Source: an uncultured Thermoproteales archaeon
GTDB lineage: Archaea > Thermoproteota > Thermoprotei > Thermoproteales > Thermoproteaceae
Assembly (NCBI GenBank): GCA_938027595.1
Contig: CALJAK010000013.1
Location: 1 to 33,317, forward strand
DNA length: 33,317 nt
Direction: 5' to 3'
Part shown: piece after piece, positions 1-33,317 of the stretch
Numbering within the stretch: position 1 is the stretch's first letter
Layout: each line of letters starts with the position of its first letter
Translations under genes and position numbers: made by a program
The notes under the pieces: model-generated
What the model saw: only the letters and a program-made list of their open reading frames with translations
Told to the model about the DNA's origin: nothing
Databases searched by the model: none

Positions 1-354
1 CTTCAGCTTGGGTCTCACTTCCGACTCCGTTAGGTTCGTCCTTAGCACCCGCACGCCGCAGTTTATGTCGTAACCTATGCCCCCCGGCGAAATGACGCCT
101 TTTTCTGCGTCTATGGCCGCCACGCCGCCGATGGGGAAGCCGTAGCCCTGGTGCGCGTCTGGCAGTACAATACTCCATTTATATATGCCGGGGAGGCAGC
201 CTACGTTGATTCCCTGCTCTAGCGTGAGGTCTGTCTTCATTTTGTCCAAGAGTGCTTCGTCTGCGTATATCCTAACTGGCACTTTTTGACATGGCTTGAC
301 GCCTGGGGGTATTTCCCAAACGAAATCGCTGATTTTATTTATGGGAAATCTCAT
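1..354 (-). CDS. rtcB: RNA-splicing ligase RtcB, N-terminal part (cut by window edge)
   Basis: The first 118 residues of RtcB, the GTP- and Mn-dependent ligase that joins 2',3'-cyclic phosphate or 3'-phosphate ends to 5'-OH ends in tRNA splicing and RNA repair. The reading frame gives the RtcB hallmarks VPVRIYADE (residues 25-33), LPDAHQGYGFPIGGVAA (64-80) and GGIGYDINCGVR (91-102), where the Asp and Cys are metal ligands in the family. The ATG at 352-354 is preceded by an AT-rich element centred near 380, about 26 nt away, which fits a leaderless transcript. The gene runs off the left edge, so the catalytic His residues and the C-terminus are not seen. It is divergent from gatD and shares its promoter region. 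Confidence 0.93.
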   Translation of the reverse strand, partial: MRFPINKISDFVWEIPPGVKPCQKVPVRIYADEALLDKMKTDLTLEQGINVGCLPGIYKWSIVLPDAHQGYGFPIGGVAAIDAEKGVISPGGIGYDINCGVRVLRTNLTESEVRPKLK

Positions 355-369
355 GTCCCCCCCGCGACG

Positions 370-387
370 TTAATTAAAAAATTTTTC
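370..387. promoter_or_regulatory. shared AT-rich promoter between rtcB and gatD
   Basis: A TTAATTAAAAAATTTTT stretch lies between the divergent starts at 354 and 409. Its A/T-symmetric core is centred at about 380.5, so it sits 26-28 nt before both start codons, as expected for archaeal TATA boxes of two leaderless transcripts. Confidence 0.6.
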
Positions 388-408
388 TACTACTGCAGTC
401 TCCCCACT

Positions 409-1653
409 GTGAAGAGAGTTAGAGTTGTGTTGCGGGATGGAGACGTGTTGGAGGGGGTGTTGATACCGCCTACGCAATTGAGTGACCCCAATGTGTTGGT
501 AATTAAGTTGAAGAACGGCTACAACGTCGGCGTTGGTAGAGAAAAAGTGCGGGAGGTAGTGGAGTTGGGTGAGGTCTCTCCGCCTTCTGTCGGCGGCGCG
601 TTGTCTACGCCCGCCGGCGGCGAGAGAGTGTGGATACTGGCGGCTGGGGGCACTATATTGTCTAGAGTGGATTACGTCACTGGGGGGGTCTACCCCACTC
701 TAGACGTCCGTTATCTCTTTGAGTTGTTGGGTGGGTTTGAGACTCCGGTCGAAATTAGGGAAGTCACTTCTGAATTTAGCGAAGACTTCACGCCGGATAC
801 TTGGTCTCTCTTGGCGGAGAGAGTGGGCGAGGCGTTTGGAGGGGGGGCGAGGGGCGTTGTGATTCTACACGGGACGGACACTATGCATTACTCCGCCGCC
901 GCTATGGCTTTCGCCTTTAGGCGAGCCCCGGGGCCGATTGTTTTCGTGGGGGCTCAGCGGTCTAGCGATAGACCCTCCACCGACGCGGTGTTTAACTTGA
1001 GGGCAGCTCTGGCGGTGGCTTCTCGCGCTCCCTTCGCCGAGTCTGTGGTAGTTATGCATAAAGACACTAGCGACGTGGCGATCGCCGTCTATAGGGGGAC
1101 TCGGGTGAGGAAAATGCACACTTCACGACGTGACGCCTTCAAGCCAGTGAACGCCGGCCCCCTGGCGGAGTATCTGCCAGACAGAGACGTGTTGCAAATT
1201 CTCGACGTTTATAGAGAACGCGGCGGTTTGGAATTCACCACCAAGTTCGAACGGGCAGTGGCGTTAGTTAAATTCTACCCAGGCATGCCGCCGGGGTTTT
1301 TGGAGACTCTGCTAGATTTGGGAATGCGGGGGGTAGTGATCGAGGGTACCGGTTTTGGTCACGTTAGTAGAGAGTTAGTGCCCGCGGTGAAGAAGTTGGT
1401 AGACGCCGGCGTGGTGGTGGCTATGGCTAGCCAAACGTTGTATGGCAGGACTAATTTGTACGTCTATAGGCGGGGGAGGGAGTTGCTAACCGCCGGCGTG
1501 ACGCCAGTGGGAGACATGCTGCCGGAGGTGGCTTACGTCAAGTTGTCTTGGGCTTTGGCTAACTTCAAGCGGGAGGCGGTGCCCTCGGCGTTGGTAACGC
1601 CGATGGCGTTTGAAATCAGCCCCAGGTCTGAGGTATGGACCTCCTGGCCGTAG
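409..1653 (+). CDS. gatD: Glutamyl-tRNA(Gln) amidotransferase subunit D
   Basis: GatD is the asparaginase-like subunit of archaeal GatDE. It releases ammonia from glutamine so that GatE can convert Glu-tRNA(Gln) to Gln-tRNA(Gln). The N-terminal part (residues about 1-45, VKRVRVVLRDGDVLEGVLIPP) is the small beta-barrel domain. The amidase part carries AAGGTI with Thr82, HGTDTM with Thr156 and Asp157, and GAQRSSDRPSTDA, all catalytic-site motifs of type I/II asparaginases. The open frame extends upstream to 286, but that stretch overlaps the start of divergent rtcB and its promoter, so GTG 409 is chosen. The result is 414 aa, close to the usual size. The HD-domain gene overlaps its end by 19 nt. 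No gatE is in the window. Confidence 0.92.
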   Translation: MKRVRVVLRDGDVLEGVLIPPTQLSDPNVLVIKLKNGYNVGVGREKVREVVELGEVSPPSVGGALSTPAGGERVWILAAGGTILSRVDYVTGGVYPTLDVRYLFELLGGFETPVEIREVTSEFSEDFTPDTWSLLAERVGEAFGGGARGVVILHGTDTMHYSAAAMAFAFRRAPGPIVFVGAQRSSDRPSTDAVFNLRAALAVASRAPFAESVVVMHKDTSDVAIAVYRGTRVRKMHTSRRDAFKPVNAGPLAEYLPDRDVLQILDVYRERGGLEFTTKFERAVALVKFYPGMPPGFLETLLDLGMRGVVIEGTGFGHVSRELVPAVKKLVDAGVVVAMASQTLYGRTNLYVYRRGRELLTAGVTPVGDMLPEVAYVKLSWALANFKREAVPSALVTPMAFEISPRSEVWTSWP

Positions 1654-2135
1654 TAGACGTCCTCTGCGGCACGCCGCGGGTGGGGTGGCTCCAGAGGGGG
1701 GTCCAGGGGGCGGAGACTGTCTGTAGCCACGTGATGTTGACGACGTTGGTCGCTGCCGACGTCGCCGCTAGACTGCGCGCCGAGGGGGTCGAAATTGAGT
1801 TAGAGAAAGTGGTGGCTGCGGCGGCTGTCCACGACTTGGCCGAGGCTGTGTTGGGCCATCCGGCTAAGTTAGTGAGGGAGAGAGTAGATTGGGAGGGGCT
1901 GGAGGAGGAGGTGTTCAAGCGCTACTTCCCCCACCTCCTCGAGATCTTTAGGTGGTACCGCCATGAGGTTAATTACGTGGGGAGAGTGGTGGCTTTCGCA
2001 GACAAATTAGCCACTTTAGTGAGGGCATGCAAATACGGCGCTTGGGATTTGGTGGAGAAGTTGAGGGAGAGGTTGGAGAGGTACCACGAGTTGTCTCACG
2101 TGTTGGAGGATTATTTGGCTAGGTACTGTAGCTAA
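1635..2135 (+). CDS. HD-domain phosphohydrolase (YfbR/HDDC2-like 5'-nucleotidase)
   Basis: A 166-residue all-helical protein of the HD superfamily. Visible metal-site motifs are SHVMLTTLVAADVA (first His), AVHDLAEAVLGH (the HD pair followed by the E of the HDxxE pattern) and VVAFADKLATLVRA (distal Asp). This spacing is that of YfbR/HDDC2 enzymes, which remove phosphate from deoxyribonucleoside 5'-monophosphates; that exact activity is inference. It starts 19 nt inside the end of gatD and is probably translated from the same mRNA. Its 3' end overlaps the convergent ZPR1 gene by 17 nt. Confidence 0.8.
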   Translation: MDLLAVVDVLCGTPRVGWLQRGVQGAETVCSHVMLTTLVAADVAARLRAEGVEIELEKVVAAAAVHDLAEAVLGHPAKLVRERVDWEGLEEEVFKRYFPHLLEIFRWYRHEVNYVGRVVAFADKLATLVRACKYGAWDLVEKLRERLERYHELSHVLEDYLARYCS

Positions 2136-2640
2136 TGGTGTGGGGTTTGTGGGGTACGACGAGGGATTTGCCTAGGGGGTCCTCCACCACTAGAGTGAAT
2201 CCCCCCCTCTCCATTTTCTCCCGCACTCTGGCGATGAATCGGTCCACCTCGCCGCTGGTTTCTGGCGACAGAGTCTTGAGTTTCTCTGCATATGTAACCA
2301 CCCGTTGGAGGAACCCCTCTACTGTGGTTATGAAGGGCTCTCCCAAGGAGCCGGGCTCTAGCGAGAAGCCGAGGTCTGGCGAGTGTATAGAGCCAGTTCT
2401 GCTGCGGACTACGAGCGACTTGGCTACGTCTTCGGCGTCTTCGGCGGTGAATACTATTTTGGTGGGTTTCCCCACCTCGCCATATTCAAGATCGAAAAAA
2501 CGGTAGCCGCAGTTGGTGCAGTGTCCCGACTGTATCAACACGTTGCCGAAGTACGGCACTTCGTACAGCACCTCCTGGTAGTGGAAAGTGTCCAAGCTGC
2601 AGGTGGGGCAGGGGGTTGTGGCGCTGTACAGCGTTGACAC
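2119..2640 (-). CDS. ZPR1 zinc-finger domain protein
   Basis: Archaeal one-domain relative of eukaryotic ZPR1. The N-terminal zinc ribbon is formed by CPTC and, about 30 residues later, CTNCGYR, followed by the beta-rich ZPR1 region (GFSLEPGSLGEPFITTVEGFL) and a C-terminal EDPLGKS segment. In eukaryotes ZPR1 binds eEF1A; the archaeal role is not established. The frame is open to 2778, but that part overlaps the divergent gene. GTG 2638-2640 lies 22 nt from the centre of the palindromic TATA element at 2655-2670, so it is taken as the start, giving 173 aa. The stop codon is inside the end of the HD gene. Confidence 0.83.
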   Translation of the reverse strand: MSTLYSATTPCPTCSLDTFHYQEVLYEVPYFGNVLIQSGHCTNCGYRFFDLEYGEVGKPTKIVFTAEDAEDVAKSLVVRSRTGSIHSPDLGFSLEPGSLGEPFITTVEGFLQRVVTYAEKLKTLSPETSGEVDRFIARVREKMERGGFTLVVEDPLGKSLVVPHKPHTISYST

Positions 2641-2654
2641 GTCCAGCTCGTTGT

Positions 2655-2670
2655 AAAGTTTTAAAACTTT
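2655..2670. promoter_or_regulatory. palindromic bidirectional TATA element
   Basis: AAAGTTTTAAAACTTT is a perfect 16-nt palindrome lying midway between two divergent leaderless starts (2640 minus, 2686 plus). Its centre is 22-23 nt from each start codon, so one element plausibly directs both transcripts. Confidence 0.72.
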
Positions 2671-2685
2671 TAGGTAGTGCCCCCC

Positions 2686-2946
2686 ATGGATAAGTTCGAG
2701 TTGGCGGTGGGAGCGGCTGCGGTGGTGGCCGTGGCGCTTGTGTTGTCTGGCTTCTGGAGCGTAGTTCACTACCCCCACTGTGGAGTGTTAGTTGGCTACA
2801 TGGCGCTTGGGGCGTCTGTGGGTTTTTTGTTTCTGTTGGGCGGTAGGTATAGACAACTCGAGACGTGGGGGGCGCTGGCGGCTTTTCTCTTCTTGCTAGT
2901 GATGTGGTATACTTACGCAAATTGGGGGGTTTTGTTGGGTTGTTGA
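2686..2946 (+). CDS. Small membrane protein of unknown function
   Basis: An 86-residue protein I do not recognise. It has three hydrophobic stretches: about 5-25 (LAVGAAAVVAVALVLSGFW), 35-52 (VLVGYMALGASVGFLFLL) and 63-78 (GALAAFLFLLVMWYTY), joined by short polar loops. ATG 2686 is favoured over an upstream in-frame GTG at 2677 because it is 23 nt from the centre of the symmetric TATA element. It is divergent from the ZPR1 gene and 30 nt before the next gene, which has its own promoter. Confidence 0.6.
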   Translation: MDKFELAVGAAAVVAVALVLSGFWSVVHYPHCGVLVGYMALGASVGFLFLLGGRYRQLETWGALAAFLFLLVMWYTYANWGVLLGC

Positions 2947-2976
2947 AAGTTTATATAGAGAGGCGGCTTGGTTTTC

Positions 2977-3513
2977 ATGAAGAAGCGGAAGCGTGGTAAG
3001 ATTTTCCTCATCGCGTTGGCGGCTCTCTTGTTTGCGGAGGCTGGATACATATTGGGCACTACTGGGTTGGGTTGGATGATTTTCTCCCCCAAGCCCGCCG
3101 GCGCTGCGTTCGGCGAGGTGCTGGCGGTTTCTGAAGGCATAGTCTTCCACGGCGGTAACGTGACGGTGGGGCGTCCCCCACTCTTTGACAATGCGTATGT
3201 GTATGTAATCAACTACGCGCCGGGCCAGAGACTGCCAGAGAGAGTAGTGACTAGAGTGGTTGTAGACGCCGGCGAGAGACCGGTGTACATACTGCCGTTG
3301 TTTCAGGGTTACGTGTTGCCAGACGACTTTCTCTATGACATACCTAAAAATTTGGCGAATCCAGTGGTGGTGTTGTATCCAGCTGGCGACAAGTGGGCAA
3401 CTGCGGTAACTAACTGGCTCCATGACGTGGGGAGCAAACTGCGGGTGGATCTAGTGCCGCCGGCGAGGGTAACTCTCGACGGGGGAAACGCAGTGGCTTG
3501 GGTTAAAGTGTGA
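2977..3513 (+). CDS. Membrane-anchored or exported protein of unknown function
   Basis: A 178-residue protein with a basic N-terminus (MKKRKRGK), a hydrophobic segment at about 9-38 and a C-terminal part of about 140 residues rich in beta-type sequence, presumably outside the cell. No cysteines or catalytic motifs stand out, and I do not recognise the family. ATG 2977 is chosen over an upstream TTG because AGTTTATATAG (2948-2958) is centred 24 nt before it. The two preceding small genes and this one may all concern the cell envelope, which is inference from topology only. Confidence 0.6.
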   Translation: MKKRKRGKIFLIALAALLFAEAGYILGTTGLGWMIFSPKPAGAAFGEVLAVSEGIVFHGGNVTVGRPPLFDNAYVYVINYAPGQRLPERVVTRVVVDAGERPVYILPLFQGYVLPDDFLYDIPKNLANPVVVLYPAGDKWATAVTNWLHDVGSKLRVDLVPPARVTLDGGNAVAWVKV

Positions 3514-3526
3514 CAGTGTAACTCCC

Positions 3527-4237
3527 CTAAAGTGTGGCGGTGCAGCTCGCCGGCCGGCCGCCGGTTAGTATAACTCTCACCGCCTCCACGTCGTCGATGG
3601 AGCAGTAATAGACGGGGGTGCCCAATTTGGCTATTTCGAGACCCACCTCAACTTTCTTCCTCACTCCGCCGGTGACGTCTACGCCCCCCGCGGCGGCGGT
3701 GGGTAAGTCAGTTATCACTTCTACCCTCCTGGCGCCCGGCGTGCCTGGGGGAGCTGTGTAAATGCCGTCTACGTCCATGAGAAACGCCACTGCTTTGGGT
3801 CTATAGGCTTTGGCTAACTCCAGCGCTATGTCGTCGCCGCTGAGCACTGCGTACCCCCCGTCGCTGGGCACTATGTCTCCGTGGAGGAGTGGATACATGC
3901 CCCGCTCCAGCGCGTAGTTTATCACCTCCCCCCTCGCCAGCGTCTTCCCCCAGAATATCTCACTGGGTTCTATAGGCATGGCGGCGGCGCCGGCGTCTGC
4001 CAACTCCTCCACTACGTAAGCCGTCAACCGCCTGAGCGAGGCTTTTGTCAAAGCAACGCCGAGGTTAGTCAACCCGAAAGTCTTCACGTGTGGGTGGGCG
4101 AAGGAGCCTGCGCCGTGTATCAAAACCGCTCTCTGGCCAGACAGCGCTTTCGCTACCTTGGCCACCCGACCGCGGCGGTATGTGTATGGCTTTGTCTTGT
4201 CCGTTATGGCCGACCCCCCCAGTTTCAGTATGTACAT
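3527..4237 (-). CDS. ipk: Isopentenyl phosphate kinase
   Basis: Amino-acid-kinase-fold enzyme of the archaeal modified mevalonate pathways that phosphorylates isopentenyl phosphate to IPP. The N-terminus is [14 protein letters not shown] (Lys5 and the Gly-rich loop). HGAGSFAHPH (residues 41-50) contains the His that distinguishes IPK from other kinases of this fold, LSGDD and MDVDGIYT line the ATP/substrate site, and VTGGVRKKVE is the C-terminal nucleotide loop. Length 236 aa is slightly short but complete. Its ATG overlaps the TAA stop of the prenyl synthase gene by one base, so the two are one operon: IPK makes IPP and the next enzyme condenses it. Confidence 0.93.
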   Translation of the reverse strand: MYILKLGGSAITDKTKPYTYRRGRVAKVAKALSGQRAVLIHGAGSFAHPHVKTFGLTNLGVALTKASLRRLTAYVVEELADAGAAAMPIEPSEIFWGKTLARGEVINYALERGMYPLLHGDIVPSDGGYAVLSGDDIALELAKAYRPKAVAFLMDVDGIYTAPPGTPGARRVEVITDLPTAAAGGVDVTGGVRKKVEVGLEIAKLGTPVYYCSIDDVEAVRVILTGGRPASCTATL

Positions 4238-5241
4238 TAACGTTGTCTAGTCAATATGTAGTGTAGTATCTCGCGCAGCGTCTCGTTGTTGGGGATTTTA
4301 GCTAACTCCACCTCGGCGGCTTGTCTATACCTCTCGGCGAGGAGTATTGCCTCCCGCCGGGCGTCCGCGGCGTCTATCAACTCCACTGCTTCCCGTAAGT
4401 CGCTGTCTCTAACTTCCTCTCGAGACAAGATGGACAGCAGTCTCTCTCTCTTGGCTTGGTCTAGTCTCTCCAACGCTATGGCCACAACTACGTTGCCACG
4501 TTTGTGTTCTTTGATGTCTTTGCCAATCTCTTTGCCGAATTTCTCAAAATCGCCATATATGTCCAACACGTCGTCTATTATCTGGAAGGAAATACCGGCG
4601 TTCATGCCGAAGTCCCAAGCGGCTTTCGCCAGATTTGCGTCGCTAGCGACAGACATGACGCCCCACTTAGCCGCCGCGGCTATCAAAACGCCGGTTTTGA
4701 GTGACACCATCTGTATGTAATCCCCCAGCCCCACTTCTCTCCGCCTCGCTCTGGCGAAGTAGGGATCTGCCCGGCCTCCGTATTCGAACAAAATGTCTAA
4801 ACGTTCCCCCTCGTCTATTGCCTTGATTACTTTCGCCACTTCTCTGGCGAACAGCGGCGGGTTGGGAGTCTCCAAGACCGCCTCTTCGATGGCTTCTCTG
4901 TACCAAATGCCGATTAGAATGGCGGCGTTGTCGCCGAATGCTTTCCTCACTGTCGGCAACCCCCGCCTCACGTCACCTCTGTCGATAATGTCGTCGTATA
5001 TGAGTGAGTAATTGTGTATCAATTCCACTATCGCCGCCGCCGGCAGCGCCGGCTGCCAGCGGCCGGAGACTGCCTCAGCCGCCGCCAGCGTGAGGAGTGG
5101 CCTCAAGCGCTTCCCGCCGGTTTTTATTTGGTAGAGCACTTCTTCTCTGAAGTCTTCGGCGAGGTCTATCGCTAAGTATCGCTCTAGCGCTTCCTCTACC
5201 GCCGGGCCGTACTTGCTGTGTAACTTCGTCAAGACGTCCAC
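4237..5241 (-). CDS. Polyprenyl diphosphate synthase (geranylgeranyl diphosphate synthase type)
   Basis: Trans-prenyltransferase that builds the C20 (or longer) chains of archaeal ether lipids from IPP and allylic diphosphates. The first aspartate-rich motif is DDIID at residues 83-87, followed by RGDVRRG; the second is DDVLD at 223-227. GGKRLRP (42-48) binds IPP diphosphate. The residue five before the first DD is Tyr78, an aromatic plug typical of short-chain archaeal synthases, so GGPP is the probable product; the exact length cannot be read. The frame is open to 5271, but GTG 5241 is about 20 nt from the centre of the TATA element shared with the divergent DUF92 gene. Length 334 aa. Confidence 0.9.
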
Positions 5242-5253
5242 AAGTAGAGAAAT

Positions 5254-5268
5254 CAATATATATTTATA
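5254..5268. promoter_or_regulatory. shared TATA element, prenyl synthase / DUF92
   Basis: An AATATATATTTATAC run is centred about 20-22 nt from both divergent starts (5241 minus, 5283 plus). Both genes would be leaderless, and their promoters physically overlap. Confidence 0.65.
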
Positions 5269-5282
5269 CAAATTGTAGCGTT

Positions 5283-6020
5283 ATGGATGTCTTGATTTTG
5301 ATACCGCCGTCTATGGCTCTCCTCGCGTTTTTGGCGCTGTGGAGGGGTTACTTGACGCGGAGGGGGGCAATTTCGGCGGTGGTTGTGGGGACGGCGGTGT
5401 CGGCGGCTGGCTTGAGTCTATTTGCACTCCTGGCGTTGTTTTTCCTCTCCTCTTCGGCACTTACGAAGCTCAAGTCAGACATGAAGAGAGCTATGGGTCT
5501 CAAAGACGTGGGGGGAAGGTCGCTTAGGCAGGTGGCGGGCGTGGGGAGCCCCATCGCTGTGTTTGCTCTACTCTACCTAGCCACTGGCAGAGTTGAGTTT
5601 CTCACGGCGGCGGTGGTGGCGGTGGCGGTTGCCACCGCCGATACTTGGGCTAGTGAAGTGGGTGTGGCGTATGGGGGGAGGCCTAGGTACATACTAGCGC
5701 CGTGGAGGAGTGTAGAGCCTGGAGTATCTGGAGGCGTGACGGCGGTGGGCACCGCGGCTGCGGTGGCGGGGGCTTCTTTCATAGCTGTCTCCAGTTGGGT
5801 CCTCCAACTGCCGGTGCCGGTTTGGAAAGTACTCTTATTTGGCTATGTGGGTGAGTTGTTGGATAGTTTACTGGGGGCGTTGCTGCAGCGGAAGTACATA
5901 TGCGCCGGCGGCGTTTTCGAAACTCCGCGTGCCGGCTGCGTGGAGAGGGGGGTTTTGAATAACGAGTCTGTGAATTTCGTCAGTGGGTTTGCGGCGGGCT
6001 CCATGGCGGCGTTGGTATGA
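5283..6020 (+). CDS. DUF92 family integral membrane protein (VTE6/TMEM19 relative)
   Basis: A 245-residue polytopic membrane protein with about six hydrophobic segments. Family signatures visible are RGYLTRRGAISAVVVGTAV near the N-terminus, the polar KSDMKRAMGLKDVGGRSLRQV loop, ATADTWASEVG, and GELLDSLLGALLQRKYIC near the C-terminus followed by NNESVNFVSGFAAG. Plant DUF92 member VTE6 is a phytyl-phosphate kinase, which converts a prenyl monophosphate to a diphosphate. Here the gene is head-to-head with a prenyl diphosphate synthase and next to isopentenyl phosphate kinase, so an isoprenyl-phosphate kinase role is a reasonable inference. Its stop overlaps the ATG of the YjbQ gene (ATGA). Confidence 0.85.
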   Translation: MDVLILIPPSMALLAFLALWRGYLTRRGAISAVVVGTAVSAAGLSLFALLALFFLSSSALTKLKSDMKRAMGLKDVGGRSLRQVAGVGSPIAVFALLYLATGRVEFLTAAVVAVAVATADTWASEVGVAYGGRPRYILAPWRSVEPGVSGGVTAVGTAAAVAGASFIAVSSWVLQLPVPVWKVLLFGYVGELLDSLLGALLQRKYICAGGVFETPRAGCVERGVLNNESVNFVSGFAAGSMAALV

Positions 6021-6421
6021 TAGAGGAGTTCCAAATCTCTACCAAGTCGCGGGAGGAGGTGGTGGTGATAACTAGGCGTGTGGAGGAGATTGTGGCTAAG
6101 AGTGGCGTCAAGAACGGCTTGGCGCTTGTTTACGTACCCCACGCCACGGCGGCTGTGGTGTTGAACGAAGACGAGCCTAGGCTGAGGGAGGACATATTGA
6201 ACAAGGTGAAGTCTCTCTTCCCCCGGGGGGCTGGCTATAGACATGACGAGATTGACCACAATGCAAATGCGCATTTGGCTAGTGTCTTTCTGGGGCCTTT
6301 CGTAGTGATGCCGGTGGTTGGGGGTAGGTTGGCTAGGGGCACTTGGCAAGACGTTATGTTAGTCGAGATGGACGGACCCCGCACGCGTCGGGTTGTGGTG
6401 GTTGTTTTGGGTCAGGCGTAA
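6017..6421 (+). CDS. YjbQ (UPF0047) family protein, secondary thiamine-phosphate synthase candidate
   Basis: A 134-residue protein with the UPF0047 signature: VYVPHATAAVVLNEDEP, then DHNANAHLASVFLG and GTWQDVMLVEMDGPR. The conserved His and Asn residues in these segments form the presumed active site of the trimer. E. coli YjbQ has weak thiamine-phosphate synthase activity, and overexpression can bypass thiE. The thiL gene lies less than 0.5 kb downstream, which supports a thiamine role here without proving it. Start ATG 6017 overlaps the DUF92 stop by four bases. Confidence 0.85.
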   Translation: MIEEFQISTKSREEVVVITRRVEEIVAKSGVKNGLALVYVPHATAAVVLNEDEPRLREDILNKVKSLFPRGAGYRHDEIDHNANAHLASVFLGPFVVMPVVGGRLARGTWQDVMLVEMDGPRTRRVVVVVLGQA

Positions 6422-6425
6422 TACA

Positions 6426-6456
6426 GGATGGGGATGACTTACATAATTCCCCATCC
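6426..6456. repeat. 9-bp perfect inverted repeat after the YjbQ gene
   Basis: GGATGGGGA (6426-6434) and TCCCCATCC (6448-6456) are exact reverse complements separated by 13 nt. It starts five bases after the YjbQ stop and ends 11 nt before the TATA element of the next gene. It could be an RNA hairpin that ends the upstream transcript or an operator for the downstream promoter; sequence alone does not decide. Confidence 0.55.
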
Positions 6457-6493
6457 GTGTGTTGGAGTTAAATTTGGCGCGTGTCTATTGTTT

Positions 6494-6826
6494 ATGAATC
6501 ACCGTTTTAACCTGGCGGACTTCCACACCGTGTTGCGCACTGTGTACATGGGGATGGAGAAAATCGTGAAAGATGCCCGGGGGTCATGCGTCTCCTTCAC
6601 TCCGAGGAAAGTGCTTGAGTTCGGCGGTGTGGATACCACAATCCCAGTGGCGTTGACGTTGGTGAAACACGTGTTAGAGAAGTTAGTGGATGCGGGTTAC
6701 TTAGACAGAGACGACTCTAGAGCGAAAGTGAGGTATGTCCTCTGTAAAAATTCACAATTGTGGCACCAATTGAGGCGGGGGGACGCGGAGGCCTTTAAAC
6801 TATTTGAAGAAGCGACTGCGGAGTAG
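6494..6826 (+). CDS. Small winged-helix-like protein of unknown function
   Basis: A 110-residue protein. Its middle part (TIPVALTLVKHVLEKLVDAG, then YLDRDDSRAKVRYVLCKN) reads like a winged helix-turn-helix: a recognition helix followed by a charged two-strand wing. No other domain is seen. The frame is open to 6428, but TTAAATTT (6468-6475) is centred 22 nt before ATG 6494, the likely leaderless start. Its stop overlaps the thiL GTG by one base, so the two are one operon. A regulatory role for thiamine genes is inference; a nucleic-acid-binding protein of another kind is equally possible. Confidence 0.6.
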   Translation: MNHRFNLADFHTVLRTVYMGMEKIVKDARGSCVSFTPRKVLEFGGVDTTIPVALTLVKHVLEKLVDAGYLDRDDSRAKVRYVLCKNSQLWHQLRRGDAEAFKLFEEATAE

Positions 6827-7680
6827 TGGACGAGAAGGCCTTTCTAAAAGTTTTCCTCAGAGAGTTGGACGTCGAAGACAACGACGTTGTTTACGTAGAT
6901 GACTTAGTGTTGAAGATAGATGGCTCAGCCGCCTCGACGGCTCGTCTCCCCTTCCAGAGTTGGTTTGACTTTGGCTGGAGGAATGTAGCCGCGGCGTACA
7001 GCGACGTGAGGGTAAAACTCGGGATAGCCATGTACCTACTGGCGTCGATAACGGCGCCCACTTTGGAGATAGCCAGCGAAGTGGCGCGGGGCGTGAGAGA
7101 GGCCTCTCGGTTTTTCTCAATGGCGTACGTCGGTGGGGATTTAAACCAAGGCGGAGACACCGTAGTAGACGTGGCGATTGTTGGGAGAGCCACTCGGCGT
7201 GTGGGGAGGACGCCGAACCCCGGCGACGTGTTGATAACTATACCCCACTTCGGCTACACCGCCCTGGCGTATAGACTTTGGCATGTGGACCACCCCACCG
7301 TGGGGAGGGGTGTCGAGGAGCTGAGGAGACCGAAGCCCACTTGGCCCCTCCCGCCGTTGGATTGCATAACTGCCGGCATGGATTCCTCCGACGGTCTGGC
7401 GGACGTCCTCTGGACAATGGCTAGCGGCGTGGATATAACAGTGCGGCGGCTTCCGGCGGCTGGCGAGGTGGAGAAATACGCCGCCGAAGTTGGGCTAGAC
7501 TTGGGAGAGTTGGTGTTCAACGGCGGTGAGGAGTTTCTGCCAGTGTTCGCGGTGAGGAGAGACTGCCCAGTGGGGGAGCCCTACGTCGTCTTCGCCGAAG
7601 TGGCGGAGGGCGCCGGCCGCGTTTGGTGGGGGGGAGAACTGCTCAAGTGGCGCGGTTGGAGGTACTTCAGCAACGTTTAA
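6826..7680 (+). CDS. thiL: Thiamine-monophosphate kinase
   Basis: ThiL phosphorylates thiamine monophosphate to thiamine diphosphate, the cofactor needed for example by the POR encoded downstream. The AIRS/ThiL fold is shown by VVYVDDLVLKIDG and by WFDFGWRNVAAAYSDV (position of the metal-binding NxSDxxA motif, here changed to NVAAAYSDV), by GGDLNQGGDTVVDVAIVG and by the C-terminal AGMDSSDGLADVLW motif. Length 284 aa, slightly shorter than bacterial ThiL. GTG 6826 overlaps the upstream stop by one base. The gene 13 nt downstream follows in the same direction. Confidence 0.88.
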   Translation: MDEKAFLKVFLRELDVEDNDVVYVDDLVLKIDGSAASTARLPFQSWFDFGWRNVAAAYSDVRVKLGIAMYLLASITAPTLEIASEVARGVREASRFFSMAYVGGDLNQGGDTVVDVAIVGRATRRVGRTPNPGDVLITIPHFGYTALAYRLWHVDHPTVGRGVEELRRPKPTWPLPPLDCITAGMDSSDGLADVLWTMASGVDITVRRLPAAGEVEKYAAEVGLDLGELVFNGGEEFLPVFAVRRDCPVGEPYVVFAEVAEGAGRVWWGGELLKWRGWRYFSNV

Positions 7681-7693
7681 ACTCCCAGTTTGG

Positions 7694-8377
7694 GTGTGGT
7701 GGTTGTACTTCACCGCGGCGGCGCTCGTTCTCCTCTATCTGTGGGCTGCGTTGACTGTGTTACATGAGGCGTATTCAAAAGCGTTGGATAGTTACAGAAA
7801 CGCCAAATTCACCCGCGACCTGTGGCTCTCGCTCTCGACGCAGTTGGAGAGAGTTATTTGCATAGCTGCCGAGTCGCGGGCGGCGGAGGCCGCGGCGAGG
7901 CTCGATCTGTCTATATATAGAGAGTTGGGTATTCTCTTCCAAAGCGCTATGGAGAAAGTGCGGGAGAAGGCTGGGGAGTTGGAGTACCACTGGGAGTTCG
8001 ACGGCGACGTCTTCTTCTGGGAGGTGTCTCTCGGCCAGCAGCGCGTCTGGGGGCGGGTGGATTGGCTCCAGCCGGGCAGACTGGCGGAAGCCGCGGCGAG
8101 AGTCGACGGTTTGGCTATCCACTTGGAGCGGGTGGAGGAGGAGTTTAGAGAGGTCTTGCCCGAGGGGGTCTCGCTGTGGGGAGTGATTTGGGGGAGGCTG
8201 TATGGCGACGGCACGTACTCTGGCTACCTCCATGGCGAGTATACGCTGGTGGATAACACGCCACTCCGTTGTGTATCGGGCTGGCTCTACACGCGGCTCT
8301 ACACTACGCACTACGCCACATATGTCACCAACGACACCGCCCCCTGGATAGACGTGTGGTTAACTATCTCGACTTAG
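7694..8377 (+). CDS. Membrane-anchored protein of unknown function
   Basis: A 227-residue protein with one hydrophobic helix at about residues 2-22 (WWLYFTAAALVLLYLWAALTV), a helical, possibly coiled-coil segment (about 25-90) and a beta-rich C-terminal region with many Tyr and Trp. I do not recognise it. The start is GTG 7694, 13 nt after the thiL stop; no TATA element is evident, so it probably shares the thiL transcript. Its last 18 nt overlap the 3' end of the convergent rpiA gene. Confidence 0.55.
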   Translation: MWWLYFTAAALVLLYLWAALTVLHEAYSKALDSYRNAKFTRDLWLSLSTQLERVICIAAESRAAEAAARLDLSIYRELGILFQSAMEKVREKAGELEYHWEFDGDVFFWEVSLGQQRVWGRVDWLQPGRLAEAAARVDGLAIHLERVEEEFREVLPEGVSLWGVIWGRLYGDGTYSGYLHGEYTLVDNTPLRCVSGWLYTRLYTTHYATYVTNDTAPWIDVWLTIST

Positions 8378-9043
8378 TTGGTAAACTTCTCCCCCAGACC
8401 GCGCCACTAGAATCACGGCGTCTCTCCTCTTTGAAAATATGCCACAGTCCACTACCCCCGGCGTGGATTTCAACCAATCTTCTAACCTAGCTGGCTCCAC
8501 GTCGCCGCTGGGAGTCCAGTCTATTATGAAGTTGCCGTTGTCTGTAACCACGGGCCCCACTCTCCCCTCGCCCATCCTCAACCGTATGGAGCCTCCGTGG
8601 GTTTTCACTATCTCTCTCGCTACGTGGCGCCAAGCCCAGGGGAGCACCTCCACGGGGATTGGGTTTCTCTTTGGTATCTTGTCTACCACCTTCTCCTCCT
8701 CTACTAACACCACTAACCGCCCCGCGGTGTAGTCCACGATTTTCTCTCTCGTCAGCGCCCCCCCGCGGCCCTTCAGTAGAACGCCTTCTCTAGTTACTTC
8801 ATCTGCGCCATCTACCGCGAGGTCTATCTCATCCACTGCCCACATGGGTCTCAGTCGGTCGCCGAGCCCCACTTCGAAGGCAGTCAACTCGCTGTCTATT
8901 GAGGTAGCCACTAGCGTGAGGTCTAGCTTCAGCCCGGCGAGTGCTTTTATGAACTCTCTAGCTGTAGTGCCGGAGCCCAAACCCACAACCATGCCGCTCT
9001 GTACGTACTTCAACGCTTCGCGAGCTAGCTTCTCCTTGAGCAT
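8360..9043 (-). CDS. rpiA: Ribose-5-phosphate isomerase A
   Basis: RpiA interconverts ribose 5-phosphate and ribulose 5-phosphate, in archaea linked to the ribulose monophosphate route of pentose formation. Conserved motifs are GLGSGTTAREF (phosphate-binding loop), AVDGADEVT (catalytic Asp pair), LLKGRGGALTREKI (catalytic Glu/Lys region) and a C-terminal GVVDCGIF. Length 227 aa is normal. The ATG follows the CBS gene stop by 18 nt and no TATA element is seen, so CBS-rpiA are likely co-transcribed. The 3' end overlaps the convergent membrane protein gene. Confidence 0.94.
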   Translation of the reverse strand: MLKEKLAREALKYVQSGMVVGLGSGTTAREFIKALAGLKLDLTLVATSIDSELTAFEVGLGDRLRPMWAVDEIDLAVDGADEVTREGVLLKGRGGALTREKIVDYTAGRLVVLVEEEKVVDKIPKRNPIPVEVLPWAWRHVAREIVKTHGGSIRLRMGEGRVGPVVTDNGNFIIDWTPSGDVEPARLEDWLKSTPGVVDCGIFSKRRDAVILVARSGGEVYQLSRDS

Positions 9044-9060
9044 GGGGGGAAAAAGGGGGG
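9044..9060. repeat. G6-A5-G6 mirror tract between CBS gene and rpiA
   Basis: Plus strand 9044-9060 is six G, five A, six G; on the rpiA coding strand it is C6T5C6 ending exactly at the ATG. It takes up nearly the whole 18-nt spacer and is a perfect homopurine mirror repeat. No Shine-Dalgarno sequence is present. Confidence 0.8.
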
Positions 9061-9061
9061 T

Positions 9062-9445
9062 TTAGGGGAAGGCCTCCTCTGCCAGGAGAGCTCTCAACAC
9101 GTCTCTAATGCTCAAAATCCCCACTAATCTATCCCCCTCCATCACTGGTATGTGGCGGATGTTGTTTTCAATCATTTTGGCAGCTACCGACACCACCGAC
9201 TCGTCTGGCGAGGCGGTGATTAAATTCTTGCGTGCGACTTCCCCCAGTGGGGTTTTCAAATCTATGTCTTCCGCTAGGAATCTAACTATGTCTCGCTCTG
9301 TGATTATGCCCACTGGTCTCCCGCTTTCGTTTGTCACAATCACGCTACCCACGTTAGAGGCGTACATTTTCGCCACGGCGCACTCCACGGTTTCTCTCTC
9401 GTCGCACGAAATTACGACGTTTTTCACTAGACTCCGCACGTTCAT
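9062..9445 (-). CDS. CBS-domain pair protein
   Basis: A 127-residue stand-alone Bateman module: two CBS repeats, the first ending in GSVIVTNESGRPVGIITERD and the second in IRHIPVMEGDRLVGILSIRD. Such modules bind adenosyl ligands (AMP, ATP, SAM) and usually regulate a partner; none is identifiable except by neighbourhood with rpiA. ATG 9445 is preferred to the upstream in-frame ATG 9454 because it is about 22 nt from the centre of the shared TATA element. It probably forms an operon with rpiA. Confidence 0.88.
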   Translation of the reverse strand: MNVRSLVKNVVISCDERETVECAVAKMYASNVGSVIVTNESGRPVGIITERDIVRFLAEDIDLKTPLGEVARKNLITASPDESVVSVAAKMIENNIRHIPVMEGDRLVGILSIRDVLRALLAEEAFP

Positions 9446-9461
9446 CAATAACATTGAACAT

Positions 9462-9475
9462 GGATATATATATAC
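9462..9475. promoter_or_regulatory. shared TATA element, CBS protein / GAPOR
   Basis: GGATATATATATACC is near-symmetric and is centred at about 9468, 22 nt from both the CBS start (9445, minus) and the GAPOR GTG (9490, plus). This suggests a single bidirectional core promoter. Confidence 0.7.
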
Positions 9476-9489
9476 CATTTCAACTTTCC

Positions 9490-11310
9490 GTGTTGTTGTT
9501 AGAAATTGACCTCGGAGAGAGGCGGGTTACTAAGCGTGAGATAGAGGCGTCGGGGCCGGTGGAGGTTGGTCTCTATGTGCATAGAGATACTTGGCGTCTC
9601 GACCCCCTCTCTCCCCAAACGCCAGTGGTGTTTGGAATGGGGCCTCTGGCGGGCTCGGGGTTGTTTGGCGTACATAGACTGGTGTTTGTCTTCAAGAGTC
9701 CCATGTCTAAAACTCTCCACGTGTCGACTGTGGGCGGTGTTGCATACAAAGCGATTGGGATGGGGGCGCGGGCGGTGGCGCTCGTGGGGATGGCGGAGAA
9801 ACCCACTGCGGTTTTCATTGCAAATGGCGAGGTTCAGTTTGTCGAAACGCAGCCGGGAGACGCCTATAGAGTAATAGAAGAATTACACCAGCGCTATGGG
9901 GAGTTTTTCCAGAAACACGACGCCCGGGCGTTGGTGGTGGGGCCCGCTGCCTTCAGTACATACAACGGCGCGGTGGTGTCTCTAGACTTGCGAGACGGCA
10001 AGCCAGCCCCCGGCGCTGAGGATTTCGCAGCTCGCGGGGGGCCCGGCACAGTGTTGGCGCGGGGGCACAACGTAGTGGCAATCGTCTTGGGGGGCGCCAA
10101 GAAGCGCGAAACTAAGCCAGTGGACGAGGTGTTTAGGCGGAAGTTTGGGAGGGGGTATGTGGAGGTTTTGAATGAGAAAATCGTCAAGTATAGATATGAC
10201 CCCAAGATGGGGACTGGGGGCACCTTTGGCGTTAATTATCCACATTACCGAGATTTAGTGCCTCTCTTTGGCTACAAGTCTATCTACATGTCTAGAGAAG
10301 AGAGGATTAAACACGCCGACGCCGTTTTACAACTCTTCTGGAGACCGTTCCAGGCGGAGGTGTTTGAGAGGGGGAAGAGTTGGTATAACTGCGGCGAGCC
10401 TTGCCCGGCGGTGTGTAAGAAAGTGTGGCGTGGGAAAAAGGTGGATTACGAATCTTTCCACGCGGTGGGTCCCTTCATTGGTAATTACTTGTTCGAAGAG
10501 GCAGTTCCGCTAGTGGACAAGATAGATAGGTATGGACTAGACGCCATTGAGGCGGGTTATTTAATTGCTTGGATTTTTGACTCGCTACATGTGGGACTCC
10601 TCAAGCCAGAGGAGGTGGCTCTCACAGACGTCCCCGCGTTTGACCCCTCTAGCTTCCGTTTTGTAAAAGATTCACAACACAACGCCCAGCTGGCGTCTAA
10701 GTTGATAGACGGCTTCGTGGAAAACTCCACCGAAGTCCTCGCTCTGGTGGCTAAGTTGGGGATTAGGAAGGCGGCTCGAGAGTTGGAGCGGAAGTTTAGA
10801 GATAGAGTGAAGTCTGTGGGTGTCCGTTTTAGAGATTTAGTTGTGTACGTCGCTTTCGGCACTGAGGGCTACATGACGCCGAGTTTCTACTGGGCTCCCG
10901 GGTTGGTGGCCCCCATGTACGTGCAGGGGAGGTACTGGAGTAACTACAGCCCCGTGGTGATGGAGCCCGAGGAATTTGCCAAGTCATGTCTCGAACGTGC
11001 GCTTGTGGAGGCCTACGTAGACAACTTGGGCCTCTGCCGCTTCCACAGGGGGTGGGCTGAGCCCGTCTTGCCTGAACTATACGCCCTAGCTGGCGTCAAG
11101 TCGCCCACTGCCGAGATTTACCGGAGTTTTGTCAGATACTCGCGGTTGGCTGGGGCGGAGCCCATGCCGTGGGAGAGTAAGAGAGCTAGAGAGTTAGTCT
11201 CCACTCTAGCTAGAGAGTTGGCGGGGGAGAAGTTTGAATACGACGACTACTACGAGTGGTGGGTTAGGTTCAAAAACGCTCTGGATAGATTGATTTCTGA
11301 AGTTGAGTAA
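9490..11310 (+). CDS. gor: Glyceraldehyde-3-phosphate:ferredoxin oxidoreductase (GAPOR), AOR family
   Basis: Tungsten or molybdenum bis-pterin enzyme of the aldehyde ferredoxin oxidoreductase family. The subfamily call rests on resemblance to GAPOR rather than AOR: MGPLAGSGLFGVHRLVFVF, then AARGGPGTVLARGHNVVAI and GGTFGVNYPHYRDL. GAPOR oxidises glyceraldehyde 3-phosphate directly to 3-phosphoglycerate with reduction of ferredoxin, replacing GAPDH and PGK in archaeal glycolysis. The [4Fe-4S] ligands are likely from Cys301, Cys305 and Cys309 (CGEPCPAVC) plus Cys516 (LGLCRFH). The frame is open to 9454, but GTG 9490 fits the shared TATA element, giving 606 aa. The POR operon follows in the same direction from its own promoter. 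Another AOR-type substrate is the main alternative. Confidence 0.83.
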   Translation: MLLLEIDLGERRVTKREIEASGPVEVGLYVHRDTWRLDPLSPQTPVVFGMGPLAGSGLFGVHRLVFVFKSPMSKTLHVSTVGGVAYKAIGMGARAVALVGMAEKPTAVFIANGEVQFVETQPGDAYRVIEELHQRYGEFFQKHDARALVVGPAAFSTYNGAVVSLDLRDGKPAPGAEDFAARGGPGTVLARGHNVVAIVLGGAKKRETKPVDEVFRRKFGRGYVEVLNEKIVKYRYDPKMGTGGTFGVNYPHYRDLVPLFGYKSIYMSREERIKHADAVLQLFWRPFQAEVFERGKSWYNCGEPCPAVCKKVWRGKKVDYESFHAVGPFIGNYLFEEAVPLVDKIDRYGLDAIEAGYLIAWIFDSLHVGLLKPEEVALTDVPAFDPSSFRFVKDSQHNAQLASKLIDGFVENSTEVLALVAKLGIRKAARELERKFRDRVKSVGVRFRDLVVYVAFGTEGYMTPSFYWAPGLVAPMYVQGRYWSNYSPVVMEPEEFAKSCLERALVEAYVDNLGLCRFHRGWAEPVLPELYALAGVKSPTAEIYRSFVRYSRLAGAEPMPWESKRARELVSTLARELAGEKFEYDDYYEWWVRFKNALDRLISEVE

Positions 11311-11367
11311 ATTAATTACGCCTAGTGCGAAATAGATAAGGTTAAATAGTTATATTTAGTGATAGTT

Positions 11368-11883
11368 ATGTTAGAGGTTAGATTTCACGGCCGCGGTGGG
11401 CAGGGGATCGTTACTGCAGCTCAACTTCTAGCCGCCGCCGCGATTTATGAGGGTAAATACGCCCAAGCTTTCCCAGAGTTTGGCCCCGAGCGTAGAGGCG
11501 CGCCGGTAAAGTCGTACTTACGCATATGGGACCGCCCCATATATGTGAGAGAGCCGGTGTTGAATCCCGACGTGGTGGTGGTGTCTGACTTGTCGCTGTT
11601 CAAAGCTGAAAACCCCCTAGAGGGCGCGAAGTCTGTGGTTGTGGTGAATGGATTTTACAAAACGCCACTTAGGACGTACGCTCTAGACGCCACGGCTCTG
11701 GCGGTGAAAGTCTTGGGTAGGCCAATTGTAAACACGGCGTTGGTGGGGGCGTTTGTGAAAGCGGTTGAGGTGGTGTCGCTGGGGGCTGTGCTGAAGGCGC
11801 TTGGGAAGTACTTCCAGGGGAGGTTGTACGAACTAAACGCGAGGCTGGTGGAAATGGCGTACCGCGAGGTTAGGGAGATATGA
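11368..11883 (+). CDS. porG: Pyruvate/2-oxoacid:ferredoxin oxidoreductase, gamma subunit
   Basis: Gamma subunit of the four-subunit archaeal oxidoreductase that converts a 2-oxoacid and CoA to acyl-CoA, CO2 and reduced ferredoxin. The N-terminus LEVRFHGRGGQGIVTAAQLLA and then FPEFGPERRGAPVKSYLRI are diagnostic. Length 171 aa. ATG 11368 is chosen over GTG 11359 because TTAAATA (11342-11348) is centred 23 nt before it. It leads a tightly coupled operon: each following gene starts inside the previous stop through ATGA overlaps. Confidence 0.92.
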   Translation: MLEVRFHGRGGQGIVTAAQLLAAAAIYEGKYAQAFPEFGPERRGAPVKSYLRIWDRPIYVREPVLNPDVVVVSDLSLFKAENPLEGAKSVVVVNGFYKTPLRTYALDATALAVKVLGRPIVNTALVGAFVKAVEVVSLGAVLKALGKYFQGRLYELNARLVEMAYREVREI

Positions 11884-12191
11884 CTCTCCCCGGCGCGTCT
11901 CAACTGCCCATTGGGGCTGTGGTGACTGAGCCCGGCTCCACTCGGCGTAATACCACAGCCGGCTGGAGGGCCTACAAGCCAGTCATACATGACGATAGGT
12001 GTGTACGTTGCCAACTCTGTTGGTTGTACTGCCCAGAGGGCACTATCGTCGAGTTGCGGGGAGTGTTTCAAATCGGCGGTAGGAAATACGACGTGAAGTA
12101 TGAAGTAGTGTACGACTACTGCAAGGGTTGTGGCATATGTGCAAACGAGTGCCCCACGAGAGCTATCGAGATGGTGCCGGAGGTGGTATGA
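11880..12191 (+). CDS. porD: Pyruvate/2-oxoacid:ferredoxin oxidoreductase, delta subunit (2[4Fe-4S] ferredoxin)
   Basis: A 103-residue ferredoxin-like subunit that carries electrons from the catalytic subunits to external ferredoxin. It has two complete cluster motifs: Cys41, 44, 47, 51 (CVRCQLCWLYCPEG) and Cys81, 84, 87, 91 (CKGCGICANECP). A 40-residue N-terminal arm precedes them, as is usual for POR delta. ATG 11880 overlaps the porG stop. Confidence 0.93.
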   Translation: MTLPGASQLPIGAVVTEPGSTRRNTTAGWRAYKPVIHDDRCVRCQLCWLYCPEGTIVELRGVFQIGGRKYDVKYEVVYDYCKGCGICANECPTRAIEMVPEVV

Positions 12192-13345
12192 GAGAGGCGT
12201 TGACTAGTAACTACGCCGCCGCTTACGCCGTCAAAGCGGCTGACGTGGACGTGATTGCTGTCTACCCCATCACTCCCCAGACTACCATCGTGGAGAAGCT
12301 TTCTGAGTTTGTATCTAGCGGCGAGCTAGACGCCGAGTTGATACACACCGAGTCGGAACACTCTGCTCTCTCTGCAGTTTTGGGCGCCGCCGCCGCTGGC
12401 GCTAGAGTCTTCACTGCCACCTCTAGCCAGGGGCTTGCGTTGGCTTATGAGGTGCTCCACATCGCCAGCGCGATGAGAATGCCAATAGTTATGGCGACGC
12501 CTGCTAGAGCGCTGTCGGCTCCCATAAACATACACAACGACTACAGCGACGTGATGAACATGAGAGATACTGGTTGGGTTATTTACATTGCCTCTTCTGC
12601 GCAAGAGGTGTACGACACAGTGATACAGGGGTACAGAGTGGCGGAGGGGGTAAACCTACCGGTAGCTGTGGCGTACGACGGCTTTCTCATGAGTCACACT
12701 CTGGAGCCAGTGGAACTCAACGACGAGGGGGAAGTGGCTAAATTCCTCCCCCGCGCGGCCCGCCCCCACGTTCTCGACCCCCGGAGACCGGTGACGTTTG
12801 GTCCCCTCGTCTCGCCGGATTGGTACTACGAATTTAAGTATCAACAAGTGACTGCAATGAACGAAGCGCGTGAGTGGGTTGTGAAGACGGACGTGGAGTA
12901 CGGACAGTGGTTTGGTAGGAGTTATGGCCTCGTGGAGGGCTACTTACTGGAAGACGCCGATTATGTAGTGGTGACTTACGGCGGCGCTGCATATGGCAAC
13001 GCCAGAGCTGCGGCTGACTTAGCCAGAGAGCGGGGGGTGGCGGCTGGGGTTTTGAGAATTAGGCTCTACAGACCGTTTCCCACTGGAGAGGTGGTCAAAG
13101 CGCTGTCTGGCGTGAAGACCTTCGCCGTGTTGGATAGAGCTATCATGTTCGGGAGCCCCGCAGAGGGGCCTCTGTACAAAGACGTAGTTTTAGCTATGTA
13201 TCTACATGGGGTGGACAAGCCGTCTCTCAACGTGATACATGGCATTGGACAACGCGCCATGTACGTGCGTGATATCTACAAAGTGTTCCAGGCGTTGAGA
13301 GAGGGGCCGGGGAGGGGAGTTATGTACATGGGGGTGAGGCCATGA
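12188..13345 (+). CDS. porA: Pyruvate/2-oxoacid:ferredoxin oxidoreductase, alpha subunit
   Basis: Alpha subunit holding the pyrimidine-binding domain for thiamine diphosphate. REALTSNYAAAYAVK and VYPITPQTTIVEKL are the typical N-terminal motifs, followed by HTESEHSALSAVLGAAAAGARVFTATSSQG split across the active-site region and by the C-terminal transketolase-like domain (VVVTYGGAAYGNAR). The open frame begins at 12128, but that part lies inside porD; ATG 12188 is preceded by GGAGGTGG and overlaps the porD stop, giving 385 aa. Whether pyruvate or a branched-chain 2-oxoacid is preferred cannot be decided from motifs; pyruvate is most likely. Confidence 0.92.
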   Translation: MREALTSNYAAAYAVKAADVDVIAVYPITPQTTIVEKLSEFVSSGELDAELIHTESEHSALSAVLGAAAAGARVFTATSSQGLALAYEVLHIASAMRMPIVMATPARALSAPINIHNDYSDVMNMRDTGWVIYIASSAQEVYDTVIQGYRVAEGVNLPVAVAYDGFLMSHTLEPVELNDEGEVAKFLPRAARPHVLDPRRPVTFGPLVSPDWYYEFKYQQVTAMNEAREWVVKTDVEYGQWFGRSYGLVEGYLLEDADYVVVTYGGAAYGNARAAADLARERGVAAGVLRIRLYRPFPTGEVVKALSGVKTFAVLDRAIMFGSPAEGPLYKDVVLAMYLHGVDKPSLNVIHGIGQRAMYVRDIYKVFQALREGPGRGVMYMGVRP

Positions 13346-14280
13346 GGTTCAAAACTCTCAGAGATTTGCCTAGAGAGGAGTTGTTTGCCCCCGGCCACAG
13401 GATGTGCGCAGGCTGCGGCGCCGCCATCGCCATGAGGTGGGTGACTAAAGTGCTGGGTCCCAACGCCATTGTGGCGAACGCCACTGGTTGTGTAGAGGTG
13501 ACTACCACGCCTTATCCAGAGACGGCGTGGATGCATCCCTACATACATGTGGCTTTTGAAAACGCAGCTGCGGTGGCCTCTGGCATAGAGGCGGCGGTGA
13601 AGGCGCTGAGGAGGAAGGGGAGGTGGACTGCGGGCGATACGAAAGTGGTGGTGATAGCGGGCGACGGAGGTACGTACGACATTGGGTTGCAGTCTCTAAG
13701 CGGCATGTTGGAGCGGCGCCACGACGTTTTGTACATACTGTACGACAACGAGGCTTACATGAACACTGGCATACAGCGCAGTGGCTCCACGCCTAAATTC
13801 GCTTGGACTACCACTACGCCCGTCGGCGCCGCCGCCAGGGGGAAAGTGCAGTGGAAGAAAGACATCATGGGTATAGTGATGGCTCACAGAGTGCCCTACG
13901 CCGCTACGGCTAGCATTTCGCACGTGTTAGACTTAGCGAACAAAGTGAAGACTGCGGCTGAGGTGAGGGGCCCCACTTTCCTACACATATTTGCCCCCTG
14001 TGTCCCCGGTTGGAGATATCCAGAGAACAAGACGGTGGAGGTGGCTAGGTTGGCGGTGGAGACTGGCTACTTCCCACTGTATGAGTGGGACCACGGCAAG
14101 CTGAGGCTAAATCCGCCGAGCAACAACCACTTGGATAAATCAAAGAGGAGGCCACTTAGAGAGTTTCTGAATGTGCAGGGTAGATTCAATCACCTCACTG
14201 AGGAGGAGGTGGCTGAGTTAGAGAGAGAGTTAGACAGTTACTGGCAGTATTTAAGCAAATTGGCGTCAATTAGTAGTTAG
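13342..14280 (+). CDS. porB: Pyruvate/2-oxoacid:ferredoxin oxidoreductase, beta subunit
   Basis: Beta subunit that binds the diphosphate part of TPP and the proximal [4Fe-4S] cluster. Cluster cysteines are Cys22, Cys25, Cys50 and Cys220, the spacing seen in archaeal POR beta. The TPP motif is GDGGTYDIGLQSLSGM with the downstream NEAYMNTGIQRSGSTP. Length 312 aa is normal. The start is ATG 13342, overlapping the porA stop, with GGGGGTGAGG just upstream as a ribosome binding site. The following gene is 64 nt away with its own promoter, so the operon ends here. Confidence 0.93.
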   Translation: MRFKTLRDLPREELFAPGHRMCAGCGAAIAMRWVTKVLGPNAIVANATGCVEVTTTPYPETAWMHPYIHVAFENAAAVASGIEAAVKALRRKGRWTAGDTKVVVIAGDGGTYDIGLQSLSGMLERRHDVLYILYDNEAYMNTGIQRSGSTPKFAWTTTTPVGAAARGKVQWKKDIMGIVMAHRVPYAATASISHVLDLANKVKTAAEVRGPTFLHIFAPCVPGWRYPENKTVEVARLAVETGYFPLYEWDHGKLRLNPPSNNHLDKSKRRPLREFLNVQGRFNHLTEEEVAELERELDSYWQYLSKLASISS

Positions 14281-14344
14281 GGTATTACTACAGTAGAATG
14301 GAAATGTGTTTATTGACGTTTTATTGAGTTAATGCAGTTCATGC

Positions 14345-16210
14345 ATGAAGTTAGCGTTGACAATCGCCATAACGCTAGTGGCGTTGGTGTTAGCTAACAC
14401 TATAGTAATTCCGCCCATGGCTAAGTTGGAGCAATTGGCTTACAAGTCTGAGGAAACTACCTTGAGGATACAGGGAGTCACCACGGTGGCTAGGCCGTAC
14501 ATCACGCCGGGCGAGGGGTATCAATACGCCGGTATGAAAATTGAGTTTCTGGGTGTCTACCCCTCGATACAGATTGCTGCAGATGGACAACTCGCCAGGA
14601 CGTTTGACCAGAATGGGTTCGTGACGTCTGCCCACGTGGGGCCAGACGCTACAAAAGTGACGTTGGTAAACACCGCCAGGGGACAGATTGAGGTTAAAGT
14701 GCGGATTACCTACATCTACGTCAAAACTACGTACGTGCCACTCGCTGGAGAGACGGTGGTGGAAGTCAACGTGCCTGATGGAAAACTCGCCGCTGGCTTC
14801 AGCGCTATGGCTAAATTAACTATAGAGCCCTACGCTCCCTACGTGGTGAAGTCTGTGGAGACTCCCACCGGCGCGCCGGCTTCTGTCTACAGAGTAGAGC
14901 CCAAAGTGGTGGAGATGCAGGCGGGTAGGTACAAGGTGTACATTGCGCCGGGTGACGCCATGCCCGCGGTTATGTTAGTCAAGAGTCTCTCTAAGCAGAG
15001 CACGGTGGTGTCTCCCGGCGGTGAGTTGGTCATATCTGGCGCCGAGGTGGCGGTTCCGCAGGGCTGGAAGTTGTTGGGTTACGCCATATTTGCTTACACG
15101 GGTGACGTCACTCTGGTCGGTAGGGAGACCCCCGGCGACATAACTATAGAGGGTGGGTTAGTGGACGTGTTGTCTGACGTGAGGCAGAACTTGATCCTTA
15201 GGAGTGTGTCTTACCTAATCCCCCCCGTTTGGAATGTCAACATTAGGTACAAAGTGGCGTTGGTGTATGGAGAACAATTCAAAGTGTCGACTAGCTTCCC
15301 CACGCTGGTGAATTTGATATACATACCCATAGTGTACAAGCCGGCTGAAGTCAAGTGGTTACCAGACAGAGCGTTAGTAAACGTGACAGACGGCGACCTC
15401 TCTACGGGTCAGTGGACTGCGATAGTGCTGCAACTGCCGGAGTTGGCTAGAGTGGCGTCCATAAGGACACCTAACAACGCCATGATTTCCAACGCCACAG
15501 ACGTGAATTTAGTCTGGGGCAGCGGTGTGCGTGCCGTGTCTATATCGCCAGATGGCAGACAAGCTTACATCGTGGTGCAGATGGGCGAGACTAGAGAAGC
15601 TGGAGTCTACACCTTCGTCATTGATTGGAGACCCATGAAGATAGCGGTGGTAGACACGAAAGGCAGGCCAGTGGGGCAGCTCTCCGCCGCTGCGGACAAG
15701 TTTGAGGCAACCACCACCACGGGTTTTGTGGAGGTTAGAGTATACAAGCCGGAGCCCTTCACGCTGGATATTCAGTACAGGGGAGTCAACGCGGCGAGGG
15801 TAGTGGTGAATTCGCTAGTGGCTAACCCGCAGCCAATCACGTTGGGTATATACACAGTCAAAGTGACTGTGGTGGGAGTTCTCAACCAACCCATAGCTGG
15901 CGCGGCGGTGGCGGTGGCTGGTTTCCCAACCGCCGGCGAGACTGATCAGAGCGGCGGCGTGGTGTTTCAAGACGTGTTGGCTGGTAGATATAAACTCACG
16001 ATTGACGTGGGGGGTAGAGTCAAGAGCACCGAGGCGTTGGAAGTGTCGCGAGATGTGGAGATAGTTGTGAAGACGCCGGTGTTGGCTATGTTGGGCGGGT
16101 TCCCCGTCACTACCTTTGACGCCTTGGCTACGGTCGGCGGACTCTCTGCGGCTGGGTTATACTTCGCGCTGGCTAGGAGGAGAGAAGCGTTTGAAGTAGA
16201 ACAAATCTAA
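14345..16210 (+). CDS. Large secreted, C-terminally membrane-anchored surface protein
   Basis: A 621-residue protein with an N-terminal signal or anchor segment (KLALTIAITLVALVLANTIV, residues 2-21), a long beta-rich exterior of about 560 residues, a final hydrophobic segment at about 590-608 (GGLSAAGLYFALA) and a short basic-acidic tail. Near 520-570, IYTVKVTVVGVLNQPIAGAA and then AGETDQSGGVVFQDVLAGRY resemble a carboxypeptidase-regulatory-like / Ig-like beta-sandwich. It is therefore probably an extracellular envelope protein; its function is unknown. A TTTTATTGA element at 14319-14327 is centred about 23 nt before ATG 14345. It lies between POR and sugar genes, and a T-rich tract follows the stop. 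Confidence 0.7.
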   Translation: MKLALTIAITLVALVLANTIVIPPMAKLEQLAYKSEETTLRIQGVTTVARPYITPGEGYQYAGMKIEFLGVYPSIQIAADGQLARTFDQNGFVTSAHVGPDATKVTLVNTARGQIEVKVRITYIYVKTTYVPLAGETVVEVNVPDGKLAAGFSAMAKLTIEPYAPYVVKSVETPTGAPASVYRVEPKVVEMQAGRYKVYIAPGDAMPAVMLVKSLSKQSTVVSPGGELVISGAEVAVPQGWKLLGYAIFAYTGDVTLVGRETPGDITIEGGLVDVLSDVRQNLILRSVSYLIPPVWNVNIRYKVALVYGEQFKVSTSFPTLVNLIYIPIVYKPAEVKWLPDRALVNVTDGDLSTGQWTAIVLQLPELARVASIRTPNNAMISNATDVNLVWGSGVRAVSISPDGRQAYIVVQMGETREAGVYTFVIDWRPMKIAVVDTKGRPVGQLSAAADKFEATTTTGFVEVRVYKPEPFTLDIQYRGVNAARVVVNSLVANPQPITLGIYTVKVTVVGVLNQPIAGAAVAVAGFPTAGETDQSGGVVFQDVLAGRYKLTIDVGGRVKSTEALEVSRDVEIVVKTPVLAMLGGFPVTTFDALATVGGLSAAGLYFALARRREAFEVEQI

Positions 16211-16233
16211 AATTTTTCTTTCTCTCTATTTTT
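16208..16233 (+). promoter_or_regulatory. T-rich spacer: possible terminator and promoter
   Basis: The 23-nt gap between the surface-protein stop and the next GTG is almost pure pyrimidine, with two T5 runs that could end transcription. TAAAATTTTT at its left edge is about 22 nt before GTG 16234 and could be a TATA element. The two functions would overlap. Confidence 0.45.
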
Positions 16234-16539
16234 GTGTTAGTCTACACCTACCCAGATGGAGAGCCCAGAATTCGCGTAGTGGAGGCGGGGGGTGTGCGTG
16301 TAGTGTCTCTAGACGTCTTCCGCCGCCTTTCCTCCCCCCCGGCCGACGTGGAGTGGATGGAAGTGGGTAAGTGTAGAGTGATGTGGAGGCGGCGGCAGTT
16401 GATGTCTGGCTTCTGCGAATTTCTATATCTCCAAGTGGGGGGAGAGGTGCAGTTGATAAATATGAAGTACGTGGGGCCAGACGCGCCGGAGGTAGTTGTG
16501 GAGGCTTTACTTCAGTTGGAGGATAGTCCAGATCAGTAG
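16234..16539 (+). CDS. Small protein of unknown function
   Basis: A 101-residue soluble protein I do not recognise. It is short, beta-rich and acidic at the C-terminus, and contains only scattered Cys residues (KCRVMW, GFCEF). GTG 16234 fits a leaderless start from the AT-rich element at 16208-16217. Its last 33 nt overlap the 3' end of the small convergent membrane protein gene. Codon use resembles the neighbours, which is the main support that it is real. Confidence 0.5.
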   Translation: MLVYTYPDGEPRIRVVEAGGVRVVSLDVFRRLSSPPADVEWMEVGKCRVMWRRRQLMSGFCEFLYLQVGGEVQLINMKYVGPDAPEVVVEALLQLEDSPDQ

Positions 16540-16707
16540 GTAAGTCAAGGCGAAGAACAACGCCGGCGCTAGGAGTATTACCAACACCTCCTTGAGTTTG
16601 GGTTTTCTATACTCCGGCGGCGATTTTTTCAACATTATGACGTATGTGGCCGCCAGCATTGCTGCGTAGATGGCGGTGGCTATGGCTAACACTTCGACGG
16701 GTTCCAC
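16507..16707 (-). CDS. Small two-helix membrane protein of unknown function
   Basis: A 66-residue protein with two clear hydrophobic segments, about 5-25 (EVLAIATAIYAAMLAATYVIM) and 44-63 (VLVILLAPALFFALTYLLIW), joined by the basic loop KKSPPEYRKPKLKE. I do not recognise it. The frame is open to 17040, but that upstream part overlaps the divergent GH57 gene. GTG 16707 has a TATAAATATA element centred about 22 nt away. It overlaps the convergent neighbour by 33 nt. Confidence 0.55.
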   Translation of the reverse strand: MEPVEVLAIATAIYAAMLAATYVIMLKKSPPEYRKPKLKEVLVILLAPALFFALTYLLIWTILQLK

Positions 16708-16711
16708 GTCA

Positions 16712-16734
16712 AAATTTTTAAGGTATAAATATAA
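16712..16734. promoter_or_regulatory. divergent promoter, small membrane protein / GH57
   Basis: AAAATTTTTAAGGTATAAATATAAA lies in the 33 nt between divergent starts at 16707 and 16741. The left half (TTTTTAA) is about 24 nt before the GH57 GTG, and the right half (TATAAATATA) about 22 nt before the minus-strand GTG, so two TATA boxes are interleaved. Confidence 0.6.
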
Positions 16735-16740
16735 ACCGCC

Positions 16741-18129
16741 GTGATTGTGCTTCACCTCCATTTGTACCAACCCGAGAGGGCTGACCCCTGGCTCGAGGTG
16801 ATTTTCAAAGAGCCGTCGGCCTCTCCCTATAGACATTGGAACGAGCGTATTTCTCACGAGTGTTATGAACCAAATGGAGAGTTGGGTAATTACGACTGGG
16901 TTAGCTTCGACGTGGGGCCCACTCTCTTGACTTGGCTCCATAGATACAAACCGCTGGTGTACAAAGCCCTCTTGGAGGGTGACAGAGCTGGCGTGGAGAA
17001 GTGGGGACACGGCAACGCGTTGGCGCATCCCTACTACCACGCCATCCTCCCCCTACTCCCCCGGGGAGATAGAGAAGTGTTGGTAGAGTGGGGCGTGGAG
17101 TACTTCAAGAGACACTTTAAACGCAGCCCCGAGGGCATGTGGCTCCCCGAGATGGCTGTAGATTACGAAACACTCGAGATTCTGGCGGATTACGGCATTG
17201 TGTACACAGTCTTGACGCAGAGTCAAATCAAAGAGAGGCGGGCTGGGGGTCCGTACAAAGTGGTGTTGCCCAGTGGGCGGAGTATTGTGGTGTTTGTGAG
17301 AGACGAGAGTTTGTCAAATGCTTTAGCCTTTGGGGGGTTTGGCAAATTTTACCAAACGTGGAGTGGGGGAGATGTAATAATAGCGATCGACGGCGAGACT
17401 TTCGGTCACCACATAAGGGGAGAGGAGAGAGAGTTGGCTCGATTTATAGCTAGTCACAGAAGTCGGTTGGCGAATTTCGGCAGGCTGTACGAGGGGGGCA
17501 CTGTGGGCGAGGTGGAGATTGTTGAGAACACCTCCTGGAGCTGCCCCCATGGCCTTGGCCGGTGGGCGAGAGACTGCGGCTGCGACGGTCCCGCGCCGTG
17601 GCGCGAGCCGTTGAGGAGATTGATTGATTGGGTTGGGGCGGAGGTAGACGCTGCGTACGACGCAGCTGGACTGAGCCGTGGGTTTTTGAAGAAATACGTC
17701 GAGGTGTTGATGGGGGGAGACAACTCTAACTACAGCACGAGAGAGTTGAAGCTACTGGAGGCGCAGCGGGCTAAGCTAGCTGCCAACTCAAGCGACGCTT
17801 GGTTCTTCGCTAGGTTGGGTATAGAATTCGGCATCGCCGTCAAGTGGGCTTTGAGAGCGTTAGAACTCGCCGAGAGGCCTCTAGAGCCGTTTTTCCAGAA
17901 GCTCTCTCAGATAGTAAACAGTGAAAGGGCCTACTCTCTACTGCCGGTGGTTAGGGGACCGCTTATGGCGATTATGATGTATTTAGCGCTGCAGACCGCC
18001 GGCGTGGACGCCGAGGCTGTAGGTCCATACGCCGTGAAGTCAACCGACGATGTGTTTGAGGTGGTGGATACTAGAACGCGGGAGGTGTTTATATATAGAC
18101 AGGGGTTGATGTGGTTTGAGAAGTTATGA
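16741..18129 (+). CDS. Glycoside hydrolase family 57 (alpha-amylase / glucanotransferase type)
   Basis: A GH57 enzyme acting on alpha-glucans. The N-terminal motif is VLHLHLYQPERADPW (HQP-type motif), then SPYRHWNERISHECYEPN and GHGNALAHPYYHAI. The predicted nucleophile is Glu137 in GMWLPEM and the acid/base Asp217 in IAIDGETFGHH. At 462 aa it covers the catalytic barrel and helical domain only; there is no signal peptide, so it is probably cytoplasmic, acting on glycogen or imported oligosaccharides. GTG 16741 is leaderless by the TATA rule. The MFS transporter gene starts inside its stop (ATGA), a tight two-gene operon that suggests linked uptake and breakdown or export. Exact specificity (amylase, branching, 4-alpha-glucanotransferase) is open. 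Confidence 0.87.
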   Translation: MIVLHLHLYQPERADPWLEVIFKEPSASPYRHWNERISHECYEPNGELGNYDWVSFDVGPTLLTWLHRYKPLVYKALLEGDRAGVEKWGHGNALAHPYYHAILPLLPRGDREVLVEWGVEYFKRHFKRSPEGMWLPEMAVDYETLEILADYGIVYTVLTQSQIKERRAGGPYKVVLPSGRSIVVFVRDESLSNALAFGGFGKFYQTWSGGDVIIAIDGETFGHHIRGEERELARFIASHRSRLANFGRLYEGGTVGEVEIVENTSWSCPHGLGRWARDCGCDGPAPWREPLRRLIDWVGAEVDAAYDAAGLSRGFLKKYVEVLMGGDNSNYSTRELKLLEAQRAKLAANSSDAWFFARLGIEFGIAVKWALRALELAERPLEPFFQKLSQIVNSERAYSLLPVVRGPLMAIMMYLALQTAGVDAEAVGPYAVKSTDDVFEVVDTRTREVFIYRQGLMWFEKL

Positions 18130-19319
18130 ACGTCGTAACTTCCTACATACCGATTTTAGTGGCTCGCGTCGGGTCCGGCGCGAGTGCTTTTCTAGTAGTG
18201 AAACTAGCCAGCGGCGGCAAGTTGGAAGCTGGCTTGGTGCTCGCTGCCTATCCATATTTAGAAGCGCTGGGGGCACTCATAGCGGGTAGGTGGTCTGATT
18301 TCTTTGGGCGTAAGAAAACGCTGCTGGTTGGATACGTCGTTAGGTCAGTCGCCATGTTGGCGCTGGCTTGGGCTTTCTATACACACGAATCTCCACTGTT
18401 AGAAGCCGCGTTGAACGGAATCATTGGCTTCACTACGGCTTTCATCCTCACTGCGTCTCTAGCCATGGCTACCGACCTCACAGAGAGGAGAAACCGGGGG
18501 ATAGGCATGGGGGGCTTTGAATTGGTGAATTTCTTGAGCTACGGAGTGGGGTATCTCGCCGGCTCTGTGTTGTACGCCATCTTCCAAAACGCCATTGCTT
18601 ACCTCGCCGTGGCTCTAGCCACTGCTGCAGCTATCCCCGTCTTCGCTGCGTATTTGTCCGAAACGCGGCCCGAAGCGCCGACAGAGAGAAAATTCTTACT
18701 CTCAGTCCTCCCCCCCTCGGCCGTGGCGCTGTTGCCAGTGTGGTTTGGTCTCACTACCATGATAGGCATGGCTATGTACATACCTAGAGTTTTAGACTTG
18801 GGCAACGCCGGGGGTTTACTCACTAGAGTGGTCGATAGGCTAGGCGACGTGTCTGTGGGTCTTCTCTACATAGGTGCATTGACGACGTTGGGTGGGGGCG
18901 CCGTGTTTTTCGGTAGTCTCTCAGACAAGTGGGGTAGGATGCGGACGTTTCGGATTGGGCTCGCCGGCGGCGTTTTGGCGCTAGTCACGTTGAATGCAGC
19001 TCTATACGCAGGTCTCGATTTGATTCTCTCTTTCGCAGTGGCGGTTCCCCTCTTGTTTCTAGCTTCCGCCATGGGTCCCAGCATATTGGCGTTAATTGGC
19101 GACGAGGCGTCTATACACTACAGAGGTACCGTCATGGGTATCTACAGCGTGATGTTAGGTCTCGGCATTGGCTTCGGCAGTACGTTGGCTGGAGCAGTGG
19201 CGCACGTTTACCACGCCGCGGAGTTGTATGGACTTGCACACGCCGCTTTGGCGGTGTTTCTAGCGATGACTGCGATACACATCGCTCTAGATTGGACAAT
19301 CCGGAAAAAATATATATAG
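18126..19319 (+). CDS. MFS transporter
   Basis: A 397-residue major facilitator superfamily permease with about 11-12 hydrophobic segments. The cytoplasmic loop motif A is seen as GRWSDFFGRKKT after TM2 and in degenerate form as GSLSDKWGRMRT in the second half, showing the usual two-fold repeat. ATG 18126 overlaps the GH57 stop, so it is translated from the GH57 message. A sugar or maltodextrin substrate is suggested only by this context. The C-terminal codons overlap the AT-rich promoter of the next gene. Confidence 0.85.
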   Translation: MNVVTSYIPILVARVGSGASAFLVVKLASGGKLEAGLVLAAYPYLEALGALIAGRWSDFFGRKKTLLVGYVVRSVAMLALAWAFYTHESPLLEAALNGIIGFTTAFILTASLAMATDLTERRNRGIGMGGFELVNFLSYGVGYLAGSVLYAIFQNAIAYLAVALATAAAIPVFAAYLSETRPEAPTERKFLLSVLPPSAVALLPVWFGLTTMIGMAMYIPRVLDLGNAGGLLTRVVDRLGDVSVGLLYIGALTTLGGGAVFFGSLSDKWGRMRTFRIGLAGGVLALVTLNAALYAGLDLILSFAVAVPLLFLASAMGPSILALIGDEASIHYRGTVMGIYSVMLGLGIGFGSTLAGAVAHVYHAAELYGLAHAALAVFLAMTAIHIALDWTIRKKYI

Positions 19320-19346
19320 CCCCCAACTCTGGGAGTCAATGTCGGG

Positions 19347-20372
19347 GTGTGTGATTGCCTCCCCCGCTTGCGTCGCTTTATTGCGGAGGGTTGGATAAAA
19401 GCGAGAGATAGAGAGGAAGCTCGCTGCGTCTCGCTCCTGCTCCGCCGGGTTGTACAACCCGGCGACGTGGCGTCTCTGGCTGAGTTAACTCCCAAACCCA
19501 ACGCCGCGAGAGTATTCAACAGTCCGCTGGAGCTCCTCACAGACAATTGGCCCACGCCGCTTTTGAAAATAAGCGACCCCCCCAGAGAGGCTTTCGCGAA
19601 ACTCGAGTGGTACAACCCCTTCAGTGGGAGTATTAAAGACAGGACTGTCTACGCTCTGCTGGAGGGGCTGGGGGGCGATAGAGTTGTGGAAGTCTCTAGT
19701 GGAAATGTGGCTTTAGCCATGGGCGCTTTGGGGAATATCATGGGTAAGAGAGTGAAGATATACCTACCCACCGCCGGTAGTTACGTAGCTCCATTACTAG
19801 ACGTGCTTGGGGTTGAGCACCAAGTTTTGGACGTCACGTTGACTGTAGAAGCGTTGGAACACCTGGAGAAAGACATTAGAGAGGGGGCGGTGCACCCAAA
19901 CCAATTCATGAACGACCAGAATTTCCTCGCTCACATTAGAACCGCCGTGGAGATAGAGTGGCAACTGAATCAAGTTGGGAAGAAACTCACGCACGTAGTG
20001 GCTGCGGTGGGTACTTCTGGCCACTCGTCGGCGTTGGGGTTTTACTTTGGGGTTAGACACGGCGCTAGACTAGTGGCGGTCCAGCCGCGTGATTGGATTC
20101 CTGGAATTCGGCGTGTGGAGAGTGGCGTGAAGTGGTTACACTGCGTGGAGGCGGAGGTGAGAGAAGTGTCTCTAGCAGAAGCAATGGAGGGCGTGAGGCA
20201 ATTCGCCAAGCGGTGGGGGTTGTTAGTGGGGCCGAGCGCCGGCGCTGTCTATTGGGTTTTCCAACAGATGAACTCTGGGGGTGTCTATCTGTTGGTGTTG
20301 CCAGACAACCTCTTCAAGTACCTCCCGCTGCTTGAAAGATTTAAAGAAATATCTAGATATGGGTATGGCTAG
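19347..20372 (+). CDS. PLP-dependent cysteine synthase-like enzyme (O-phosphoserine sulfhydrylase type)
   Basis: Fold-type II PLP enzyme of the cysteine synthase / threonine synthase superfamily, 341 aa. KLEWYNPFSGSIKDRT holds the PLP lysine (Lys97); VEVSSGNVALAMGALG is the substrate loop, and VGTSGHSSALG the phosphate-binding glycine loop. The preceding ~70-residue N-terminal extension resembles that of archaeal O-phosphoserine sulfhydrylases, which make cysteine from O-phosphoserine and sulfide; this assignment is inference, and threonine-dehydratase-like enzymes are the alternative. GTG 19347 is used; the TATA element (AAAATATATATA, 19307-19318) is about 35 nt upstream, giving a leader of roughly 12 nt. 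Confidence 0.75.
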   Translation: MCDCLPRLRRFIAEGWIKARDREEARCVSLLLRRVVQPGDVASLAELTPKPNAARVFNSPLELLTDNWPTPLLKISDPPREAFAKLEWYNPFSGSIKDRTVYALLEGLGGDRVVEVSSGNVALAMGALGNIMGKRVKIYLPTAGSYVAPLLDVLGVEHQVLDVTLTVEALEHLEKDIREGAVHPNQFMNDQNFLAHIRTAVEIEWQLNQVGKKLTHVVAAVGTSGHSSALGFYFGVRHGARLVAVQPRDWIPGIRRVESGVKWLHCVEAEVREVSLAEAMEGVRQFAKRWGLLVGPSAGAVYWVFQQMNSGGVYLLVLPDNLFKYLPLLERFKEISRYGYG

Positions 20373-21054
20373 GATGACGCCCGCCCAGCGGCTTGTGTTG
20401 TACTACATGGCTTTCGAAACGCTCTACCGTGGCAAGTCTTGGTTCACTTTTGAGGAACTTAGGGAGGGCACTGGTTTGTCTACTAGGTCGCTGCGTACGG
20501 CTCTAGCGGCGTTGAGGAAGATTGGCTACGTGGAGAGTTTCCTCAAGCCGGGCGGGGGGAGGCGACACATACACAAATTGTCTCTAGACAAAATGCTGCC
20601 CGAGCCGGAGCCGCGGGGGTTGTATTTGATAGACGTGGCTGGCGAGGTTTTGACCCCCAACGCCATTTCGATAATTGCCAAGGCAGACGTAGTGCTCTAC
20701 ACGCCGTCGGTGCCAGTGGAGAAATTGGAGAATTTAGCTAAGAGACTAGAGCCGTTCTCTGGCGTTGTGCCGAATCAACGCGCCGTGGCTCTAGTTTTCA
20801 ACTCGCTGCTAGATTGGGAAACCATCGCGCCGGTGGCCACCGGCGCTAAGTACATATGTGCCTCTAACTTACTAGACAAAGCCATTGGGGTCTGCCTCAC
20901 TTGCGGCGAGGTGGACATAGATCTAAAAACGGTTAGAATTACCTCTAGTTACGACCTCCAGAGTCGGTACGAGCTGTTGGGCACGATAGTAGTGGAGAGC
21001 TGTGGGGGGAAGAGGGCGGAGCTTTTTGTATACAGACAAAACAGTTATAAGTAA
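20365..21054 (+). CDS. Winged-HTH protein with a tetrapyrrole-methylase-like C-terminal domain
   Basis: A 229-residue two-domain protein. Residues about 4-75 form a helix-turn-helix: YRGKSWFTFEELREGTGLST, then SLRTALAALRKIGYVESF and a basic wing (KPGGGRRHIHKL). After a proline hinge, RGLYLIDVAGEVLTPNAISI followed by IAKADVVLYTPSVP mirrors the start of tetrapyrrole (precorrin) methylases and diphthine synthase, which read LYLVGxGPGxxxxLTxxAxxxxxxADVVxY. The GxG SAM loop is degenerate (DVAGE). A ligand-sensing repressor is plausible, but no function is known to me. ATG 20365 (alternatives 20359 and 20374) lies in the end of the previous gene, about 23 nt after GATTTAAAG. Confidence 0.55.
   Translation: MARMTPAQRLVLYYMAFETLYRGKSWFTFEELREGTGLSTRSLRTALAALRKIGYVESFLKPGGGRRHIHKLSLDKMLPEPEPRGLYLIDVAGEVLTPNAISIIAKADVVLYTPSVPVEKLENLAKRLEPFSGVVPNQRAVALVFNSLLDWETIAPVATGAKYICASNLLDKAIGVCLTCGEVDIDLKTVRITSSYDLQSRYELLGTIVVESCGGKRAELFVYRQNSYK
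21045..21052 (+). promoter_or_regulatory. TATA element for the small ORF / E1-like gene
   Basis: TTATAAGT, centred at about 21048, lies exactly 23 nt before ATG 21071, the distance found for other leaderless genes in this window. It overlaps the stop of the HTH gene. Confidence 0.55.
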
Positions 21055-21070
21055 GAAAAGCATGAGGTAC

Positions 21071-21181
21071 ATGACGCCAAACATACACAAACTATCCATT
21101 TCTGTTAGTGTGGATAATGTGGATGAGTGGAGTGTCTCTCAAGAAGATAATTCTACTACCCCTCACTCCTCCGCGAAGTGA
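21071..21181 (+). CDS. Putative 36-residue peptide preceding the E1-like enzyme
   Basis: A very short open frame that starts at the position predicted by the TATA element and ends in TGA immediately before the ATG of the E1-like gene (no spacer). The product begins MTPNIHKLSISVSVDNVDEW and is rich in Ser, Thr, Asn and Asp, ending in SSAK; it has no cysteine. An in-frame ATG also exists at 21062. It may be a real peptide (E1-like enzymes can modify short peptides, as in microcin C7), a translated leader that delivers ribosomes to the next ATG, or chance. No homologue is recognised. Confidence 0.4.
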   Translation: MTPNIHKLSISVSVDNVDEWSVSQEDNSTTPHSSAK

Positions 21182-21922
21182 ATGAAATTAAGATACAGTA
21201 GACAACTGCCGGTAGTTGGGGAGGGGGGACAGGAGAAGATTGGCAAGACTTCTGTGGCGGTCTTCGGAATTGGGGGGTTGGGCACTTTGATAGCTAGGTA
21301 CCTAGCGGGTGGGGGGTTTAGAAAACTCGTCTTGGTGGATTTCGACACTGTGTCTATTTCAGATATCCACCGGCAGGTTTTGTACACTACCAATGACGTG
21401 GGGAGAGTCAAGACAGAGGTGGCGGCCGCTCTACTGAAGGCTGTGAATCCAGAAGTGGAGATAGAGACCTACGGCGAACCGATCAGCCCCCAGCTGGCTG
21501 AGGCAGTGGTGGGGGGTGTGGATATTGTGGTAGACGCTTTGGATAACTGGGCCGCTCGGCATGTAGTCAACCGGGCGGCGGTGAGTGGGGGGAAGCCTCT
21601 AGTCCACGGCGCTGTGCAAGAGTGGTATGGACACGTAACGACGGTGGTGCCCGCCGTCACTCCATGTCTCGAGGATTTGTTTGGGAAATTCAAGTCGCTA
21701 CCTTCATGTGCAGTGGGGGTGTGTCCAGTCCTAGGACCGGCGGTGGGGGTAGTGGCGTCGTTGATGGCGCTGGAGGTGTTCAACGTGGCGCTGGGTTCTC
21801 CAAAACTCGCCGGGCGGTTGTTGGTAGTGGATTTGAAACACATGACGTTTGACACAATCGCGGTGGCGGCTAGCGAGAAGTGTCCAGTTTGCGCAGGGCG
21901 GGAGTTGGGGAGTGGAGCGTAG
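21182..21922 (+). CDS. E1-like adenylyltransferase (ThiF/MoeB/HesA family)
   Basis: A 246-residue enzyme that adenylates the C-terminus of a ubiquitin-like sulfur carrier. LRYSRQLPVVGEGGQEKI is the family start; GIGGLGT (29-35) is the nucleotide loop, with DIHRQVLY and DALDNWAARHVVN completing the ATP site. Cys176 (PSCAVGVC) matches the catalytic cysteine position of MoeB/ThiF. The zinc ligands are partly changed: the C-terminal CPVC pair (234, 237) is present, but the first pair is reduced to Cys162 (TPCLEDL), perhaps compensated by Cys181. The partner (MoaD/ThiS/SAMP-like) is not in the window, apart from the possibility of the small ORF that abuts it. Confidence 0.88.
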   Translation: MKLRYSRQLPVVGEGGQEKIGKTSVAVFGIGGLGTLIARYLAGGGFRKLVLVDFDTVSISDIHRQVLYTTNDVGRVKTEVAAALLKAVNPEVEIETYGEPISPQLAEAVVGGVDIVVDALDNWAARHVVNRAAVSGGKPLVHGAVQEWYGHVTTVVPAVTPCLEDLFGKFKSLPSCAVGVCPVLGPAVGVVASLMALEVFNVALGSPKLAGRLLVVDLKHMTFDTIAVAASEKCPVCAGRELGSGA

Positions 21923-21924
21923 AA

Positions 21925-21934
21925 GATATAAAGA
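21925..21934 (+). promoter_or_regulatory. TATA element for the C/D box sRNA
   Basis: GATATAAAGA begins two bases after the E1-like stop. Its centre is about 23 nt before the C box at 21952, where a C/D sRNA would begin. Confidence 0.6.
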
Positions 21935-21949
21935 GAGACGTAGAGCTCG

Positions 21950-22003
21950 TCGTGATGTGTGGGAACCTCTCGGAGAGGTGAAGATTTTGCCGAGAACTGA
22001 TCG
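21950..22003 (+). ncRNA. C/D box small RNA (2'-O-methylation guide)
   Basis: The spacing is that of an archaeal dual-guide sRNA: C box GTGATGT (21952-21958, consensus RTGATGA, last base changed), 12-nt D' guide (21959-21970), D' box CGGA (21971-21974), C' box GTGAAGA (21978-21984), 12-nt D guide TTTTGCCGAGAA (21985-21996) and D box CTGA (21997-22000). Both guides are the usual length, and the D'-C' spacer is 3 nt. The complement of the D guide contains CUCGGCAAA, which from memory occurs in domain IV of archaeal 23S rRNA; with the box+5 rule the target would be the C of CUCG. The D' target is not recognised. It lies between convergent protein genes behind its own TATA element. Confidence 0.72.
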
Positions 22004-22043
22004 GTTTGTTTCTCTCGTCACAAATCGGCACTCTGACTCTTCG

Positions 22044-22337
22044 TCACGTATATCGCTCCAAGTTTTCAATGACTTCTCCAAACCCCCTGTTTCTCAACTC
22101 GTCTAAGTCTCTCTTGTCGTATTTGTGGATGATGTCTCCCTTGTCGCTTGAGAATTCCCACAACGCCACGATGACGTAATCCCCCGCCTTGAGCCAAAGC
22201 TTCCGCCTCAAGCGGCCTGGGAGTCTGGCTGTCCGCACTTCCCCATCGCCACATATCACTCTAAACCGCCCGTCGCCTAGCATATCTATAACTTTACATA
22301 GAATTTCCCCCTCGCCCGGGGTTCTGAATTCCGACAT
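22044..22337 (-). CDS. eif1A: Translation initiation factor aIF1A
   Basis: A 97-residue S1/OB-fold protein that binds the ribosomal A site during initiation. The pattern GEILCKVIDMLGDGRFRVICGDG, read as GEILCKVIDMLGDGRF plus RVICGDGEVRTARLPG, then RRKLWLKAGDYVIVALWEF and the KGDIIHKYDKRDLDEL tail, is characteristic of aIF1A/eIF1A. The basic N-terminal tail of eukaryotic homologues is missing, as in other archaea. ATG 22337 is 25 nt from the centre of TTAAAAAACTTTA (22358-22370), so it is leaderless; this promoter lies in the 3' end of the upstream TnpB-like gene. Confidence 0.94.
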   Translation of the reverse strand: MSEFRTPGEGEILCKVIDMLGDGRFRVICGDGEVRTARLPGRLRRKLWLKAGDYVIVALWEFSSDKGDIIHKYDKRDLDELRNRGFGEVIENLERYT

Positions 22338-22367
22338 GGCTACACAACTGTCTCTAGTTAAAAAACT

Positions 22368-23099
22368 TTAGACTTGGGGGTAGTAGAGTCTAAATATTTC
22401 TCTAAGCTCAGCCAGCTGCTGCATGCGGCCGAGCCGCCTCACTATGTTCCTAGCCAACGCCCACACTGCGTTGACGTCGCGGCTGACTTGAATCTTGCAC
22501 TGTGGACAGCGGACGACCCGCCCCCGCTTCTCCATACGTCCACCGCAGAGTGGACAGACGTCCGAGATCATGGTGGTGTGCAACTCTACGAAGTAATCTC
22601 TAGCTAAGTGGAACACTTCCCCAAGGAGTGGTTGGAATTTAGCCACTTGGGGGAGGTCTACGACTACTACGTTGACGCCTCTCTTTGGGTGGAAGGCCTC
22701 TTTCACGCCCCCCGCCACCCCCCGCGCCGCCAGTTCCACATATCCACCCATTCTAAACACTCTGTAGACAACGCCCCCCTCGTTTACGTCCATGGCGTGG
22801 ACGACGAATGGAGTTCCACTGACGGCGTCCGGCAAGTTGGCCAACTCGTCTTTCTTCAAGAGGCGCACTATGACTCTGTCGCCAGACAGCAGTACCTCTG
22901 CCTTACTGACGCCGAATTGAGACGCGTTTGAGTAAGTCATTCTCCAACTTTTGTACATACAGAGAGGCACTTCGCCGCTGTATATCGACACGAAGTCGTC
23001 CACCACTCTCACCAAACCCCCCAACTCCACCACTGCGTAAGTGCCCCCCAACACCTCTCTCACTTTGTCAACGTCGCACTTGAGCGAATAGGTAAACAT
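22368..23099 (-). CDS. Compact TnpB-like protein with RuvC core and zinc ribbon (domesticated candidate)
   Basis: A 243-residue protein whose C-terminal half follows the TnpB (IS200/IS605, Cas12 ancestor) order. RuvC-I Asp104 is in FVVHAMDVNEGG. RuvC-II VNVVVVDLP has Asp148 where TnpB has Glu. The zinc ribbon follows with Cys182/185 and Cys198/201 (CPLCGG...CPQC), then RuvC-III Asp208 in SRDVNAVWALARNI. The N-terminal 100 residues are beta-rich, like the strand segment just before RuvC in TnpB; the helical REC part is missing (TnpB is usually 350-450 aa). No TnpA gene or transposon end is seen, and codon use matches the neighbours. The ATG is one base after the metallophosphoesterase stop, so they are one operon. 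The TnpB relation is inference from motifs. Confidence 0.65.
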   Translation of the reverse strand: MFTYSLKCDVDKVREVLGGTYAVVELGGLVRVVDDFVSIYSGEVPLCMYKSWRMTYSNASQFGVSKAEVLLSGDRVIVRLLKKDELANLPDAVSGTPFVVHAMDVNEGGVVYRVFRMGGYVELAARGVAGGVKEAFHPKRGVNVVVVDLPQVAKFQPLLGEVFHLARDYFVELHTTMISDVCPLCGGRMEKRGRVVRCPQCKIQVSRDVNAVWALARNIVRRLGRMQQLAELREIFRLYYPQV

Positions 23100-23100
23100 A

Positions 23101-23724
23101 CTAAAGAGATTTCAACACCACTTCTATCTTACTGCCTAAAGTGGCTTCTGCATATCTACCCTGCCTCAGCGGGCCTGGGTTCACCAACACCGTCTCCCCC
23201 AGGAGGTCAATCCCCCAGTCTTCATGTATATGTCCATGGATGGAGAGCTTCGGCTGCTTGGTCTCAATGTATCTCCTCACGGCGACGCTCCCCACTGGCT
23301 TGACGCGGCCCACTTTGTCTAAATGCCCCCTGGGGGGGTTGTGCACTACCAAAATCTGCGGCGTGGGAGTCAACTGATTCAGCAGACTCTCTATCTCCTC
23401 CTCGCCGAGGCGGAAGAGGTCGTCAAACGGCGTGGGGAGACTACCGCCGACGCCCCCGACTCTGTACTCGCCGAGCTCTACCACCCGCCCGTGTAGGGGA
23501 TGTATATCTCTATCGCTGTATCTCGCCAACTCGGGGGGGTCAGTGTTGCCGGGGACGAAATACACCGGCGCAATTCGCCTCAGCGATTTCAAAACTTCCA
23601 CAGCCGCGTCGAGCCGCCTCTTGTAGGTGTAATCCCCAGCGGCGATCACTGCGTCGTAACCGCCGTCTAACGCTTCTACTTTATCCACCGCGTCGTGTAT
23701 GTCCGCCACAAGCAGCAACCGCAT
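23101..23724 (-). CDS. Calcineurin-like metallophosphoesterase
   Basis: A 207-residue enzyme of the YfcE/MJ0936-like phosphodiesterase group. All metal-site motifs are present: VADIHD (Asp8, His10), AAGDYTY, VPGNTD, VHNPPRGH and the terminal HGHIHE. Substrate unknown; small archaeal members hydrolyse artificial phosphodiesters, and some cleave RNA or cyclic nucleotides. The frame is open to 23736, but ATG 23724 is 23 nt from the centre of the TATA element shared with the radical SAM gene. The TnpB-like gene follows one base after its stop, so translation is coupled. Confidence 0.87.
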   Translation of the reverse strand: MRLLLVADIHDAVDKVEALDGGYDAVIAAGDYTYKRRLDAAVEVLKSLRRIAPVYFVPGNTDPPELARYSDRDIHPLHGRVVELGEYRVGGVGGSLPTPFDDLFRLGEEEIESLLNQLTPTPQILVVHNPPRGHLDKVGRVKPVGSVAVRRYIETKQPKLSIHGHIHEDWGIDLLGETVLVNPGPLRQGRYAEATLGSKIEVVLKSL

Positions 23725-23741
23725 GCCCAACCCCACGGCAT

Positions 23742-23753
23742 AGTTTAAATTCT
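23742..23753. promoter_or_regulatory. shared TATA element, metallophosphoesterase / radical SAM
   Basis: AGTTTAAATTCTTAA contains the symmetric ATTTAAAT-like core TTTAAAT (23744-23750), centred 23 nt from the minus start (23724) and 24 nt from the plus start (23771). Confidence 0.7.
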
Positions 23754-23770
23754 TAACGCGTTGCTAGAGT

Positions 23771-24661
23771 GTGGCCACGTCTGTAGTGAGACTCTTCGAC
23801 CCCTGGAGAAACCCCCTCTGCACCTGTCCCCCAAAGTACGGCCTCAACCCCTACACTGGCTGTGGTCACCACTGTAAGTATTGCTACATCACTTCCTACG
23901 TTAGAGACGGCTTCAACCCCCGGCTGAAGGAAAACCTCTTATCCAGAGTCAAGAGAGACCTCGAGAAAATCCCGAGGGGGTCCACGGTGGCTCTCTCAAA
24001 CTCTTCAGATCCCTACACCCCGCCCGAGGGGCGGCTGGGGGTCACTAGGGAGGTGCTCCGGCTGCTCCTCGAGAGGGGCCACCGGGTTTTGGTAGTCACC
24101 AAATCTCCACTAGTTTTGAGAGATTTAGACATCTTAACTAAACACAGAGATAGGGTGGTGGTGCAGGTGACAATCACAACGCTAGACAGAGAGTTAGCCT
24201 CCGCACTTGAGCCCCACGCGCCTGGGGGTAGAGTTGAGGCAGTGAGGCGGTTGGCCGGGGCCGGCTTGGCGGTTGGAGTGAGGCTAGACCCCATAGTCCC
24301 CCACCTCAACGACGGCGAGATTGACGCAGTGGTGAGAGCCGCAGCCGAGGCTGGCGCGAGGCACGTAGTGGCTAGTGTTTACAAAGCCAAGTGGGATAAC
24401 TTCGCTAGACTCACGGCGGCATTTCCAGAGTTGGCTCCCCTCTGGAGAGACATGTACCTCAAACGCGGCCGGCGTGTGCATGGCCAGTGGTACGCCCCAG
24501 TTGACTACAGGCGGCGGGTTCTCACGACTGCGGCCGAAGCCGCTAGAAGTTGGCGGCTGCAGTTTTCTATATGTAGAGAAGAATTCACTGAGTTGAACAC
24601 CCCCGGCGCTTTTTGCGACGGTAGTCACTTCTTCAATTTTTATAAGTCGACAGTTGGATAA
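23771..24661 (+). CDS. Radical SAM protein (SPL-related, Rv2578c type)
   Basis: A 296-residue radical SAM protein. The cluster motif is Cys31-x3-Cys35-x2-Cys38 (CGHHCKYCYI), preceded by GLNPYTG and followed by SNSSDPYTPPEGRLGVTREV and VVTKSPLVLRD, the pattern of COG1533 proteins related to spore photoproduct lyase. The substrate is not known for this group. Other cysteines (Cys17, Cys19, and two near the C-terminus in FSICREE and GAFCDG) may hold a second cluster. GTG 23771 is leaderless from the element shared with the metallophosphoesterase; the rhomboid gene follows after 3 nt but has its own TATA element. Confidence 0.88.
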   Translation: MATSVVRLFDPWRNPLCTCPPKYGLNPYTGCGHHCKYCYITSYVRDGFNPRLKENLLSRVKRDLEKIPRGSTVALSNSSDPYTPPEGRLGVTREVLRLLLERGHRVLVVTKSPLVLRDLDILTKHRDRVVVQVTITTLDRELASALEPHAPGGRVEAVRRLAGAGLAVGVRLDPIVPHLNDGEIDAVVRAAAEAGARHVVASVYKAKWDNFARLTAAFPELAPLWRDMYLKRGRRVHGQWYAPVDYRRRVLTTAAEAARSWRLQFSICREEFTELNTPGAFCDGSHFFNFYKSTVG

Positions 24662-24664
24662 CAC

Positions 24665-25351
24665 GTGGCTATCCCCATCCGCGACGTGAATCCCACTCGC
24701 ACGTTTCCCATAGTTACTAAATCACTCATTTTTCTAAACATAGCCATATTCATCTACCAACTGATGGACGAGCGGTTTACCCTCCAATACGCGTTTGTGC
24801 CGGCTTTGGCTTTCACTGAGCTGCACAGGTGGGTTACGCACATGTTTCTACATGGCGGTTTGTTGCATTTAGTGGGTAACATGATATATCTCTGGGTCTT
24901 CGGCGACAACGTGGAAGACCGCTATGGACACTTCAGATTTCTAATGTTGTACATAATTTGGGGAGTGGCCGCCGCCTACGCGCACTATATGTACATCGAG
25001 ATTCAAGCGGGGGAGTCGCCACTGGCGAGACAATTGCTCTACACGCCGGCGTTGGGCGCCTCCGGCGCCATCAGTGGAGTGTTGGGGGCGTACTTAGTGT
25101 TGTTTCCAAACGCCAGGATTTTGACTCTAATCTTCTTTTTCGTAATTACCCTAGTGGAGGTGCCGGCTTGGATTTACCTCGGGCTTTGGTTCCTCTTCCA
25201 GCTTTACCACGGCGCTTTGGAGTTCTTCACTGTAGAGAATACGGGCGTGGCGTATTTCGCACACATCGGCGGTTTCGTCGCTGGGGCACTCACTGCGCTA
25301 GCCACCGGGAGGAGACGTACAACTCGTAAATATATATACATTGATGTCTGA
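24665..25351 (+). CDS. Rhomboid family intramembrane serine protease
   Basis: A 228-residue membrane protein with six predicted helices. Rhomboid hallmarks are MFLHGGLLHLVGNMIYLWVF (loop 1/TM2), the catalytic Ser133 in GASGAISG and His200 in FAHIGGFVAG, so the Ser-His dyad is intact. It cuts membrane proteins within or near their helices; targets are unknown. GTG 24665 is 24 nt from the centre of TTTTATAA (24637-24644), giving a leaderless start. The AT-rich codons at its 3' end double as the promoter region of the next gene. Confidence 0.92.
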   Translation: MAIPIRDVNPTRTFPIVTKSLIFLNIAIFIYQLMDERFTLQYAFVPALAFTELHRWVTHMFLHGGLLHLVGNMIYLWVFGDNVEDRYGHFRFLMLYIIWGVAAAYAHYMYIEIQAGESPLARQLLYTPALGASGAISGVLGAYLVLFPNARILTLIFFFVITLVEVPAWIYLGLWFLFQLYHGALEFFTVENTGVAYFAHIGGFVAGALTALATGRRRTTRKYIYIDV

Positions 25352-25368
25352 AATACACAGCCCCAGGC

Positions 25369-25950
25369 GTGGGGCGCCGAGTCGCCGAGTCGGCGTCTGT
25401 GAATCCGCCTCCTCCAAGGGGCGCACATCGCTTACTCGAGTGGGGTGTGATTGAAGTAGTGGCACTACTGGCGGCGTTTTCCATATTGTCCATATTGCAC
25501 ATTCTCTGGCCTTGGCTGAGTGGCCGCGGCGCTGCGTACAGCACGTCTAGAGCTAGAGCTGTGCGGTGGGCGTTTGAGTTAGTGGGGGTTAGGGGGAAAA
25601 GAGTGTACGACCTCGGCTGTGGCTACGGCGTTGTGTTAGCCATTGCCAAATCCATGGGGGCGGAGCCGGTGGGTGTGGAAGTGGACCCACTCCGGTGGTT
25701 GATATGTAAAGCAGTGTGTAGATGTAGAGTGTTGTTTAGGGACATGTTTGAGGTGGATCTCTCAAACGCCGACGTGGTGTACGTTTTCCAATGGCCTTCG
25801 GTGAATGCCAAGCTAGCCGCCAAGTTGGCTAGAGAGTTGAAGCCCACCGCCTACGTGGTGTCTTACATGTGGGAAATGCCACAACTCAAACTAGTGGCTG
25901 AAAACCCCCAACTCAAGGTGTATATCTACCAAAGTATTTATAACGTGTAG
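25369..25950 (+). CDS. Membrane-anchored class I methyltransferase (FAM173/aKMT-like)
   Basis: A 193-residue protein with one hydrophobic helix at about 29-50 (VIEVVALLAAFSILSILHIL) followed by a SAM-binding Rossmann domain: motif I VYDLGCGYGVVLAIAKSMGA, motif II VGVEVDP and a VDLSNADVVYVFQWP segment at motif IV, then LKPTAYVVSY. This order resembles FAM173/ATPSC-KMT and the crenarchaeal protein-lysine methyltransferase aKMT, so a protein-lysine substrate is plausible. The start is uncertain: GTG 25369 is about 36 nt after the TATATATA element at 25330-25338, and GTG 25399 is an alternative that keeps the helix. Confidence 0.68.
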   Translation: MGRRVAESASVNPPPPRGAHRLLEWGVIEVVALLAAFSILSILHILWPWLSGRGAAYSTSRARAVRWAFELVGVRGKRVYDLGCGYGVVLAIAKSMGAEPVGVEVDPLRWLICKAVCRCRVLFRDMFEVDLSNADVVYVFQWPSVNAKLAAKLARELKPTAYVVSYMWEMPQLKLVAENPQLKVYIYQSIYNV

Positions 25951-25961
25951 TATTTCCCCCC

Positions 25962-28763
25962 GTGGAGGAATTTACGCAGTTCTTCAACTCCCTGGCTGAA
26001 AAGTGGCAAGCCAAATGGCGTGAGGCCCGGTTGTACGAACCTACGCCGGGGAGACCCAAGTTTTTCATAACAGCTGCGTATCCCTACCCAAATGGAACTA
26101 TACACATTGGCCACGGCAGGACTTACCTAGTGGCCGACGTGACTGCCCGCTTCTATAGACACATGGGGTACGCGGTGTTGTTCCCAATGGCTTTCCACTA
26201 CACTGGCACCCCCATCTTGACTATTGCCGAGGCTATAGCCGCCGGCGACGAGACAGTGAGGGGAGAGTACATGGAGATATACGGCGTGGCTCCGAGTGAG
26301 ATTGACAAACTGGGGGACCCCCTCTACTTGGCTAGGTACTTCCACGACAAGTCTAAGAAAGCCATGGAGAAGTTTGGGCTGAGTGTCGATTGGAGTAGGG
26401 AATTCACTACCATAGATCCGGAGTACCAGAAATTCATCCAGTGGCAATTTGAAAAACTGCGGGAGAGGGGGCTGATTCTGCGGGGTAAACACCCAGTGGG
26501 TTGGTGTCCGAAACACAACATGCCCGTGGGTGCTCACGACACGAGAGGCGAGAAAGAGCCGGAGGTTGGCCAGTGGACTTTGATATACTTCAACGACGGC
26601 GAGTTTGTCTACCCCACAGCCACTTTGAGACCAGAGACCGTTCTGGGCGTCACTAACCTCTGGATAAATCCAGAGAGCGATTACGTAGTGGCTGAAGTGT
26701 GGGGAATGAGAGTCGTCGTCAGCGAAGACGCAGCGCGCCGCTTGTCTTTCCAGACGGGAGTTAAAGTCTTGGAGCGGGCGAAGGGCGCCCGTTTCGTTGG
26801 GCGCCGGGTCCAGAATCCAATCACTGGCGAGTGGGTCCCCATCTACCAAGCCACTTTCGTGAATCCGCAAGTGGGCACCGGCGTAGTGATGTCTGTGCCA
26901 GCACACGCGCCTTACGATTACGTGGCTCTCCGCGATTTGGGGATAGACACCTACATCCCCCTGATATCTGTAGAGGGTTATGGAGAACACCCAGCGCGGG
27001 AAGTGGTGGAGAAGTTGGGTATCTCCAGCCAGAGAGACCCGGCGCTTGAGGAAGCCACTAGAGAAGTGTACGCCGCTGAGTACGCCAGAGGCGTCATCAA
27101 GCCGGAGGTAGTTGAGAGAGTGGGGCAGCACTTGGGGGAGCCCGCCAAGTCTATGGTGCGGGCGGCGTTCAAGCTGTACTTCGCCGGGAGGTCAGTGAGA
27201 GAGGGCAGAGACTTCATCCAACGTTGGTTGACTGAAGCTGGCCTCGGCGGTGTGATGTACGACGTCATGAACAAGCCGGTGTATTGCAGATGTGGCACTG
27301 AGATAGTGGTGAAGCTGCTGGAAGACCAGTGGTTCATAAACTACGGCGACTCCGCTTGGAAAGAGAAAGTGAAGCAGCTGTTGAGCGAAATCGCCGTGGT
27401 GCCGAGCGAAGCTAAGGCCCAATTCGCAGCTACAATTGACTGGCTAGACAAACGCGCGTGCGCCCGCAGCCGGGGGTTGGGCACCCCACTGCCCTGGGGT
27501 GGGGGGTGGATTGTGGAGAGTCTCAGCGACTCCACTATATACATGGCGTTCTACACTGTGATAAAGAAAATTAGGCAATACGGCATTTCGGCTGACCAAT
27601 TAACTAAAGACTTCTGGGACTACGTCTTCCTGGGGCAAGCGAACCAGGGAGCAACTCCGCCGGAGGTGCTCCACAGCATTAGAGAAGAGTTCGAGACGTG
27701 GTATCCCCTAGACTCTAGAAACTCTGGCAAAGACCTCATACCCAACCACCTCACGTTCTTTCTCTTCAACCACGCGGCTATATTCCCCAGAGAGAAGTGG
27801 CCCAAGGCGATTGTGGCTAACGGCTGGGTGCTGCGGGAGGGGAAGAAGATGTCTAAGTCTGAGCGGAACGTCTTGCCTCTAGACAGAGCTGTGGAGATCT
27901 ACGGAGCCGACCCACTGCGAGCTACGCTGGCGGTCGCCGCGGAGGTGGACCAAGACTTGGATTTCAGAGATGTGGAGGCCAGGCGGAATGCGCAACAGTT
28001 GTTAGCCATATACAACACAGTGCAGAGGTTGACTCACTCGGTGGATAGAGATAGTTGGATAGACCACTGGTTAGTTTCGGAAGTGGGACTCCTCCTCCGG
28101 CGGGCGAGAGAAGCTTACGAGAGAGTGAGAGTGAGGCAGGCGGCTGTGGAGGTGTTGTACAACGCCAAGGCGTTGTTTGACCAATACCTAACCGCGGTGG
28201 AGAGCCCCTCCAAATTAGCTGTGGAGGCGGCCAGGGCGTGGGTAGTGGCTATGGAGCCAGTGGTGCCGCACATTGCGCAAGAACTCTGGACGTTACTCGG
28301 CGGTGGGGGGTTCGTAGCCACAACGCCGTGGGTCGAGCTACCGGTGGACCACTCGGCGCTTTTGGCGAAGAGATATGTAGACATGGTGGTGGAGGACGTG
28401 AAGAACATCCCCACTTTCCACGGCGGCGTGAGGCGCGTGGTTTTGTACGTAAATCCCAACTTCCACTGGGTCAAGGCGGCTCTGGGGGGCGTGAAGTCCG
28501 CCATCGAGGCGGGGGCACCGCCGGCTGTCGCCAAGAGAGTGGCTGAGTTAGTGAAAACTCTCGGCGAGGAGGTTAGGTCGCTCTTGGAGAGAGTGGAGAA
28601 TTTCGACGAGTTTGCCACTTTGCAGTCTTACAAACCGCATTTAGAGAAAACGCTCTCCGCAGCTCTGGAGGTATACAAATTCGACGACGAAGCGGCGCCG
28701 GATTTGGGTGGGAAGAAACGAGTGGCTCTCCCACTGAAGCCCGGCATTTACTTAGAGCGTTGA
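25962..28763 (+). CDS. leuS: Leucyl-tRNA synthetase
   Basis: Class I aminoacyl-tRNA synthetase of archaeal/eukaryotic cytosolic type, 933 aa. HIGH is at residues 48-51 (IHIGHGRTYL) and KMSKS at 629-633 (GKKMSKSERN). The CP1 editing domain is present, with the threonine-rich TLRPETVLGVTNL and the GTGVVMSVPAHAPYDY loop. The anticodon-binding helices and a C-terminal extension complete the protein. GTG 25962 is 23 nt after the centre of TATTTATAA (25935-25943). Its last 16 nt overlap the 3' end of the convergent reverse gyrase gene. Confidence 0.97.
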   Translation: MEEFTQFFNSLAEKWQAKWREARLYEPTPGRPKFFITAAYPYPNGTIHIGHGRTYLVADVTARFYRHMGYAVLFPMAFHYTGTPILTIAEAIAAGDETVRGEYMEIYGVAPSEIDKLGDPLYLARYFHDKSKKAMEKFGLSVDWSREFTTIDPEYQKFIQWQFEKLRERGLILRGKHPVGWCPKHNMPVGAHDTRGEKEPEVGQWTLIYFNDGEFVYPTATLRPETVLGVTNLWINPESDYVVAEVWGMRVVVSEDAARRLSFQTGVKVLERAKGARFVGRRVQNPITGEWVPIYQATFVNPQVGTGVVMSVPAHAPYDYVALRDLGIDTYIPLISVEGYGEHPAREVVEKLGISSQRDPALEEATREVYAAEYARGVIKPEVVERVGQHLGEPAKSMVRAAFKLYFAGRSVREGRDFIQRWLTEAGLGGVMYDVMNKPVYCRCGTEIVVKLLEDQWFINYGDSAWKEKVKQLLSEIAVVPSEAKAQFAATIDWLDKRACARSRGLGTPLPWGGGWIVESLSDSTIYMAFYTVIKKIRQYGISADQLTKDFWDYVFLGQANQGATPPEVLHSIREEFETWYPLDSRNSGKDLIPNHLTFFLFNHAAIFPREKWPKAIVANGWVLREGKKMSKSERNVLPLDRAVEIYGADPLRATLAVAAEVDQDLDFRDVEARRNAQQLLAIYNTVQRLTHSVDRDSWIDHWLVSEVGLLLRRAREAYERVRVRQAAVEVLYNAKALFDQYLTAVESPSKLAVEAARAWVVAMEPVVPHIAQELWTLLGGGGFVATTPWVELPVDHSALLAKRYVDMVVEDVKNIPTFHGGVRRVVLYVNPNFHWVKAALGGVKSAIEAGAPPAVAKRVAELVKTLGEEVRSLLERVENFDEFATLQSYKPHLEKTLSAALEVYKFDDEAAPDLGGKKRVALPLKPGIYLER

Positions 28764-31700
28764 TATACCGTTTCTACAAACTCGCGGAAGAGGTCGCGCA
28801 GTACTTCTTCATATTTGCTCTTGTCTTGCTCAATTTGGTCCATGTACCACTCCACAAGCCGCGTCCTCTCCTCGTCTACCAACGGCTTGAATTCTCTCTC
28901 TAGAAATCTATACACCTCTCTCCCCAACTTGGTGGGTATCATGAGTTTGCTCCTCCCAACGACGTAGACGTAATACCGCCTAGCCAACACTTCCAAAATT
29001 CTGGCGTATGTACTGGGTCTCCCTATCCCCCTCTCTCTCATTAGAGTTAACACGTCTGCTTGCGACAGCGCCCTCCGCACTGTTCTGTGGCGTTTTATCT
29101 CCACGGCGACTTCCCCAGTGGGCAGCGGCGGCTCTACACGCGCCACTTGGTAGATAGACTGAAACCCCAACTCCATCACGTCTATAACTCTCTCCAGTGG
29201 CTGGACAAAACCGTTTATCTCCAGGGCGTATCTACTCACTTTGACGCGGCTGGGGTTCATCTGGCTAGCTATAAACCGCCTGAAAATCAAGTCGTACAGT
29301 CTGTAGTGACTGGGGGTGAGGCGTATGGCCAGCTGGATCACGCCGGCGTTTACAAGCCCCCTCAACTCTTCGACATCTATCGCTCTAGTGGGTCTGATGG
29401 CTTCGTGCGCCCCCTCCTCGCCCCACGGCCTGGGTTTGAAGACCTCCCCCCCGAAAACTTTGGTTATGTACTCTCTAGCCACGGCGACGCCGACGTTTGA
29501 CACTCTAGTGCTGTCTGTACGGTGGTACGTGATGAGTCCACTCTCGAACAAGTCCTGCGCGATGCGCATGGCGAACTCGGCGGACATCCCCAAAACTCTC
29601 ACCGCGTCTCGGAGAAGTTCGTCAGTAGTGTAAGGCGGCGGTGGGTTCACTTCTCTCTCCTCCACGCCGCCGGGGGAAATCCGCAACTTACCTAAACTCT
29701 TCAATTTTTTGAACGCCTCGTCTGGCAGTTGTAACCTGAGCTCCAAGCCGTCTATCTGGAGATCTACCGCATGTTGTCTATTAGCTATAGACTCTTCATA
29801 AGTCTTCACAATCCAACCCAACACTGGCGTTTGTACACGGCCGGCGGACAAATTCTGCCTCTCGTACGTCTGTTGGAGGATTTTGCTAAGTCCAAACCCC
29901 ACCCACCTGTCTTCAACTCTCCTAACTATCTGCGCCTTGACTAACCGGGGGTCTACATACCTGGGGTTAGCCAAGGCGGTTGAGATAGCTCGCTTAGTCA
30001 CTTCGTGGAACTCCACCCGCTTTATGTCAGAGACGTATGGACGCAGACCTAGATATATATCGAAAGCGATTTTCTCACCCTCCGAATCTGGGTCTGTCCC
30101 TATCAACACTGCGTCTACCTCCACCGCCATGTTTCTAATGGCAGACAAAACGTCTAGAGGTTTGCAATCCGGCGGGACGTCCACGTCGTCTACGTACACA
30201 CCATCGCGGCATCTCCAAATTTTGTTGTACACTGGCACAAAAACGTCGCGGTGGTTTAAAACTGCGTAAATCTCCCCGTCGTAATCCCCCAGCTTAAAGC
30301 TGGGGAACCACCGAGACAACGTTTCCCGCTGCTTCTCGTCCACACGCCGGAGTGAAGTGGGTAATTCGAATATGTGCCCAAGGGAGGAGGTGATCATCAA
30401 AACTGCATCGCCCGTAGACACTTCATACACCGGCAGCCCCTCTGTGACGAAGAGACTGGGGCGGCCGAAGAAGTTGGCGATAGTTCTAGCCTTGGTGGGG
30501 GACTCCACCACCATGAGCACAGTCTTCATGAGGTCAATTCTCGCGGCTGTGGCTCTACCCTCCATCACCTCCCTCACTGCCCTCCGGTCTCTATCCACCT
30601 CGGCGAGGATAGACTCCAAATCCACCTCCTCCAACCGCTTGAAGTCGGCTTCGTCAAACCTCAGCCTCAACTCTCGCTTGAGGGCGTTGAAGACTTTCCA
30701 ACTGTCCACCAGCACCACACTCAAACCGCGAGTCAACCCCCCGGCGTATAGTCTAGAAGTCCTACCACTACCCTGTATGTACGTAGTGACGTCCGGCACC
30801 AAGACGTAGAGTTCACCATCGACATAACTCAACTCAATCTCAGTAGAGTTCTCAATGGCGCTCCTCAAGTCCTCCCGCTCGAGGAGTCTCCCAACGAACT
30901 CCACCGCCGACTTCGCCACCTCCGCCGCGTGTTTTTCAAAAGATGTCAACTCCCCTCCCCCGCTGGCTTTCTTGACGGCGTCTAGCACAGCCTGGCCGTG
31001 GGGAGCCAAACGCTTCAATTGACCAATGAGTCTGTCGGCTTTGTACTTATCGTCGCCAGACAGCAGCGGTCTGACGTTATAGAGGAAAGTGAGGTAAGCC
31101 GCTATTGAGAATTCCTCTACTCTAACTCTAAACTTGTACTTGGGCACACCCACGAAAATCACGTACCTAATCACGTGGGGTAGGTCAATGCCTCTGACTA
31201 ACGCAGAACGCGGCGACGCCAAACCCACCAAAGCCATCAACTCGCCTCTCTCAAACTTCTCCAAGACCCCACGCCTCGGCTTGAGGAAGTGGTCACCCAC
31301 CTCCTTGGCTATAGCCATCCCCAATTCTCTATCTTGCACGTATATAATGCCCCCCGGCCCCAATCTCTTGACGAGCTCCGTCGTTTGTCTCACTACGTCT
31401 CTAGCTTCTGTGTACAAATCCACCACGTTCCGCAACCCCTCAGCCCGACCCCCCACGTCGAAGCCGAGAATTTCTCTAAAGAGCATAAGTCTAGTAGTCC
31501 TCCTGGCCTTGGCCAAAGCGCCGGAGGCCATAAACTGCCCCAGTTCCAAACTCTTCACGGATTCTCTCAATTTGTCTCTCGCCTCGTCTAACTTCTTCGC
31601 CAACTGCCCAGCCCCCTCCCAGTCGCCCGCAGCCTCAGCCCGCCTCAGTTGTTTCGCCAAATCTACAGCCTCCAGCGCCAACTTCAGCACTTCGTCCGAC

Positions 31701-32398
31701 ACCCCCAGTAGTTTTAGAATCCTATCCACATTGCGGCTAGTGGCTCTCAAAACGCTATCTACGTCGTCGACAGCCACAAGACTGTACCTGTGCCTAGCCA
31801 ACAACTCAAACCTCCTGGGGAGGAAAGCCGAAGTGACGACAAGAACGTCGAAATTTCCACTCTCCACCGCCTCGAGAGCGGCTTGCCTCTCGCCCTCAGA
31901 CAGTAGAGAGTGGAAAGCCAAAAGCCGCACTTTCAACCCCACTCTCTCGACGTAATTAACCAACCTCTTGTACACTTGCTGCGCAAGTGCCGAAGTTGGA
32001 AAAACTAACAACACCCGGCCCCCCCGCCTGGCTGTGTAGAGAGCGGCAGCTAGTATGAACGTAGTCTTCCCAGAGCCAGTGGGCGCCACTATGGCGAAAC
32101 TCTTCCCCCGCACAAAGCGCCTAGCCCAAAGCCTCTGCGCCCCCCACATCTCGAATCCCACAAGTTTCACAAAGAAAGTGGAGAATTCTCCGTAGTCCCT
32201 TAGATATTTCTTTACCCAAGCCAACTCCCCCAACTTCCCCCTCTTGCTCAAAGTCTTGATTACCCCCCCTAGGGAGACCCCCGCCGGGGGGTCCGGCAGA
32301 CAGTCGGCGCAGGGCAACCCCGCGGCTAATCTATCCGAAGTTATAGCCCCACCGCAGTTGGGGCAGCTATGTAGATACACAACTAGGGGGAAATCCAC
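28748..32398 (-). CDS. rgy: Reverse gyrase
   Basis: ATP-dependent type IA topoisomerase that introduces positive supercoils, the marker protein of hyperthermophiles; about 1216 aa. The N-terminal zinc finger uses Cys12, 15, 30 and 33. The SF2 helicase part has Walker A APTGSGKTT (106-114), VAVDDVDSVLR as DEAD-like motif and SGRTSR as motif VI. The topoisomerase part begins at about 624 with VLMVVESPTKARTIANFFG (Toprim), IGTDPDSEGEKIA, and the DNA-linking Tyr958 in GLITYHRTDSTR. The start is uncertain: TATAAAAAT (32414-32422) is 20 nt before GTG 32398; GTG 32404 (too close) and GTG 32380 are alternatives. The second zinc finger of many reverse gyrases is not evident. Confidence 0.96.
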   Translation of the reverse strand: MDFPLVVYLHSCPNCGGAITSDRLAAGLPCADCLPDPPAGVSLGGVIKTLSKRGKLGELAWVKKYLRDYGEFSTFFVKLVGFEMWGAQRLWARRFVRGKSFAIVAPTGSGKTTFILAAALYTARRGGRVLLVFPTSALAQQVYKRLVNYVERVGLKVRLLAFHSLLSEGERQAALEAVESGNFDVLVVTSAFLPRRFELLARHRYSLVAVDDVDSVLRATSRNVDRILKLLGVSDEVLKLALEAVDLAKQLRRAEAAGDWEGAGQLAKKLDEARDKLRESVKSLELGQFMASGALAKARRTTRLMLFREILGFDVGGRAEGLRNVVDLYTEARDVVRQTTELVKRLGPGGIIYVQDRELGMAIAKEVGDHFLKPRRGVLEKFERGELMALVGLASPRSALVRGIDLPHVIRYVIFVGVPKYKFRVRVEEFSIAAYLTFLYNVRPLLSGDDKYKADRLIGQLKRLAPHGQAVLDAVKKASGGGELTSFEKHAAEVAKSAVEFVGRLLEREDLRSAIENSTEIELSYVDGELYVLVPDVTTYIQGSGRTSRLYAGGLTRGLSVVLVDSWKVFNALKRELRLRFDEADFKRLEEVDLESILAEVDRDRRAVREVMEGRATAARIDLMKTVLMVVESPTKARTIANFFGRPSLFVTEGLPVYEVSTGDAVLMITSSLGHIFELPTSLRRVDEKQRETLSRWFPSFKLGDYDGEIYAVLNHRDVFVPVYNKIWRCRDGVYVDDVDVPPDCKPLDVLSAIRNMAVEVDAVLIGTDPDSEGEKIAFDIYLGLRPYVSDIKRVEFHEVTKRAISTALANPRYVDPRLVKAQIVRRVEDRWVGFGLSKILQQTYERQNLSAGRVQTPVLGWIVKTYEESIANRQHAVDLQIDGLELRLQLPDEAFKKLKSLGKLRISPGGVEEREVNPPPPYTTDELLRDAVRVLGMSAEFAMRIAQDLFESGLITYHRTDSTRVSNVGVAVAREYITKVFGGEVFKPRPWGEEGAHEAIRPTRAIDVEELRGLVNAGVIQLAIRLTPSHYRLYDLIFRRFIASQMNPSRVKVSRYALEINGFVQPLERVIDVMELGFQSIYQVARVEPPLPTGEVAVEIKRHRTVRRALSQADVLTLMRERGIGRPSTYARILEVLARRYYVYVVGRSKLMIPTKLGREVYRFLEREFKPLVDEERTRLVEWYMDQIEQDKSKYEEVLRDLFREFVETVYQRSK

Positions 32399-32424
32399 AC
32401 ACACTTTTTGAAGTATAAAAATGA

Positions 32425-32970
32425 TTAACGCCCCGTGGCGAACACTTCTCTAAACACTTCCGAAAAGACTTGGAAAGCCTCCCCGCCGTACAACACCACT
32501 AACACTCTCTCCACGTTTTTGAGACCCGGCGCCGTGGTCTTTATGGCGTTGGCCATTTGGAAAGCCGCCTGGTCATACGGACAACCAAAAACCCCAGTGC
32601 TTATCGCCGGCATGGCAATGCTCCTCGCGCCGAGTTCATCAGCTTTGACCAACGCATTTCTGACAGCTTCATACAACTTCTCCACTGGCTCCACGCCACA
32701 GCGGGGTCCCACTGCGTGTATTACATACTTAGCACTCAAACGACCCGCCGAAGTCACCGCCACACCCCCCACTGGCACTGGACCATAGCGCCTAACCCAC
32801 TCCCGGCTCTCGATCTGAATCACCTCCCCGCCTCTCCTCACGATAGCCCCCGCCACTCCCCCACCGTGTTCCAACAACGAGTTCGCTGCGTTTACAACGA
32901 CGTCAGTCTCCACAGCCGTAATATCGCCAACAGTCAAAACCACCGCCACTCTACCCAACTTCAACTCCAT
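32425..32970 (-). CDS. Macro-domain protein (ADP-ribose / O-acetyl-ADP-ribose binding)
   Basis: A 181-residue stand-alone macro domain. [20 protein letters not shown] with [34 protein letters not shown] and ISTGVFGCP are the ADP-ribose-binding segments of the MacroD/Af1521 group, including the Asn of NAAN and the GVFG loop; such proteins hydrolyse ADP-ribose esters or ADP-ribose-1''-phosphate. ATG 32970 (22 nt from the TATA element) is preferred to ATG 32979. The reverse gyrase gene begins about 26 nt after its stop, but it has its own TATA element. Confidence 0.92.
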
Positions 32971-32985
32971 ATTCCACATTCGCTA

Positions 32986-32996
32986 GATATATAAAA
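32986..32996. promoter_or_regulatory. TATA element for the macro-domain gene, possibly bidirectional
   Basis: GATATATAAAA is centred at about 32991, 21-22 nt from the macro-domain ATG (32970). On the plus strand it would start a transcript near 33014, just before the hairpin at 33021-33079. Confidence 0.55.
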
Positions 32997-33013
32997 CAGA
33001 TGCGGCACAACGC

Positions 33014-33100
33014 AGACTTCACACCACTCTGCGAGCCAGAAAACTGCACTCGGCCGCTCCAAACTCGCCGCAGTGGTGTACATATTAATTTTAATTTTGA
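33014..33100 (+). ncRNA. Candidate structured RNA with long stem (strand uncertain)
   Basis: The 170-nt gap between the macro-domain and methyltransferase genes has no open frame of note but holds a strong inverted repeat. ACACCACT (33021-33028) pairs perfectly with AGTGGTGT (33072-33079), then after a 2x3 internal loop GCGAG (33031-33035) pairs with CTCGC (33064-33068). The 28-nt apical region can form CAG-AAAA-CTG. An ACA follows the stem directly (33080-33082), and a T-rich tract (TTAATTTTAATTTTG) comes next, as for a terminator. Size and ACA recall the single-hairpin H/ACA-like RNAs of Pyrobaculum, but no guide pocket could be assigned. It could also be a protein-binding site. Confidence 0.35.
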
Positions 33101-33124
33101 GTCATGTTGTAGATATTGATATTG

Positions 33125-33133
33125 AATATATAA
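33125..33133 (+). promoter_or_regulatory. TATA element for the DNA methyltransferase gene
   Basis: AATATATAA is centred 24 nt before ATG 33153, consistent with a leaderless methyltransferase transcript. Confidence 0.6.
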
Positions 33134-33152
33134 GCAGAACAAGTGTTTTTAA

Positions 33153-33317
33153 ATGATGGGGGGTAAAAACATGATAATTTTCGGCGATAGTAGAAATATG
33201 AGAGAGCTTCCAGACGGCTCAGTTCATTTAGTAGTGACGTCGCCTCCTTATTTCAACGCGCCTTTTGATTATCCCAATTTGTTTAAGGATTATGACGAGT
33301 TTCTCGGGTTGATAAGA
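33153..33317 (+). CDS. Amino-DNA methyltransferase, N-terminal fragment (cut by window edge)
   Basis: The first 55 residues of a beta-class DNA methyltransferase modifying an exocyclic amino group (N4-cytosine or N6-adenine). The frame shows IIFGDSRNMRELPDGSVHLV, then TSPPYFN, the catalytic motif IV (TSPPY favours this family), followed by APFDYPNLFKDYDEFLGL as in known members. ATG 33153 fits the TATA rule; ATG 33156 and 33171 are in frame downstream. Third codon positions are richer in A/T than in neighbouring genes, suggesting possible acquisition, for example as part of a restriction-modification system; the partner gene would lie outside the window. Confidence 0.82.
   Translation, partial: MMGGKNMIIFGDSRNMRELPDGSVHLVVTSPPYFNAPFDYPNLFKDYDEFLGLIR

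What the first reader, a model, noticed from the sequence alone, without database searches (positions are those of the whole stretch)
22368..23099. Compact TnpB-like RuvC protein in a housekeeping operon, without a transposon
Seen: RuvC-like Asp104, Asp148 and Asp208 in the right order, with a CxxC/CxxC zinc ribbon between motifs II and III followed by the RDVNA signature, all in 243 aa. Known: TnpB/Cas12-type nucleases share this order but are larger, use Glu in motif II and carry a helical REC part that holds omega RNA. Inference: a slimmed, probably domesticated derivative, translationally coupled to a metallophosphoesterase (1-nt gap), perhaps a nuclease or nucleic-acid-binding protein with a cellular role.
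Basis: partly seen in the sequence, partly recalled or inferred. Interest (0 to 1): 0.78.

Follow-up and report, generated by a model that had tools for sequence, protein, structure and literature searches.

The report
Slimmed, domesticated TnpB protein in Thermoproteaceae
Every well-sequenced archaeon of one heat-loving family keeps a single gene, half the size of its transposon ancestors, that retains the DNA-cutting core of a TnpB/Cas12-type enzyme but has lost the parts that grip the guide RNA and target, so it probably does a routine job in the cell without a guide.

Summary
The gene at 22368-23099 lies on the minus strand and encodes a 243-aa protein. It has a WED-like seven-strand domain (1-97), a complete RNase H/RuvC core with D104, D148 and D208, and a CxxC/CxxC TNB zinc ribbon. 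AlphaFold2 gives pLDDT 85 and pTM 0.80. All Foldseek PDB hits at E<=0.001 are Cas12f or TnpB. The family is single-copy in 18 of 19 Thermoproteaceae genomes (15 of 15 good ones), at 43-75% identity. All three Asp and four Cys are invariant, and dN/dS is about 0.05-0.16. It was not found elsewhere in the class or in a phylum sample. Six genomes, including this one, have no other TNB-domain gene, and no TnpA was found in this genome. Compared with TnpB, the four-helix REC insertion is reduced to one helix. The RuvC I-II span is 44 aa rather than 82-104. Net charge falls from +23..+50 to +3..+9. Downstream gaps (-35 to +86 nt) leave no room for a standard omega RNA. The Asp in motif II is shared with full-length Asp-type TnpBs of Thermoproteota, so it was probably inherited. 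I judge this a domesticated, REC-less TnpB derivative, most likely a guide-free metal-dependent nuclease. Activity is untested.

The parts
22368..23099 (-). Gene of the compact TnpB-derived protein (243 aa; stop codon 22368-22370)
   Evidence: ORF; 18-member orthologue alignment A2; PF07282
22809..23099 (-). N-terminal domain, residues 1-97: seven strands and short helices, WED-like; a helix at 10-17 stands where the REC insertion sits in TnpB; invariant KSWRxTY motif (50-56)
   Evidence: AF2 of the domain alone, pLDDT 87, pTM 0.80; best Foldseek hit TnpB 8iaz with many Cas12 in the top 50, none significant
22434..22808 (-). RNase H/RuvC core with the inserted TNB, residues 98-222
   Evidence: AF2 topology b1-b2-b3-aA-b4-aB-b5-TNB-aC; Foldseek top 4 are AsCas12f/TnpB
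22788..22790 (-). Codon of D104 (motif I, 'MDVNE')
   Evidence: invariant in 18/18; aligned to motif I Asp of TnpBs
22656..22658 (-). Codon of D148 (motif II, 'VVVVDLP')
   Evidence: invariant in 18/18; matches Asp of Asp-type TnpBs
22476..22478 (-). Codon of D208 (motif III, 'RDVNA')
   Evidence: invariant in 18/18 and in all TnpBs aligned
22497..22556 (-). CxxC/CxxC zinc ribbon (TNB), residues 182-201
   Evidence: PF07282 match 179-213; four Cys invariant
23101..23736 (-). Upstream metallophosphoesterase gene, 1-nt gap (neighbour, not shown to be a partner)
   Evidence: PF12850/PF14582/PF00149; adjacent or within about 2 kb in 8 of 18 genomes
22044..22337 (-). Downstream aIF-1A gene, 30-nt gap (neighbour)
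   Evidence: PF01176 and NF003082; near the gene in 12 of 18 genomes
23771..24661 (+). Radical SAM gene (neighbour, the one seen most often across the three genera)
   Evidence: PF04055; within 6 kb in 13 of 18 genomes

Best explanation
The protein is a domesticated TnpB derivative of the archaeal family Thermoproteaceae, reduced to a WED-like barrel plus a minimal RuvC/TNB nuclease core. The REC domain and the RuvC segment that binds omega RNA are lost. It most likely works as a guide-free, metal-dependent nuclease on a nucleic-acid structure recognised through the WED-like domain and zinc ribbon, in a constitutive cellular role such as processing or repair. Shown: homology, anatomy, invariance, vertical inheritance, loss of REC and of the omega RNA layout. 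Inferred: that it cuts, that it needs no guide, and what it cuts. I put identity as a REC-less domesticated TnpB derivative at about 0.9, and guide-free active nuclease at about 0.5.
For: Identity: PF07282 in 18/18 members. AF2 gives pLDDT 85 and pTM 0.80 with an RNase H fold and the TNB between b5 and the last helix, the TnpB layout described in PMC10097598. Foldseek PDB hits at E<=1e-3 are AsCas12f (three) and ISFba1 TnpB; top viral hits are TnpB-type transposases. hhalign to local TnpBs gives E 1e-12 to 6e-14. Domestication: single copy in 18/19 family genomes and 15/15 good ones, none in 62 other genomes of the class; six genomes have it as their only PF07282 gene; shared gene neighbourhood over three genera; dN/dS 0.05-0.16. 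Catalysis: D104/D148/D208 invariant. No guide: REC replaced by one helix (against PMC10097598); I-II span 44 aa against 82-104; net charge +3..+9 against +23..+50; downstream gap -35 to +86 nt with four different neighbours; flat synonymous-site profile.
Against: Without the zinc ribbon, sequence-only homology is weak: hhalign scores of 26-27 beat all 40 column-shuffled decoys for two of three template sets, but E is only about 0.005. The N-domain match to WED is suggestive only (Foldseek E 0.2). The AF2 input had only 18 related sequences. hhalign against Glu-type TnpBs places D148 against the Asp after the catalytic Glu, a one-residue ambiguity that would leave Val147 in the catalytic slot. 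In Cas12m2, Asp in motif II lies too far off to bind the second Mg and the enzyme does not cut (PMC10442227). No activity or RNA-binding data exist.
Confidence: 0.55

Rival explanations
1. A nuclease-dead nucleic-acid-binding protein (as in TldR or Cas12m2): the altered DDD site binds at most one metal, and the protein acts by binding DNA or RNA, for example as a regulator or architectural factor.
For: Motif II is Asp, and Cas12m2 with Asp there cannot place the second Mg (PMC10442227). TnpB exaptation with RuvC loss is documented (PMC13418256).
Against: D104, D148 and D208 are invariant over 18 diverged orthologues, whereas dead relatives lose these residues. TldRs keep guide RNA binding; here the parts for it are reduced. 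Full-length Asp-type TnpBs that have multiplied in one genome also carry Asp.
Confidence: 0.25
2. Still RNA-guided: the protein uses a guide RNA encoded elsewhere or a host small RNA, as IscB replaces REC functions by a bulky RNA.
For: IscB/IsrB lack REC and use large omega RNAs instead (PMC10097598). A WED-like domain, the main scaffold-binding domain in TnpB together with RuvC, is kept.
Against: No room for an RNA downstream of the gene, changing 3' neighbours, no synonymous-site constraint at the 3' end, the I-II span with the omega RNA contacts is halved, and the N-domain net charge is about zero. No Rfam match at the gene.
Confidence: 0.12
3. A structural or scaffold protein whose RNase H fold no longer acts on nucleic acids, for example a partner of the translation, phosphoesterase or KaiC-like neighbours.
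For: Persistent neighbourhood with aIF-1A, radical SAM, KaiC-like ATPase and metallophosphoesterase genes.
Against: Invariant acidic triad, invariant basic/aromatic KSWRxTY motif and zinc ribbon. The immediate partner changes between genera.
Confidence: 0.08
4. A decayed or recently trapped transposon remnant that happens to stay open.
For: Clear TnpB ancestry; active TnpB populations live in sister genomes, 57 PF07282 matches in G004.
Against: Universal single-copy presence, dN/dS 0.05-0.16, flanking genes at 1 and 30 nt, no TnpA.
Confidence: 0.01

Closest known systems
TnpB, RNA-guided endonuclease of IS200/IS605 and IS607 (e.g. ISDra2 TnpB, 408 aa; ISFba1 TnpB 8iaz)
   Same: RuvC motif order I-II-TNB-III, RNase H fold with the TNB inserted between b5 and the last helix, CCCC zinc ribbon, WED-like N-domain
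   Different: 243 aa; no REC domain; RuvC I-II span 44 aa instead of 82-104; Asp in motif II; no omega RNA layout; no transposon; single-copy and vertically inherited
Full-length Asp-type TnpBs of Thermoproteota (motif II hhhhDxP; loci L142-L153 and the local group A)
   Same: DVN motif I, hhhhD(x)P motif II with Asp, CPxCG zinc ribbon, RD-----W motif III; L142 even has RDVNACW and YVEYHGT against RDVNAxW and YVELHTT
   Different: 336-523 aa for those read with REC kept; multicopy in some genomes; sister relation not resolved (block tree support 56)
TldR, TnpB-like nuclease-dead repressors (PMC13418256)
   Same: TnpB exapted for a host-side role and tied to non-transposon genes
   Different: TldRs lose RuvC catalytic residues and keep REC and guide RNA; here the acidic residues stay and REC is lost
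Cas12f / Cas12m
   Same: Same RuvC-TNB core; AsCas12f is the best Foldseek hit; Cas12m2 also has Asp in motif II
   Different: No REC, no CRISPR association seen, half the size

Membership tests
TnpB/Cas12 superfamily (by descent) | RNase H/RuvC core with motifs I, II, III in order | tested here: met
   AF2 topology and invariant D104/D148/D208; Foldseek top hits TnpB/Cas12f
TnpB/Cas12 superfamily (by descent) | TNB zinc ribbon inserted between b5 and the motif III helix | tested here: met
   PF07282 above cut-off; position after strand 170-174 and before helix 207-222
TnpB/Cas12 superfamily (by descent) | WED oligonucleotide-binding barrel at the N-terminus | tested here: inconclusive
   Seven strands as in ISDra2 WED; TnpB is the best Foldseek hit and Cas12s recur but no hit is significant
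TnpB proper (RNA-guided transposon nuclease) | Four-helix REC domain inserted between WED b1 and b2 | tested here: not met
   Only one helix (10-17) between strands 2-7 and 21-26 (layout from PMC10097598)
TnpB proper (RNA-guided transposon nuclease) | DED catalytic triad | tested here: not met
   Motif II is Asp in all 18
TnpB proper (RNA-guided transposon nuclease) | omega RNA overlapping the 3' end and running downstream | tested here: not met
   Gaps -35 to +86 nt with different neighbours; flat synonymous profile; RNA binding itself not tested
TnpB proper (RNA-guided transposon nuclease) | Location in an IS200/IS605 or IS607 element | tested here: not met
   No TnpA in the genome; genes at 1 and 30 nt; conserved chromosomal neighbourhood
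TldR | Mutated RuvC residues with guide RNA binding kept | tested here: not met
   All three acidic residues invariant; guide-binding parts reduced
Type V CRISPR effector (Cas12) | CRISPR array or adaptation genes nearby | not tested
   No dedicated search was run; the neighbour genes identified in the 18 loci are metabolic, transport and translation genes
Metal-dependent nuclease | Cleavage activity lost in Asp mutants | not testable with these tools
   Needs biochemistry

The most novel reading that the evidence does not exclude
A guide-free housekeeping nuclease that arose from TnpB by deletion of REC and of the omega RNA-binding part of RuvC, fixed in the ancestor of Thermoproteaceae. This would be the reverse of the usual TldR route, with guide machinery lost and the nuclease kept.
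Probability: 0.45. Interest if true: 0.8.

Novelty: new variant of a known kind. Interest (0 to 1): 0.62.

Why it matters
Known TnpB exaptations (Cas12, TldR) keep the guide RNA and sometimes lose the nuclease. Here the reverse appears to have happened. If confirmed, it would give a very small natural WED-RuvC-TNB protein, a test of what the RuvC/TNB core does without REC, and a second fate for domesticated transposon nucleases. It occurs in cultivable hyperthermophiles such as Thermoproteus tenax and Pyrobaculum oguniense, and the protein is likely to be stable and crystallisable. I found no description of it in the papers searched, though that library lacks most subscription journals.

Tried and rejected
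Single-sequence search of solved structures found only zinc-ribbon look-alikes, TiaS and DNA ligase; the profile search found Cas12n at E 0.065. Weak NCBIfam, Pfam and PADLOC hits to TiaS, Csl4 and Csx1 are zinc-ribbon matches, and some genome hits (L025, L026, L028) look like Csl4; all rejected. An origin nested in the multicopy group A TnpBs was considered because of shared motifs, but the block tree puts the family between Glu-type and L142-type TnpBs with support 56, so it is left open. An ancestral full-length gene at the locus in outgroups was sought beside the radical SAM gene of four genomes from other families of the order; no relative and, apart from one distant ABC ATPase match, none of the neighbour genes is there. 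No relatives in viral contigs. Classifying it as nuclease-dead because of the E-to-D change was rejected as unproven. A defence role was considered: the PADLOC hits of the protein itself are confined to the zinc ribbon, and the neighbourhood is not a defence island.

Full report
What is there. Window 22368-23099, minus strand, encodes 243 aa. The window is part of a genome in the family Thermoproteaceae, same genus as Pyrobaculum species. Orthologues were found in 18 of 19 genomes of the family and in 15 of 15 that are at least 90% complete; the one miss is a 73% complete genome. None was found in the 62 other genomes of the class at E<=1e-8. In a sample of 398 genomes of the phylum the other hits were partial, confined to the motif II to TNB end (residues 130-235), and most lie in longer TnpB-sized frames. 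Named carriers include Pyrobaculum sp. WP30, P. oguniense and several Thermoproteus. T. tenax is inferred from the genome length of 1,841,542 bp (PMC3189178).

Conservation. Over 18 orthologues at 43-75% identity, D104, D148, D208, C182, C185, C198 and C201 are invariant, as are K50-S51-W52-R53, T55, Y56, H101, N106, E107, N143, P150, R207, N210 and W213. Pairwise dN/dS in the genus is 0.05-0.16 where dS is measurable, so the protein is under purifying selection. Six genomes (G000, G009, G011, G016, G017, G018) have this gene as their only PF07282 match, while G004 has 57 matches. The gene is thus independent of the mobile TnpB population. The window's genome has no Y1 transposase.

Fold. AlphaFold2 on the 18-sequence alignment gave pLDDT 85.2 and pTM 0.80. 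Residues 98-222 form b1 (98-106, D104), b2, b3, aA, b4 (142-148, D148), aB, b5 (170-174), zinc ribbon, aC (207-222, D208), which is the RNase H order. Foldseek against the PDB returned four hits at E<=0.001, AsCas12f three times and ISFba1 TnpB once. Against viral models the best named hits are TnpB-type transposases. TM-scores are low (about 0.3) because the alignments run over a much larger protein. The N-domain alone (1-97) folds at pLDDT 87 into seven strands with short helices. Its first PDB hit is again TnpB, with Cas12n, Cas12f, Cas12g, Cas-lambda and Cas12p among the first 50, but no hit is significant. ISDra2 TnpB has WED at 1-12 plus 117-176 (seven-strand barrel and a helix), REC at 13-116 between WED b1 and b2, RuvC at 185-326 plus 360-375, TNB at 327-359, and catalytic D191, E278 and D361 (PMC10097598). 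The match in strand number, with a single helix (10-17) at the REC position, makes 'WED with REC deleted' the simplest reading of the N-domain; it is inference.

Homology by sequence. hhalign of the family against local TnpBs gives E=5e-13 (17 group A proteins, Asp-type) and 1e-12 (7 Glu-type proteins; columns 65-224, with the motif I Asp and motif III paired), and 6e-14 against a set of Asp-type TnpBs. Most of this comes from the zinc ribbon. With the ribbon cut off, scores of 26.4 and 26.9 exceed all 40 shuffled decoys (maximum 21.9 and 21.3) for the Glu-type and Asp-type sets, but not for group A alone.

Motif II. Classical TnpBs have Glu. Group A TnpBs of Thermoproteales and a wider set from Thermoproteota have hhhhD, often followed by xP. 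The compact family has hhhhD[LV]P. Asp148 is therefore probably inherited from Asp-type TnpBs rather than a new loss. Caution: against Glu-type proteins both aligners place D148 on the Asp after the catalytic Glu, one residue off. In Cas12m2, Asp in this motif is too far away to hold the second Mg (PMC10442227). Whether the DDD site cuts is open. The nearest full-length relative by motif detail is L142 from a class-level relative, 376 aa, with YVEYHGT...RDVNACW, but a block tree leaves the sister group unresolved.

Guide RNA. In ISDra2 the scaffold is bound by WED and by RuvC residues Q227-K263 between motifs I and II (PMC10097598). That span is 87 residues in ISDra2, 82-104 in local TnpBs and 44 here; net charge is +3..+9 against +23..+50. 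The gap from stop codon to the next gene, where a neighbour was identified within 600 nt, is 30, 3, 81, 22, 4, 4, -26 (four times), -35, 86 and 36 nt, with aIF-1A, phosphoesterase, a convergent gene or radical SAM as the neighbour. Synonymous-codon conservation is flat, 0.45-0.57 in 15-codon bins. Rfam finds nothing at the gene. A TnpB-type omega RNA is not present in the usual place; RNA binding as such is untested.

Neighbourhood. Within 6 kb the gene is accompanied by aIF-1A (12 of 18), radical SAM (13), a KaiC-like ATPase (11) and metallophosphoesterase (8), with rearranged order. In the window the phosphoesterase lies 1 nt upstream; in several relatives it lies 3-22 nt downstream; in Thermoproteus the ATPase lies 11-28 nt upstream. 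The neighbourhood spans three genera, so the gene was at this locus in the family ancestor, but no single operon partner is conserved. In four outgroup genomes the radical SAM gene stands without a relative of this protein.

Judgement. Identity as a REC-less, domesticated TnpB derivative is well supported (about 0.9). That it acts as a guide-free metal-dependent nuclease follows from what was kept (acidic triad, TNB, basic/aromatic KSWRxTY) and what was lost (REC, guide-binding span, omega RNA layout), and is about 0.5. Binding-only function is the main rival.

Noticed in passing
Loci L019-L034, L142-L153 (Thermoproteota genomes): A broad set of full-length TnpBs in Thermoproteota has Asp instead of Glu in RuvC motif II (hhhhDxP); in the local group A motif III reads RDxxP followed by W. 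Whether these are active is not known to me.
   Followed up: partly
G004 (L019, L045, L062 and others): One Pyrobaculum-group genome of 1.8 Mb has 57 PF07282 matches, a large TnpB expansion, next to the single compact gene.
   Followed up: no
window 25360-25427, +: Rfam match PyrR201, a Pyrobaculum H/ACA-type small RNA (70.8 bits), overlapping the start of the methyltransferase-like ORF 25369-25950.
   Followed up: no
window 23101-23736, -: The metallophosphoesterase beside the gene matches PADLOC candidate defence model PDC-S10 (E=8e-22); this may only reflect a common enzyme family.
   Followed up: no
window 22368-23099 (residues 178-216): The best PADLOC match of the protein is a 'Csx1' profile (PDLC01039, E=2e-5) at its C-terminal zinc ribbon, slightly ahead of Cas12f; probably a shared ribbon.
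   Followed up: no
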